Shown here: one piece after another, positions 1 to 64,000 of the stretch
Layout: the number at the start of each line of letters is the position of its first letter
Position numbering within the stretch: the stretch's first letter is position 1
Source of the DNA: Cordilura impudica
Lineage: Eukaryota; Arthropoda; Insecta; Diptera; Scathophagidae
NCBI GenBank assembly: GCA_963682025.1
Contig: OY821519.1
Location: 10,180,668 to 10,244,667 of the forward strand
Direction of reading: 5' to 3'
DNA length: 64,000 bases
Program-made: the position numbers and the translations under genes
The notes under the pieces: model-generated
What the model was told of the DNA's origin: nothing
The model's input: the letters and a program-made list of their open reading frames with translations, nothing else
Databases searched by the model: none

Positions 1-1616
1 CGAAAACGTGCTTGAAATTCATTAATTATTTGTCCAATTTGTTAATCGTTCATGCATTGCGCCCATCATAATCTTTCCTGCACAATTCATGTAGGAAATG
101 CCTCTGTAATTAATTGCGTCATTTAAGTTGCCTTTTTTGTGAATTGGCAGCACTATACTTTTCTCAAAAATCATCACTGAACTTTTACCATTTAAAATTT
201 TTGTGTGTACATTCGCCAAGGCATTGAGGTAATCTTCACTTGCATTTACATAAAACTCGTAAAGTATTCTGTCCTCTCCTGGTGCTTTATTTTCTTTTAC
301 CTTTGCAAGAATTTGCCTTATCTCCTGAGCATTAAATGGCCTATCGAGGTCAGCATCCAAGGCCAGATTCGCTGCATAATTAATATTCGCGGCTACTATT
401 GTTGGATTTAACAGTTTGTTAAAATGCTGCATAAATTCAGTTGCACTTATTTGACTTCCAATATAGCGATCATTTTGTCTTAATTCATTTGCTAGTTGCC
501 ACCAATGTTTGCTGTCTGATATAGTATTCAGTTTTTTCCTTACAGGTTTTTTCAAAAACATTTTTTTCTCAGTGTATTTTTGTTTGTCTACGGGACTTTG
601 AGATTTTCGGAATACTTTTAATGCTTTAAATGTATTTTCTCTTAAAATTTTACATTGAACATCAAACCATTTATTTTTAAACTCTATTTGTTTTCCATAT
701 ACTACTGGTAAATCATAAGACCTCAAAATAAATTTGTTAAGATCAGTTAGATCATATTCTGGGTTTTGCGTTTTCAACAGATTTAGATTTGTATTCAACA
801 TCGTATTAAAACTTTGTTTATGATTTTCATTCCATTTCAATTTCGGCATAAGGTTTGCTTTTTTGAGGCTAACTTGTGTGCTATAAAGTTTCAAGCTCAG
901 GTTTATTGGTAAATTATCAGAAAAAATTTGATCCTCTACAACAAAATTTTCAACGTAATTTAGCATATCTAGCGTCACAGCACAAATATCATTCACCGAG
1001 TTGCCGGCTCAACCCAAAAAATAAAACAGCTATCTTCATCCCCCAAAGTTCTTCCGTTCAAAACTGCCAGCCCATAGTTGTTTAACCTGTTTTAACCCTG
1101 CATGAAAACCAGATTCTGAAACACCTTCCTGCGATTGCTATTTATCACCGATTCGAATATTAACGTCTCCCATAAGAATAGGATTTTTTATATCACACGT
1201 TTGAAAAAAATTTTGTAATACTTGAAACTCGTTTACCCAATTGATGCCCCCTATGTATGCGGGGATTACTGTAAATTCTGATGAAATTGTTTTAATTACG
1301 ACCATATCGAAACCACCACGCTCTCTGAATTCATATTTTATTCCAAAATCCGTTAAATTTTTTCGAATTCCAATTAAATGCCCACCTATACCTCTACCAT
1401 ATGGAATATTACGGGTCGCAGGTTTCCATTTGATGTAATAATTTTGAAATCTGTTCTCAAATTTGGCAATCTTATTGCTTTCTGTGTGTGTTTCCAATAG
1501 TATAAACATGTCTAATTGCCCCACATACGTAAAGAAATCCGGATTGTGAAATTTGTTATCTAAACCATTTATATTATACGAACTTATTTTCAGTGTAAAA
1601 TTTTTATTTGGGTTAC
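1..1616 (-). pseudogene. ORF2 endonuclease-reverse transcriptase, frameshifted and truncated by the window edge
   Basis: Reading from 1616 down, the frame opens with an endonuclease start (ISSYNINGL), then LLETHTE carrying the catalytic Glu, and PILMGDVN, the family's GDFN-like motif. A stop follows at about 1138. Further endonuclease sequence (VLNGRTLGDEDSCFIF) is in another frame, and the third frame resumes at 996 with GNSVNDICAVTLDML and FSDNLPI, where SDH would be usual (His to Asn). RT fingers motifs follow: KAPGEDRILYEFY, LPIHKKGNLNDAINYRGISYMN. A stop at 22-24 precedes a frameshift, after which INEFQARF, a typical RT motif, runs off the window. The reading as EN-RT is secure; the exact clade is not. 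Confidence 0.85.
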
Positions 1617-1664
1617 AATATTTCTTATTAACTACGCATTTACTGACATTTTTACTTCCGGCTC

Positions 1665-2498
1665 TTAATAGTTTTTTTGAACTGACAAATTATTATAACT
1701 TAAATTGATTGAATTAATTTTATCTTTAAATATATACTCCAATACCTCCTTACCATTTTTATTACCATTCATTAAAATCTTATCTTTGCTCCAATAGAAC
1801 CATTCACTACCAATTTCCATTTTATCATCTATTACTAAGATTTTTTGGTTTTGATCTAAAGCTTTGAGTTGTTTTTTTAGTTGTAGCATAGCTTTTTTAT
1901 CTTCGAGTCTCCCCTCATTCAAGTCTTTCTCTACGAAAATTGTTGAGCCCTTTAATTTATTGGAGTTTTTAAAGATTTCACCTGCGATTTCTTCTGTTAG
2001 ACATTCTACCACAGCACATATATTATTTTCCGTTTCGTATAATTGTCTGATCTGCTTTATCACGATATTCGGGATGCCCAATTGTACAGTACAAATTTGG
2101 CTGACATTTTCTTTTAAAGTTCCTTCTTTACTAATTCCACGAAAAACCACATTACTTCTCTTACTTTTATCAACTAAACGCACCAAATCTCTATAATGTT
2201 TCTTTCTTTCAGCCGTAAGGGTGTTAACTTCCTCTTTTAGAGCTTCGTTTTCCATTTTCAGATAACCAATTTGAGAACAACAGTCTTGCATTAAGTTTTT
2301 TAATTTTTCATCTAAAACAGACTGAATAGATCCATGGATGATGTTGACGATATCTGACAACTGCATATTTTCAGGTAGCTTACTTGCCTCGTCGCTGGAC
2401 ATCTTATCTGGAGATATTTCAGAACACTTTCTTTTGGCCAGTGGAGTAGAATTCGGATTTGCCAATTTACCTTCTTTTGTAATGATACTTTGCATCAT
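1665..2498 (-). CDS. ORF1 nucleic-acid-binding protein of the LINE (277 aa)
   Basis: The 277-residue ORF lies just upstream of ORF2 on the same strand. Residues about 45-115 form a coiled coil (LQDCCSQIGYLKMENEALKEEVNTL shows the heptad spacing), followed by a basic stretch (KSKRSNVVFRGI) and a mixed alpha/beta region to about residue 250. This resembles the L1-type ORF1 proteins (coiled coil plus RRM-like fold) that bind the element's RNA. No CCHC knuckle is visible. The ATG at 2498 is the first in frame. Function is assigned by position and architecture. Confidence 0.7.
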   Translation of the reverse strand: MMQSIITKEGKLANPNSTPLAKRKCSEISPDKMSSDEASKLPENMQLSDIVNIIHGSIQSVLDEKLKNLMQDCCSQIGYLKMENEALKEEVNTLTAERKKHYRDLVRLVDKSKRSNVVFRGISKEGTLKENVSQICTVQLGIPNIVIKQIRQLYETENNICAVVECLTEEIAGEIFKNSNKLKGSTIFVEKDLNEGRLEDKKAMLQLKKQLKALDQNQKILVIDDKMEIGSEWFYWSKDKILMNGNKNGKEVLEYIFKDKINSINLSYNNLSVQKNY

Positions 2499-2530
2499 TA
2501 AATCAATAAAAAGATTTGTTCAATTTTATT

Positions 2531-4061
2531 TTGTAGAAAATTTAAGTTTCCACAATGCTTTTTAGAAGCTGTTAAATCTATGATTTAGCCTCGTTTCCTA
2601 TTGTTTACACATTTGTTTTAGATATGAAGTACTATATTTCTTTAATTATAACTAATTTGTTTGCAAATAAGAAACCAAGAGAATTTTTGTTGATTTTTTT
2701 TCAACCACCAACACACTGCTAAAATTCTTTTGCTGTTCTTGTATAAATAATAATAAATAATATATTCGTGAAGATATTCTTTTATTTTTTCAGATTATTT
2801 GCAAAAGAAAATCTTAGGTAATTTGGCATATATTGAAAGTGGTTCACAACTGAGTGTGAAAAAAGGATACTTAGCTTATAAATACTTCTAAGTACTTTTG
2901 TTTTACTTTTTAATTTTTTACTCCCTTTATATTAACTCATAATGTCTGCTTCTCTGCGTGTCGACAAAACTTTGGTCGATTTTTAATCTTTTTCCCGTGA
3001 TCCAATCGAGCTGAACATTGCAGGTAGACCCGTGGCGACGATATAAAAAAAGACCTAACAACATTTTTTTTGCAAAAAATTTTGGAAAAAAAAAATTTTG
3101 TTTTTGACATAGATATTTTCAGTCAATCAATTATTTAATTACATGATGGTAAACTAATTTACAAAGGGAGTATTATATAAACTTTGTTTCCAAGGTTGGT
3201 TTTTTATTGATTTAAATTAAAATACTTTTGACGTTCTATATTACAAATTTTTAGATGACATTTTTTGTGTGAAAATTCGAATATGATCGAAATGTTTGTG
3301 TAAAGTGGTTGGACAAACATTATGAGCTCATTCTATAAAACAGTTAAAATGTATACGAAAAAATTTAAGACATTTTTCAAAGTCTTGATATTTCATATAA
3401 ATTTTAATCGTTTCGTCACGTTTCGTTTTTATAATGAGCCTCTTAGTTTAAAATTGTGTTATCTTATTCATATCTTTTTAAAGTATTATTATATAATAAA
3501 ATAAAAATAAATAACGTTACGTTTTTAACAAAATACATTTTAAAATAAAATACACATAAATCTGTGAACCCAGAAACAAACAAAAATCTAATAAAAAATC
3601 TAGTTTTCTGCTACGAAATTGAAATGATCTCATGCCTGACCTTTGTTTTTCACAACGGTTGAAATAAATACTCACAAATGGAATCCTCCTTGAGTCATTT
3701 ATGAAGCCATGAGATTACAGTATTCAATATTACATTATCCTGGGATTTAGTTAGCAAAGGGATCATATAATCGAAATCGAGTACCAATTTGATCTTAAGA
3801 ATTGATTCGTAGAGTTCGTTAATCATCCAGAATATTTTTCAATGATAGTTTTCAATTCACATGTTTACGATATCATTCATTGTTTTATGATAACAAATAT
3901 TTTGAAAGCAAAAATGGGTAATTCCCTTTTTATTAAAAAAAAGTATGAATATGCTCATACACAAATTAGTATTACCAGTATGTATTAATATTATACATAT
4001 TTTCAACTTGGCGTTATAAAAGTCGAAATTTCGCGTTGTACTGAAACCGTATTTTTGATGT
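2531..4061. other. AT-rich non-coding stretch with an INE-like fragment
   Basis: No gene is recognisable. Positions about 2925-3090 match 31457-31590 (shared: CGTGTCTGCTT-like block, TTTCCCGTGA, TCTGAAnTTTGCAGG), so this is a fragment of dispersed repeat family B. Small ORFs at 3322 and 3857 (60-73 codons) have low-complexity composition and no family features. Confidence 0.5.
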
Positions 4062-5298
4062 GTAAAAATCTCTTTCACAATACAATCACAAAAACAGCGT
4101 AAGATGTAAGACGTAAGACAAAATCGGTGTGTCTTATGTTGTATTTGTGAAAATATTGTGATATGCTGTTGATATATGAAAAATAAAAAATGAAAAATAA
4201 AAAATTAAAAACAAAAAAAAATAAAAATTATAAATGAAAAATGAAAAATAAAAAATGAAAATTGAGACATGAAAAATAGAAAATGTAAATTCAGAAATAA
4301 AAGATGAAGAATAAAAATTGAAAAATGAAAAATGAAAAATGAAAAACGAAAAACGAAAAATGAAAAATAAAAAATTAAAAATAAAAATAAAAATGAAAAG
4401 TGAAAAATAAAAAATTAAAATGAAGAATTAAAAACGAAAAATGAAAAGTAGAAAATGAAAAATGAATAATAAAAAAAAATTAAAAATGAAAAATGATGAA
4501 TTAAAAATAAAAAATGAAAAATAAAAAATGAAAAATAAAAAATGAAAAATGAAAAATAGAAAAAGAAAGTTAAGAAATAAAAGATGAAAAATAAAAAATG
4601 AAAAACGAAAAATGAAAAACGAAAAACGAAAAATAAAAAATGGAAAATAAAAAATGAAAAATGAAAAATAGAAAATGAAAATTAAGAAATAAAAGATGAA
4701 AAATGAAAAACGAAAAACAAAAAATGAAAAACGAAAAATGAAAAACGAAAAACGAAAATAAAAAATGGAAAATAAAAAATGAAAAATTAAAAATAGAAAA
4801 TGAAAATTAAGAAATAAAAGATGAAAAATGAAAAACGAAAAACGAAAAATAAAAAATGAAAAACGAAAAACGAAAAATAAAAAATGAAAAATAAAAATGA
4901 AAAGTGAAAAATAAAAAATCAAAAATTAAAAATGAAAAATTAAAAACGAAAAATGAAAAATAGAAAATGAAAAATGAAAAATAAAAAATTAAAAATAAAA
5001 AATAAAAAATAAAAAATAAAAAATAAAAAATGAAAAATGAAAAACGAAAAGGTAAAACTGTAATTTATTATTATTAATTTAATTTATTAATAAAAAAATG
5101 AAAAATAAGAAATGAAAAACGAAAAAAGAAAAAATTAAAAATAAAAAGTTAACCAGTTGAAATAATAATAAATCTTTTTATATTAGCAGAGCCGCTTTCT
5201 GTTTGATTTTAAAAATGTGTCATAAAAAATCTTTAATTACTAGATGTTTACACATCTCCCCTGCGATCGGACTCACATGATTTTTTTTCAAGTCGTGC
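4062..5298 (-). repeat. M-family element, copy 1 (minisatellite-cored, reverse orientation)
   Basis: Read on the minus strand it starts with GTGAGTCCGATCGCAGGGG, then AGATGT-GTAA-ACATCT and TAGTAATTAAAG, then a block ending in the TTATTATTTCAACTGGTTAA region, then about 0.9 kb of short A/T-rich tandem repeats, and ends with GTTTTTGTGATTGTATTGTGAAA near 4062. The same blocks in the same order occur at 40915-43728 and in part at 51135-51290 and 51376-51810. No protein is encoded. Central tandem repeats between conserved ends recall non-autonomous Helentron/DINE elements, but class is unproven. Confidence 0.7.
4165..5150. repeat. Low-complexity minisatellite (GAAAAATAAAAAT-type units)
   Basis: Nearly pure run of degenerate 6-12 bp units such as GAAAAAT, AAAAATAAAAA and GAAAAACG. 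It creates a spurious 164-codon Phe/Ile-rich minus-strand ORF (4922-4428) that is not a gene. A higher-order repeat is visible: a block with AAATGAAAATTAAGAAATAAAAG recurs near 4260, 4555, 4670 and 4795, giving roughly 110-130 bp superunits. Confidence 0.9.
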
Positions 5299-7984
5299 TA
5301 TATCGAAAACGCGTTGTATAAGTACCGCGTTATGTGAGGGATACTTGTATATATATGGAAATATTAACAAGAATATGCATAATAATAAAAAACAGAAGTA
5401 TGGTTGCCAACATCCGACATCACATAGGCAGGTGATGAAGAAGAAGTGACAGACAAACTGACGAATATCTCAATATCAACGATATTTGCTAGCGAGACAT
5501 CTGAACTGAAATCAAAGTAAACAAAATTCGTATTCAAAAAAATTCAATAGGCACAATGAATTTTGTTTTCATTGTGAAAATAATATTCCAACACATTTCG
5601 GCAATAATTTTGTTAACACTGCTTAATCTTTCCGTTATTTCATATCATTAGCACTATCGCATTTCGTTAAGAGATTTGAATATAATTTGAAGATCATTTT
5701 TAAAAGGATTTTCAACACTTACATTTAATTTTGTCTATGATGTTGTTATTATTGTTGTTGTTACCGCTTTCAGCTCCATGATAAAGTGTCAAGGCTTAAG
5801 ATATGTTGTTTGGTAGGCCTTATATATATAAAGCGCGTCTATTTCAGAGATTAAGTAGCATTTTACTTAAAACAAATATCTACAATGGAGTCGGTGGCAG
5901 TCACACAGACAGACGACAGACAGACAAACGTTCGTGCAAACGTTCGCTGTCATAATATTAACGGGCATGAGTTTGATAAATAGACTCAATTTACTTAAGC
6001 GTACCGAACTAAGTATGCTTTCAGTTTTGTTTAACCCTTTAACAAGATGCCAAAAAAGCCAAATGACAGTCATTTTAACAAAGTATTTTGTCGCCATATT
6101 CATTTGAATGTTGCCAATTTAGCAAATGATGTTGCCGTAAGACTATACATAGACATATATTCTTTATGTTGTGGGAAGCTTAGTTAAGTCATAACCTAAA
6201 ACATCTAATCACGTGGAAAGGCGAGAAATAGTGGCAGCTTTTTTTAAGGATTGTAACGGGATTTTAAAGAATTAACGCTAGAAAAAAGTCTAGAAGGGTT
6301 GGTTGGTTGGTTGGCTCATCGTGAAAAGTTCTTGTGCGTACAGAAATCTTTTATCATTAATCATTTATAATGGTGCAATTCTGTATGAGGGCTTAAAAAA
6401 CTCCTTGCTTCTTCTTCCAGAGTATTTTTCTCATTATTTTTATTCGTATATACGATACGCACCAAATGCTGGTATTAAAGTACGCAATTATGGTCACATG
6501 TAAACTTTTAATTTAAACTTTCACATGAATGGCATGTACGAGTATGTTCGAAATTTTAGAGTAACAACAACAACAACAAACTTAGAAGGGTTGATTTGCA
6601 GTGAACAGTTAACAAATATGTAATAATGACGTATTCAAGTACCTGTTAATGGGTACTTGAAATGCACACACACTCTCGAAACAATACAATATCTATAGAG
6701 TGTGAAATTTGACCCGAGGCTATAAGTTTCAAAACACTTGAGCTAATAAACCATTGAGAAATTGAGTAAAATCGAGCCACTTGAATTAAACGCCATCTTC
6801 ATAAAGTGCAACAATGTTCGCTCAATGTGAATGAAAATGATTTAATTTTTATACATTTTTTTTTTTTTTTGTATAAAACAGTTTATTAAATTATTGTTGG
6901 ATAAGAGGAATTCTCGAAATGAAATGTCCTGCGGGACTTTTTTTTTGTAAGAGAAAAAACTGTTTAATTCCTTTGCAAAAAAAGCAAAAAATCATTTGAT
7001 ATCAACATGTGTCGTGTTATTTTTTTTTTTTTTTTTTGGTAAATAACTTTGAGTAATATTTTTTTTTGTTAAACTCTTCACATTAATGATGGTGATGTTG
7101 ATACGAGTACGATTTTATAAAACTTCAATATGACAACGAAGATGATGGTGGTTGGTTATTGTTGTCGGCTTCGAATATGTGTGATTTGCTCTGTTTCTGT
7201 TGCTGTTGCTGTTTCTTTTTCAAGAGGTGCTAGACCAGAAAATTCAATTTAGCATTTTTAAGTGCGTTTTCCTTTGATCGTTAAAATCGAATTTCCAGCA
7301 ATAATATACACCGATGACAGCCTTGATAGCTTCATGATGGTTCATGTTCATGAGTATCTCTATGTGTGTATGCATCAGCACTACTTCATTGGAAAAACTC
7401 TATCTGTGATGGTCATGAGTAAAGGGAATCCAATAAAGGCAACAACAACAACAACAGCACGAAAAAAAGCTTATTTCATTTTCTGTTTGATCTCCAGAAC
7501 TTCTGTCATTTTTGTTGTTGTTATTTTTGTAAGGCAATTAAGTTTAATACAGTTTGACACCTTTCCACTTTTATCCCTCATTTTTCCTCTTTTTTTTTTT
7601 TTTTTTTTTGATAAAATATTAATAAAGTCCAGTTAAAATGGAAAAACACGTGAAAGCTTTGCCTTCGTTATCGAAGGGACATCAAAAAATATGCTCTAAA
7701 ATAAATTAAAAATTCTGTAAACAACGAAAAATATGCTCTTTAAATTTAGAAAATGTACTTAAAAAAAGACAATGTAAATTAAATATTTTCGAATGAAAAA
7801 TAATAAACAAAGTAATTAAAATCTTTATATAACCAACACTAGCAGTTGCTCCGAAATACTTTGGTTTGTAAGATACAAGGGAAGAAAACCAAATAAATTT
7901 TATTATTAAATTACGAGTATCTAACCCATAAAAACAAAGTTTTTATTAACACTCTTTCTTTCCTTATGCATATGAGTTTTGAGT
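5299..7984. other. Non-coding stretch with microsatellites, no gene seen
   Basis: Holds poly-T tracts (6855, 7021, 7592), CAA repeats (6563-6580, 7441-7456), GATGATG/TGCTGT runs and a GGTTGGTTGGTTGG run (6299-6313). ORFs at 5867, 6303 and 7262 are short with biased composition and match nothing I recognise. The segment 7920-7985 recurs at 61404-61465. This could be intronic or intergenic host DNA. Confidence 0.5.
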
Positions 7985-8560
7985 CTCTCCGTGACTGTGC
8001 GTGACTTTGCAATAATATTTTAAAATTAATGGTTGATAAAAGCAAGTCTATGGACCAAGTTTCAGATTAATTGGATGAGAGGAAATTGGTTTTAAATCAC
8101 TCCGTGACTGTGCGTGACTATGCGTGACTATTTTAAAGTTAATCTTTGGCCATAGCAAGTCCGTGGACCAAGTTTCAGATTAATTGGATGAGAGGAATTG
8201 GTTTTAAATCAATCCGTGACTGTGCGTGACTATGCGTGACTGCCTGTGACTATTTTAAAAATAATCGTTGCCCACAACAAGTCTATGGACAAAGTTTCAG
8301 ATCCATCGGATGAGGCAAAGTGAGGTTTTCAGCTCTCCGCGACTGTGCGTGACTATGATTGACTGTGCGTGACCATGCCAAAGCTTATCTTTTTTCCTGG
8401 CAAGTCTATTGACTAAGTTTCAGATCGATCGGATAAGGGCAAATGGGTGTTAGAGCACTCCGTGACTGCGCGTGACTACCCCAAAATTAATTTATAGTCA
8501 CAACAAGACTATGGGCCAAGTTTCAGATCAATTGGATGAGGGGAATGGGGTTGCCCCATC
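7985..8560. repeat. Degenerate tandem repeat, about 115-bp unit, five copies
   Basis: Each unit has the order: TCCGTGACTGTGCGTGACT, a variable AT stretch, CAAGTCTATGGACCAAGTTT, CAGATTAATTGGATGAG, GGnAATTGGnTTTTAAATCA. Units begin near 7988, 8100, 8212, 8336 and 8458, and the GTGACTGTGCGTGAC motif is itself locally duplicated in some units. It directly precedes the 3' end of a LOA-like element. No ORF spans it. Confidence 0.85.
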
Positions 8561-8588
8561 GCAGACAGAAAGACAGACATAGAATATG

Positions 8589-9893
8589 AGTTAGGTTAGG
8601 TTAGGTTGGAAGTGGCTGCTAAACCAAAGGAAAAGCACACTTAGACTCTCGGGGCCATTGTGATACCACGGGACGAATAGGTGTTCCCCTCAGTCCCCAC
8701 CGCAGAACCAGTTTGAGCTCCTAATGAAGCCCCTGATATGTGAAATGTCCACATTTGAGAGATCAGAGAGATCGTGAAGAAACGGCGATCCCAATATTCG
8801 AAGTCTCGTTCTGGAGAGCGCCGGGCAATGCAAAGGAAGTGTTCTATGCTCTCCACCTCCTCCACATCCATGGAGCCACGACAGAAGTCATTTGACGAGA
8901 CCCTGAGGCGTTCAGCGTGTCTCCCTATGAGGCAGTGCCCAAAGATAAAAGCAACTACTGTTGAAATCTCCCCACGGGGGAGTGCTAGTAGCGCGCTAGT
9001 GCGCTTATGATTTAGAGCCGGCCAGATCTGTCTCGTGATCCTGCACGTTGATCCATTAGCCCATCTGTTGTCGGTTATGCCGTCGGTGTGAAGCCGAAGT
9101 TCCAGCTTGCAAGATTCCAGGGGTATACCAACACATTCCAAGTCCGCTGGAACTCGTAAGGTAGCGCCCTGTCTTGCCAACTCATCAGCTTTACAGTTTC
9201 CCGGTATATTCCTGTACCCTGGAACCCATATGAGTCTGATGTCGAACTGCTTGGACATCTCACATAAAGACATGAAGCAGCTAACGATGGTTATTGTTTT
9301 CAGGAACATTGATTCCAAGGATTTTACCGCGGCCTGACTGTCAGAGTAGATGTTGACTGCGGTTGTAGACAGAATATTCCGACCCAAGCAGTCAGCAACT
9401 TCCTTTATTGCCAGTACCTCTGCCTGATAAAGACTGCAGTGGTCTGGCATAGACTGAATAGACTCCGAAACCAACTTGACCACACAATTTCGATCCGTCA
9501 GTATAGAAATTATGGAACGCCTGCTACCTGGAATCCTCCCTGACCAAGATTCCGTGGTCGGTATCATAGTTTTGCAGTGTCGTTCGAATACACTCCTCGG
9601 AGTAGTGTAATCCACGTTCAATGGTAAGTTCCTGTTAGTCAGGATCACTCCATGGCCACAATTATGACCACGCCATTGTATTGTGCTTCTTAGTCGAATG
9701 GCCGATGAAGCCGCCGACTGCTTTCCTAATATGCCCAACGGTATTAGGCGTAAGAGGATGTTCAAGGCATCCGTATGCGTAGTACGAAGGGCACCAGTGA
9801 TACACATGGAAGCCATTATCTGTACTCTTGCAAGAAGGTTGGTATTGGAGGCCTTCTCTAGAGCAGGCCACCAAACGATGACCCTGTACATGA
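8589..9893 (-). mobile_element. 5'-truncated LOA/R1-like non-LTR retrotransposon with TAACC tail
   Basis: Minus-strand element containing the end of RT, an RNase H domain and a C-terminal zinc-type motif, then a short 3' UTR ending in a (CCTAA)n tail (8590-8608, seen on plus as TTAGG repeats). Coding similarity stops abruptly at about 9893, the usual 5' truncation of LINE copies. Short TAACC-type tails and an RNase H domain are typical of LOA-related insect elements. Confidence 0.8.
8641..9891 (-). pseudogene. LINE ORF2 C-terminus: RT thumb, RNase H, zinc motif (416 codons open)
   Basis: Residues 1-70 fit the RT thumb region (ARVQIMASMCITGALRTTHT, then ALNILLRLIPL). RNase H follows: the first acidic motif is degenerate (LTDRN where TDGS is expected), then YQAEVLAIKE with E158, IYSDSQAAVKSL with D184, and GNCKADELAR with D236. 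The C-terminus has GHCLIGRHAERL, NDFCR and IEHFLC, a damaged Cys/His motif. The loss of the TDGS motif and one Cys suggests a dead copy, although the frame is open for 416 codons. The first Met at 9891 is not a true start. Confidence 0.8.
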
Positions 9894-10080
9894 GCTAAAA
9901 GAAAGAGTTTAAAAAACAGCAGCGGATTTCTCTTATTCCACTTCGGCTCTCAGTGTGGACTTTGCAAATAGCTGCAAATATACCACAAGAAAAATTTTTA
10001 CCCGATAGGAGTTTAATGTTAAAAAAGCACAAATTTAAAACCTTTCTATATTGTACAATTTTATGAAAGTCAATTTTTTT
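9894..10080. other. Short spacer between LINE and mariner copies
   Basis: No recognisable gene. AT-rich sequence leading into the mariner terminal inverted repeat at 10081. Confidence 0.4.
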
Positions 10081-10119
10081 CGAGGGCGGTCCCAGAACTA
10101 CCCGACCTGGCAAAGAAAA

Positions 10120-11420
10120 CAAAAATTTGGGAAAAATTATCTTTATTTCTCAACATAATCTCAATAGCATCGATACCCTGCATATAGTAAAAATTGTCTG
10201 GCTCCTTCAAATAGCCATCAACCGCAAACTCGACCTCTTAATTGTTGAAAATTTTTTTGCCAACAAGCGATTTCTTCAAGTTTTGAAATAGAAAATAAGC
10301 CGTGGGAGCTAAATCTGACGAAGAAGGTGCGGGAGGAAGCAAATGGAACTTTAATTAATACTAGCAAATTCCAGCGCTCGACATTCGAGTGCAATATCTA
10401 GGCAACTTTATATTTCAACTTAGCCAATTCACAAACCAACACTTTTTTGGCTTATTATTATTGTGAATGAAGAAAACAAACTCATTCACAAACACATTAA
10501 CAAATTTTAAAAACACACACATAGCATTGTATAATTTTATGTATGTGTTTGTAGCAACTTAAATTGCAATTTACACAAAACAAAGACAAAAATTTTAAAA
10601 TCTGTAAATCTGGTGAACAGCCAAAAAGAAATGCCTTTCAAAAAATATACATTTTGTCAAAATCGGGATAAAAAAGTAGAACAAAACATTGGTCACAAGA
10701 AATCGCCTAGTATATTAGTATTATAGATATGTTATAGCCATCGCAATAGTTTACGGGTAAACTGGTGCATTGTCTTTCTTTCTATCTTTTTTTTGCCAAA
10801 TGCGGCCTTTTTTCTTAATATCATCACGTAAACGCTGCAATAAGTTTGCATTATACCCACTCTTGACTCATTTCCCTTTTGAAGATATTCAATGAAAAGT
10901 TTTCCAACGCGCATCCCAAAAACCAGACGCCATAACCTTACCTGCAGTTGAAACTAATTTCGCCTTCGTTGGACACGATTCTCCCATTTCAGTCCACTGT
11001 TTTTAATTTATTTTATCTCAAGTGTGAAGTGGTGGACCCATATCTCATCCACGGTTACGAATTTACGCTCAAACTAGTCTTTATTACGGTGAAACATTGC
11101 CAAACACTCTATTGAAACATATTTACCAAACATCATATAAGCAAACGCGACACCCATCTTGTGGACAGCTTTATTAAATCTAAATTTTCTGTAAATATGC
11201 GACGTATAGCACTTTTTGAAATGTGCATAATTTCAACTAGCTACCGCACCTTCGGCCGACGATCATCCATACCATTTTGTGGATTTTCTTAACCGTTTCT
11301 GTCGTTCTTCTTGGCAGCACTTGCGATCTCGTTTAAACTCTGCCAACCAGTATTTTATAGTCGTAAACGAAGGAGCAGACTCCTCCAAAGTAGAATCTAG
11401 GTCAGCTTTAATATTGGTTG
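10120..11420 (-). pseudogene. mariner transposase relic
   Basis: Minus-strand translation in several frames gives mariner landmarks in order: MDDRRPKVR, ENLDLIKLSTRWV, FVTVDEIWVHHFT (first catalytic Asp), QWTEMGESCPTKAK, AGKVMASGFWDARW, LLQRLRDDIKKKG, KKDNAPVY (second Asp), then past the Helitron the LAPxxYFLF-like region and KKSLVGKKIFNN with EFAVDGYLKEPDNFYY. Frameshifts and stops separate these pieces. This is the DD34D IS630/Tc1/mariner family; the copy is inactive. Confidence 0.85.
10361..10727 (-). mobile_element. Non-autonomous Helitron H1 (367 bp)
   Basis: On the minus strand it starts with TC (TCTATAATACTAATA) after an A and ends with the hairpin-bearing CTCGAATGTCGAG region, CTGG...TTTG and CTAG, followed by T. 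That is the A|TC...CTAG|T insertion signature of Helitrons. It encodes nothing. It is nested in mariner copy 1, so it inserted after the mariner. Confidence 0.85.
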
Positions 11421-11653
11421 GACTGAGGCCTTTCAAATGAAAGTATTAAATTGCATAACTGTGACAAATTTTTTACATATTCACAAATTTACTGAAATCT
11501 TTTAATTTAGATGGCTGCGAAAAAGTTACTAAATGACATATCACCTTGGAACTAAAAACATATGTTTAATAAGGTTGCCACTTATCACCAAAGGAATCTT
11601 TTCAAACTACTGCCGCCATCTATATGACATGTCGGGTCGAGAGACCGTCCTCG

Positions 11654-12180
11654 TACTTTGGAAAATTTTTCTGTAATAATAAAGAGATTTTAGAGGTGTT
11701 TATCCTTATTATTATTGATTTTGATAATTTTTTTTTTAATAATAATTCTCGTGCATAATTTTTACCTCTATCGATATATTTTAAAGTTATTACCAATTAG
11801 ATGAAGTATCAAAACATAATTAAGCACTACATTTTTCATTTTACTAACAAATGTCCTACACACAGAAAAAAGATTGATTCAAATTCCGTTACTAGAAGAA
11901 GAAGTTAATCAGATAATAAGCATTTTTACTGTAACTAGTAGATCCCATTACATTGCATTTTTTTCAAGATTTTTTCAATATTTTCTTTCACTCAAACCTC
12001 TATAACTAGAGTTCTAATTAACGTACGCTGTTGACACAAGACTTAGAACACTCAGTGGATCAAGCTCTTTCTTTTTAGCTATTAACTGTTTATATTCGTT
12101 GAGTTTGAGGAAGTTATGCGTGCACAATCAACTTTACATTATGCATAACGTACAGATTTCATTACAATAATTGCATAACA
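11654..12180. other. Non-coding; contains a fragment shared with 18600-18700
   Basis: Two blocks, 11965-11998 (TTTTTTCAATATTTTCTTTC) and 12047-12075 (ACACTCAGTGGATCAAGCTC), recur at 18664-18697 and 18606-18634 but in the opposite order, so a common dispersed repeat has been rearranged. An ACACACAGAAAAAAGATT end at about 11858 resembles the terminus of MITE family C. Confidence 0.5.
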
Positions 12181-12392
12181 CATACCCTGTGTTGAATTGT
12201 GAATTGCCAAAAATTTGAATACCTTTAGGCGGCATACAAGGTAGCTTTTATATCTGTGTGTTCAACAAATATTTATAATGAAATAAACTTAATGAATTAA
12301 ATAGATTAAAAAAAATTGAAATAAATAAATTGAATGATAAAATAAAATTTCCTAGAATTTGTACTCGAATTTCGAGGGCTGGGCTCTGCTAG
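12180..12392 (+). mobile_element. Helitron H5, 3' part
   Basis: Shares the sub-terminal AATTGTGAATTGCCAA block, TTTCCTAGAATTTG, the CTCGAATTTCGAG hairpin, GGGCTGGGCTCTG spacer and CTAG end followed by T. The 5' end is not identifiable. Confidence 0.75.
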
Positions 12393-12479
12393 TATATTTT
12401 AAACCGATTACATATTGTAACAAATTGATAGTAACTATAATAAAAACATACTAGTAATTATCAGGCCAAAAACGAAATA

Positions 12480-13960
12480 AGCTCTATTATGTTTTTTCCT
12501 GTGCGTCGCATAAACAAATGAATAAGGTATATATCCGTTTCAGAACAATTTAAGAATTTTAGCATCGATTTGTTAGAGCATATTTTTGCATATTTGATCG
12601 CAAAAGCATATTTTTGCATATTTTAAGTTCAAGAGCATATTTTAGAATAAATGCATAGTTTTTAGTATATTTTTCTTCTTTTTTTGATATCTGTTCTTTT
12701 TTTGGTTTCTGCTAATAAAATGAACATTTGGCGTTGCCAACTTTTTTTAAGGGTAACTTTCCTTCTTTTGTTTGAAAGGAATATAGAGTGCCATCAAAAT
12801 CTGTAATTTGCTTGAAATTTATTTAAAAAAATACACACAAATTGTATGGAAAATATTCGTAAATACTTAGAAAACTAGTATATGCATATGGATTTCAATA
12901 GATGAAAGTACAGATGCTATAGGTAGAAATGTAGCCAGATGCAGCACCAAATATAGTAAAGGCTGCCAAAGCCGTTGAAGTGTTTTACCCAAAGATAACA
13001 CATGTGACGTGTACTGTCCATGGTCTTCCTAGCCTTTGTGGTTGAATAAGGGATTCGTATGATAACGTCAATAAATTAATTGCCAACGTACAAAAGGTTT
13101 TTTGAAAGCTCCAAGTAGAGTGGACATTGTAAGGAAACTCATCCAGATCTGCCGTTACCGTCTGAATCAATAAAAACTCATTGGGGAAGATGGCTTGGAG
13201 TTGTTAAATATTAGTTGGAAGTGCTTGTTATTCTAAATAATATATACAATATGCTCAAGAAATCTTACGAGATCCTAAAATTAAGTCAGATTTAATTTTT
13301 ATTTCCTCAAGTTATTGATTTATTGTAAATTTAATACAAAAATTACAAAGATGTGGCCTTATACTCCTTCAACAAATGAAAGTGGTAACAGAGATGGTTA
13401 AAAAAGTTAGCCACATACCGGATTGCAACATTAAGTTTATTATTAAAAAAGTTAAAAACATTTTAGATAAAACCAAAGGACTAGAAGTAATAAAAAATGT
13501 TTGCGTAAATGTAAATGAAGTGTTGACTTTTAAATTTACTCCCATTGTACAAAAATATTCTAAGATTCAGTAGACAGCATTTCTTATTTGACAATTTTGG
13601 TGAATACTGAATTGATCTCATATCCTAGTAAATACTGCTAGAATTTAAATGCAAATCAAACACATCTTTAGCGTAAATTTTATAGTGAAAATTAAGCATT
13701 AACTTTGACTAAAAAAATGCATTACATGCATTTAAAAAATATTTTAACTCAATAACGCTCTTTTTAATTAATTCCCTTATTTTTTATTATGTTTTTAATT
13801 TATTTCTTATTTTTAATAAATTCTTGAATTAAAAAAGGCTCGATATTTTTTTTTAACAGCATATTTTTGAAATTTTTAGGGCATATTTTCCGATTTTTAC
13901 AGCATATTTTATGGCCATAAAACACCTCTTTTAGACCATATTTCTGGTTGCCCCGGTAAT
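12480..13960 (+). mobile_element. hAT-like DNA transposon relic
   Basis: Repeated GCATATTTTTG sub-terminal motifs occur at 12577-12650 and again at 13855-13945. Between them are degraded transposase pieces. I could not find clean TIRs or an 8-bp TSD, so the limits are approximate. Confidence 0.5.
12925..13573 (+). pseudogene. hAT-like transposase fragments
   Basis: Plus-strand translation gives [20 protein letters not shown] then [25 protein letters not shown], a THWGRWLGVV motif and, at 13376-13573, VLTFKFTPIVQKYSKIQ. These follow the order of insect hAT-type transposases of the kind with H.TC.AH and RWGTW motifs. Several stops and frameshifts lie between. The family assignment is from remembered motifs; an alignment would settle it. 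Confidence 0.5.
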
Positions 13961-15140
13961 TATGGTTTAGTTGTTTTTTTAACCGATAGGAAAAATAATG
14001 GATTGATAAGGGCAACCCAAAATTTAAATTTATTTGTAATTTTTGATAAAAATAATTAAAAAAAAAAAGAATAATATAGATAACATTATGTAATTTAAAT
14101 GTTTTAAATGAAGAAAATGAAGAAAACAACAATTTGTAAACACGCAAAATGAGACTGGACAAGAACGACTGTCTTAATTTCACAATTTCCGTCTCGTATT
14201 TTGCCGATTCAAATTAGTACATACAACAGCACCAGCATGCATTAAGAATCGCCTTTTCACAAAACACAAGAACAACAAAGCACCAATTCGAAAATACGCA
14301 ATTACCAACCATCCCTCAACATCACTTGCAGCATCAACAAAGACAACCACCAACGTGTTATAACTCATTTATAAAGAGATCACGATGGTCATTGTTGAAA
14401 AAGTTCTTCAAGTTATATAACTGGCCTCGGATAAGAAGTTGCATGGTCAACTAATAAAGCATATTTCACAACTCGGTAGTTTTCATTAACTACCTGTGGA
14501 TAATTCAAATGTATTTTTTCACCACTTAAAATATTTATCACTAACTGATAAGAAAGTGCAGCCAGTAATAATCCGCCTTAAGATTTTAGATATTTGTACT
14601 TCATTTCTTTTTTACTTATAACTGTAAAATAAATAAATAATATTTAAACTTAACTTAAACTATAGTTATAATTACTGTATTTACGTATTTAATAAAAAAC
14701 AATTTTAATTCCATTATGTGAATTAAATTTAACAATTCATACAATCGAATTTGTTCTAAAAATCTGTTGTATTCAAATTCGTACTGTTATTTCGAAATTA
14801 TAATTTCGTTATTACAAAGGAATCATATGATTGTATATGGGATTATCAAAATTCAATTGCCACAATGAATCTGTTTTCTGTGTGTACCTCAAAAAATTTC
14901 TCACAAACTACTGGTCGCAAATAAATATATATATGAGGGGTTTAATGTCAAGTGACTCAACTTTTGAAACCGATGTCTGCTGATCGGGATGAAATTTGCA
15001 CCATGGCTAGTCCCATTGGATAGTAGTTGAGACAGAATTTTTCAACAAGATCGGTCAAGAACTCTCTGAGTTAGGGGAGTCAAAATTTTAAATTTTGCCC
15101 AAACAGGTGTTTTTTCTCATCCATGTAACTTATTATCTAT
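13961..15140. other. Non-coding stretch, ends with a MITE-C-like end and an unassigned repeat
   Basis: Minus-strand ORFs at 13800-14183 and 14180-14368 are shadows of AT-rich sequence. About 14700-14886 ends with TGCCACAATGAATCTGTTTT then CTGTGTGT, as in the MITE-C copies at 25594 and 53871. The 14935-15110 block (GATCGGGATGAAATTTGCAC) looks like part of a dispersed element but I have no second copy in the window. Confidence 0.45.
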
Positions 15141-15145
15141 TGTTC

Positions 15146-15195
15146 TAAGCAAAAATTGTTCCAAATAGCTTAGATAACTATTTCTTCAATCTTTC
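15146..15195. repeat. Left arm of an inverted repeat (partner 18085-18135)
   Basis: AAGCAAAAATTGTTCCAAAT AG then TAGATAACTAT recurs in inverted orientation at 18085-18135 (TATAGTTATCC, ATTTGGAACAAATTTTGCT). The arms surround piggyBac copy 1, suggesting that the piggyBac jumped into an older TIR element. Confidence 0.55.
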
Positions 15196-15259
15196 AAAAA
15201 AAAAAAAAAAAAAAACTAAAAAAAATTTTTTTCCATTTCTTTTTTTTTTTTTTTGCTAA

Positions 15260-15505
15260 ATGGAAGACTCAAGTGTGAAAAAGTTTTCAGCCTCTACTCA
15301 ATGCGATTTCTTTCCAAAACCAAAACAGAAACCAGCAGCGAAATCAACAGCTGAACCTAGTAATGTCAACAAAGGATTGGCAAAAAAAAAGCAGCAAATA
15401 AAGGCGATAAATAAGCTGAATGAAAGACTGGGCATTGAAAAATTTACAAAACTTAAAAACTTCATCAGCTACAATAAATTAAGTATCAAAATAGTTATGA
15501 TATAA
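15260..15505 (+). CDS. Unrecognised Lys-rich 81-aa ORF
   Basis: Begins with ATG and runs MEDSSVKKFSASTQCDFFPK, then a Lys/Gln-rich stretch (LAKKKQQIKAINKLNERLG). It sits between the inverted-repeat arm and piggyBac copy 1 and may be a remnant of the element that carries the arms. I recognise no domain. It could also be chance. Confidence 0.2.
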   Translation: MEDSSVKKFSASTQCDFFPKPKQKPAAKSTAEPSNVNKGLAKKKQQIKAINKLNERLGIEKFTKLKNFISYNKLSIKIVMI

Positions 15506-15848
15506 ATGGATCTAATGTGATTAAGATTAAATTTTAATAAATTTTTTATATTTTTATTTATGTTATTATTATTATATATTAATTTAATTATTATTACAAA
15601 TAAATAAAAAATAATATTTTTTCCTGAGGTTAATATATTATATTAGGTATGTTACATACCGCCGGAGAGGGTCATTGGTCTAGTTTCTCAGTATACGTTT
15701 TATTTGTATGGTTTTAGAAACACTTACACACAAATAGGAAAAAATTCAAAATAGTCCATACGCTAAAAATGGAAAAACCGTTGTCTTCAGTTACAAAACA
15801 TTTATTTTGATAGATATCCCACTCACTAAGCGACCTAAAAGCTCTGAA

Positions 15849-17987
15849 CCCTCATCCTGTATTTTGGGCAAATTTTGCCCAAACGCCTGTTTAACCTTAA
15901 ATATCTCGGGTGTTTAATTTTAATTTTATAATTTTTAATTTTAATTTTAATTTTATAATAAAACTTTTTGACAATTATTCTTTTACATATATTTAGCAAT
16001 ATAATAAAAATTTAGTTTGTAGTTCCAATGGGGAAGACTCTACAAAAATAGTAGCGAATCCTGCGTTTTGGGTAAATTTTGCCCAATGTATTTTTAATTG
16101 ATTTAAATCTGATTTTTTACCAATTATATTCAATATTTACAATTACTTATCTCTAAAAACGTAAGATGTACGATGCCGATACACTTATACACCGTGCAAC
16201 GAGTAACAGTCGATCGCTTAGTCTAGTAGGATTTGCTTTCAAATAATTATTTTGCTTTGGTTTTTGTATATTTGCGAATTTGTCTCACTTGTTTTGTGAC
16301 GCTTGGAAATACAGTTAATAGAGAAACTGTAAATATTTTCTTTTTGGGTAGCTCAAATGTCAAAAATGGTAAGTAAGTTAATGTATACTAAATAATATTT
16401 ACTACAAAAAAAAGTTCTATTAGTCGAGAGGAGAGTGAGTCCGAGGATGAAAATGAAAGCAATGCAATGGACGATCCAAGTCCCGATGAAGAATTTCAAA
16501 TTTTTTCAGGAGATAAAAACGTATGCGTTGGAAAAAGCATTTGCTCTAATCAGGAGAAGTTGGTGGATCAAGAAGAGTCATTTTCGGGTCTCATTTCGAA
16601 AGGCGGTACGAAAAATCCAACCGGTGGGTAGGAAAAGTGCAGACAATATTATATCTTTTGGTCCAAACCCAACTCCTTATGCGGTAAATCGTGTAACTGA
16701 CATAGGGTCCTTATTCGAATAAGGCTTTATATAATGACTATTCTAAATATTTTGATCTAAATGGAAGAAGTGTATGTGTCAAAATATTTTTTTATATTTC
16801 ATCAGGAACTAAAGTATTGGGAGAAGTTTGGAAGGAAATAAATCATATATCACTAAAAGTTTATTTTTGAATGTTGCTATTAGCGGGCGTATATCGCTCA
16901 TGTAGTGAAGCGTTATAGTGTTTATGGGACGATGTGAAGACGACCCATTTTCAAAGCAACTATGTCTTTGCGAAGATTCCCAATTCGGTCCAATAATATG
17001 CATCTAATGTACAATCCTAAACATGTATAACATGTAACATTTTCGCACAAAATGTCAATTCAAACAATATATTCTTTTCGAACCCATAGAGTATGATATA
17101 CAAATTTAGGCATTATGCGACTCTGCTTCCAACTATGCCTGGTCACTTCAAGTATATACAGGAAAAGACCGTAATTGTGCAACCGAGAATAATCATGTAA
17201 TACACGTCGTATTGGAGCTAGCACCAGGACTCAAAGGCAGAAATTTAACTTGAAAACATTTTTTCACGTCATATGATCTTGCTGCTGAACTTTTAGAAAG
17301 AAAAATTACTTTAGTTGGTACAGTTCACAAGAACAAAGCTTTTTTACCTCCACATATGTTGGATATGAAAATGAAACCTGTATCTTATAGGGAATTCGTT
17401 TTCGAACCTAAAAATTGAACAGCACTAGTAGTCAATATACCAAAAAGGTATCGCTGTGTCTATCTATTAAGTACATTGCATCACGTTTCAAAAATTAAAG
17501 ATACCCAGATGAAGAAACCCGAAATTATAGAATACTATAATCATACAAAGGGTGGAGTGGATACAGTAGACCAATCTGTAGCAAAATACGCGTGTAATAG
17601 AAAGACAACATATCGCCCGCAGCTCTTTTTGACAATATGCTTGACATATCTGCATTTTATGCTTTTGTGATTTCGACTTCGACAAATCCCGAATGGAATA
17701 AAAGTAAATATTTTCGCCGCAGGCTTTTTCTCGAGCAACTGGGTTTTGACCTTTTGTATGATGAGATGCAATAGCGCACATCTCAGCCATATAGTTCTGG
17801 ACCAAAACAGTACTAGATATAATACGAAATGTAAAGTATGTAATTAATTTGTGCGCAATCCATATTCAAATATAGAAATAACGTGTTTTAACCGTAAGAA
17901 AATTTAAAAAATAAAAAAATAAAAAGTATTGGGTAAAATTTGCCCAAAATACATAATTCGTTATTTTATTTTCTTACAGGATGAGGG
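15849..17987 (+). mobile_element. piggyBac-like element, copy 1 (2.14 kb)
   Basis: TIRs: left CCCTCATCCTGTATTTTGGG from 15849, right (reverse strand from 17987) CCCTCATCCTGTA. The right flank is TTAA (17988-17991), the piggyBac target; the left flank reads TGAA, a mutated TTAA. A sub-terminal GGGCAAATTTTGCCC palindrome occurs near both ends and again near 16065-16085. It encodes a broken piggyBac transposase. Confidence 0.85.
16430..17672 (+). pseudogene. piggyBac transposase relic (copy 1)
   Basis: An acidic start (ESESEDENESNAMDDPSPDE) is usual for piggyBac N-termini. The DDE core is mostly missing or scrambled between 16700 and 17100; 17100-17670 gives YAWSLQVYTGKD, HVVLELAPGLKGRNLT, SYDLAAELLERKITLVGTVH, NKAFLPPHM, then KKPEIIEYYNHTKGGVDTVD followed by Q, the conserved C-terminal piggyBac motif with the last catalytic Asp. 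Stops and frameshifts make it inactive. The insert-like 16720-17060 region has no recognisable coding. Confidence 0.85.
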
Positions 17988-18084
17988 TTAAATGGAAAAA
18001 CCTAAGCTATCTTTTGAGCAAAGAAAAAAAGGCTTTTTTTGAGAAAAAATATAAAAAGTTTTTGATTTAGAACCTTTTTTTATT

Positions 18085-18135
18085 TTTTGAAATATTGAAG
18101 ATATAGTTATCCAAACTATTTGGAACAAATTTTGC
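18085..18135. repeat. Right arm of the inverted repeat (partner 15146-15195)
   Basis: Reverse complement of the left arm over about 45 bases. It is cut at 18139 by the TTAA insertion of piggyBac copy 2. Confidence 0.55.
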
Positions 18136-18422
18136 TAATTAACCCTTTGACGACGAAGAATTTTCCGGTAGAAATTTTGAAAATTTTTTTGCGGATTCGT
18201 TCTCAGAAACACAACATTTCAAGACTAAAATGTTGTCAAAATTTAAAAATTGTTACTCCTTCTACGAGAAAAACCATGGGACATATGTGTCCCATTCGTC
18301 GTCAAATGTAAATATTTGGGATTAACTATTATATGGCATCTTATATATTAAAAGAATTTATGACAACTAAAGTAAGTCGGTCTGCCCGTTCCATCCGGCC
18401 GATTTCCTTCATTTTTTTTTAA

Positions 18423-18701
18423 ATGAAAGGTATTTAGACACAGATATGTCATCAAGCAATGGAATTTACTCAACTCCCATCTTACTCAAGTTATACTCAA
18501 ACGCATTTCTTCCCTGTATATTTCTTATGGGACACATTCACTCAAGCAATTCGAATTCTCATAGCTCCTCCTATAATGAATGTATCTTTATCGTTTCACT
18601 CTCAGAACACTCAGTGGATCAAGCTCTTTCTTTTGAGTTATTAACTGCTTTCCATTCAATTTTTTCAAGATTTTTTCAATATTTTCCTTCACTCAAACAT
18701 A
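18423..18701. repeat. Sequence shared with 11960-12110, inside piggyBac copy 2
   Basis: Contains ACACTCAGTGGATCAAGCTC (18608) and the ATTTTTTCAATATTTTC block (18669), both also present near 12050 and 11968. An ORF over it (18446-18709) is Ser-rich and not piggyBac-like, so this is probably an insertion that replaced the piggyBac N-terminus. Confidence 0.45.
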
Positions 18702-19202
18702 GCACATAATTCACCAAACGAAACTTAATTGTGAGCAGAAAGGTATAATATTTTCTATTAGTAAAGAAGAGTTGAAAGCATTTTTTGGAATTATAGCAAT
18801 GAGTATCCACAGATTGCCAGAAATAAGATTGTACTGGATGGAAATATATTCAGTACCGTTTATTTCCAAAGTTATGGCTAAGGACCGTTTGGAAAAAATT
18901 ATTTCCAGCATACATTTTGTCAATAATGCTGAACAGCCAGGCCGTGACGACCCATCATACGATCAAGCCTTTAAAATTAGGCCAGTAATAAATCATTTCA
19001 ACTCAGCATTTGGAAAAAATTTAAGCCAAGGAAAATGCCAGTCTATAGACGAGCATATGGTAAAATTTAAGGGCCGCAATATAATGAAACAATATATGAA
19101 AGACAAACCCATAAACTGGGGGGTTTAAATTGTGGTGTCGTTCTGATGGTTACCTATATAAAATTGATATACATACAGGCAAAAAGGAACAGAGAGAGGT
19201 TG

Positions 19203-19241
19203 CACAGTGTCGTGATTTCATATAACGAGTGGCCATAAATA
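19203..19241 (+). other. Transib terminus with RSS-like 23-nt spacing
   Basis: Heptamer CACAGTG (19203-19209), then exactly 23 nt, then CCATAAATA (19233-19241). The heptamer is identical to the consensus heptamer of vertebrate V(D)J recombination signals. Confidence 0.75.
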
Positions 19242-19762
19242 GAAGGAGCGGTTGTAAAGAGTTGAAATTTGGCACACATATTTTATTTGATAAAAGAAAA
19301 AAAATATTAAAATTTCAAAAACTTTGGAGCAAGGATTCGTGTCCTTCCCATATATCCTGAAATTAAAAAACGTCATAAAAGATGGAAAAGAAGTCCGACC
19401 TTTATGAAATTTTGTATAGTCATTTAGTTTGATACCCTAAATGATTTGATAAAATTTTATCCAAATCGGAGCAAGGACACGCCTTCTCAAAAATGTCCTT
19501 TTTCAAAAAATTAAAAAAAAAGTGAACAAAAAATTAAATTTTTAAATTAATTTGATACACGAAACACTTGTAACAAGAATAATGTGTGTGTCAAATTTTA
19601 TCCAATTTTAATAATTTTTAACAATTTTGTATGGAAAGTAAAGTAAATGTTACTTAATGTTTACACTTGTTTTATTATTTAAATAAATTAAAAAAAATAA
19701 TGTTTTGAACAATTTTTATTTATTAAATACAATAAAAAAGAAAATGTTAGAATTTGTTTACT

Positions 19763-21764
19763 CTATTCATCCGAATCACTTTCTTCAAGCTGGTTTATTA
19801 AATTTTCTTGATTATCCGCATAAATATTATTTTCCTCAATAATGAAATCATTTATTTCTTCACAACTCCTTTTACTTATTTTATCTTCTTTTATATGTAT
19901 AGATAACTTTGGTTCAGACTGCAAAACCATTCTTTCTATTAGGTCTTTATTAGTATTTGTACGACTATTTTTTCGAGTATGGTTTAAACGAGTTTTTCTA
20001 AAAACTTTATGAGTGGCTTCTATAGCTTCCTCAGATAACATACCTACTGGAATCTTGGAGTTTTTTATAAATTCTGCTCCATGAACTAGTATTTTTGTGA
20101 AACAGTAACAGGCATACAATACCAAGAATATTTTTGAACATATAAATTCCATGTTTCTCTAAGCAGCTGTTGAAAATTTATAATATTTATTGTTTTACTG
20201 CTTGAAATAGTTTTTAAAATCAAAGAAAAATTTTTAATTAGTGATGGGTCAACCTGCGTTATGCTAGATGAGACATCAATGTTGCTGAAAAACCGTCTCG
20301 CAGTATTCCCATCATTTGTTGTACCAAAACCGGTTTTAACTTTATCTACATTTAATCCAAGCTCCTTTTTAAAATCTTCCTGAATTTTAGATTTTCTTTG
20401 ATTTAAAATTTGCTTATCATCATTTTTTGAAACCCTCCAAATTTTTAGAGGCAACCTGTAAGCTATGTGTAATATACACTCAAAGAATTTTATCCATGCA
20501 TGTAATGTTGATAATCCGTGTTTATGTAATTCTTCTCTTTTTTTAAGGTCCCTCTCAAATACTTGAATTAAATTCATTTCAGTGGGTTTTGCACCGCAAA
20601 CAAAACAAGAAGAACTGCTTTTGTTATCAGCTAACACATTAAGAGCAGCTCCATCTACCATTGTTAATCTCATGTCAAAATGAACGGTAAGGTTTTTTTA
20701 TCAGAAACATAATCAAATGTTTAGTTTTAACCAAATCCGAATTTTCTTTTTCCATATAATAGCATATTGGACGACAATACCTTATTGAGGAATGTTTTAA
20801 ATTATTCCATAAACTGTTTTCTGTAGCCCAGTCTAAAAATCTTAATGGAACAAATGAAGCAACAAATAAATATTCATCGCGCGAATTTGGATCATTAAAC
20901 TTTTGTTTGTAATTGCTATGGCCTGAACTACCATCAAATCCCCATTTAATTTCCAAAACTACATCATTTTGGGTTTCAAAATCATTTAAATCTAATAAAC
21001 TTTTGGCTGTCATATTTAAAATATTTTGTAATGGTATTTTTACTGACGTTTCTGATATTGATATATTTTCCGGAATATATTTTTTCTTTGCTTTTTGTAG
21101 ACTATAATATGATGGAAAACAGTTCTTGTGCACATCATTTACAACCGTTCGCATATTTTCATATTGTCTATAAGATAGATCATTATCTATTAATAATGCT
21201 AAAGCCTTTTCTACGGAAATAGAAGTTTCTGGAGTTGGGCTAGATACTCTTTGAACAGCTCTTCGTAATTGCTCAGGGCATGTAGACCTCACAAGATCAT
21301 CTACCTTTCTTCTTTTGGTTCGTTCAGAACTTTCATTAAAGCCTACTCTTGGTCTTCCTTTACGACTTGTACTTGGTCCCTTAATAAATAAAAAAAAATG
21401 TTATTTATTATATTATAAAAAATAAATATTCACATAATGATATTACAATGTATATATCTTCTTCTTCTTCCACTTCTTCTTCTTCTTCTACTTCTTCCAC
21501 TTCTTCATCAACTTCTTCCACATCAAAAAATGAATTTAGCCAGAAAAAGTTTTTGTTTTCAAACACAGATTTCTTTCTGTAGCATTTTTCCCAACTTTTT
21601 TTTATTCTAGCTAGAATTGATTTAAGTCTTACAATACTTTTTTGTTGCAATTGTGTCTTAAATTTATATTCTAAATGATTTTTAATTTCCGTAAGGGCTA
21701 GGGAGTGTGTTGTATGTTTGTGCCAAATATAGAAAAATTGCCTAATTTGCACTTGCCTTGACAC
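19763..21764 (-). pseudogene. Transib transposase (RAG1-related), frameshifted
   Basis: The minus strand carries four frames in order. 21764-21408: N-terminal region with LKSILARIKKSWEKCYRKK and a Glu-rich run from a (TTC)n tract. After a likely intron of about 70 bp (acceptor TTTATTTATTAAG near 21380): GRPRVGFNES and RTKRRK; 21292-20675: IKWGFDGSSGHSNYKQKF (first catalytic Asp), SFVPLRFLDW, YCRPICYY; 20673-20086: LTMVDGAALN (second Asp), SSCFVCGAKPTEMN (zinc Cys pair), LSTLHAWIKFFECILHIAYR, TTNDGNTARRFFS; 20152-19763: SEEAIEATHKVF (catalytic Glu) and an acidic tail. Frameshifts near 20675 and 20120, the latter by the HK..VHG zinc-His motif, make it inactive. Confidence 0.92.
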
Positions 21765-22260
21765 TGAAAAAGTGAAAAAAATTGACTATTCTACCAAGCT
21801 CTGCAAAAGAGACCCATTTTTTTTTAATGCACATACTTGTATCAATATTATATTAAAGTATCAAAAATAAACTCGAATAAACTTTTTTTTAGGCCTTCTA
21901 TAAACTTGTAAGTTGTAAACAATTAAAAAAATTTATTTCTGTTTACATTCAGAATAACGGTACAAAACACATGATGAATTAAATGTAAAAAAAATATTTT
22001 AGTAATGTCATACTTTAATATTTATAAACAATTTAACTGCATTATCGACAATTTACGTTAAATTAACCCATTTGTATATATGCTATTTTTCACGTTTCTT
22101 GTGTGCATATTGCATACTTACCAAAAACTTTCAACTTTGATTGGCTATAACTTTGTCAAAAATATTTTTTTTTCAAAAATTCTTTTTGATTATTGTAATT
22201 TGAAATATGGTTTATCAAACTGTTTCAACAGATTTTTAAAATTCCAAAAGTCGTTTTTTT

Positions 22261-22289
22261 TTATTTTTGGCCGCTGACACCACACAGTG
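22261..22289 (-). other. Transib terminus with RSS-like 12-nt spacing
   Basis: Read on the minus strand from 22289: CACTGTG, then exactly 12 nt (TGGTGTCAGCGG), then CCAAAAATA (22270-22262). The partner end has the same nine-base block at 23 nt. Confidence 0.75.
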
Positions 22290-22925
22290 GGTTGCCATTG
22301 GCGAATCCGTTATTATAGATATGGCAGCAGGTCTGGAAAATATGGGAATAGAACTATATTTCGATAACTTTTTCAATAGTCCAATATGTTATGTGTGTTA
22401 CTGAATTGGTTGTTTTTTCTTTGTTTTTTAATTATGCAATATTAAATAAATATAAAAAAAAAAAATCAAGAAAGTCTCCTTTATTTTCTGTATGTATAGT
22501 TGACCTTTGAGTAGTTAATTAATTTATTCTTTATTTTTACCTTTGACGACGAATGGAACACATATGTCCCATAATATTTTCAGCCCCCCCCCCGTGAAAA
22601 GTATAGAACTAATTTAAAATTCGTTCATCAATAAATTTATATAAAGCATTGGTACATCTAATACTAAAAGTTAATCCAACAGTATCTTTTAGAACCCGAG
22701 ATATTAGGAAACTAAAATTGCTGAAATAAAAATACAAATTTCTGACTTTGAGATGCCCTTAACCCCAGTTGAAACAATAAACCCTTAAATTTAACATGAA
22801 ACCCAGATAAGGCATTTGTTTTTTATCGAACAACACCTATTTAGTCCAAATCAATTGAAAAATGTACCTGTAATGACGAAAAACCAAATGGGACATATGT
22901 GTCCCATTCGTCGTCAAAGGGTTAA

Positions 22926-23560
22926 TCCTATATTCATCTTTTATTACACCGATTGACACAGAATCACTTTCTGAGTCGATTAAGCAATGTCCGCGCGTCT
23001 GTGTGCCCATGTGAACCATGTAAGCAAACTATAGGTTGCAAATATAAATATATTTTGATGAAATTTAGTAAAATAACAATATCGAAATTGATGAAAATAA
23101 CAATAACCCATACAAATAACCCATATCAGATCAACTAAAATTATCGTAAGATCCAGATTATCATATATATATATTGATCAAATTTGGTTTGTGTGTAATT
23201 ATTATACCCATTAATTAGCAGTCAAATAATATACCCTGTAGGATTATTTTTGGTCACAGACCCCATATATTAGCAAAATTGGTTTATATGTGTTTTTGAG
23301 AAAATTAATTGTCTTTATCAACTATGGTCTTGATCGGTCCATTTGTGTACTAGTCCGCATTTAAAAATAACATCAGATATGAAGTTAAATCAAAACCAAG
23401 GCCACATTTTCCATATTATGTGTTCCATAATATTTGTGTTCAAGGTAAAAGAAATTCTTAAAGTTGAAAATTGTTGGACGTGAAAGACCAAAAAACAAAT
23501 TTTTAAGGTAAACTTTTTATACCTTCCACACCGCGGTGCAGAGGGTAAAATCAGTTTGTT
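22926..23560 (+). mobile_element. INE-1/DINE-1-like element, copy D1 (partial)
   Basis: Shares with the fuller copies D2 and D4 the blocks GACACAGAATCACTTTCTGA, GAGTCGATTnAnCnATGTCC, ATTTTGATGAAATTTnGTA and GATCnGTCCATTT in the same order. The start is overlapped by the TTAA of piggyBac copy 2; the 3' GTCGG palindrome end is absent, replaced by a short GCGGTGCAGAGGGTA piece typical of family B ends. Confidence 0.7.
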
Positions 23561-25593
23561 TTTTGTTTGCTAGCTTAGAAATATTTTTTAAAACATTTTA
23601 ATTGTCGCTTATAGCGCATATACAACAATAACAATCTGCTTGCTTCACATTAAATATTTTTAATTCAGCAATTTGATTTCCAACGTAAGCAAAATTAGCT
23701 TTAAAACTTTTTATTCAATTTAAGTGAATGTTGGTTAAAAAAAAAAACAATTGTGAAAAACCTTTTCGGTTAATAGATGAAAATATCGGAATAAGCACCA
23801 TATTCATAGTTGCAAAATTTTTCTCAAGTAAGCCCTTGAATTTCTGTAAGTTGCTCATAAAACTCCCAGCAATTGAAATATTTTTAAACAACCAGGTAAA
23901 ACAAAATTGTTCTATCAAAAATTTTCCATTAAAACCAACAATTTCAATAGATTATGGCTCTCAGGAGACAAAACAATAATGACACAAGGAAGCATTAAAC
24001 GTAAATTTCAAACGTGTTTAAATTAAAAAAAAAAATGTTTTTTAAATTCAAGAAAAAACAAAGAAATCCTCCCTCACAATAGACAATTCGCAAATGATAA
24101 GATGACAAGATCTAATTTATCAATTGAAGGAGAAAACTGAAAATTATAACAATATCAAGAAATACAAGCACACACACATTTACAAATACGCACTATGCAC
24201 ACATAAATACTCACACACAAACACACACCATGACAGATAAACGCACGTACAACAACATACTGCACGAGCAATATTAACTACAAAACAATTGATTGCTTGT
24301 TGGTAGATTTGCTTTTTAATGTGAAAAATCTTAAAATCCTCGTGGAAATTTTTAAAAATATTTGCAGCTGATTGCACTTTTTTGCTTAAACAACTCCACT
24401 GGTGGTGGTGTAGTGGGACGGACTGATATCAACATACATACAAACCAAATACTAGCAGAAAATGATTTAAATTGGTATGAGTTTTTTTTACTGGGTTTTT
24501 GGGTTGTTGCGGATTGTTTGTTTGTTTGTTTAGCGGATCTTTTTCGAAAGTATGTGTGTGTGTGTATGTGTAATGGGTGAGGACGATGCCATGCAAATGT
24601 GCTTAACACTACGTAAACTCTCGAACATTGCTGTTGTTCTTATTGTACAATCCTCTACTCGCTCTTACTCACGTTCGTATTTTCACTATCAACAAACAAA
24701 TACCTTTAATCTTTTGAAATGTTCAAATGGCACGAAGCGTAATGATTTACGCATCTATACTTAAACAACAACGAACTGACTGACACTCCAGCAACCAATA
24801 CGACACAATACAACAACTACACCATGAATGAAGAGCAGCAGCAGCAGAAAAAAAAAAGGAAACAGTGTCATCAGCATCATTACTATTAGCATCTCCTCCA
24901 TTATTTTGTTGCCACTTCCTCCAAAAGTAGTTAGTGGCAATAAAACTAGTGGAATATATGTTTATATTGTTCGTTGTCCTTGTTTTTCTAACAAAAAAAA
25001 AATGTTGTTTGCAAATTACTGAAAAACATGTGTCGGTACAGGATTTATAAACAATTTCCGGATTAATACTATTACACACAAAGAGCAATAGAGAGAGAGA
25101 AAGACATATAATTGACGCCTGTTATTTTATTGTTAAACATGTTTGCATGAATCTAAAAAATGCTTGCAGTAGCAAATTTTTCTTCATTTTCACCAAAAAG
25201 TAACAACTTTCATTCATAGACTTTTGGCAACTTATCCTATCAAGATCTAAAATTCCTTTCGTGCAACTTCAACACTGTTCAACATTCAATGGAGTCTTAT
25301 CATTTTCAATCAATCTTTTTATCAGAATTTGCTTTTTTATGAAATAGCTTTGACACAATAACATGTTCGAACTTGTAACATATTAAAAACATTTTAGGCC
25401 TCCACAGGTTGCCTTTCTTCACTGTCATAGAAAGACAGACAAACAGACAGTCAGATAGACACAAACAACTGTTATAAGAAATTTGATCACTTTGAAATAC
25501 TTTTGGCCACAATAAAAGAAAAACTTTATCTTATGCAGTTTGTTTGTGGGGGTGTTTTTTTTTTTCATATTAATATAGCACCACTACACTCAT
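23561..25593. other. Non-coding, microsatellite-bearing stretch
   Basis: CA-rich run (24165-24245), GT-rich run (24550-24572), CAGCAG (24835-24850) and GTTTG repeats (24515-24530). ORFs here are short and of biased composition. The lack of copies elsewhere in the window suggests unique intronic or intergenic DNA. Confidence 0.45.
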
Positions 25594-25828
25594 ACACACA
25601 GAAAAAATATTTGCCAACCGAATTGTTCTAAAGTGGAACAACTGTATTTTCGATTGCATCAACTGAAATTTATTTAATATCATCTACAAATTTTCTATTA
25701 TGATAAAATATTTACTGTTAAGCCAATAGAATTGCAATCATCGCGAACCCGAAAATCGGTTATTAGCATTATCGCAATTCGGTTGGTAATAAATTCGGTA
25801 GCCACAATGAATCTGTTTTCTGTGTGTA
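25594..25828. mobile_element. MITE family C, copy 1 (about 235 bp)
   Basis: Ends ACACACAGAAAA (25594) and TTTTCTGTGTGT (to 25827) form inverted repeats, with inner GCCAACCGAATT and AATTCGGTTGG blocks also inverted. The same architecture and sequence occur at 53871-54090. No coding capacity. The TSD is not clear. Confidence 0.65.
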
Positions 25829-26197
25829 CAAATAAAGTTAGTAGAGCTAAAATTATAGATTTCAAACTTCAAATTTTAAATGGTTTCTTCATTGAAAGGA
25901 TATTTTACAATATTAAGTCCAAAGTATGCTTCAAAACTGACAATTAGCGTATTCAAAAATAGCTCTTTATTAGTTCTTTATATAATTTATGGAAACTGGT
26001 TCATCTTGCGTAAGGTCAACGAAAACTTTTATGATACACAAGTAAGAGTTTTATATTCGTCAGTGTTGAATCTTTGATGCCCTCCACCTATGTCCCAAAG
26101 TCGTTTTTGGATACCGTTACCATTTGAATATCTTTAAATTCTAATACCATTTAAATTTAAAAGTTTTTTTTTCTTTTTTGGTCAGTATTTATTATAA
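25829..26197. other. Non-coding; holds a CAAGTAAGAG-type element end
   Basis: 26038-26090 (ACAAGTAAGAGTTTTATATT, then GAATCTTTGATGCCCTCCAC) is the terminus of a DINE-like family also seen at 29085, 56633 and 61097. Confidence 0.5.
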
Positions 26198-26262
26198 CCA
26201 GCATAGCCCAGCACTCAAAATTCGAGTGCAAATTCTAGGAAATTTTATTTTTTCTTTAATTT
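26198..26262 (-). mobile_element. Helitron H6, 3' terminus
   Basis: On the minus strand: TTTCCTAGAATTTGCACTCG, then GAGTGCTGGGCTATG and CTGG followed by T. CTGG fits the CTRR rule for Helitron ends. Cut off by D2. Confidence 0.7.
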
Positions 26263-27001
26263 TTTTATACCATATACCACTATGTGGTTTGGGTATAATG
26301 ACTTTGTGCTGCTTTTATTATACCGATCGAATCAGAATCACTATCTGATTCCATTTAACGATGTCCGTCCGTCCGTCCGTCCGTCCGTCTGTGTGTCCAT
26401 GTAAAGCTTGTAATCAAACTGCAGGTCGCAAATATGAATATATTTTGATGAAATTTGGTATATAAGCTTTCTTCGGCCATGGGATGAACGCTATTGAAAT
26501 TGGTGAAAATCGGTCCATGTTCAGACCTAGCCCCCATACAAATGTCCCCTATGAAATCAACATAAATTGCCATAAGATCCAAATTATCATATAAATTTTA
26601 GTCAAACTGGGTTTGTATGTGTTTATTACATCCATTAATCAGTAGTCCAAAAATGATCCCTATGGAACAAATCTAAGTCATCGGCCCCATATAGAGCTGC
26701 TTCCCGATCTTCACCTATTCGTCTCAAATTCTTCTCAAATTTTGTTTGTATATATTTTTGCAAAAGACTTTACCAAACATAGTCAAGATCGGTCCATTTT
26801 TGGGCCTAGTCCCCATATAGGTATAGCATCCGATATGAACTTATTCATATCTGCAGCCAAAAAATTAATAAAAATCCCACTCAAATTTGGCTTATGCTTA
26901 TTTTCTATGTCCAGTTAGTTGGGGTAATGAGATAGGTTATCTAGACGCATGGTATAGGGTATCATAAAGTCGGTCTAGACCGACTATAATTTTCTTACTT
27001 G
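26263..27001 (+). mobile_element. INE-1/DINE-1-like element, copy D2 (about 740 bp)
   Basis: Starts with TATACCATATACCACTATGT, has a GTCC repeat (26366-26388) after GATTCCATTTAACGATGTCC, and ends with GGTATAGGGTATCATAAAGT, the palindrome GTCGGTCTAGACCGAC and TTTTCTTACTTGTT. Fly INE-1/DINE-1 elements have the same order: GGGTATA start, GAGTCGAT..GCCATGTCCGTCC core, GATAGTCGG..CCGACTATA hairpin and TTCT..CTTGTT end. Non-coding, presumably a rolling-circle (Helentron-type) parasite. Confidence 0.8.
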
Positions 27002-28094
27002 TTAAATTTTACATTGCTTTGCTTATTTTTGTGATAGAAAATAAGTTTAGAATGTTATTTTTTAGAATTATTAAAATATTAACAAGTTTTATCTAAATGT
27101 TTCCACAAATAAATATTGTTTCGATATTTTGTTTTAAAAAAATGTAAATCCGTTTAAATTTTACTTTTGACCTTAAAGATGGACAGTTTATAGTGTTTGA
27201 ATTTAACCTTGATGTACAAGATTGAGAAATTATATCTAGTAGTATAATATTTTAACAAAAGATATTCGAAATGCGAAAACACCAAAAAGATGTACTCTAA
27301 AAGTTGAAAAAGTATGAAAAATCACATTTTTCTTCAAATCCTGTTCCTAATTTGGCTGCCCTCGCCAAATTAGGAACAGGCTAGTGACAATATTTGGCAT
27401 TTTTAATCACATATATTTTATTAATAAGACCGTAAAGTAGTAGTGATTTCGGCAAATTTCTTGAACAAAATTTTTGAAAAAGTAAAATTGGAGATTTTGA
27501 AATAGTGCTACAAAATACGTACCGATTTGACATTAATTTAGAACGGCATAACAATAGGCAAGATGCAAAATGCTTTACATGTGATCATTTAGGGATCAGG
27601 GGAATGCAAAAATATTATTGTTGTAAATTACTTCAATGTCTTTAAAAATATGAGCTCGATTTTCTAAAGCAAGTGGTCTGCGTCGCATTTATTGCCTGGG
27701 GAACTTGATATAACCTGGTGGTTTTTCAACCGATAATAGATTTTGTTGTTTTGCTAGAAAAACAATTTACTCTAGATTTTGCTTTATTAATTAAGGTAAT
27801 TGAAACGCAATTATTAGTATCAACATTTTTGTGAAAAATGATTTTTTTTTTAGTTTGAACTTGAACTCAATGCGCGTCCAGAAAGCATTGTCCAATTTAG
27901 CTCAAATTTTGCTACCTAAAGTTTTAGATCCTGTGTCACAATAATCCGAAATTAAAAAAAAAAATGGCTGTTACCCTAATATATATAGTCCATCTTTTAA
28001 TTGAGAAATTTCAGGTAAAAATTATGTTTCCGGCTTTATCGCCATAACATTTTTCAGAGTTTCAATTTTTTTTTTTTGACTCAGTGAGGGTTAA
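27002..28094. other. Non-coding stretch with a perfect hairpin
   Basis: No coding region recognised. The hairpin at 27340-27380 is listed separately. Confidence 0.45.
27340..27380. repeat. Perfect 17-bp inverted repeat with 7-nt loop
   Basis: CCTGTTCCTAATTTGGC, loop TGCCCTC, GCCAAATTAGGAACAGG. The stem has no mismatch although the surrounding sequence is decayed. Confidence 0.9.
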
Positions 28095-28640
28095 TCTCTA
28101 TATATAAAAAATTTATGATAATAAATAATTTTATAAGAGCACAAAGATATGCTAATCAATTTTAGGCAATTCATAATTCATGATATACAATTTTAATAAA
28201 ATTTGATGAATTGTGAATTGGCTGAAATTGATTAGCATACCTTTAGGCTTTATAAAAAATATTTATTATTAATACTTATTTATTTATATTAATTACAATA
28301 CAAAGTAAATTTGTATTCTAATTTTGGGTCCAGGGATAAGCCGGGTGACAAAGACCATTTGGCTGGTTTTTGCAGCGACATACTAAAGCCTCTGGTGGGA
28401 ATCGAACCCACGAACCCCGCGTGATAGGAGAGCACGCTACCTGCTCACCTACCATTAAGATTTTATTTTATTTAATTTTATATATTTTTAACACATATTA
28501 TGTATCAATTTTAAAATTCTGCACTTCTCCTCCATATGAACTATAACTATGCCAATTTTCACTCTCCTCCGTGCTCGCAATATGCTTAAAAAGGGATGGA
28601 AATATTTTCCTTCACGTATAAATATATAGATTTTTTTTAA
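28095..28640 (-). mobile_element. Helitron-related repeat J, copy 2, split by a SINE
   Basis: Matches 45130-45480 in reverse: shared blocks include GAGCACGGAG/GGGCACGGAG, TAGTTCATAnnGAGGAGAA, ATATGTGTTAAAAATATA, and GTATGCTAATCAATTTT facing its own inverted copy AAATTGATTAGCATACC. The latter pair forms an internal inverted repeat also seen near the 3' end of the H family. The J2 copy holds a SINE-like insert absent from J1. Confidence 0.6.
28285..28453 (-). mobile_element. tRNA-derived SINE
   Basis: Minus strand from 28453: GGTAGGTGAGCAGGTAGCGT, with box A AGGTGAGCAGG at 28450-28440 and box B GGTTCGATTCC at 28408-28398, about 32 bp apart as in tRNA promoters. A non-tRNA body and AT-rich tail follow to about 28285. 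The homologous J1 copy lacks this segment, which supports insertion. A real tRNA is unlikely because no acceptor stem pairs after box B. Confidence 0.7.
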
Positions 28641-29145
28641 ATTGTTTTTTTTTATATAAAAACAACCATGGTTATTTATAGAGAAAATTAACTTCTATCT
28701 GAAAAATTTCATTATTTTTCCTATTATTAGCATTATTTTTGATTACTAAGATCCCATCATAAGTGACCAAACAAAAATACATACTTTATTAATGCTGTCG
28801 GCGTTAGAATACCGAAAGTTTAAGTAAGGGATCATACTTTGCAGTGTTTTGAGAGCTTAAAAACTATACGGTATTTAAAATTTTTTTGTAGATCTTCCGT
28901 TCCCATGATTTCGGGTAAATCCGAGAAGGTTGACCCATTATTTGCCAAGGCCTGCTTTGGATTTTATTACATTTTTAAATAAAGACTACCAAAAGCGAGT
29001 ATTTTGGACCATACTAGGCACCAGAAGGCACCGTTGGATCGAGATGAAAAATGGAGGCCGCATTTAGGACATATTTAAAATAAAACAAGTAAGAGTGTTA
29101 AATTCAGCTGTGCCGAATCTTGGATACCCTCCACCTCGGTTTGAG
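28641..29145. other. Unnamed transposon T fragment and CAAGTAAGAG terminus
   Basis: 28890-29070 (TTCGGGTAAATCCGAGAAGG, then CACTAGGCACC-like TACTAGGCACCAGAAGGCAC) matches 52960-53010 and 53668-53720 of family T. 29085-29145 is the CAAGTAAGAG-type DINE-like terminus. Confidence 0.5.
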
Positions 29146-31435
29146 TCTTGATAATAAATGTAAATGAAAAAGTAAGCAATTTGTTAAACTTAATACCAAA
29201 TTATTTCAGCAAATTCTTTGGGTTGGTTTTCGTCTTTTCTATTGTTTCGGATTTATTTCGGTGTTTGCTTTTTGGTCATCATGGTTGCTGATCGGCATGC
29301 ATTTAGGTAATATGACATAACTTCTCGTTTAATTTAGTTTTTGCTAATTCAATAGCTCGCCCTAACCTCCATTGCAAAGGTAATGGTTGTGTAGGGTGGC
29401 TATATGCATTAAATCGTGCTAATTGGAGATGGCTGTATAGTTTCTTTTAACTGGCCAAATATTTCTTCATTGCGGCCATATAGGTCGGATGGAGTAACAA
29501 AATAATAACCAAAAAAAAACTCTCTCAACTTTTTTATTAAAATATTGCCATATTTTGAAAACATAGACAATAAATTTATAATCATAAATAATCAAATTAG
29601 GGATGAAAAACGCAAAAAACGAAAAGTCCCAAACATTTTAAATAAAATAATTTGTTATCTTTATTATCTGAAAAACTTAAAATTTTCATCCAGAAAAAAT
29701 TGTGAAAATTTATATATAAATAACATTCTCATCAAATTGCGTTTATTTATGTAACAATTTTTATGTTAGCAATTCTTAAATATCATTTGACGTTTTCTAA
29801 AATGCATTGAATTTAAATCAATGTTTTCTGTAGTGTGATTCTGTAAATTTCAACGATCCGACAATCGCAAAATATATCGACAGCTTGTTTGCACTCAGGA
29901 TTAAGTGATTCACTAAGTACATACAACGATAGTCGAAAAATCTATTTTTCTATTTATTTAAATTGTAAACGAGTGGCATCTCTGTCAAAATAAGCGAAAA
30001 ACACAAAGAAGAATAGAAAAAAAAAATTACTTCGTGTTTGACAGGATGATTATATGTTTATGTTTAACATCTTTATTTTTTTACTAATATTACTGTGTAT
30101 TTATTTGAAAATGAAATAATGAATTGAATATGCTATTCAATTTTCTTATTTATATAAAAAAGTTTTTTAATTAAAGCAAAATATTTTCACTATTTTATGA
30201 TTTTTATTTATGTTTTATTTCATTTCAACCTAAAAATTTAAGTTTTTATCGATTGAATAAACAACACAAAAATAGCTGTAGTTTAGATAACAACAACAGC
30301 TGAGTTTAACAATAGCGAATATCGTTTAAAAATTTTACTGATAATTTTGCTATTTTCTTTTTTGTTAACGATTCGACTATCGTTAAAAGAATTTACTGAA
30401 TCGCGGTACTGAAAAGCTATTAATTTCTCCTGAATGTCATTATTTTTTTGAAATGTAAAAATTTTTTAAATGTAAACATAGGTATTTGGTGTTTTTTTTT
30501 TTGGAATTTCAATTTGTGTTTAACGAATAAAATTTATTTATTAAAGATGCAATTGATGTCTTCTAAATTTAAAATTACTATTTCCGACGTTCTGATATGA
30601 TTTTCTGAAATTCAGTTAATATTTTCTAATTTATAATTGGAAATTTTAATTCCAGTTTTTAGAATTGATATTTTCTAAAATTTTAATGGAAAATTTAAAA
30701 AGTGCAATTTTGTATTTATGTGAATAATAATGCTTTAGTAATTATAAACAATTTTTAAAAATTAGATGTAATCGCAATCAGATATTTTGTAGGTAAAGCA
30801 GAATAATAATTCTATATAACTATGTAGAACTGTTTTGAAAGCAAAAAACTCAGTGATGAACTCGGTAACTCTATTTTGTAAAGACAACAAAAAGTTAATA
30901 TGCCAAATTTATGTTCATATTTGTAAAAGAATAATGAAAATACGTATGAAATAAAAGACCAGCCCGTGTATACTCTTAACATTGTTCTGTATGATATCTA
31001 GTTGAAAATATTGACATTCATGTTAAAATAGAAATTACTATTGCAAAGCTTATTAGAACAAAAATTATGGCGCCATCTACTGTGGCATAGTCACGCTGAT
31101 CAAAATGAAGTGACACTCTGTTAATGCAAAAGAAATGTATTTTCCCCACAACAAAATATTGCAGAATTTTATGTAAATAAAATAATATACCGATTTATAT
31201 CTAACATGCAGTTATTATGGATATACATATATAGAATATACATATGTATATTATTTGTATTATTTAATATGTTTATGTATGTATGTATATGTAAATATTA
31301 CACACAAAAAATACAACATCAAACGTTATTTTTGTGTTTTTCTCTTTAAATAAATTTATACATAAATTTTTTTTTTTTTTTGCTAAATTTACATTGTTTT
31401 TTTTTTATTAACAACTAGCTATTTTAGCATTATTT
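29146..31435. other. AT-rich non-coding stretch, no gene seen
   Basis: Contains short TATG microsatellites (31205-31300) and a poly-T run. The ORF at 29545-29754 (69 codons, Lys/Asn/Ile-rich) has no recognisable feature. Confidence 0.45.
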
Positions 31436-31439
31436 GCTT

Positions 31440-32272
31440 TAGATGTTGGTGAATTTTTACTCCTTTTATATTTACACGTCGTGTCTGCTTGTCAAAAAAA
31501 TTTTGGATCGATTTTAACCCCTTTCCCGTGACCCATTCGATCTGAAATTTTGCAGGCAGGCTCGTGGTAATACAAGAAATGATCTAACAAATTTTTTTAG
31601 TGATGCCAAAACAATGGAAACTTTTAAATTTTTCTACCAGAGTTAATAAAAAAAATGTAGAAAGGGTTAGTTTTTATTATATTATTACCACAACGACCAC
31701 AAAAACAACAAGTCCAGCTATGACAACAACACAACATTTTGAATAACAACAAGAACAATATAGAAACATCATATTTTTAATTTTTTTTTTTACTTTTTCA
31801 GAGATTTCCCTGGACCTGTTCCACCGATTTTAATGATTTTTGGAATAGAAATCTTCCCATGAATTTGGTGAATCATTCTCACTAAAAATGATCACTGTAG
31901 CTGCACTATTGAGGGCGTGAACGTGACAAGAACAACTAGAAAATTATATTTTTTCAAGACTTTTTTTAGTTCTTCATTCAAATCTCGGGCCCTAATCGAC
32001 CGATTTGGACGATTTTAAACAGCAAACTTTTCAGGATGTTACTGAATCATTTTTTATGTCAACGAGCACCCTAGCTGCCCGATTGATGCCGTCATCGTGA
32101 TTTCCACAGACGGACAGACGGACAGACGGACATCGCTATATCAACTCCGGTTGTTATAAGGATCACAGATATATATATTTTATGGGGTCCAAAATTTTTT
32201 TTCTAATTATTACAAACGGAATGACAAACTTATATATACCCTCTGCACACTGGAGTGGAGGGTATAAAAAAT
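31440..32272. repeat. Dispersed repeat family B (INE-like), copy 1
   Basis: Two related modules: 31457-31600 (shared with 2925-3090) and 31800-32272, the latter with ACCGATTTTAATGATTTT, a GACGGACAGACGGACATCGC core, ACATATATATTTT-type stretch and end CCCTCTGCACACTGG AGTGGAGGGTATAAAA. Copies at 33360-33668, 59600-59720 and 62045-62260. The GACAGACGGACATCG core and GGGTATA hairpin end are INE-1-like. Confidence 0.6.
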
Positions 32273-32344
32273 ACGTAAAAATAATTTTTTGTTCTAGTAA
32301 ACTAGATGAAACCCTAATTATTGGTTGAACCGAAGATCTTTGCA

Positions 32345-33205
32345 TTTGGTTATAATATATTAAGTAACTTTTTTAAAAATTCAACAATTTGAATAAATTG
32401 TCTTTTATTATCTTGGGGTCACATGTGCCCCCAAGTCCGAAAGAGTTAATAGGGTCATATTATTTTTTTTCCGAAACCCTATGCTAATACGATAAAATAT
32501 AACATTTACAAGTAGAAAAGTGTTTAATTTTTGATACAAAGTATTTAGAAAGCATACAATTACTGAATATTTCACAAAAACCTAATTTTCTCGAAATCCG
32601 CGAAAAAAATCTTTTTAAAAAAATTATGGTGTATGAATTTACTTCAAAATTCAAACAGTTCATCTCTAACATGTATCTAACAAAACCTTGGAGTACCAGA
32701 TCCATTTTTTAAAATTTTGTTTAAGAAAATTTTTTAAATCCTGAAAAATGAGTTTTCAAAACTTTATCAAAAAAATTACTCATTTTCAGTCTCATGGCGC
32801 AATAGGTTAACAACGTGGTAATAAAATAATACTTCACATTTGAGTGATTATAAGTATAGAGAACAAAAAAGCTTTAACTTTAATCAATTTCTTAACTTTG
32901 AAAAAATGTTCGTCAAGTTTCCCAACCTAGTGTTTTTTTTTTTGCACAACAGTGGTCTGGGGCATTTACTATTTCTTGGCGAGCTTTTATTTGATTTTGA
33001 AGCTATGTAACTTTTTGAAAAGACAAAATAGAACGAAATTTTCGTAGAATATGAAAAAAAAATATTTTCCCCATATAAACACACTTCGGGTACTTTGGGC
33101 CCCACTAGGCACCTTCAGATCGACCTGACAGCAAACCTCATATCTTAAACTACGCACATATTAAGAATTTAAAAAAAAATCCCATACAAGCTGCGACCGC
33201 CTACA
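32345..33205 (+). mobile_element. Unnamed transposon T, relic 1
   Basis: Shares, in inverted orientation relative to 51960-52870 and 58200-58880, the blocks TTCTCGAAATCCGCGAAAAA, AACGTGGTAATAAAATAATA, TTTTCCCCATATAAACACAC and TACTTTGGGCCCCACTAGGC. No transposase remains. Confidence 0.55.
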
Positions 33206-33209
33206 CTAA

Positions 33210-33668
33210 TATGACGTGTGGTGTATAACGAAATATACACGCTCATTAAAGAAATACTACAAACGCAACGATCACAATAATAATAACAACTACAGCTACC
33301 ACAGAAAAATTGCAAACTTTAGTATAACAATAATAATAAGCACAACAGAAAAATCATAATTTTTCAAAAAGCTTTTTAACTTTTCATTGAAATCTCGGGA
33401 CCTATTGAAACGATTTCGATGATATTAAAAAGCAACCTGTTTAGGATATCAATTAATCATTTACACTAAAAATGAGCAACCTAACTGACCTATTGAGGGC
33501 GTGATCGTGATTTCGATAGATGGAAAGACGGACATCGTCGTATAAACTCTGCTTATTATAAATATCAAGAACATATATTTTTTATATGGTTCAGATTACT
33601 TTTCTAATTATTAAAAATGGATTAATAAACTCATATAACCTCTGCACACTGGGGTGGAAGTATAAAAA
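33210..33668. repeat. Dispersed repeat family B, copy 2
   Basis: Has TCTCGGGACCTATTGAAACG, GGGCGTGATCGTGATTTCGA, GACGGACATCGTCGTATAAA and CTCTGCACACTGGGGTGGAA, matching copy 1 in order. CAACAAT-rich inner part. Non-coding. Confidence 0.6.
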
Positions 33669-34123
33669 AAATTTCTTCTTGACATTGAGGAAAAATATAA
33701 ATTTGGATTTATTTTTAAATTATTTTTGTGTTGAACCCAATTATGATAAATAAAGTAAGATGATCTAATTTTCGTGCAACACTTCTGAATACTTCTGCAA
33801 TGACTGTTTTATAGATCCTGATGATTATAAGCTTTAGTTTGATATGTTGTTTACACTACATACATTAATACCAAAGATCACAAGATTGTAATTTGTCTAC
33901 CATTACCTTTCTTTTAATATAACGCCATATCGGACGCAAAACTTGAATAATTTTAAGTGCGATTCAAATAAAATTATCTCCCAATTTTGTGTAAACTGTT
34001 TTGTAACATGGGAGACGGGACTTTTGCGACTATTGCGAAGATTGAAAACTGAATATTGTATAAAATGTTGATCAAAATTTTATAAATCAGAAAAGAAGAC
34101 TTATTTTTTGCTTACAATATTTA
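33669..34123. other. Non-coding spacer, no feature seen
   Basis: AT-rich sequence without recognisable repeats or ORFs. Confidence 0.4.
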
Positions 34124-34512
34124 CTAGGAGATTCCAGCCCTCGAAATTCGAGTGCAAATTCTAGGAAATTTTATTTTATCATTTAAAAAATTATTTTATA
34201 AGACAACTCACGATTCAACACTTTTTAAATATCGATTGCGTTATTGGTTTATGTCCAAATTTTTTTATCAATTCAAACACATTAACAAATTTAATAAACA
34301 CACACATAGCATTGCAAAATTTTATGTATGTGTTAATAGCAAATTTAAATGAGCATAACTCCAACAAAATTTGAAAATTGAAAAATATGTAATTCTGGTG
34401 GACAGCTAAAAAGAAATAGCTTTCAAATAAGATACGTTTGGTCCAAATCGGGAGGAAACTGTTGAACAAATCATCGGTCACAAGAAATCGCCTTACCTAT
34501 GAATATTATAGA
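34124..34512 (-). mobile_element. Non-autonomous Helitron H2 (389 bp), complete
   Basis: Minus strand: A|TCTATAATATTCATAGG, AAGGCGATTTCTTGTGACCG, interior without ORF, then TTTCCTAGAATTTGCACTCG, the hairpin CTCGAATTTCGAG, a 12-nt spacer and CTAG|T. Host A and T flank both ends as expected for Helitron insertion between A and T. Confidence 0.88.
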
Positions 34513-34814
34513 TTTTTTTTAAAATCTTACAAATAATAGAAAAAAAATTTTGCAAATAACACCAGGCTACAGTAAGTGAGTTTATCAAAAACCGGGTTAA
34601 ACATGTGTAACACATTCAAATCTCAAAGTTATTGTCAAAGAACATTTTCGGGTTACTCCCTCCTCTAAACAAATTGTAACTCCGTGGACTATTAAAAGCT
34701 TTTATATACATACATATCTAACTACATATAAGGATATTTATTTTTTTTTAATTTTTCAATTCTGTTGATTCCAATACGGATCCCAAGAATATCATCTATT
34801 TTACTTTTTTGCAT
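34513..34814. other. Non-coding spacer
   Basis: AT-rich, nothing recognised. Confidence 0.4.
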
Positions 34815-35464
34815 GTAATGACCACTATGTAGTCAGGCTATAATGAGTCCGTGCTGATGTTTGTAACTACCAAAAATATTTAACCTAGACCCTTTTATTA
34901 TACCAATCGACTCAGAATCACTCTCAGAGTCGATTTAGCGATGTCCGTCCGTCCGTCCGTTCGTCTGTGTGTATGGGTGGAAATTGGTGAAAATAGGTAC
35001 ATGTTCAGACCTAGTTCTTATAAAAATGACCCCTACGAGATCGACTTTAATTGCCATAAGATCCAAATCATCATATGGATATCGGTAAAATTTGGTTTGT
35101 GTGTAATTATTATATATACCCATAAATCAGTAGATCAAAAATAAACCCTATAGAACAATTCTTAGTCATGGCCCCCATATAAACCTACTTCCCGATCTTC
35201 ACAAAAAAAAATAGTTCACGTATTTTTCTCAAATATGGTTTGTATATGTTTTTGCAAAAAACAAGTGATTTCACCAAATATGGTCAGGATCGGTTTATTT
35301 TTCGACCTAGCCCCCATACAAATATCGCATCCGATATGAACTTTTTCAAATCTGGAGATAAAAAAATTAATAACAATGTCACCTAAATTTGGTTTATGCC
35401 TATTTTCAATATCCAATTAGTTGGACCTAACACCCTTTCTTTAACCGCATCGCCTAGACCGACT

Positions 35465-35502
35465 CACTGTGGCTCAAATTTTGATTTCATTGGCCAAAAG
35501 TC
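35465..35502 (+). other. Transib 2 left TIR, heptamer plus A-rich block
   Basis: CACTGTG (35465-35471), 22-nt spacer, CCAAAAGTC (35494-35502). The heptamer flanks the cleavage site next to the CGACT TSD. Confidence 0.85.
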
Positions 35503-36539
35503 AAATTTTTTTTTGTCATCGATTTTTAAAATTTTGACTCCTTTTTGTAGCTTATATATCCAGATTAAGGTAGCCAAAAAATTAGGTTAAACTATTGATA
35601 ATTGTGGGCGTGGCATGCTGTCAAACTCAACTGTTTTTTTTTAATTCAGCAAAAGGTGTTTTTTTTTTTGTTTTTTATCAAAAATAAATGGTTACTACTC
35701 GCAAGCTATCATCGATATTGGCCTGCGGTCTTTTTTATAATGTTAGTAGGATTATAGTCTTTAGTTTTTGTAAGTAGTCACAGTTCTAACGTTTGATATT
35801 AGGGGCGTTATGAAATATTTATGAAACCACTATATTTTTCTCAAATTTAAACTTTAGTGGAATAGAACTTCTAAAGGAAGTAAGGGAACAAGAAACGTAT
35901 ACCACCCGGAGAAAGGCGAATGTATCCTGTTTAACCCTATATATACTTTTGCACCCCCCACGAGCCCCCGGTAGAACACTTTTTTCATTTTAATGAAATT
36001 ACTCTAAAAAAATTACTCTAAAAAAAATTTTGTTTTTTTACTTTAGACTACGTAAAAGTAAAATAATTAAATAAAATACCTGCGAAAGGGTTTATTGGCT
36101 TTGTTTTGATCAGCAAAAAAATAAGTCATAAAATAATCACAATAGGTTCTACAGTAAACAAATGATCTCTTTCTTAATTTACCTGTTGTCAAATTTAAGG
36201 GTCAACCAAAGTCATAAACAATTTTATAAGTTTGTCAATAATCGCGGCACTAAACCACTAAAGATAAAAAACCACCCCATATTGGCGAGAAACTAATTAG
36301 TTTTACCTGATATTGAAGTCTGGATAACAAGTGCAGTTTTGTTCAATTTAAGTACTACCTGCTATGAAATTAAAGATCAATGTGTGAATAACATGTACCT
36401 AAAAATGTATAAAATGACGGATTCTATAAGGGATTACTCAATAATAAGTTAATACTTCAAGTGTACGGACGTATATTCGCAAGTGATAAAAAGTGATAAA
36501 AAAGTGATAACAGACGCAAATAAAAATATTGAGAAAAAT

Positions 36540-38561
36540 ATGGAGAACTTTAGTTATAAAGAACTGGCCGAAGAGTATTTTCGAAACAAAAACCAGGAAG
36601 ATGTTCTTAGTTACGTTAAAATAAAATTAAACTTAAATTCGTCTAGTACCGAAATACAAGAGCAATTATCTAATTTCGTCAAAGTACTAAAAAAACGATT
36701 GAAAGAAGTTAACTACTGTAAACAAAAGTTTTATAATAAAAGTGCAAACTGGTTAGAAGGCCAACTTAATGTTGGTGGAGAAACAGCAAAGCTAGATAAG
36801 GCTGGAAGACCACGCAAATCATTGGACAACTGCAGCGATAGATCTAAGAGGCGGAAACTTAAAAATTTTAACGAGGAAATTGGTTCTACAAATATAAAAG
36901 AATCTTTTCTACATCAATTACGAGCACAAAACCAATTAACAAAAGTGGATATCATTGAAAAAACTTGTAATGCTAGTCCAGTGAGAACAAAGCGAATTCT
37001 TAAAAGTATACCAACTCCGAGCGATGCAAAACAGTTCACAAATGAGGAGGCATTAGCATTATTTCTGGATTTGAAATTAACAAAACACCAATATATTCAG
37101 CTCAGATTGCGTGCGATTGAAAAAGGCTCAAATATGTATCCAGCATATCATCACATAACAGCTGCTAAAATAGACTGTTTGCCATCAAAGGACACTATTA
37201 CAATCACACCAATTTCGGCAGAAGTACAACTACAATCTTTACTTGATCACACAGCCAAACGCTTGCTACAATCAATAACAGGAACTGAGTTAAAGAAATA
37301 TGGAAACACAAAGTTAATTCTATTTTGTAAATGGATTTGTGATGGTTCTTCGGGACAAAAACAATACAAACAAGTTGTATGTGAAAATATTACGGACTCA
37401 GATATGTTCATGGTATCATTTGTACCATTGCGATTGAAAAAGATTTTGGAAGATTCGGAGCCTTCGAGTAGTACAACGCAAACAATGGATATTTGGAAAA
37501 ATGAGACACCATCTTCTACGAAATACTGCAGGCCAATCAAATTTGAATTCAAAAAAGAAAGTCATGATGCCATTAACAAAGAAGTTAGTGATATCAAGGC
37601 CCAAATAGCAACACTACAGCCATTACAATTACAGTTAGATGGGCAGCAAATTGAAGTAAGCTACCAATTAGTGCTGACAATGATAGATGGAAAAGTAGGT
37701 CAGGCTTTGACTAACACGAAGGCTGCATCCAGCTGCATTATATGCCAAGCAACATCAAGCCAATTAAACCAAGTCCCGACAAAATCATTCGATAATACCG
37801 ATGCCTTCGAATTTGGATTATCACCACTACATGCAAGAATACGACTTATGGAACACATACTAAAAATCAGTTATGATTTGGATTTCGGGCCTTCAGGATC
37901 AATAAGAAACAACGAAACCAACAAAGAGTTAAGAAGTTCAAAAAAGAAACATGTTCAAGATGAATATCGCAAATTTGGATTGATTATAGATCAGCCAAAA
38001 CAAGGGTCAGGCAATACAAATGATGGCAATACCGCAAGAAGATTCTTTTCAGATCCAGAAACAGCATCTGAAATAACAGGAGTGGATTTAAACCTTATTT
38101 TCAGATTTAAAATAATCCTAGAAGTACTTGCGTGCAATGAAGAAATTGACTCTAGAAAATTTGGAGATTATGCTAAGGAAACTGCAAAAATATATACAAC
38201 CAACTACCCATGGAGAAATATGTCTGCAACAGTCCACAAAATCCTTTATCATGGAGAAGATGTCATTAAATATCATTTGGTGCCACTTGGAGATCTATCA
38301 GAGGAGGCTCAGGAAAAAAGGAACAAGGATTACAGATTTTATAGACAGCACAATACTAGAAAAATGTCACGAAATTCCACAAATGAAGATCTATTTAATA
38401 TATTATTGGCAACGTCAGATCCGTTCATCTCCAGTATTCGAAATCAATGGAAAGTGGAACATCGGGATTTAGATGAAGAAGCCAAAAAACTACTAAAGAA
38501 CAGAAATAGCACAGAACAAAATATGGAATATTTGCAATCAATATTTGAGTCTAATGAATAA
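36540..38561 (+). CDS. Transib transposase, intact (673 aa), RAG1-related DDE recombinase
   Basis: Cut-and-paste transposase that would bind and cleave the CACWGTG ends. The open frame extends up to a GTG at 36483, but the first ATG is 36540; I take that start (673 aa). Residues 89-93 GRPRK and 101-106 RSKRRK give basic, AT-hook/NLS-like patches. The core shows ICDGSSGQKQYKQ with D268, SFVPLRLKKIL, KYCRPIKFEF, LTMIDGKVGQAL with D383, SSCIICQA with C399 and C402, LSPLHARIRLMEHILKIS, NTNDGNTARRFFS, SATVHKILYHG with H566 and H571, and EEAQEKRNK with E592. These match by order and spacing the RAG1 catalytic DDE and the CxxC/HxxxxH zinc site. Intron-free; a polyadenylation signal AATAAA follows at 38624. 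No stop or frameshift. Confidence 0.93.
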   Translation: MENFSYKELAEEYFRNKNQEDVLSYVKIKLNLNSSSTEIQEQLSNFVKVLKKRLKEVNYCKQKFYNKSANWLEGQLNVGGETAKLDKAGRPRKSLDNCSDRSKRRKLKNFNEEIGSTNIKESFLHQLRAQNQLTKVDIIEKTCNASPVRTKRILKSIPTPSDAKQFTNEEALALFLDLKLTKHQYIQLRLRAIEKGSNMYPAYHHITAAKIDCLPSKDTITITPISAEVQLQSLLDHTAKRLLQSITGTELKKYGNTKLILFCKWICDGSSGQKQYKQVVCENITDSDMFMVSFVPLRLKKILEDSEPSSSTTQTMDIWKNETPSSTKYCRPIKFEFKKESHDAINKEVSDIKAQIATLQPLQLQLDGQQIEVSYQLVLTMIDGKVGQALTNTKAASSCIICQATSSQLNQVPTKSFDNTDAFEFGLSPLHARIRLMEHILKISYDLDFGPSGSIRNNETNKELRSSKKKHVQDEYRKFGLIIDQPKQGSGNTNDGNTARRFFSDPETASEITGVDLNLIFRFKIILEVLACNEEIDSRKFGDYAKETAKIYTTNYPWRNMSATVHKILYHGEDVIKYHLVPLGDLSEEAQEKRNKDYRFYRQHNTRKMSRNSTNEDLFNILLATSDPFISSIRNQWKVEHRDLDEEAKKLLKNRNSTEQNMEYLQSIFESNE

Positions 38562-39276
38562 TAATTATAATTGCCTTTCATTGTTATTTAAGTACGAAAA
38601 ACATAGTATTAGTAAAAAATAATAATAAACAGAACCTACCATTGTTACAAATGCTATTTAAATCTATTGCAGTTTTTATTCTTAAAAGGTTTCCCACATA
38701 TGAATGCAATGTTTTAATAGATAAGAAAGATTCAAAAAATAAGAACCCATATTTTCATATCAAAATTAAAAAAAAAATTAGAATCATTGCGCTAATGTTT
38801 AGCAGATTTATTTAGCTAGTGTAACAAATTAGGCAGCAAACACTAATAAATTTTTCTGTAGTAATAATAATATTCCTTGAGTGTAAGCAAATTGCAAATT
38901 TGATAGCAAACATTTTTAATTTTTTAGTAATACTAGTTAAATTTCTAGTGAATTTTACTATTTTGTTGCGTGTAAAAATTTTTTTGAGTGTAAAAATTTT
39001 TTTGAGTGTAAGCATTAAAAAAATTTCATTATTACAAAAAATGTTTATAATAATTATTTAACTCCAAATATGACACTTTCTAATAAATAAAAATAAATAA
39101 AAAAAAACATATATCACGCTAAAAGTTAAAAAAAATCAAAAGTTAAACTTTGACCTAGAATTCCTTAAAAAGTACTCAATCAATTTAAATGAAATTCACA
39201 CTGAGTCAAGATCAACTATCTATCTATCTACTAAAAAAAACAGTACTAAAATATTTTGATCGGTTCAAAAGTTACA
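38562..39276. other. Transib 2 3' non-coding region
   Basis: AT-rich 3' UTR with AATAAA at 38624-38629 and a local duplication of GTGTAAAAATTTTTTTGA at about 38971-39008. Confidence 0.7.
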
Positions 39277-39314
39277 GAATTTTGGCCAATGAAAAATGAT
39301 TTTCAGCCACTGTG
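39277..39314 (-). other. Transib 2 right TIR, heptamer plus A-rich block
   Basis: Minus strand from 39314: CACAGTG, 22-nt spacer, CCAAAATTC. Spacer length equals that at the left end, unlike the decayed copy at 19203-22289. Confidence 0.85.
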
Positions 39315-39345
39315 CGACTATAGTTTGTTTTTTTAGGTTTGAATA

Positions 39346-40560
39346 CAGATAAATATTAAACTTTCAAGTCCATACCAAAAAATATTACATTTTGAATATA
39401 ACCTTTCATTAAATCGGTTTTTTGCAAACATTTTACGTATCGCCTTTCGGAATATTATTGTATTTTTCTTTTTTCAATTTAATTGTTTATACTAAGCTTT
39501 TTCTTTAAGTGTATTATTTTACTTATTTTCAAAGAGGTACAATTTCAAATTTTTCGTTTATTTTCTTATGAAGGCGTTTTATATTTTTGTGGTGTCATAA
39601 AAGGATTCACTTGATATTCATCATCATCAGTGTCAGTCAGTTTCAGTCAGTCATTCATATGACTGTACGAGCACTCGTATGTTTACGATTACTTTACTTC
39701 ATTTCCACTTCCAATCCTCCAACAATAACTTATCTTGTTGTGTTAGGTTTTGTTAGCAGTGGCAGTCAGTTTGTGGGTGGAAATTTTTTTACTTCTTCTG
39801 TTTTATGTCTACGATTGCAATTCGATGCGTTTTGACTTTTTTTTCTGTTTTGCTATTCTATGTTTTTAATGTAGTTTGTGAACCGATACTAATCTGATTA
39901 GCGTCAAAAGCTCAGACGATAAAAAAAAATTGATATGCATTTGTAACAAATATTCACATACATGCAGATAAATTTGCAAAAGCTATAATTGAAATCTAGT
40001 TGTCTTATACCCCCCTCCGTCCTTCAGCAAAAAAAACCCAAAACGGATATGCACAGAACAAAATGGTATTGCATGGGATTTGTCACATGTATTTTAAATT
40101 GAATCAGTTCTAGTTAAAGTTTTGTTGGCATATAGAGGTCCTTTAGTCGAATCTAAATTTTTATTGGTTGGTCATGTCAGCTATTCCTCGAGGGATAGAT
40201 ATTGATTTCTTGTGAAGCAATACAAAAAAAATCTTTGGAGCATTTAATAGCCATCAATCGATGAGAATTTTGCTAATTTTAAGAGAATTAATTGTATTTA
40301 TCAATAAATACAAATTGATGTTGATAAAGCAAAATATAAACTGAAATAAATAATACTTAAATAAAAAAAAAATGATATTGGAAAAAAGATAATTGATACG
40401 AGGCCAAGTCGATATAAGTTTATACAAATCATATAAGGAGCACTAAGAATTTAAAACGAAATTAGATTTTTTGGAAAATGTAAATTTGCAAAAGACGACA
40501 GGAAAATCCGCCACTAGATTTATTAAAAAAATCGTTTGGTCGATACAAATTTTTAAAATT
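39346..40560. other. Non-coding stretch
   Basis: Includes a GTCAGTCAGTTTCAGTCAGT run (39629-39656) and several short ORFs with no family features. No copy elsewhere in the window. Confidence 0.45.
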
Positions 40561-40579
40561 TGGAAGAAAATAAGAATTT

Positions 40580-40900
40580 CGTGCTGTCACCAAAAACTTG
40601 TACTTGAAAGGCAAAACATATAAAGAAAATAAATCTTGGTCAGACAGAGTTGATGACATGTTATCCGCACTAGCGTTCAACACTATCCGCATATGGGTAA
40701 ATGAATTTAAGAGTGGCCTTCATCCACAAATGATGGTTCTCGTTCTGAAAGTCCAGCAGTTACTTCCGAAATTATATGAGTGGCCGACGAGTTAAATTGC
40801 GTCAAGCAGACCACGGATTCGCCATTATACACCAGAAATGAAACAACATTCAAAGCAATGGATTTTACACGGTGAATCCGCCCCGAGGAATCAATATTGA
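40580..40900 (+). pseudogene. mariner-like transposase relic
   Basis: Translations in successive frames: NTIRIWVNEFKSG (end of the paired-like DNA-binding domain), GSRSESPAVTSEII (linker), then a deletion and RHYTPEMKQHSKQW followed by HGESAP, the mariner motif after the first catalytic Asp. Internal deletion and frameshifts show it is dead. Different in sequence from the three mariner copies with CGAGG ends. Confidence 0.7.
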
Positions 40901-40958
40901 TGACTTTTAAAAAAAAAATCATGTGAGTCCGATCACAGGGGAGATGTGTAAACATCTA

Positions 40959-41496
40959 CCCCCGAATTCATAATGACAAGTTAGCTGCTGTTTACATGTC
41001 GCGCTCAACCAGGTTCTTACTAGTCAACCGATTAGCCTTAGTTTTTAGTTAGCACATAGTTTATTTATAATCAATTTTTTGTTGTCATTTAATAGCTTTA
41101 AAAACAACTCTGAAATTTGTAATGCCACCATATTTTTTGCATTAATGCAAACTGATATAGTGAAAATCAACTCTATTTACATTTCAATTTGTGTGATTTA
41201 ACTCCATAATTTTTTTAAATTTATATTTACAAGGTTTAAGTTTAAGACAAAATTATTTTAGTTTGAAAATTATATAAAAAAAATGTTTAAAGGATCCGCA
41301 AAGTAAAAAATATATGTTTGCATTTAAAAATAATTTATATATTTTGTTTTGGTTAATTTCACATACATCAGCTGTTTTAACACACTTAGTAAGTGTTTGA
41401 AAGGTTGTTGATCTGAGTTTAGCAAACTCAGCAGCAAGTGCATTATAATTAATACTATGCTAGATACTGCATAAGTTTTCATTGTAAATACGGCCG
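40959..41496. mobile_element. MITE D (538 bp) with CTA duplication
   Basis: Sits inside M copy 2 between two CTA trinucleotides (40956-40958, 41497-41499); the uninterrupted M copies 1 and 3 read ACATCTAGTAATTAAAG here. Ends CCGAATTCATAATGACAAGTT and, inverted, CCGTATTTACAATGAAAACTT match at about 15 of 21 positions. TA or CTA TSD fits a Tc1/mariner- or PIF-type MITE. No ORF. Confidence 0.7.
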
Positions 41497-41843
41497 CTAG
41501 TAATTAAAGGTCTTTTTATGGCACTTTTAAAATCAAACAGAAAGCGACATCTATGTATCACTTATAGCAATCCACTGCAGAGGCTCTGCTAATATGTTAT
41601 TTATTATTTCAACCGGTTAATATTTAATTTATCGTTTTTATTTTTTCATTTTTAAATTTTTAATTTTTCATTTCTTCATTTTTCAATTTCACTTTTCTTT
41701 TTTAATTTTCCACTTTTTATTTTTCTTTTTTAATTTTTAATTTTTATTTTTGATTTTTCATTTTTTATTTTTTATTTTTCATTTTTCATTTTTAATTTTT
41801 TATTCTTAATTTTTCATTTTTAATTTTTTTATTTCTCATTTTT

Positions 41844-42619
41844 ATACCCTATACCACTATGTGGTTTGGGTATAATGACTTTGTGCTGCTGTGGTAACAA
41901 CCAAAAATATTTGACCTAGACCCATCTTTAATTATACCGATCGAATCAGAATTACTTTCTGAGTTGATTTAACAATGACCGTCCGTCCGTCCGTCTGTGT
42001 GTCCATGTAAAGCTTGTAATCAAACTGCAGGTCGCAAATATGAATGTATTTTGATAAAATTTGGTACATAAGCTTTTATCGGCCATGGGATGAACGCCGT
42101 TGAAATTCGTGAGAATCGGTCCATGTTCAGATCTAGCCCCCATACAAATTACCCATATGAAATCGACATAAATTGCCATAAGATCCAAATTGTCATATAG
42201 ATCTTACTCAAATTGGGTTTGTATGCGTTCATTCCATCCACTAATGAGTAGTCCAAATATGATCCATTTGACCCCATATAGAGCTGCTTCCCGATCTTCA
42301 CTCAAATCTATTCAAAAACAAAAATATTGCACTGATTCTTCTCAAATTTTGTTTGTATATATTTTTGCAAAATACAAGAGACTTTACCAAACATGATCAG
42401 TATCGGCCAATTTTTGGACCAAGTCCCTATATAGATATAGCATCCGATATGAACTTTTTCATATCTGCAGCCAAAAAAATTAATAAAAATCGCACTCAAA
42501 TTTGGTTTTTGCTTATTTTCTATGTCCAGTTAGTTGGGCCTAATAGATAGGGTCTCTAAACGCATGGTATAGGGTATCGTATAGTCGGTCTAGACCGACT
42601 ATAATTTTCTTACTTGTTT
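41844..42619 (+). mobile_element. INE-1/DINE-1-like element, copy D4 (about 776 bp, complete)
   Basis: Inserted cleanly in the minisatellite, so both ends can be read: TTATACCCTATACCACTATG at the left and GTATAGTCGGTCTAGACCGAC then TATAATTTTCTTACTTGTTT at the right. GTCC repeat at 41980-41994. Best reference copy of this family in the window. No coding capacity. Confidence 0.82.
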
Positions 42620-42807
42620 ATTCTTAATTTTTCATTTTTAATTTTTTTTATTTTTCATTTTTTATTTTTAATTTTTCATTTTAATTTTTAATTTTTCGTT
42701 TTTCATTTTGAATTTTTTATTTTTTATTTTTAATTTTTTTATTTTTCATTTTTCATTTTTAATTTTTAATTTTTCATTTTTTTAATTTTTCATTTTTATT
42801 TTTCATT

Positions 42808-43225
42808 TGTGTAATCTGTTAAGATTTCACATGCCATTACAGTTCCATCTAGAGGACAATGGCAAAAACAAAGAGCTGTTCATATTACAAGACTTGTAAT
42901 TGATCTGGCTATGTTAATGTAGAGAAAGCTAAAAATTGGAAAAGCTCAGCTTGTTCGTACAAACTCTCGTATATAAAAAAAAAAGAAAAACATTTCTCAA
43001 GTTCTTTTCTTTCAAATGTTGAGTTAAATTGTTGATTAAGCATGAGCTGAAGTAATAGACAGAAGGATGCTGACGATGAACAAGTCGCTTTGTTCGAAAG
43101 TAGCTACTCCATCTAGCGCTGTCTTCAATTTTTTTCCTAATATTTCTCTTACATTACAAAAATTATTATCTTTCTTTCATTAGAAAAATATATACATGAT
43201 CTTAAACCGAACAATAAATGATTAA
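42808..43225. other. Unclassified insertion (about 420 bp) in the minisatellite
   Basis: Non-repetitive sequence between TTTTTCATTT blocks. TTCCATCTAGAGGACA near the left and CTCCATCTAGCGCTGTC near the right share CTCCATCTAG; otherwise no structure recognised. Confidence 0.45.
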
Positions 43226-43849
43226 TTATTTTTCATTTTTTTTATTTGTAATTTTTCAGTTGTTATTTTTCATTTTTCGTTCTCCATTTTAATTTTTTAA
43301 TTTTTCATTTTTAATTTTTTATTTATCATTTTTTATTTTTCATTTTGAATTTTTTATTTTTCATTTTGCATTTTTTATTTTTGATTTTGAATTTTTTATT
43401 TTTCATTTTTAATTTTTTATTTTTCATTTTTTATTTTTAATTTTTAATTTTTAATTTTTCATTTATTTTATTTTTCATTTTTATTTTTCATTTTTTATTT
43501 TTTAATTTTTTATTTTTCATTTTTCAGTTTTCATTTTTCGTTTTTCGTTTTTCGCTTCTCATTTTGAATTTTTTTATTTTTTATTTTTCATTTGTTATTT
43601 TTCATTTTCAAACAGGTTATTAAATATCATAATTTTTTCACCAATACAACCTCACATGTTGCGCTGTTTTTGTGATTGTATTGTGAAATAGGAATTTACC
43701 CCCCTGCGCTCATAGATGTTTACACATCAAAAAGAAAAAAACAATAAATGCATAACATTATTCATTATTGGGCTAATTAAGCGAAGGAATCTAGAAAGAA
43801 ACGTTCGCAATCTAGCATAAAAAAGTGATCTTCCATTAATACAATTCTC

Positions 43850-44050
43850 AGGTGCAACATACTTTGCGCGGTTTCAGGATTTGCTTAAAGAAATGGCTAG
43901 GCGGAAAAAGATTCGTGTCGAATTTGGAGGTTTTCTCTGCAGCAGAAGCCTATTTTGAGGACGTTTCGAAATCGTACTTTACGGAGAAATGTTATCGAAT
44001 CGCTAAGTGAAGTCTATCCAGCAAAAAACTTTTTGATTCCTCCCCTTCAT
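43850..44050 (+). pseudogene. mariner C-terminal relic, copy 2a
   Basis: Plus strand gives LKEMARRKKI, a GGFLCSRSLF / SAAEAYFEDVSKSYF reading in two frames, and IESLSEVYPA, matching the C-terminal LKKWLGGKRF...AYFADLPKSYF region of mariner transposases. It ends in TTTTGATTCCTCCCCTTCATA, a decayed form of the CGAGGGCGGATCAA terminus. Confidence 0.65.
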
Positions 44051-44734
44051 ATACAATGGCGGTGCTAGATTATCACAACCTGACCTATAGATGGCGGCAG
44101 TAGTTTGAAAAAATTACTTTCGTGAAAAGTGACAACCTTATGAAACATATGTGTTAAGTTGCAAGGCGCACCGTTGTTTAATATTTTTTTGAGCCATCAA
44201 AATAAACGATCCCAGTGAATTTGTAATCATAGGAGAATTGGTCACCATTATTTAATTCAATACTTTTATTTGAAAGGTCTCAGTACAAGCAGTATTAAAG
44301 GCAAGCTAGATTCTACTCTTAAACGAGGCCGTAGTGGTCGACCAATAGAGGTAGCCACGCCAGAAACAGGTAAGAATATCCCGAAAATGGTATTGGATGA
44401 TCGTTGGTGGAAAGTGCGTGAGATAGCTGAAATGGTGTGCATTTCATAGGCCTACCAAACATCGCCTATTGACCGAAAATTTGGATATGAGAAAGTTGTC
44501 CGCAAGATGGGTTCCGCGTTTACTCACAATAGTACAAAAACAGCGTCGTGAAGATATTTCAATATAATGTGGCGATATTGCATCGAAGTAGACACTTCCT
44601 ACTATAAACAGAGTATCGAAGCTATTGGATATCGGTGATAAAAGTGTATCGAGTTAAGAGGAGATTATGTTGAGAAATAAAGAAAATTTTTCTCAAAAAG
44701 AATTTGTTGATAGACGTCCCATGAAGTACTTATC
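44051..44734 (+). mobile_element. mariner copy 2b, internally deleted
   Basis: Decayed left TIR at 44051 (CAATGGCGGTGCTAGATTAT) followed by ATAGATGGCGGCAGTAGTTT, which also lies inside the TIR of copy 1. Coding remnants: LKRGRSGRPIEVATPETGKN, MVLDDRWWKVREIAEMV, a LLTENLDMRKLSARWVPRL reading with frameshift, then a jump to YYKQSIEAIGYR from the C-terminus. Truncated on the right by Helitron H3. Confidence 0.75.
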
Positions 44735-45110
44735 TCTATAATATTAATAGGCTATGCGATTTCTTGTGACCGAAGGTTTGTTCTACTGTTTTATCCCGAT
44801 TTTAACCAAAGGTATATTATTTGAAAGGTATTTCTTTTTAGCCGTTTTGCAGATTTACAGATTTTAAAATTTTTCTCTTTATTTTGAGTAAATTGCATTT
44901 AAAGTTGCTACTAACACATACATAATATGACACAATGCTATGTGCGTGTTTATTAAATTTGTTAATGTGTTTGTAATAAAAATGAGTGTGTTTTTTGTGT
45001 TGATTTGTGAATTGGCTATAATTGATTGCATATCTTTAGAGTCTTTATTTAACGAAAAAATAGAATTTCCAAGAATTTGCACTCGAATTTCGACGGCTGG
45101 AATCTGCTAG
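44735..45110 (+). mobile_element. Non-autonomous Helitron H3 (about 376 bp)
   Basis: Starts TCTATAATATTAATAGG, then GCGATTTCTTGTGACCGAAG; ends CTCGAATTTCGACGGCTGG, AATCTG, CTAG, then T. A TC dinucleotide repeat at 44733-44736 leaves a 2-bp doubt about the left end. Interior GTTAATGTGTTTGTAATAA is shared with H2 and H10. Confidence 0.85.
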
Positions 45111-45129
45111 TATAAATTAATACGTGAAC

Positions 45130-45478
45130 GAAAATTTTTTTCCCCTTTCTAAGCAAAATGCGGGCACGGAGAATTGTGGAAATTGACACATTTTTAGTTC
45201 ATAAAGAGGAGAATATGTGTTAAAAATATATTAAATTAAATAAAGTAAAATATTAATAATAAATATTTTTATAAGAGCCTAAAAGTATGCTAACCAATTT
45301 TGGCCAATTCACAATTAATGGAATTGCATTACAATTGTATCACACGCCCTGTGTTGAATTGTGAACTGCTAAAATTGATTAGCATACCTTTAGATTGAAT
45401 TTTATTTAAATACTTATAAATGAAAAAATAAAATTTCCTAGAATTTGCACTCGAATTTCTAGTGCTGGGCTATACTAG
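45130..45478 (+). mobile_element. Helitron-related element J1 with H-type 3' end
   Basis: Left part (45150-45300) matches J2 at 28640-28460 in reverse; the right part carries the inverted pair GTATGCTAACCAATTTT / AAATTGATTAGCATAC and the H-family end: TTTCCTAGAATTTGCACTCG, GTGCTGGGCTATA, CTAG, T. Confidence 0.7.
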
Positions 45479-47566
45479 TAAAATTGGTTCTTAAAAATAC
45501 ATAACGAGAAGAATATTTAAGTAGTTATTTACTTTCTTCATAGAAATCGATGCGAAAGTCTTTTCCACTTCCCGGGATGTTCTTTTTTTTTACTAAGTAT
45601 TTCTCTGAGCACTAGCTAATACTTAGCCGATGTTAAACTAGGTTATGCTGAGACAGTCAATATTACGCCACATAACTTTATATACTAACATTGCTGAATA
45701 TCTGTTGCTGCCTTCATTCGGAGGAACCTTACGATCCGAAATAAAACTTGAACTTTATATTGTTAACTTAAAATGTATAACAAAATCTTCGAGTCTTATT
45801 TAAATTGAGCTCAAGGGAAATATTTCGCGATATTTGCACTTAAAGTTAAGGAACCAGTCGATGTCCTGCCATATCAATTTTTCTGTATTTATTAACTAAG
45901 ATTTTTGAATAGGAATCCATTGAAATTTTTATCTAGAGAAACCTTGCATTCTAATAACGAATTTAAAAGGGAACGTCTTAGTAATTTCCTATACGAGTCG
46001 AGCTTTATAAAAACGCATAAATTTCCAAAGGCCGTAGATTTCATAACATGTGCTAATTTTAAGAAATTTAGACATCAGAGATAACTTTGTAAGTATGTAT
46101 GTGTATTTGAAGGCCCATCAGTACTAATCTAACAATTCATTTCCCCTCAAGTTATTTAAGGTTTTTATATTTTAATAAGATAATATTCAATTAAATCGCA
46201 TTTAAATTTCCACCTTCCTTCCTTCCTATTTTCATTGTTATCCCAACCATGCTCACCATCATCCCTTAATGTAGAGAGACCAACAGCGACACCGACCGAC
46301 ACACAAAACAATCAAACAGGACATTACTTTGTATTTTTTAGTTATTCGAATTGAAATGTGTACAATGTACATGTAGTAATGGTGTAGGGGTGTAGTGGTA
46401 GAGTAAGTGCAAGCGTTGATCCATTTTAATTTAAAGGTATTTAAGGCAATCCATCATAACCGCCGTGATGCAACCTGATATGAGTTAGACAATCTGTTAT
46501 TGCAATCGTTTTATTGTCAAAGCACCCTGCCGAGCATTATATTGTATTGTCACAAGGGACCAATTCCAATTTACTATAACGAAAAAAGGAAGAAGAAGAA
46601 AAAGCTTCTATGTGATGCTGATGCTCATACACAGACTCAATCTTTGTGTTGCATCACTTGGAATCACTTTCGCTTTTTTAATGTTTTTTTTTAATGTTCT
46701 TCATTTGAAATGTTGTTGTTGTTGTTGTGCGCTTTTCAGATCAGTCTGGCGAGTTACGAGTGTCAAAATGTTTTCCTGGGTATATTTTCTGGTGGAATTA
46801 GTGGTACTGCCATCCAGTACGTCTGTTTGTAGTTGCAAAACTTGTTTGCTTGAATGACTGAGTGATGTTGATGGTGTCACCGATTGTAATGGTGGTTGAC
46901 GTTTCGCACTGTTTATAATTGTAGTTCATATACCGACACTAGCAACATTAACAGAGAAGGGTGTTTTCGGTATGTTGCTCACTCCGTTACAATATATAGA
47001 AGGATGGTGGTGAGTGTCGGTTCATTTGTGGCCTTGTGATGAGTTTTGTGAGCAGCAACAGCAGCAGCATTAAAGTTAACGCTTGACTTTAAACACTTGC
47101 CAGCAATTGTGTTTTGTACAAAAACAGAAGGCGGAACACAAAAGCCGGAAAGTAAAGTTACACACAATACAACATACACACACACACACACACAGACAAT
47201 CGCCTTTCAAATGCAAAAGAACGTTAGTTAGTCAGTCAGTTGTTTGGTACGCACACGAGCATTCAAGCTAAACTGAGCGTATGAAATTTACAGGGGTGTT
47301 TTTTTCTTCCTCAAAAATCCCCCTCATTTTGTTTTGGTCTTATGAAAAGGATGTGATGTGTTGTCTTCTTTACAGCTTTTAGCGTTGACAAAAATACCAA
47401 CAAAAAAAGCCTTTTCGTTTTAATGTCATTTAGTTGGGAACGCTTCACATCGTCGCGTCGTGTTATTAAGGCAGCCTGATCGACCAACGTTGTTGGTCTT
47501 AAAACGATGATTAGGTTGTTATTTTTAATTTGCTCATTGATACTAATGTTCCTGGATTGTTGTTCC

Positions 47567-47602
<36 letters not shown>

Positions 47603-48040
47603 CATGTGTAGCTCATTGTCTTTATCGGGGTGTTGTGTGTTGTTGGTTTTGTTTGTATTTGATTCTTTTGTCTTTAAGTCAACGCGCACACTAACAAGCT
47701 ATAAGAGCTTCAAGGAATGTAATCGTTTTGGTTTTAAATCATTTAAAATAAATACTTTTAAGTTCGTAAACGTGTGGTGTAATAGAAACTATAGAAAACT
47801 ATTAACTTCTAAGTTCAAATTAAGAAAGTGGAAAGATTTTCGAAAGACTTACAAGTTTCGACTAACTAAAACTATTATTTAAGACTGTCCTATGAGTATA
47901 ATAAAAACTTATATTCTAGTTGATTAGAAAAAAATAATAAAAAATTATTTAAAACAAAATTTAAATTTCATTTTATTTCAAATTCAATAATTGATTAAAG
48001 ATTTATTTTTTTAATATGAGAAATCCATTATTTAAATATA
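45479..48040. other. Non-repetitive, microsatellite-rich non-coding stretch
   Basis: CA run (47163-47192), GTT run (47565-47601), GCAGCAACAGCAGCAG (47051-47070), AGAAGAAGAA near 46588. Many short ORFs of 60-92 codons but none with domain-like composition or splice context I can support. The lack of repeat copies here, unlike its surroundings, suggests host intron or regulatory DNA. Confidence 0.45.
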
Positions 48041-48044
48041 TCAG

Positions 48045-50330
48045 AAACTATGAAGAATCATAAACCTAAAAAATTTCCTGGTACAGACGGCATAACAAAC
48101 AATTGCTTAAAAGCTCTGCTGGAAAAGAGAATTAAATATCTAACAACAATTATTATAAATTATTTAAAATTACACTACTCTCCTAAAATGGGGGGTCACC
48201 AGTCCCACCCTGTTTGGAGAGGTAACTTGGTAGCGAAGCCTCACCAAAGGCGCTAAATTTGTACCACGGGTAAGCCATATGTTCTACGGGGGGAATTGTG
48301 GAATTGTCCATATCAGATGTAGAACAAACCAGTATACATAAACTGGAGGTGTCAAAACCTATTAGAGAAATAGTTGTCACCTCCCATAATTGTGTTGGTG
48401 TCCCAAGGTGTAAATAATGGTTATAATGGTAACATGAGTGAAAATCGAGGCAGGGAATGGGTGAGTCAGCTACCACTGACAAGATACCATTACGGAGAAG
48501 TTGGAAGTTGGATTGTTGGGTCGAAGACGAGTCAAGGGCGTTTGAGATACCAATCGATGCCAATTCAGCGTCCAAGACGAGTCGAAGACTATTTGCAGAA
48601 GTTGAAATGGGAGCTCGAAACGTTGCCGATAGTATCACGCCTGCATGATAGCGATAATCAGTAAGAATGAGCGTAGTAGACAGAAGATGTGCCAGTAGTT
48701 GAAAAACTAGTTCGGAGAGCTATCAATGTCACCTCGCGTATGCAGCCATAGGGGTGATAGATATAGCAGAAAAAGGAGTGTAGAAGACGAGAGCATTGAA
48801 ATGGGGGACATGAGTTAGAAACGAACTCAGAAAGCTATCATTGCTATCCCCATGTGCAAAATCATGGGTCGGCAGTGTGGTGGGAAGAACGAGTGGAAGG
48901 CAAGATGGTCAATTGTTAGAATGAGTTGGAAACGAAAATGAGTATGCTGAGTCAGCTAACACTAACGAGAGGCATTTAGAATTAGTGGAAGACAAGAGTG
49001 TTGAGAGCATGAGTTGAAAACGAAGTCCAAGAGTGTGCTTGAGCCCTTGGAAAAAGAGCATTGAATATTGGTTGAAGACAAGAATGTTGTGGTGTCAAGA
49101 AGTGTCAGATGTGTACTTCCAAGTTCTACTAATGATGGACAAGGAAGTGTTGAACCCTTAAATATGTTTTTGGGAACGGCCCCTCGGGTGGTTGTGGTAG
49201 CCCAAAATCGCGGGAAGAACACTGTTCAATGTGTAGTTGCATTCAACCGGGGTTTTGGTTCGGCCCGATCCTTCAGCAAAGGATGGAGCTATGCCAAACA
49301 CATTTCTCCGAGTTTGCTAACTGTCTCATAGCAGGTCGCTGGGCAGACGTAAAGTATCCGTCTAGTGTTTAATCACAGTGAGATAAGTCTTCAACACAAG
49401 AGATCGCGTTAAGCACAAGAGACTTATTCTCATAAAAAATGGAAACACTCGAAAATTTGAACCAAATCACCTTAATTTCCCCTTTCTTATAGAACCATAA
49501 ATATACTATCATCGTTAAGAAAAATTCTTGAGAAATTAATTAAAGAAAAAATTGTAGAATTAATTAAAGCTACATCTGATTCCGTTTGGCATATTGGTCT
49601 TATTTACAAAATGATAGCATTAAATTTTCCAATTGAGCTTATCAAAATAATAAACAGTTTTCTTTCCGAAGTGCTAATATTGGATCGAAATACTCGACAC
49701 ATAAAGAAATATTGGTTGATTGCCCTTAAGGTGCCTGCCCGATATTTACGCAGCAGACTTTCTAATATTTGATAAACTTTTGCTGATGATTCTGGATGGC
49801 TTAGCTCGGATATGCTCGTGGCTGAAGAAGTAAACAACTTAGATTATGCACTGTTTTAAGTTCAATCCTGCTTGGAAATGGAAAATTTTAGTTTATCCTC
49901 AAAGGACGGTAGCTACGTACTTTTCCCGAAGACGTAAATCATATTTCCTACCTCAACAGTCTATAATTTTCTACAATCCCTCCATAATATGAGTGTACAG
50001 GGTCAAATGTTTAGGATTGTTCCTTATATTATTGACAAAATTATTAAGATAACAAAATTTCTATACCCATTGCTAAATCCAAATTCCAAGCTCAATATTG
50101 GTAAAAAAAAAAGACTCACACTAAAATGCGTTTTTCACGCAATAATACTCTACGCTGCACCTGTCGGCAACACTTCAGCACAGGGTCATAAAAAAATATT
50201 TGTACACTGCGTAAAACAAACTTTAAAAAAGATCTCCAGATTTTGCCTTGGTATTATTCTACTTGAACTTGTAAATAATAAAATATGCCTAAATATTCAA
50301 AACTTCAAAAAATAACCATTGTTTCTTTGG
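48045..50330 (+). pseudogene. Jockey-like non-LTR reverse transcriptase relic, split by a solo LTR
   Basis: Before the LTR: MKNHKPKKFPGTDGITNNCL and LKLHYSPK. Rejoined across the LTR the next residues read KWKHSK, as expected for RT. After it: SLLSSLRKILEKLIKEKIVE, a jump to SDSVWHIGLIYKMIALNFP (the FDxVWHDGL motif), IIKIINSFLSE, FADDSGWL (the YADD-box equivalent at about 49785), ATYFSRRRKSYFLPQQSI, and FLYPLLNPNSKLN with ILYAAPVGNTSAQGHKK. Order matches Jockey-type RTs with thumb; no RNase H. Many stops: long dead. Confidence 0.82.
48189..49432. mobile_element. Solo LTR (1244 bp) of an LTR retrotransposon
   Basis: Starts TGGGGGGTCACC and ends GACTTATTCTCA (TG...CA) and is flanked by a perfect 5-bp TSD TAAAA (48184-48188 and 49433-49437). 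Taking out the LTR and one TSD restores the RT frame SPKKWKHSK. It is clearly richer in G and C than its surroundings and has internal sequence duplications (for example GAGTCAGCTA at 48462 and 48950; CAGAAAGCTATCA-type at 48717 and 48828). No internal region or second LTR is present, so it arose by LTR-LTR recombination. 5-bp TSDs fit BEL/Pao, Copia or some Gypsy elements; strand unknown. Confidence 0.82.
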
Positions 50331-51134
50331 ACAGAGTTGTATCTTCTGAGATTAATACGATGTAAAAAGCTGTATAGTATGAAAATTTATTTTTAACCAT
50401 ACTGCTCGTAGGCCCGACTTTAGGTGAGTGTGTTAGAGCCCATGATCAAAAAGTGCAAGTACCAGTGTATGTGAGATAGACGCAGTTTCGAACCTCACGG
50501 CCGCCCTAAGTTGACAAATATCATATAGAAACAATCTATTCAATTATAACATAACAATTATCACAATGTTCAATAAATCGCTGATGGAAGCTGAAAAACA
50601 CAAAGCAGTTATGAATTGAAATATATGCTGTCTTCTCCTCTACCACGCACCATTGAAACAAAAATCAAAATTTGCATTAATTGCAATATGTCTGAAAAAT
50701 GCCGTCAAATCTAACAAAAAATTTTAAAGATTAACATCAAAGATCTATAGCAGAGGTCTTAGATCTGAGCATGATTATATCACTGAGCTCGCTTCATCGT
50801 AATTATATTTCTAAATTAAGTTTCTTGTTTTATCTTAAATTTGTAAATTTTCATAAATGTTTTTTTTTAATTTTTTCTTTAATTTTTAATATTATTTAAA
50901 GCCAAAACTGTAAAATATTTTTATAATTTTTAAGTATAAAAGCATAAAAATCTGAAACTCTTTTTCAAAATTATTGAATTAACTCACATGGAAATATTAT
51001 ATTAATAAAGAATTAAATTGATTAAATAGCATAGAAAATATGACTATTTTGTAACATTTGTTGTTCACTATGGTGAACCCGTTGCACAATATTATTGTTG
51101 ATTTTTAACAATTCATTTGTTCAATATGACAAAA
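50331..51134. other. Non-coding stretch
   Basis: AT-rich with nothing recognisable. Confidence 0.4.
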
Positions 51135-51290
51135 TAGTTGTTAAAAAAAATCTATGTGAGTCCGATCACAAGGGAGATGTGTAAACATCTACAACTTTTC
51201 CCAATGTATTTCAGAAAACATCAATTGATTTTCAGAAAATATCAATTGTATTTCTGATTGTACTGTGAAATAGATTTTTACCGTTTTGAG
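51135..51290 (+). repeat. M-family element, short copy 4
   Basis: GTGAGTCCGATCACAAGGG, AGATGTGTAAACATCT, a triplicated AATATCAATTG-like inner motif (51215-51262), then TGATTGTACTGTGAAATAG and TTTTTACC. Has both ends of the family but no minisatellite, about 150 bp. Confidence 0.6.
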
Positions 51291-51375
51291 CGTTAAGTTA
51301 AGCTTTTGGTTTGTTAATAAAAATTTAAATGTTATAAAACTAGTTCTGTCAATAGCAAATATAAACTTGCATATT

Positions 51376-51752
51376 TAAAAAAAATCATGTGAGTCCGATC
51401 ACAGGAGAGATGTGTAAACATCTAGTAATTAAAGTTTTTTTATTGCACTTTTTTAAAATCAAACAGAAAGCGTCATCTATGTATCACTTATAGCAATCAA
51501 CTGCAGGAGCTCTGCTAATATAAAAATAATTATTATTATTTATTATTTCAACCGGTCAGTTTTTAATTTTTCGTCTTTCATTTTTCATTTTCCATTTTGT
51601 ATTTTTCGTGTAATTTTTTCATTTTTCATTTTTTATTTTTATTTTTCATTTCTCATTTTTTATTTTTCATTTTTCTTTTTTTATTTTTAATTTTTTAATT
51701 TTCACTTTTTATTTTTCATTTTTTATTTTTCAATTTTCATTTTGCGTTTTTC

Positions 51753-51785
<33 letters not shown>

Positions 51786-51810
51786 AATTTTTCATTTCTT
51801 ATTTAACCAT
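51376..51810 (+). repeat. M-family element, copy 3 (right side truncated)
   Basis: ATCATGTGAGTCCGATCACA, AGATGTGTAAACATCT, AGTAATTAAAG, AAATCAAACAGAAAGCGTCA, GAGCTCTGCTAATAT, TTATTTCAACCGGTCAG, then minisatellite to about 51810. The uninterrupted junction ACATCTAGTAATT here proves the MITE D insertion in copy 2. Confidence 0.75.
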
Positions 51811-52020
51811 ATTTGAGTGGCATTAATATGAGTTTATTGCCGAAGATATGTTCATATCGGCAGCTATTTTTATATGAGGACTGTGGCGAAAAGTGTATCA
51901 ATCAAGACCGTATCCAACAAACTCACTTGTTTTTCTCGATAACATATAGAAACTAAATTTTCGACAGATTTCAGTGGAAATCGGGAAACAGCTCTATATG
52001 GGGGCTAGACTGGTCGTAAA
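51811..52020 (-). mobile_element. INE-1/DINE-1-like fragment
   Basis: Reverse-orientation pieces of the D family (GATATGTTCATATCGGCAGC, GGAAATCGGGAAACAGCTCT then ATATGGGGGCTAGAC). Confidence 0.55.
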
Positions 52021-53820
52021 ATTTTTTTCTTTAATTGATATATGTGGGCTGTCTTAAATATGAGGTGTGCTGTCATAAAAGCGGTCTTCATTTCTTAGCT
52101 CAATCCGACGGTGCCTTCTGGGGCCCAAGATGTGTTTATATGGGGAAAATATGACTTTTTTCAGATTTTACTAATTTCATTCCACAGTTTAATTTTTTTT
52201 TCGACAAGTTGTTACACGAATCAATTTAAGTACTAAATTATCTTTTCAAAAAGCTATATAACTCAGAAATCGAATAAAAAGTCGCCGAGAAATAGCAAAT
52301 GCCCCAGGCCACTTTTGTGCCAAAAAAAAAACACTAGGTCCTGAAACTTGACGGAAATTTTTCAACTTTAAGAAATTAATTAAAGCCATATTTTTCTTTT
52401 GTTTATATACCTGCAAAGACTCTGACATGAAGTATTGTTTTATTACCACGATGTTAACCTATTGTGCAATGAGACAAAAAATGGAAAATTTTTTTGAAAA
52501 AATTTTGAAAACTCTTTTTTCAAGTTTTAAAAAGTTTTCTTAAACAAAATTTCAAAAAATGGATCTGGCCCTTTAAGGTGTTGTTAAATACATGTTAGAG
52601 ATTAACTGCATTCATTTTTAAATGAATCCCTGTGTTAGAATTTTTTGTACAAGGATTTTTTTGCGGATTTCGAGAAAAATAAAATTTTTGTGAAATATTC
52701 AATAAATGTACTCTTTCTAAATACTTTGTATCAATTAATCACTTTTCTACTTTTAAATGTTATACTTTATCCCAATAGCCTAGGGTTTCGGGAAAAAATA
52801 ATATGACCTCATTAACCCTTTTGGACTTGTAGTCACATATGACCCCACGCTAATAAAAAGCAATTTATTCAAAAAATTTAAATATTTTGTAAGCGCTGTT
52901 GAATTTTTGAAAGCGTTACTTTTAATATTATAATCAAATATATAGGTCTTCCATTCCAAACATTTCGGATAAATCCAAGAACGTTAACCCATTTGTCAAG
53001 GCCAGCTTTGGATTTTATGAGAACGAAAACGAGTTTTTCTACTATTTTTCTAATTTTAAAGGAAGTATGTTGTTTTTTGTATGACTCTTTTATCTGGAGT
53101 AACTGCTTTTCTTCTTCATTATTTGTTAATACTTTATGAAAATCTTTTTTGTATTTAACGCCTCTTTCGGCAGTATCGTTTACTACAAATAATTCCTTGC
53201 AGAAATTGTAACTCTTTTTAAAATCTTCATTGGATTCCCATGTCGACGGAGGAAACAATAAAAATTCTACAGAGATACCAAAACAGCTAAACAAATTTTT
53301 AGTGTACTGGGACACAAAATCGCTTAAATCATTATGTATCAAATTTTCTGGGTGAATGAATTTTCTATTTTCGATTAGTTTCACAAATATAGCAGAATTT
53401 TATTTCTCAATTAATAATAAGTGTATCATCTAGTTTACTAGAACAATACATTATTTTTAGAATTTTTTTTTAAATATGTCATAAATGCGGTCTCCATTTT
53501 TAGCTCGATCCGAAGGTGCCTTCTGGTGCCTAGTACCCGATAATCCAGTTCTTATCTTTAAATTGAATAAAAATTTTTCTGTCCAATAAATTCTATTTTT
53601 CTACCGAATAGTTATAAAAAGAAATGAAAAAAGGACTAAATGTAAGGTTTTTCATAATATCGGGTACTTTGGGCCACACTAGGCACCAGAAGGCACCGTT
53701 GGATCGAGCTAAAAAATGAAGACTGCATTAATAACAGCAAACCTCATATCTTAGACAATGCACATATTAAGAATTAAAAAAAAATCCCATACAATCTGCG
53801 ATCAGACTAATAGGGACTTT
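52021..53820 (-). mobile_element. Unnamed transposon T, copy with residual coding
   Basis: Blocks shared with 32345-33205 and with the clean copy at 58062-59098: TATGGGGAAAATATGACTTT, ACGATGTTAACCTATTG, CCTAGGGTTTCGGGAAAAAA, ACCCTTTTGGACTTG. It also carries the 168-codon ORF 53384-52878, and 53500-53530 and 53660-53720 contain inverted copies of the GGTGCCTTCTGGTGCCTAGT/CACTAGGCACCAGAAGGCAC block. Borders are uncertain. Confidence 0.5.
52878..53384 (-). pseudogene. Fragment of a transposon-associated insect protein (168 codons)
   Basis: Sequence features: LSDFVSQYTKNLFSCFGI, EFLLFPPSTWESNEDFKK, then FVVNDTAERGVKYKKDFHKV and LTNNEEEKQLLQIKESYKK. I recall the NDTAERGVKL..DYN..LTKDEEQKQ motif from uncharacterised, multicopy insect proteins, but cannot name a family or activity. 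Position inside transposon T suggests it is the C-terminus of that element's protein. The upstream part is absent. Confidence 0.5.
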
Positions 53821-53870
53821 GCCAAAGAATGGTGTTACAGGGTTTATTTTTGGAGTGTTTACACACAGAA

Positions 53871-54090
53871 AACAGATTCGTTGTGGCTACCAAATTTATT
53901 TCCAACCGAATTTCGATGAGGTTATTAATCGAATGTTGAGTTGATTGCAATTGCACTTCTATTGTCTTAACAGTAGAAATTTTATCACAATAAAAAATGG
54001 TTTTTTATTATAAAATTTCTTTTGATATAATCGAAAATTCAGTCAATAAAGGTTAGCAAAATTCGGTTGGTGATTTTTTTTTCTGTGTGG
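53871..54090. mobile_element. MITE family C, copy 2 (220 bp)
   Basis: Ends ACACACAGAAAACAG and, at the right, TTTTTTTTCTGTGTGG; inner GCTACCAAATTTATTTCCAA and ATTCGGTTGG as in the 25594 copy (inverse). Flanks GAGTGTTT and GAGTTATG are partly alike, so an 8-bp TSD with changes is possible. Confidence 0.65.
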
Positions 54091-54099
54091 AGTTATGGT

Positions 54100-54385
54100 T
54101 GTAATAAACGTGCATAAACCAAATTTGACCAAGATCTATATGATAATATGGATTTTATGGAAAACTAAGTCAATCTCGTGGTGACTAGGTGACTAGGTCT
54201 GAACATCCACTTATTTTCACAAATTTCAATGTGATCTTATCACATTGATCATCATATATTTATATTTGTAACCCGTTTACATGGGCACAGACGGACGAAC
54301 GTACAGAAGGACGGACGGACGATTCAGAAAGTGATTCTAAGTTGAACCGTATAATTGAAATTGGTATTGGTAACGTATTTTTGGT
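54100..54385 (-). mobile_element. INE-1/DINE-1-like element, copy D5 (partial)
   Basis: Reverse-orientation blocks: GATCTATATGATAATATGGA, AGGTCTGAACATCCACTTAT, GACGGACGGACGATTCAGAA and GGTAACGTATTTTTGGTAGT. Confidence 0.65.
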
Positions 54386-54624
54386 AGTTAAAATAAAAAA
54401 AATGTTTGCCTTTTATTTGGACCAAAACCAAACTTAAGATTGCGTTTTATTTTAAAATATTCTGACAACTCATAAAATCATTACTTGAACTGGCAATGGT
54501 GTTGTGAATTTAGCTTTAAAATTAGACTTTTCTAATATAGAACTTTTCGAACTTCCCTCGTAGTTATATGAAATGCAACACTGCTGTCATCAAGTACCGC
54601 CTTTTAATAGACTACTGTAAAATC
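54386..54624. other. Non-coding spacer
   Basis: Nothing recognised; ACTTCCCTCGTAG near 54550 may be a stray mariner-end remnant. Confidence 0.35.
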
Positions 54625-55416
54625 TTGAGGACGTTCCGTCATTTACTTTGCGTCTAACAGCTGTTAAAAACATATAACTTCGTGGTTGTTGTTTTTTAAA
54701 TGGAAAAAAGTGAATTTCGAGTGCTCATTAAACATTATTTTTTGAGAAAAGAATCCGTCAATCAAACCAAGAAAAAGCTTGGTAAATACTACGGCGACTC
54801 TGCACCATCGATTTCAATGGTAAAAAAGTGAAGTTTACTGACTTTCGTTTTGGTCGCACAAATACAAATGATGCTGAACGTTCTGGACGGCCCATTGTGG
54901 TCAATACATCCGAAAATGTCGAAAAAATCTACGATATGGTGTCGGCCGATTGAAGATTAAAAGTGCGTGAGATGGTTGATGCCATAGGCATTTCATATGG
55001 AAATGGGGTTTCGATATTAAATGATCAGTTGGGTTTAAGAAAGCTGTCTGCAAGATGGGTGCCGCGTTTGCTCTCAATTGACCATAAACGTAATCGTGTG
55101 ACAACTTCAAAATTCCATTAATTGGGCTACGAATTGGTACCTCATCCGCCAATTTCTCCGGATTAGGCCCCAATGGCTATTTCCTATATCCAAACCTAAA
55201 GAAATGGCTCGATGGAAAAAGCTCCGACGATGAAATTATTGATCAAAAATGCCTATTTTATGGAGCTCGAAAAATCCTATTTTTTGGAAGGGATACAAAA
55301 ATTGGAGAAACGTTGGACTAAGTATATTTAAAAGGAGATTATGTTGAAAAATATTTTTTTTTCGCAAAATAACTGCGTTTCATTCTAAAAGTCTCCGACT
55401 TATTGATCCGCCCTCG
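54625..55416 (+). mobile_element. mariner copy 3, internally deleted (about 0.8 kb)
   Basis: Right TIR TTGATCCGCCCTCG ends at 55416 next to TA; the left end TGAGGACGTTCCGTC is a decayed match. Coding: MEKSEFRVLIKHYFLRKESV from 54701, KKKLGKYYGDSAPSISMVKK, frameshift, then ERSGRPIVVNTSENVEKIYD-type linker, ISYGNGVSILNDQLGLRKLS-type region, ARWVPRLLSIDHKRNRVTTS, deletion of the DD34D centre, and AYFMELEKSYFLEGIQKLEK. Dead for lack of the catalytic core. Confidence 0.85.
54701..55352 (+). pseudogene. mariner transposase relic (copy 3)
   Basis: The N-terminal DNA-binding half and C-terminal tail survive, but the segment with both catalytic Asp residues is missing; a residual HPPISPD near 55145 precedes the C-terminus. 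Three or more frameshifts. The ATG at 54701 is well placed for a mariner start. Confidence 0.8.
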
Positions 55417-56394
55417 TACATAGTTCAAGTTATAAAAATTTTCCGTTATATTTTATTTTTTTTTCAGTAAAAGAAGATTTAAACGGCCATCAGTGGATTC
55501 GAATTCTCAATCGACTAAGCAATAAATTCTTAAAAAGTTCTTTAAAAACTAAAACTAATGAGAAAGTTTTCAGTCTTGATTTCAATTTAATTTGAACTTT
55601 ATTTTTCTTTATAATTACCTAAAAGAGTCAATTCTTATCAAGTTCTGCACAAAAAGTTGTTCGTTGTTGTATTTTGTGATTGTCTTTGTAGATTCGTACA
55701 ATCATTGTTTTATGGCTTTTATAACACACATGCAAACTAGTTAACTTCCTTATTCGCCTGATATTTCAATAGAATTTGGGGTTGTTTTTCAATTGTTTGT
55801 AGATTTTTCCTTTTTGTCTTGGCTTTCTCAAACGCTTTCTATTTCTATTTCCATTACAGAAATTTAACTAAGCGTAACGTGTTTGCAATTTGTCATCGAT
55901 TTTGTTATAGCGTTTAGCATACTTGGAATATGACTTAACTAGAGTTTAATTTTTTTCTTATTTTTTTTTTTTTTGTTGTTCTTATTTATTTCAATTGTAG
56001 ATGAGGGTACGAGCAAGTATATTTTTTGGGTTGTCTAGTGGTTGTAGTTGTTGGTGCCTGCAGTTATTAGCGTGTGTCTGTTAAATGTTTGTATGGTAAA
56101 TAGTGAAACGGTTGCAATTAATAAATTGACTTTTATACCGTAAACATTTGTATGAATACTATTTGAGACAAGTACTTGACTTGTAAAAACAAATGTTATG
56201 ATAAATAAATAATAAGGTCATTTCTGAAGCAGGTAATCGCTGAACAACAGGACTATTGTTAAATTGTATTTATCATGAGCTCAAATAAAGATTTTCTTGA
56301 TTCTGTTAATGGTATATATTTAACTTTTTAGTTCTGTTCATTTACTTCTAAAAAAAATATATGTAGATAAATATGTACAAAATAAAGGGATAAC
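55417..56394. other. Non-coding stretch
   Basis: AT-rich with T-runs (55935-55975); nothing recognised and no copies in the window. Confidence 0.4.
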
Positions 56395-56545
56395 GTCTGG
56401 ATATTTTATACTGAATGAAAACTGATAACTTTCGGAAGTTGAAACTGCTTATGGATTTTGTCTAGCATTTACAAGCTTTTTTAATTGTCATTGATGTGTT
56501 TATTGTGTTTGTTTTCAGACTGTTTTGTGTAAAATCAAGCTCGAG
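56395..56545 (+). repeat. Direct duplication, first copy (about 150 bp)
   Basis: GGATAACGTCTGGATATTTT through TGTGTTTGTTTTCAG is repeated with few changes at 56812-56945. Both end at a TTTGTTTTCAG, which looks like a 3' splice site, followed by TGTTTTGTGTAAAATCA / TGATTTGTGTAAAATCA. Confidence 0.8.
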
Positions 56546-56559
56546 ATTATTCCTCTAAA

Positions 56560-56689
56560 ATATTGAAACACTAGGATGAGAGAAAAGGGGTGCGCGAACT
56601 ACTACTTGAAAGAAATCAGTAATTAAAACAAGTAAGAGATTTCATTTGACTTTGCCGAATCTTTGATACCTTCTACCATGGTTTTTCAA
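56560..56689. repeat. Segment repeated at 61013-61110, with CAAGTAAGAG terminus
   Basis: TATTGAAACACTAGGATGAG, AGAAAAGGGGTGCGCGAACT and ACTACTTGAAAGAAATCAGT are near-identical at 61028-61090. Both copies run into AACAAGTAAGAG-type DINE-like termini and then into a Helitron H start, so the composite was copied as a unit. Confidence 0.7.
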
Positions 56690-56800
56690 CTATAATATTT
56701 ATAGGCAAGGCGATTTCTTGTGACCGATGATTTGTTAAACAATTTTGATTTTGACCAAACGTGTCTTATTTGAAAGGTATTTCTTTTTACCTAGTACTAT
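56690..56800 (+). mobile_element. Helitron H8, 5' fragment
   Basis: TATAATATTTATAGGCAAGG, CGATTTCTTGTGACCGATGA, GAAAGGTATTTCTTTTTA: the 5' third of the H family, then broken at the duplication. The expected TC start reads AC. Confidence 0.65.
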
Positions 56801-56811
56801 AAAAGGATAAC

Positions 56812-56945
56812 GTCTGGATATTTTATACTGAATGAAAACTGATAACTTTCAGAAGTTGAAACTGCTTCTGGATTTTGTCTAGCTTTTACAAGCTTTTTTA
56901 ATTGTCATTGATGTGTTTATTGTGTTTGTTTTCAGCCTGATTTGT
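56812..56945 (+). repeat. Direct duplication, second copy
   Basis: Partner of 56395-56545. The Helitron fragment lies between the two copies. Confidence 0.8.
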
Positions 56946-57130
56946 GTAAAATCAGAGAAAAAATTTTAACAGTAATTGATGTTGGAGCCTACGGTCAAAC
57001 TCGAGTAGTAAAAATAAAATTATTCGTGTTTAAAAGCACGTCAAAAGACAAATATAGTCAAATATATAACAAATTTATAGAATTGGGAATCACACAAGTA
57101 CCAGGAATGTCATCCTTAAATTTCAATTGA
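56942..57130 (+). pseudogene. Possible DDE transposase fragment (PIF/Harbinger-like)
   Basis: The 62-codon frame has ILTVIDVGAYGQT and later GITQVPGMSSLNF, which resembles the (I/F)DVGAYGR..D..(F/L)PG region of DDE_Tnp_4-type transposases. It follows a plausible 3' splice site. The evidence is one motif pair; the true identity is open. Confidence 0.35.
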
Positions 57131-57460
57131 ATCTGACTGCCCTACTGGCGTTTGCAAAACATCTACTCGAAAAAGAGCGACCATTTTCCATAAAAATGCA
57201 GGAAGATCTGCACTTCATAAAATAAAAAATTCTTGGTATAATTTTATATATTTTCGAGTCAGTTATATTAATAGATTACTCTCCAGAAATATTGAAGCAT
57301 TTTGATAAAAACTATGGAGTGGGGTTTTTAATTTGAACACTGTCTTTCATCGACTATATTCATAGATTAACGCGTTCCGACCAAAATTATGGCATCGGTA
57401 TAGTACTACTCGGTTGATATTGATTATTTTCCAGAAAATTTTCCTCAAAGACTAAATAAA
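57131..57460. other. Non-coding spacer
   Basis: Nothing firmly recognised; possible continuation of the DDE-like relic in broken frames. Confidence 0.3.
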
Positions 57461-59249
57461 AAACAAGTAAGAAAATTATAGTCGGTCTAGACCCTATATA
57501 TGAATACCCTATACCATGTTTTAGAGACTCTATCTCTTCGGTCGAACCATTTGGATATAGAAACTAAGCATAAACCAAATTTGAGTGCCATTGTTATTAT
57601 TTTTTTTTTGGCTGCGGATATGAAAAAGTTCATGTCGGGTGCTATATTTATATGGGGACTAGGTAAAAAAAGTGGACCGATTCTGACTATATTTGGTAAG
57701 GTCACTTATATTTTGAAAAAATATATACAAACGAAATTCGAGAAAAATCTATGCAATATTTTTGTTTTTCGATAGATTTAAATGAAGATCGGGAAGCAGC
57801 TCTATATGGGGCCTATGACTAAGAATTGTCCTAAAATTTGTCGAATTTGACTGAGATGTATATGATAATTTGGATCTTATGGCAATTTATGTCGATTTCA
57901 TAGGGGTCGTTTGTATGGGGACTAGGTCTGAACATGAACCGATTTTCACCAATTTCAATAGTGTTCATCCCAGGGCGGAACAAAGCTTATATACTGAATT
58001 TCATCAAAACAGATTAATATTTGGGACCTGTAGTTTGATTAAAAGATTTACATGGACACACTAGGGTGTCCGTTATATCTTAAAGTGGAAATATTTATTG
58101 TCTCACCCCTCAAAAAGTTGAGGTTTGATGCAAAAATGACTCTCCAAAACTTTCACCCCCCTGGGAACACGCCTTCCCGGCCCGACTTGAATTCGAAAAA
58201 TTCAAGTGTGTTTATATGGGGAAAATATGACTTTTTTTCAGATTTTGCGAAAATTTCTTTCTGTAACTTAATTATTCCGACAAGCTGTTATATAATTCGG
58301 GATCAGTATTAAATTATCCATTCAAAAAGCTATAAAACTTCGCAATCGAAAAAAAACTAGGTCATGAAATTTGATGGCATTTTTTTCAACTTTGAGAAAT
58401 TGATTAAAGCCATAATTTTTTTTTTTTGGTCTCTATACTTATAAGTACTCAGATATGAAGTATTGTTTTATTACCACGTTGTTAAACTATTGCGCATTGA
58501 GACCGAAAATGGAAAATATTTTTACAAAATTTTGAAAACTCCCTTTTCAAGTTTTAAAAAATTTTCTTAAACAAAATTTAAAAAAATGGATCTGGCGTTT
58601 TAAGGTTTTGTTTAATACATGTTACAGATTGACTGTGTGCATTTTTAGGTAAATCGCTGTGCCAGAATTTTTTTGACAAGGATTTTATTTTTACGGATTT
58701 TTGTAAAATGTTCAGTAAATGTACTCTTTCTAAATACTTTGTATAGAAAATTCATCACTTTTCTGCTTTTAGATTTTATATTTTATCTCAATAGCCTAGG
58801 GTTTCGGAAAAAAATAATATGACCTCATTAACCCTTTTGGAATTGGGGTCACCTATGACCCCAAGCTAATAAAAGACAATTTATTCAAAAAATGCAAATA
58901 TTTTGTAAGTGCTGTTGAATTTGTAAATGTGACGCTTAAAATATAATAACCAAATGTGTCTTAAATGCTAAATATTTGGAATAAATCGAACAACGCTAAC
59001 CCATTCCTTGCCGAGGCCAAACTTTGAATTTTGTCATATTTAAAAAAGTAAATTTCGTTTATAAGAAAAAATTGCCCGTACAAATAATGGACACCCTATG
59101 GACACACGGACAGACGGACGGACGGAAATCGCTAAATCGACTCTGAAAGTGATTCCGAGTCGATCGGTATAATAGGTCAAATATTTTTGGTAGTTACAAA
59201 TATCCGCACAAAGTCATTATACCCTGACCACATAGTGGTATAGGATATA
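57461..59249 (-). mobile_element. INE-1/DINE-1-like element, copy D6, split by transposon T
   Basis: Reverse orientation: AAACAAGTAAGAAAATTATA and AGTCGGTCTAGACC at the left, then the family body, ATTAAAAGATTTACATGGACACAC, the 1037-bp insert, and GGACAGACGGACGGACGG to CACATAGTGGTATAGG at 59249. The GACGGACGG and CATAGTGG blocks lie in family order once the insert is left out. Confidence 0.8.
58062..59098. mobile_element. Transposon T, clean copy (1037 bp) with 9-bp TSD
   Basis: TIRs TAGGGTGTCCGTTAT and (reverse) TAGGGTGTCCATTAT; perfect 9-bp TSD TGGACACAC at 58053-58061 and 59099-59107. It lies inside D6, whose sequence is continuous without it. No ORF over 90 codons: non-autonomous. Inner sequence matches 32345-33205 and 51960-53010. 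9-bp TSDs are typical of Mutator-like and some related elements; superfamily unproven. Confidence 0.85.
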
Positions 59250-59252
59250 AAA

Positions 59253-59570
59253 AGGGTACTTTTTGAAAAGAGGGTACCTTTTAAAAGAAGAGTAGTTTTG
59301 AAAAAAAATGCTTTAAAAAAAGGGTACTTTTAAAAAGAAAAGGTTATTATTAAGAAAAATGGTACAGTTTTGAAAAAAGGGTACTTTAAGTATATGAGAA
59401 ATGATAAAAATTTGAAAAATGTTTTTTTTTTAATGTTAATTTTTTGAAAAACGGCTACCTTTTTTAAAAAAAAGCGCTTTTCAAAAAAGGACCTTTTAAA
59501 AAATGGGTAATTTTTTAAAAAAAAGTGTTGAGTTTTTAAAAAAGGGTACTTTTTTAAAAAGAGTACATTG
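59253..59570. repeat. Degenerate AAAAAGGGTACTTTT tandem repeat
   Basis: About a dozen units of AAAAAAGGGTACTTTT-like sequence, each near-palindromic (AAAAGGGTACtTTTT). The minus ORF 59614-59330 over it is Phe/Lys low-complexity and not a gene. Confidence 0.8.
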
Positions 59571-59964
59571 AATCTTTTTATTTTTTCAAGAATTTTCTTC
59601 ATATCTCGTGACACTTTGGACCGATTTTGATGATTTTGAATAGCAACTCTTTTGAAATCGTGATTTTCACAGACCGACGAACAGACGTTTAGCGCTAAAT
59701 CAACTTCAACTTTGAAAGTTCAAAATATGGGGATATTTCGTAATTAAAATCTTAAAGAAATCCGTCCAAAATTTTGACTCGGACGAACTGCTGCTGGAAA
59801 AGGCTCAGACACTTTCCTTATAAAATTGTGAAAATTTCAAATTTCATTCTTCAGATACTTTGCATAATTACTTTATCGAAAGTTAAATTTTTCGGAGCTG
59901 CAATTGTAGGGAAGATATTTATTTGAAATTTCAAATGATTATGGGCCGGGCGAACTATTATTCG
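59571..59964. repeat. Family B fragment and spacer
   Basis: 59590-59720 has TCTCGTGACACTTTGGACCG, ATTTTGATGATTTTGAATAG and GACCGACGAACAGACG, as in the family B copies. The rest is unassigned. Confidence 0.5.
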
Positions 59965-60854
59965 AAATTTTCTTGTGTTATAATCAACACTCTGATCATG
60001 TTTTTCTCCAAAATGATTTGAATTCATTTTATTCTTGGTGTAATTTAAATTTATTGGAGCTAAACCTTAAAAAGTGTAAACATATGCGTTTCGTCAGAAA
60101 GAGGCCGATATCTGTCAACTATATGCTGGGTGATTATTGTCTCGATAAAGTAGATAACTTTATAGATCTTGGTGTTTTATTGGATCATAAACTGACCTTT
60201 GTTCCTCATATAACAATTACTGTCAACAAAGCCAGAGGTGTACTTGGTTTCATAAAACGTTGGGCTAAAGAGTTTAATGATCCCTATGTCACCAAAACTT
60301 TATATACGTCACTTGTGAGACCTATACTGGAATATGCTTCTATAATTTGGGACCCAATCTACCAAATTCATGCCGACAGTCTGGAATCTGTGCAGAAACA
60401 ATTCCTTTTGTTTTGTCTTCGGAGTTTAAACTTCAATCCAAGTAATCTTCCATCCTATACCAGCAGACTTGCCCTTATTAAGCTACCAACTTTAAAAAGC
60501 CGGAGAACTATGCTAAATGTTTCATTTCTTCTTAATATAATTAATGGTGATGTTTGTTCCGGTTTTTTGATTAACAATATATCATTCAACATTCCTCAAC
60601 GACCAACACGTTACTTCTCACCTTTATCTGTACAGTTCTATAGAGCTAATTATGCAAATGCAGACCCTCTCAGGAGAATGTGTATTCAATTTAATGAACT
60701 TTATAGATTTATTGATTTCTCATTAAATACTAATCTAATTAAAAGTAAAATAATATGCTTGCTAAATTCATGAATATCTATGTACTAAAATTAATTTTAA
60801 AATTTTTTCTTTGTAAATAGTCTGTAAGGATTAATTCCATAGACCAATATACGA

Positions 60855-60885
<31 letters not shown>
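59965..60885 (+). mobile_element. 5'-truncated non-LTR retrotransposon with poly-A tail
   Basis: RT C-terminal ORF, a short 3' UTR and a 29-nt pure A run (60857-60885) preceded by ACGAAT. Poly-A tail and 5' truncation are the marks of LINE retrotransposition. The long perfect A run and open frame suggest a fairly recent insertion. Confidence 0.85.
59973..60773 (+). CDS. Reverse transcriptase C-terminus, 5' truncated but open (266 codons)
   Basis: Residues 1-110: LQNDLNSFYSWCNLNLLELN, LKKCKHMRF, DNFIDLGVLLDHKLTFVPHI and KARGVLGFIKRWAKEF, the region after the YADD box. Then YVTKTLYTSLVRPILEYASI, WDP, LESVQKQFLLFCLRSL and the LPSYTSRLALIKLPTLKSRR thumb. This is the C-terminus typical of insect non-LTR RTs without RNase H (Jockey/CR1/I-like group). 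No frame break over 266 codons. The first Met is not the true start; the upstream RT is gone. Confidence 0.85.
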   Translation: MCYNQHSDHVFLQNDLNSFYSWCNLNLLELNLKKCKHMRFVRKRPISVNYMLGDYCLDKVDNFIDLGVLLDHKLTFVPHITITVNKARGVLGFIKRWAKEFNDPYVTKTLYTSLVRPILEYASIIWDPIYQIHADSLESVQKQFLLFCLRSLNFNPSNLPSYTSRLALIKLPTLKSRRTMLNVSFLLNIINGDVCSGFLINNISFNIPQRPTRYFSPLSVQFYRANYANADPLRRMCIQFNELYRFIDFSLNTNLIKSKIICLLNS

Positions 60886-60888
<3 letters not shown>

Positions 60889-61159
60889 TGACAACTTTCC
60901 ACACAAATGTATAAAAACATTCACTCCGTGATTGTTTCATATCATTTTACAAAAATTTTTCCAAAAATACATGGTAAAATTAATTCAAACAGTGGTTCCT
61001 CATATCAACAGATTATATTTCTAAAATATTGAAACACTAGGATGAGAGAAAAGGGGTGCGTGAACTACTACTTGAAAGAAATCAGTAATTAAAGCAAATA
61101 AGAGCGTTAATTCGACTATGCCGTATCTTTGATACCCTCCAGCTGGGTTTTTTTTTACA
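60886..61159. repeat. Spacer with segment shared with 56560-56650
   Basis: 61013-61110 is the second copy of the TATTGAAACACTAGGATGAG segment, then a CAAATAAGAGCGTTAATTCG DINE-like terminus. Confidence 0.65.
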
Positions 61160-61403
61160 TCTATAATATTAATAAGTAAGGCGATTTTTTGTGACCGATG
61201 ATTTGTTAAACAGCTTTCTCCCGATTTTGACCAACCGTATTTTATTTGAAAGGTATTTCTTTTTAGTTGTGTCCATCAGATTTTTTTTTTAATTTTTAAA
61301 TTTTTTTTTTTTTGAGTTATGCTCATTTAAAGTTGCTACTAACACATACATAAAATTATATGCGTGTGTTTATTAAATTTGTTAATATGATTGCAAAAAT
61401 AAT
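61160..61403 (+). mobile_element. Helitron H9, 5' part
   Basis: A|TCTATAATATTAATAAG, AAGGCGATTTTTTGTGACCG, CCCGATTTTGACC, GAAAGGTATTTCTTTTTAG and the AAGTTGCTACTAACACATAC interior; breaks off at about 61400. Confidence 0.75.
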
Positions 61404-61465
61404 CTAACCCATAAAAAAAAGTCTTTATTAAAACACTTTCTTTCCTCATGCATATGAGTTTTGTA
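61404..61465. repeat. Segment shared with 7920-7985
   Basis: ATCTAACCCATAAAAAnAAAGT and CTTTCTTTCCTCATGCATAT GAGTTTTG occur also just upstream of the 115-bp tandem array. Confidence 0.75.
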
Positions 61466-61522
61466 TGACCAATCACCATTAGTTTTTTGTCCCCAACATT
61501 TTCTGAAAACATATTATTGTTA

Positions 61523-61932
61523 TCTGTAATATTAATGGGTAAGGCGATTTCTTCTGACCGATGATTTTTTAAACACATTTTTCTCGATTCTGACCAAACG
61601 TATCTTATTTGAAGGCATTTATTTTTCTCTGTCCACCAGATTTACAGATTTTTAATTTTTTAAAATTTTTTTTAAGTAAAATGAATTTTAAGTTGCTACT
61701 GACACATACATACAATTATACAATGCTATGTGTGTATTTATTAAATTTGTTAATGTGTTTATGAGTTTGATTTCTTCATTCACAATAATAATTGTGTTGA
61801 ATTTAAAAATAATAAAAGATATTTAAAAAGTGTTGATTTGTGAATTGGCTAAAATTGATTAGCATACGTTTATGGTCTTTATTAAATGAAAAATTAAAAT
61901 TTCCGCGAATTTTCACTGGAGCCTTCTGCTAG
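61523..61932 (+). mobile_element. Non-autonomous Helitron H10 (410 bp)
   Basis: A|TCTGTAATATTAATGGG, AAGGCGATTTCTTCTGACCG at the left; GATTTGTGAATTGGCTAAAA, TTAGCATACGTTTATGG and the end TTCACTGGAGCCTTCTG, CTAG, T at the right. The terminal hairpin is damaged (the CTCGAATTTCGAG core is deleted). Confidence 0.78.
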
Positions 61933-62284
61933 TTTATATAAATAATTGAACTTATTGCACTATTTTTAACAAATATAAACGAAAGTTAACAATTTGATAA
62001 ACTAAATATTAAATTATTGCAATTTATTATTACTGAATTTCTATAATTTTTCTAGAGGTGTCTTCATAGATGAGGTCATATTTTGCCACAATGATATCCA
62101 ATTTACTCCATTTTATATATACAAGTAAATGTTAAAAGACAGATGGACAGACGGACAGACTTCTGTAGTTATAAGGATAAAAAATATATATTCTTTGTGG
62201 GGTCACAAATTTCTATGCGTTACTGCATCATGGTGTGGGATGTATGAAAAATAATTTTAAAAAAAATGTTTATATGGTTTTTTC
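61933..62284. repeat. Spacer with family B fragment
   Basis: 62045-62260 contains AGACAGATGGACAGACGGAC, TATAAGGATAAAAAATATAT, a GGGGTCACAAATT stretch and TGCATCATGGTGTGGGATGT, in family B order. Confidence 0.5.
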
Positions 62285-63081
62285 CAGAGTTCAGAAAAAA
62301 ACACACACTGAATAAAAAACTCGTACATATATGTAAACAAACATAACTTAGACCAACACACACATATTTTTATTTTCATGTCAATTATGTTTGTTTTTAA
62401 ATTTTCTTCGGTGCCCAACACAACCATGACTGTGTTCGTTTTAATATTTCGTTATTTACACGAACATTTTTGTATCACGTACTTTTTGTTTCAATCACAC
62501 ATAAAGCACACATTTTTGAGTGTTGCTTTATTTGAAGTTCATGTTCTGGTACGTGTACTGAAAAAAAAACAAAACATGTACAATAAACAGGTTCGAGTTC
62601 AGTTATATTTTAAGTCGTGTTGTGGCTCGTGTAGTAAGAAAAAACAGAACATGTACAATAAACAGGTTCGAGTTCAGTTATATTTTAAGTCGTGTTTAAA
62701 ATATAACTGAACTCGAACCTGTTTATTGTACATGTTCTGTTTTTTCTTACTACACGAGCCACAACACGACTTAAAATATAACTGAACTCGAACCTGTTTA
62801 TTGTACATGTTCTGTTTTTTTTTTTTTCAGTACACGTACCTGAACATGAACTTCAAATAAAGCAACACTCAAAAATGTGTGCTTTATGTGTGATTGAAAC
62901 AAAAAGTACGTGATACAAATATGTTCGTGTAAATAACGAAATATTCAAACGAACACAGTCATGGTTGTGTTGGGCACCGTAGAAAATTTAGAAACGCACA
63001 TAATTGATATGAAAATAAAGATATGTGTTGGCTGCTTTTGAACAGAACATTGTGTGTTTCATGTGTGTATTTTCTGAACCT
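62285..63081. mobile_element. Foldback element: 797-bp near-perfect palindrome
   Basis: Left arm 62285-62688 is matched by its inverted copy 62696-63081 with a 7-nt loop GTCGTGT. Matching checkpoints: GGTGCCCAACACAACCATGA (62411) with TCATGGTTGTGTTGGGCACC (62960), CGTACTTTTTGTTTCAATCA (62479) with TGATTGAAACAAAAAGTACG. Within each arm a 45-70 bp block (ACATGTACAATAAACAGGTT...) is directly duplicated. Flanked by a 10-bp direct repeat TGGTTTTTTC (62275-62284, 63082-63091). No gene; the 110-codon ORF inside is a by-product. Confidence 0.9.
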
Positions 63082-63091
63082 TGGTTTTTTC

Positions 63092-63804
63092 AGCAACTGC
63101 AAATGACTATGTTCATAGAATTTTAAGTCATTCCGACCAATCAGATAACACGGTACGCCAAAAAACATTAAAAAGACTTCAGCCTTACAAAGAATTGCAT
63201 ATTTGAAAGAAATATATTAAATACTTATACTCGTCCTAAGACATCACTGTCAGTGTCAACCAAAAGACTAACAATATTGTGATGTTTCTTATTTTACGAC
63301 AAAAGGATGTCAATAATGTCCTTTCAAAAATTCATACATTTTCAGAGTTTTTCATGTGTAACCAAAAAAGTAATTTCTCTATGTTTGTGGATCAAAATTT
63401 GAAATTTGTAACACCAATTTATTTTTATTTTGGTATGTGCTTCCACACATGCCTGTCCGAAGTACAATTCAAATTTAATTTATTAGAAATTTTGAAAAAA
63501 TATGAAGAAAGAAGTTTTGAAATGACACAACCAAATAGAAAAATATATAAAATTGCCAAAAAAAAAAAAATAAAAAAATTTTCACCTGACATCGGTAACG
63601 ACATCGTAGGACGAACATAATTATTTAAATATATTTTTAAAACGCGTGGTCCTTGAAAATATTTAAATTCATTTTAAAATTAAGCAAAAATAATCCTTTT
63701 TGTCTCTAGTTTCTTCCGTATTAATTTATAATTTAATTTATAATTTTTTTAAATAATTAAATTTAAAAAAAAATTGTTTATATTCTGCCCTTATTTTTTA
63801 ATTA
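63092..63804. other. Spacer with an unrecognised 113-codon ORF
   Basis: ORF 63279-63620 (plus) is Phe/Lys-rich: MMFLILRQKDVNNVLSKIHT, then CHTCLSEVQFKFNLLEILKK and a poly-Lys run. No recognisable domain, splice context or homologue in the window. It may be chance or an exon piece; I would not call it a gene without transcript data. Confidence 0.25.
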
Positions 63805-63880
63805 CTAGCATAACCCAGCTCTGAAAATTCGAGTGCATAATTCTAGGAAATTTTATTTTTTCTTTAAATTTTTTCCTTTA
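63805..63880 (-). mobile_element. Helitron H7, 3' terminus
   Basis: Minus strand: TTTCCTAGAATTATGCACTC, GAATTTTCAGAGCTGGG, TTATG, CTAG, then T. The 5' part is not recognisable before the window end. Confidence 0.7.
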
Positions 63881-64000
63881 AACGATTTTTTAATGTACGT
63901 TAGGGTCGGTCACTTTTTTTTGCGAAGAATGCTCTCGCAGTATGAGGTAGGGCATGGAAAACTATGAAGAAGTGCATGTTTAGTTTTTGGAAATGATGAA

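Follow-up and report, generated by a model that had tools for sequence, protein, structure and literature searches.

A Transib family with unequal end spacers of 12 and 23 nucleotides in the genome of Cordilura impudica

A transposon whose two ends differ in the distance between a terminal heptamer and an A-rich inner block raises the question whether this difference belongs to one copy or to its whole family and, in the latter case, whether the transposase makes use of it. Such a transposon lies at positions 19203 to 22289 of a 64,000-nt stretch of the genome of the fly Cordilura impudica (assembly GCA_963682025.1, contig OY821519.1, positions 10,180,668 to 10,244,667; this whole stretch is referred to as the window). 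The first-pass annotation had placed two readings side by side, namely that asymmetric ends are normal for the sub-family, or that one end had lost 11 bp by chance.

The element, its ends and its insertion site

The element at 19203 to 22289 is 3087 bp long and, on the evidence of its sequence, is a member of the Transib superfamily. It is flanked by a perfect 5-bp target site duplication, GGTTG, at 19198 to 19202 and again at 22290 to 22294. Both termini start with CAC and are heptamer-like. On the plus strand, the left end consists of the heptamer CACAGTG (19203 to 19209), the 23-nt spacer TCGTGATTTCATATAACGAGTGG (19210 to 19232) and the A-rich block CCATAAATA (19233 to 19241), which is contained in the motif GGCCATAAATA (19231 to 19241). 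The right end, on the minus strand, consists of the heptamer CACTGTG (22283 to 22289), the 12-nt spacer TGGTGTCAGCGG (22271 to 22282) and the A-rich block CCAAAAATA (22262 to 22270), which is contained in GGCCAAAAATA. Since the transposase gene is on the minus strand, the end in front of this gene is the 12-nt one, and the end that follows it is the 23-nt one. The two ends are thus as the first-pass annotation had described them, and the same is true for the difference of 11 nt, about one helical turn, between them. It should be noted that the values 12 and 23 hinge on the chosen start of the nine-base block, whereas the difference of 11 nt is the same for any start.

The left inner motif GGCCATAAATA equals the right end in 10 of 11 bases, and when the right-end sequence was shuffled 100,000 times, a match of this quality turned up at any position in 107 cases. 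Taken by itself, the heptamer is no more frequent in the window than expected by chance, with five matches, a number that was reached in 19 of 100 shuffles. Compared with the RSS nonamer consensus ACAAAAACC, as given in PMC10367010, the likeness of the two blocks is moderate: CCATAAATA agrees in 5 of 9 bases at 23 nt, and CCAAAAATA in 6 of 9 bases, as counted by eye, at 12 nt. At the 12-nt end, the A-run lying just inside agrees in 7 of 9 bases in a different register.

The insertion interrupted a relic of a piggyBac-like transposase gene on the plus strand. Its 5' part occupies 18757 to 19202, the start having been set by counting codons back, and matches PF13843 (DDE_Tnp_1_7; E=1.8e-23), which we take to be a domain of piggyBac type. 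The remainder follows the insertion at 22295 to 22382, with its end set by codon count. The reading frame of the relic runs on across the empty site, and the peptide over this site matches PF13843 as well (E=2.6e-6).

Spacer lengths in copies, subfamilies and other Transibs

The genome (1.49 Gb in 855 contigs) was searched with both ends of the element. With the right end as query, all 40 scored copies of 123 candidates were 98-100% identical and reached the terminal base; with the left end, all 40 scored copies of 392 candidates were 98-100% identical, and 39 of them reached the first base. We also searched with two patterns of heptamer-TSGTG, a free gap of 0-30 nt and GGCCAWAAATA, which yielded 211 matches for the first and 73, of the right-end type, for the second, as opposed to none for either when the patterns were read backwards. 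These patterns demanded an intact heptamer and motif, so that ends with damaged motifs fall outside the counts. In the 173 ends listed (100 of the 211 and all 73), every spacer was 12 or 23 nt long: the right-end type had 12 nt in 73 of 73 matches, and the 100 listed matches of the first pattern comprised 90 long ends, each of 23 nt, and 10 short ones of 12 nt. Two single ends with an 11-nt spacer were found at C1:167201149 and C3:8883903.

When inward-facing ends within 20 kb were joined, 65 of the 66 pairs among the ends listed were 12/23 pairs (50 from the first join, 1 from broader patterns and 14 involving short ends with G as the last base of the block), and one was a 23/23 pair. This last pair, at C2:173518774-173519720, was rejected as an element. 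Its flanks are mutual reverse complements and show no direct duplication, so that it represents a palindromic duplication and no insertion. The palindrome is composed of one 23-nt subfamily A end and its flank inverted about a centre, and may have arisen by inverted duplication or as an assembly artefact. A 23/21 pair at C1:97994003-97996835 was likewise rejected as a single element, because the five flanking bases differ, and probably represents two elements. Among the ends listed, none formed an inserted element of the 12/12 or 23/23 type. Flanking sequence was inspected in 53 of these 65 12/23 pairs. Among the insertions of subfamilies A and B (n=49), 44 had perfect 5-bp duplications and 5 had duplications with one mismatch; one further copy (L049) was kept outside this count because its outermost base is altered. 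The target consensus of these insertions is R-CGNCG-Y, and the 5-bp duplications are GC-rich, as in the Transib superfamily.

One 12-nt and one 23-nt spacer are therefore confirmed as fixed in the family, and asymmetric ends are normal for it, as the first of the two earlier readings had it; a consensus with equal spacers did not emerge from the collected copies. The idea that the 12-nt end is an 11-bp deletion private to the window copy derived some plausibility from the broken reading frame of this copy. However, it is refuted by the constant 12 nt of the right ends, the pair counts, in which the only exception is no insertion, and the presence of the 12-nt end in sister subfamilies. A chance loss at one end is likewise contradicted by the scored right ends, all of which extend to the terminal base at 98-100% identity.

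The family is young and recently active. In 29 of 36 whole A copies, namely those shorter than 3.3 kb, the mean pairwise difference was 1.3% (range 0.5-2.1%); that these copies diverge little at their ends is partly due to the patterns, which demanded an intact heptamer and motif. The 557-aa second exon of one copy, searched against the genome, gave 85 matches (78 scored of 36,545 candidates), and 11 of the matches, the query copy included, spanned all 557 aa without an internal stop. The same end structure was found in three further subfamilies. Subfamily B has 12/23 ends (L052, L069, L076, L077) with two perfect duplications and two with one mismatch. Subfamily C, whose transposase is 63% identical to that of A over 553 aa, has 12/23 ends and perfect duplications in both cases, and subfamily D has 12/23 ends and a perfect duplication in the sole element checked. 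When subfamilies are compared with one another, about 360-370 nt lying inward of the 12-nt end show 46-62% identity and 2-7 gaps. The terminal 28 nt of this end, in contrast, are equal at 21-27 positions and were free of gaps in 23 of 23 comparisons. In C and D, the final base of the nine-base block is G at the short end and A at the long end. The family is multicopy, with 12/23 ends in four subfamilies (A, B, C and D).

Other Transibs of the same genome have other spacers. An intact neighbour on the plus strand of the window (35465 to 39314), with a 692-codon open frame and the target site duplication CGACT, has 22/22 ends, which agrees with what had been noted before. A pattern of its CACTGTG-type end has 1915 exact matches in the genome, and among the places listed all spacers were 22 nt except two of 21 nt; this pattern covers one type of end only, and the 22/22 symmetry refers to the window copy. 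Broader end patterns gave 230 and 544 matches, with 1 and 3 matches in the respective backward controls. Among the matches listed, the spacers fell into a short class of 12 and 14 nt and a long class of 21-24 nt, with one end each of 10, 11 and 16 nt and two of 20 nt as odd lengths. The tally of these spacers leaves out nine ends on C2 (five of 21 nt, one of 12 nt and three of 14 nt), which add no new length, and five cases in which the pattern started in an abutting heptamer.

A second asymmetric family, G, has 14/24 ends in eight pairs (C1:149101657-149104663 and seven others, L099-L110 and L113-L116), with four perfect duplications, three with one mismatch and one that does not match. Its spacers differ by 10 nt, which is again about one helical turn. 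The G transposase, compared in separate pieces, is 29-45% identical to that of A and 23-51% identical to that of the intact neighbour. In a tree of 17 rows (A, C, G, the neighbour and 13 homologues) with long branches and open forks, G was not firmly placed, so that the asymmetry may have had one origin or two. No report of 14/24 Transib ends was found in literature titles or the opening parts of abstracts.

Further families were seen from one end. An abundant family, F, has an end with a 21-nt spacer that occurs at C1:75403007 and in many further positions (L123, L124, L126 and L129), and about 4.4 kb of a single copy contained no partner end. One end of the F type with 10 nt (C1:169871664) resembles a loss of 11 nt, about one helical turn. 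For a family E, no right end was found in the 2.8 kb inspected, which did not include the 1.5 kb beside the left end. Separately, Transib heptamers often face away from each other across a gap of exactly 5 bp (CACTGTG-CGNCG-CACAGTG). The pattern matched at 216 places, compared with 75 for the backward pattern, and 42 of 50 distinct places among those listed had a gap of 5. Examples are C1:63395744-63395762 and C1:22370016-22370034, as well as loci L066 and L070. New Transibs seem to insert into a 5-bp site that abuts the end of an older element.

The transposase and the possible use of unequal ends

The transposase gene of the window copy is fragmented, and open frames of 205, 195 and 129 aa remain, all on the minus strand. 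A probable exon 1 corresponds to an open stretch from stop to stop at 21411 to 21785, followed by a presumed intron. The block RKGRPRVGFNESSERTKRRKVDDL is located at 21293 to 21364, the piece with the first catalytic D at 20675 to 21292 (codon 20933-20935), the piece with the second catalytic D at 20086 to 20673 (codon 20653-20655), where the frame is broken relative to the preceding piece, and the piece with the catalytic E and the C-terminus at 19763 to 20152 (codon 20030-20032). Among the open reading frames of at least 120 aa in 19203 to 22289, there was no second gene besides these transposase pieces and no RAG2-like gene. A scan of IMG/VR confirmed no relatives.

The A protein matches the HzTransib structure 6pqn with an E-value of 4.8e-99 and its D, D and E positions align with those of this enzyme, for which PMC6941560 gives the catalytic triad D126, D225 and E436. 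The match to RAG1L (6b40) has an E-value of 7.2e-5. The protein is 33% identical to that of the intact neighbour, and after one match of 98%, its next best relatives are 66, 63 and 53-55% identical, with a further one of 55% in Stomoxys calcitrans, a result that points to a fly as host. A Transib profile was built from 20 proteins, and its alignments to two RAG1 chains (6v0v and 3jbw) were inspected. The three catalytic positions align with the RAG1 stretches CDG, TGYDEK and ASEGNE, the residues of which are presumably D600, D708 and E962. The GRPR...rtkrrk block, to which RKGRPRVGFNESSERTKRRKVDDL corresponds, aligns weakly over 23 letters with the RAG1 GGRPR stretch (domain i-Evalues of 0.023 and 0.0076), which we take to be the nonamer-binding domain. 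A kinship between the two is thus weakly shown by these profile alignments.

We consider it likely, with a probability of roughly 0.7, that the window element belongs to a recently active multicopy Transib family with constitutively asymmetric ends, and that its RAG1-core-type DDE enzyme binds both the heptamer and the inner block. In this family, CACAGTG, 23 nt and a GGCC/A-rich block stand behind the transposase gene, and CACTGTG, 12 nt and a GGCC/A-rich block in front of it. The transposase is an enzyme of the RAG1-core DDE type, for which no RAG2 partner was found in the element. Its catalytic core would most likely grip the heptamers, and the GGCC/A-rich blocks would most likely be gripped by the N-terminal GRPR/RTKRRK block, which probably corresponds to the nonamer-binding domain of RAG1. 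Because 11 nt correspond to about one helical turn, the two blocks would lie on one face of the double helix at differing distances, an arrangement in space like that of a 12RSS/23RSS pair. The enzyme may pair one short with one long end, the asymmetry may matter for synapsis, and the 12-nt end may have been derived from a 23-type end by the loss of one helical turn.

Neither the pair counts nor the lack of inserted equal-ended elements among the ends listed can by themselves establish a pairing rule, since every copy of an element with unequal ends will have unequal ends too. The asymmetry could be a matter of descent, with an enzyme that does not need the block or tolerates either distance, and with an ancestral deletion simply passed on. 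This would fit with the joint inheritance of both ends by the copies, with the fact that the alignment of the solved HzTransib chain to the A protein begins only past the GRPR block, and with the symmetric ends of most Transib families, as stated in PMC8289069. Yet the block has been retained at both ends in all four subfamilies read, both spacer lengths have outlasted the divergence of the neighbouring sequence and of the C transposase described above, and G is a second family with asymmetric ends. The retention of 12 and 23 nt beside largely diverged sequence, together with the 14/24 family, argues for more than inheritance alone, and we consider an indifferent enzyme unlikely.

The asymmetry might also be functional without a 12/23 pairing rule, if the ends differed in strength or in the order of binding, one being strong and the other weak. 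The spacers are unlike in sequence as well as in length, and the G at the short end and A at the long end of the C and D blocks are in line with such a view. However, a difference in strength leaves unaccounted for why the spacers differ by close to a helical turn in two families (11 nt in 12/23 and 10 nt in 14/24), and why the length is exactly 23 nt also in long ends that carry one of several other spacer sequences and for which no partner end was found. This explanation therefore has some merit but remains doubtful to us. A more far-reaching extension of the proposed arrangement can be put forward tentatively: RAG2-free Transib transposases might possess a true pairing preference of one helical turn (12/23 or 14/24), exerted through an ancestor of the RAG1 nonamer-binding domain, in which case the 12/23 rule would be older than, or independent of, RAG2. 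We regard this as possible, although the odds are against it.

Relation to known systems

These findings bear on where the 12/23 rule came from. Within a single genome, a young 12/23 family with many copies and deep subfamilies is found next to a 14/24 family and a 22/22 relative, which together provide matched material on spacer discrimination without RAG2. Discrimination of spacer lengths by a RAG2-free enzyme would shift the ancestry of the rule back to the transposon, and its absence would make the asymmetry a remnant.

According to PMC8355894, which cites Kapitonov & Jurka 2005, terminal inverted repeats of the 12/23 type occur in Transib5 of Drosophila melanogaster and in Transib2, N1, N2 and N3 of Anopheles gambiae. 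Since 12/23 Transibs are in print for Drosophila and Anopheles, the window element adds a family to an already described type. It resembles Transib5 and Transib2, as their ends are described, in its RSS-like heptamer, A-rich block and 12/23 spacers. Unlike these entries, it comes from another genome and is young, with 73 exact right ends, and it is accompanied by several subfamilies and a 14/24 family. With HzTransib (6pqn and five further PDB entries) it shares a homologous transposase core with aligned D/D/E, but HzTransib, unlike the A family, has symmetric ends with clear similarity to the heptamer and little or no similarity to the nonamer, according to PMC8289069. The features in common with ProtoRAG and RAGL elements are a RAG1-like enzyme, CAC ends and GC-biased 5-bp duplications, and amphioxus ProtoRAG likewise has unequal ends, of 27/31 (PMC8355894, PMC8289069 and PMC7204232); PMC8289069 describes ProtoRAG as dependent on these unequal ends. 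ProtoRAG and RAGL elements differ from the window element in that they carry RAG2L and have other spacer lengths. With the 12RSS and 23RSS of V(D)J recombination, finally, the element has in common the heptamer CACAGTG, spacers of 12 and 23 nt and an A-rich block; it differs from them in having RAG2 absent and a nonamer agreeing in 5-6 of 9 bases, and in that these sequences form the ends of a transposon rather than joining signals.
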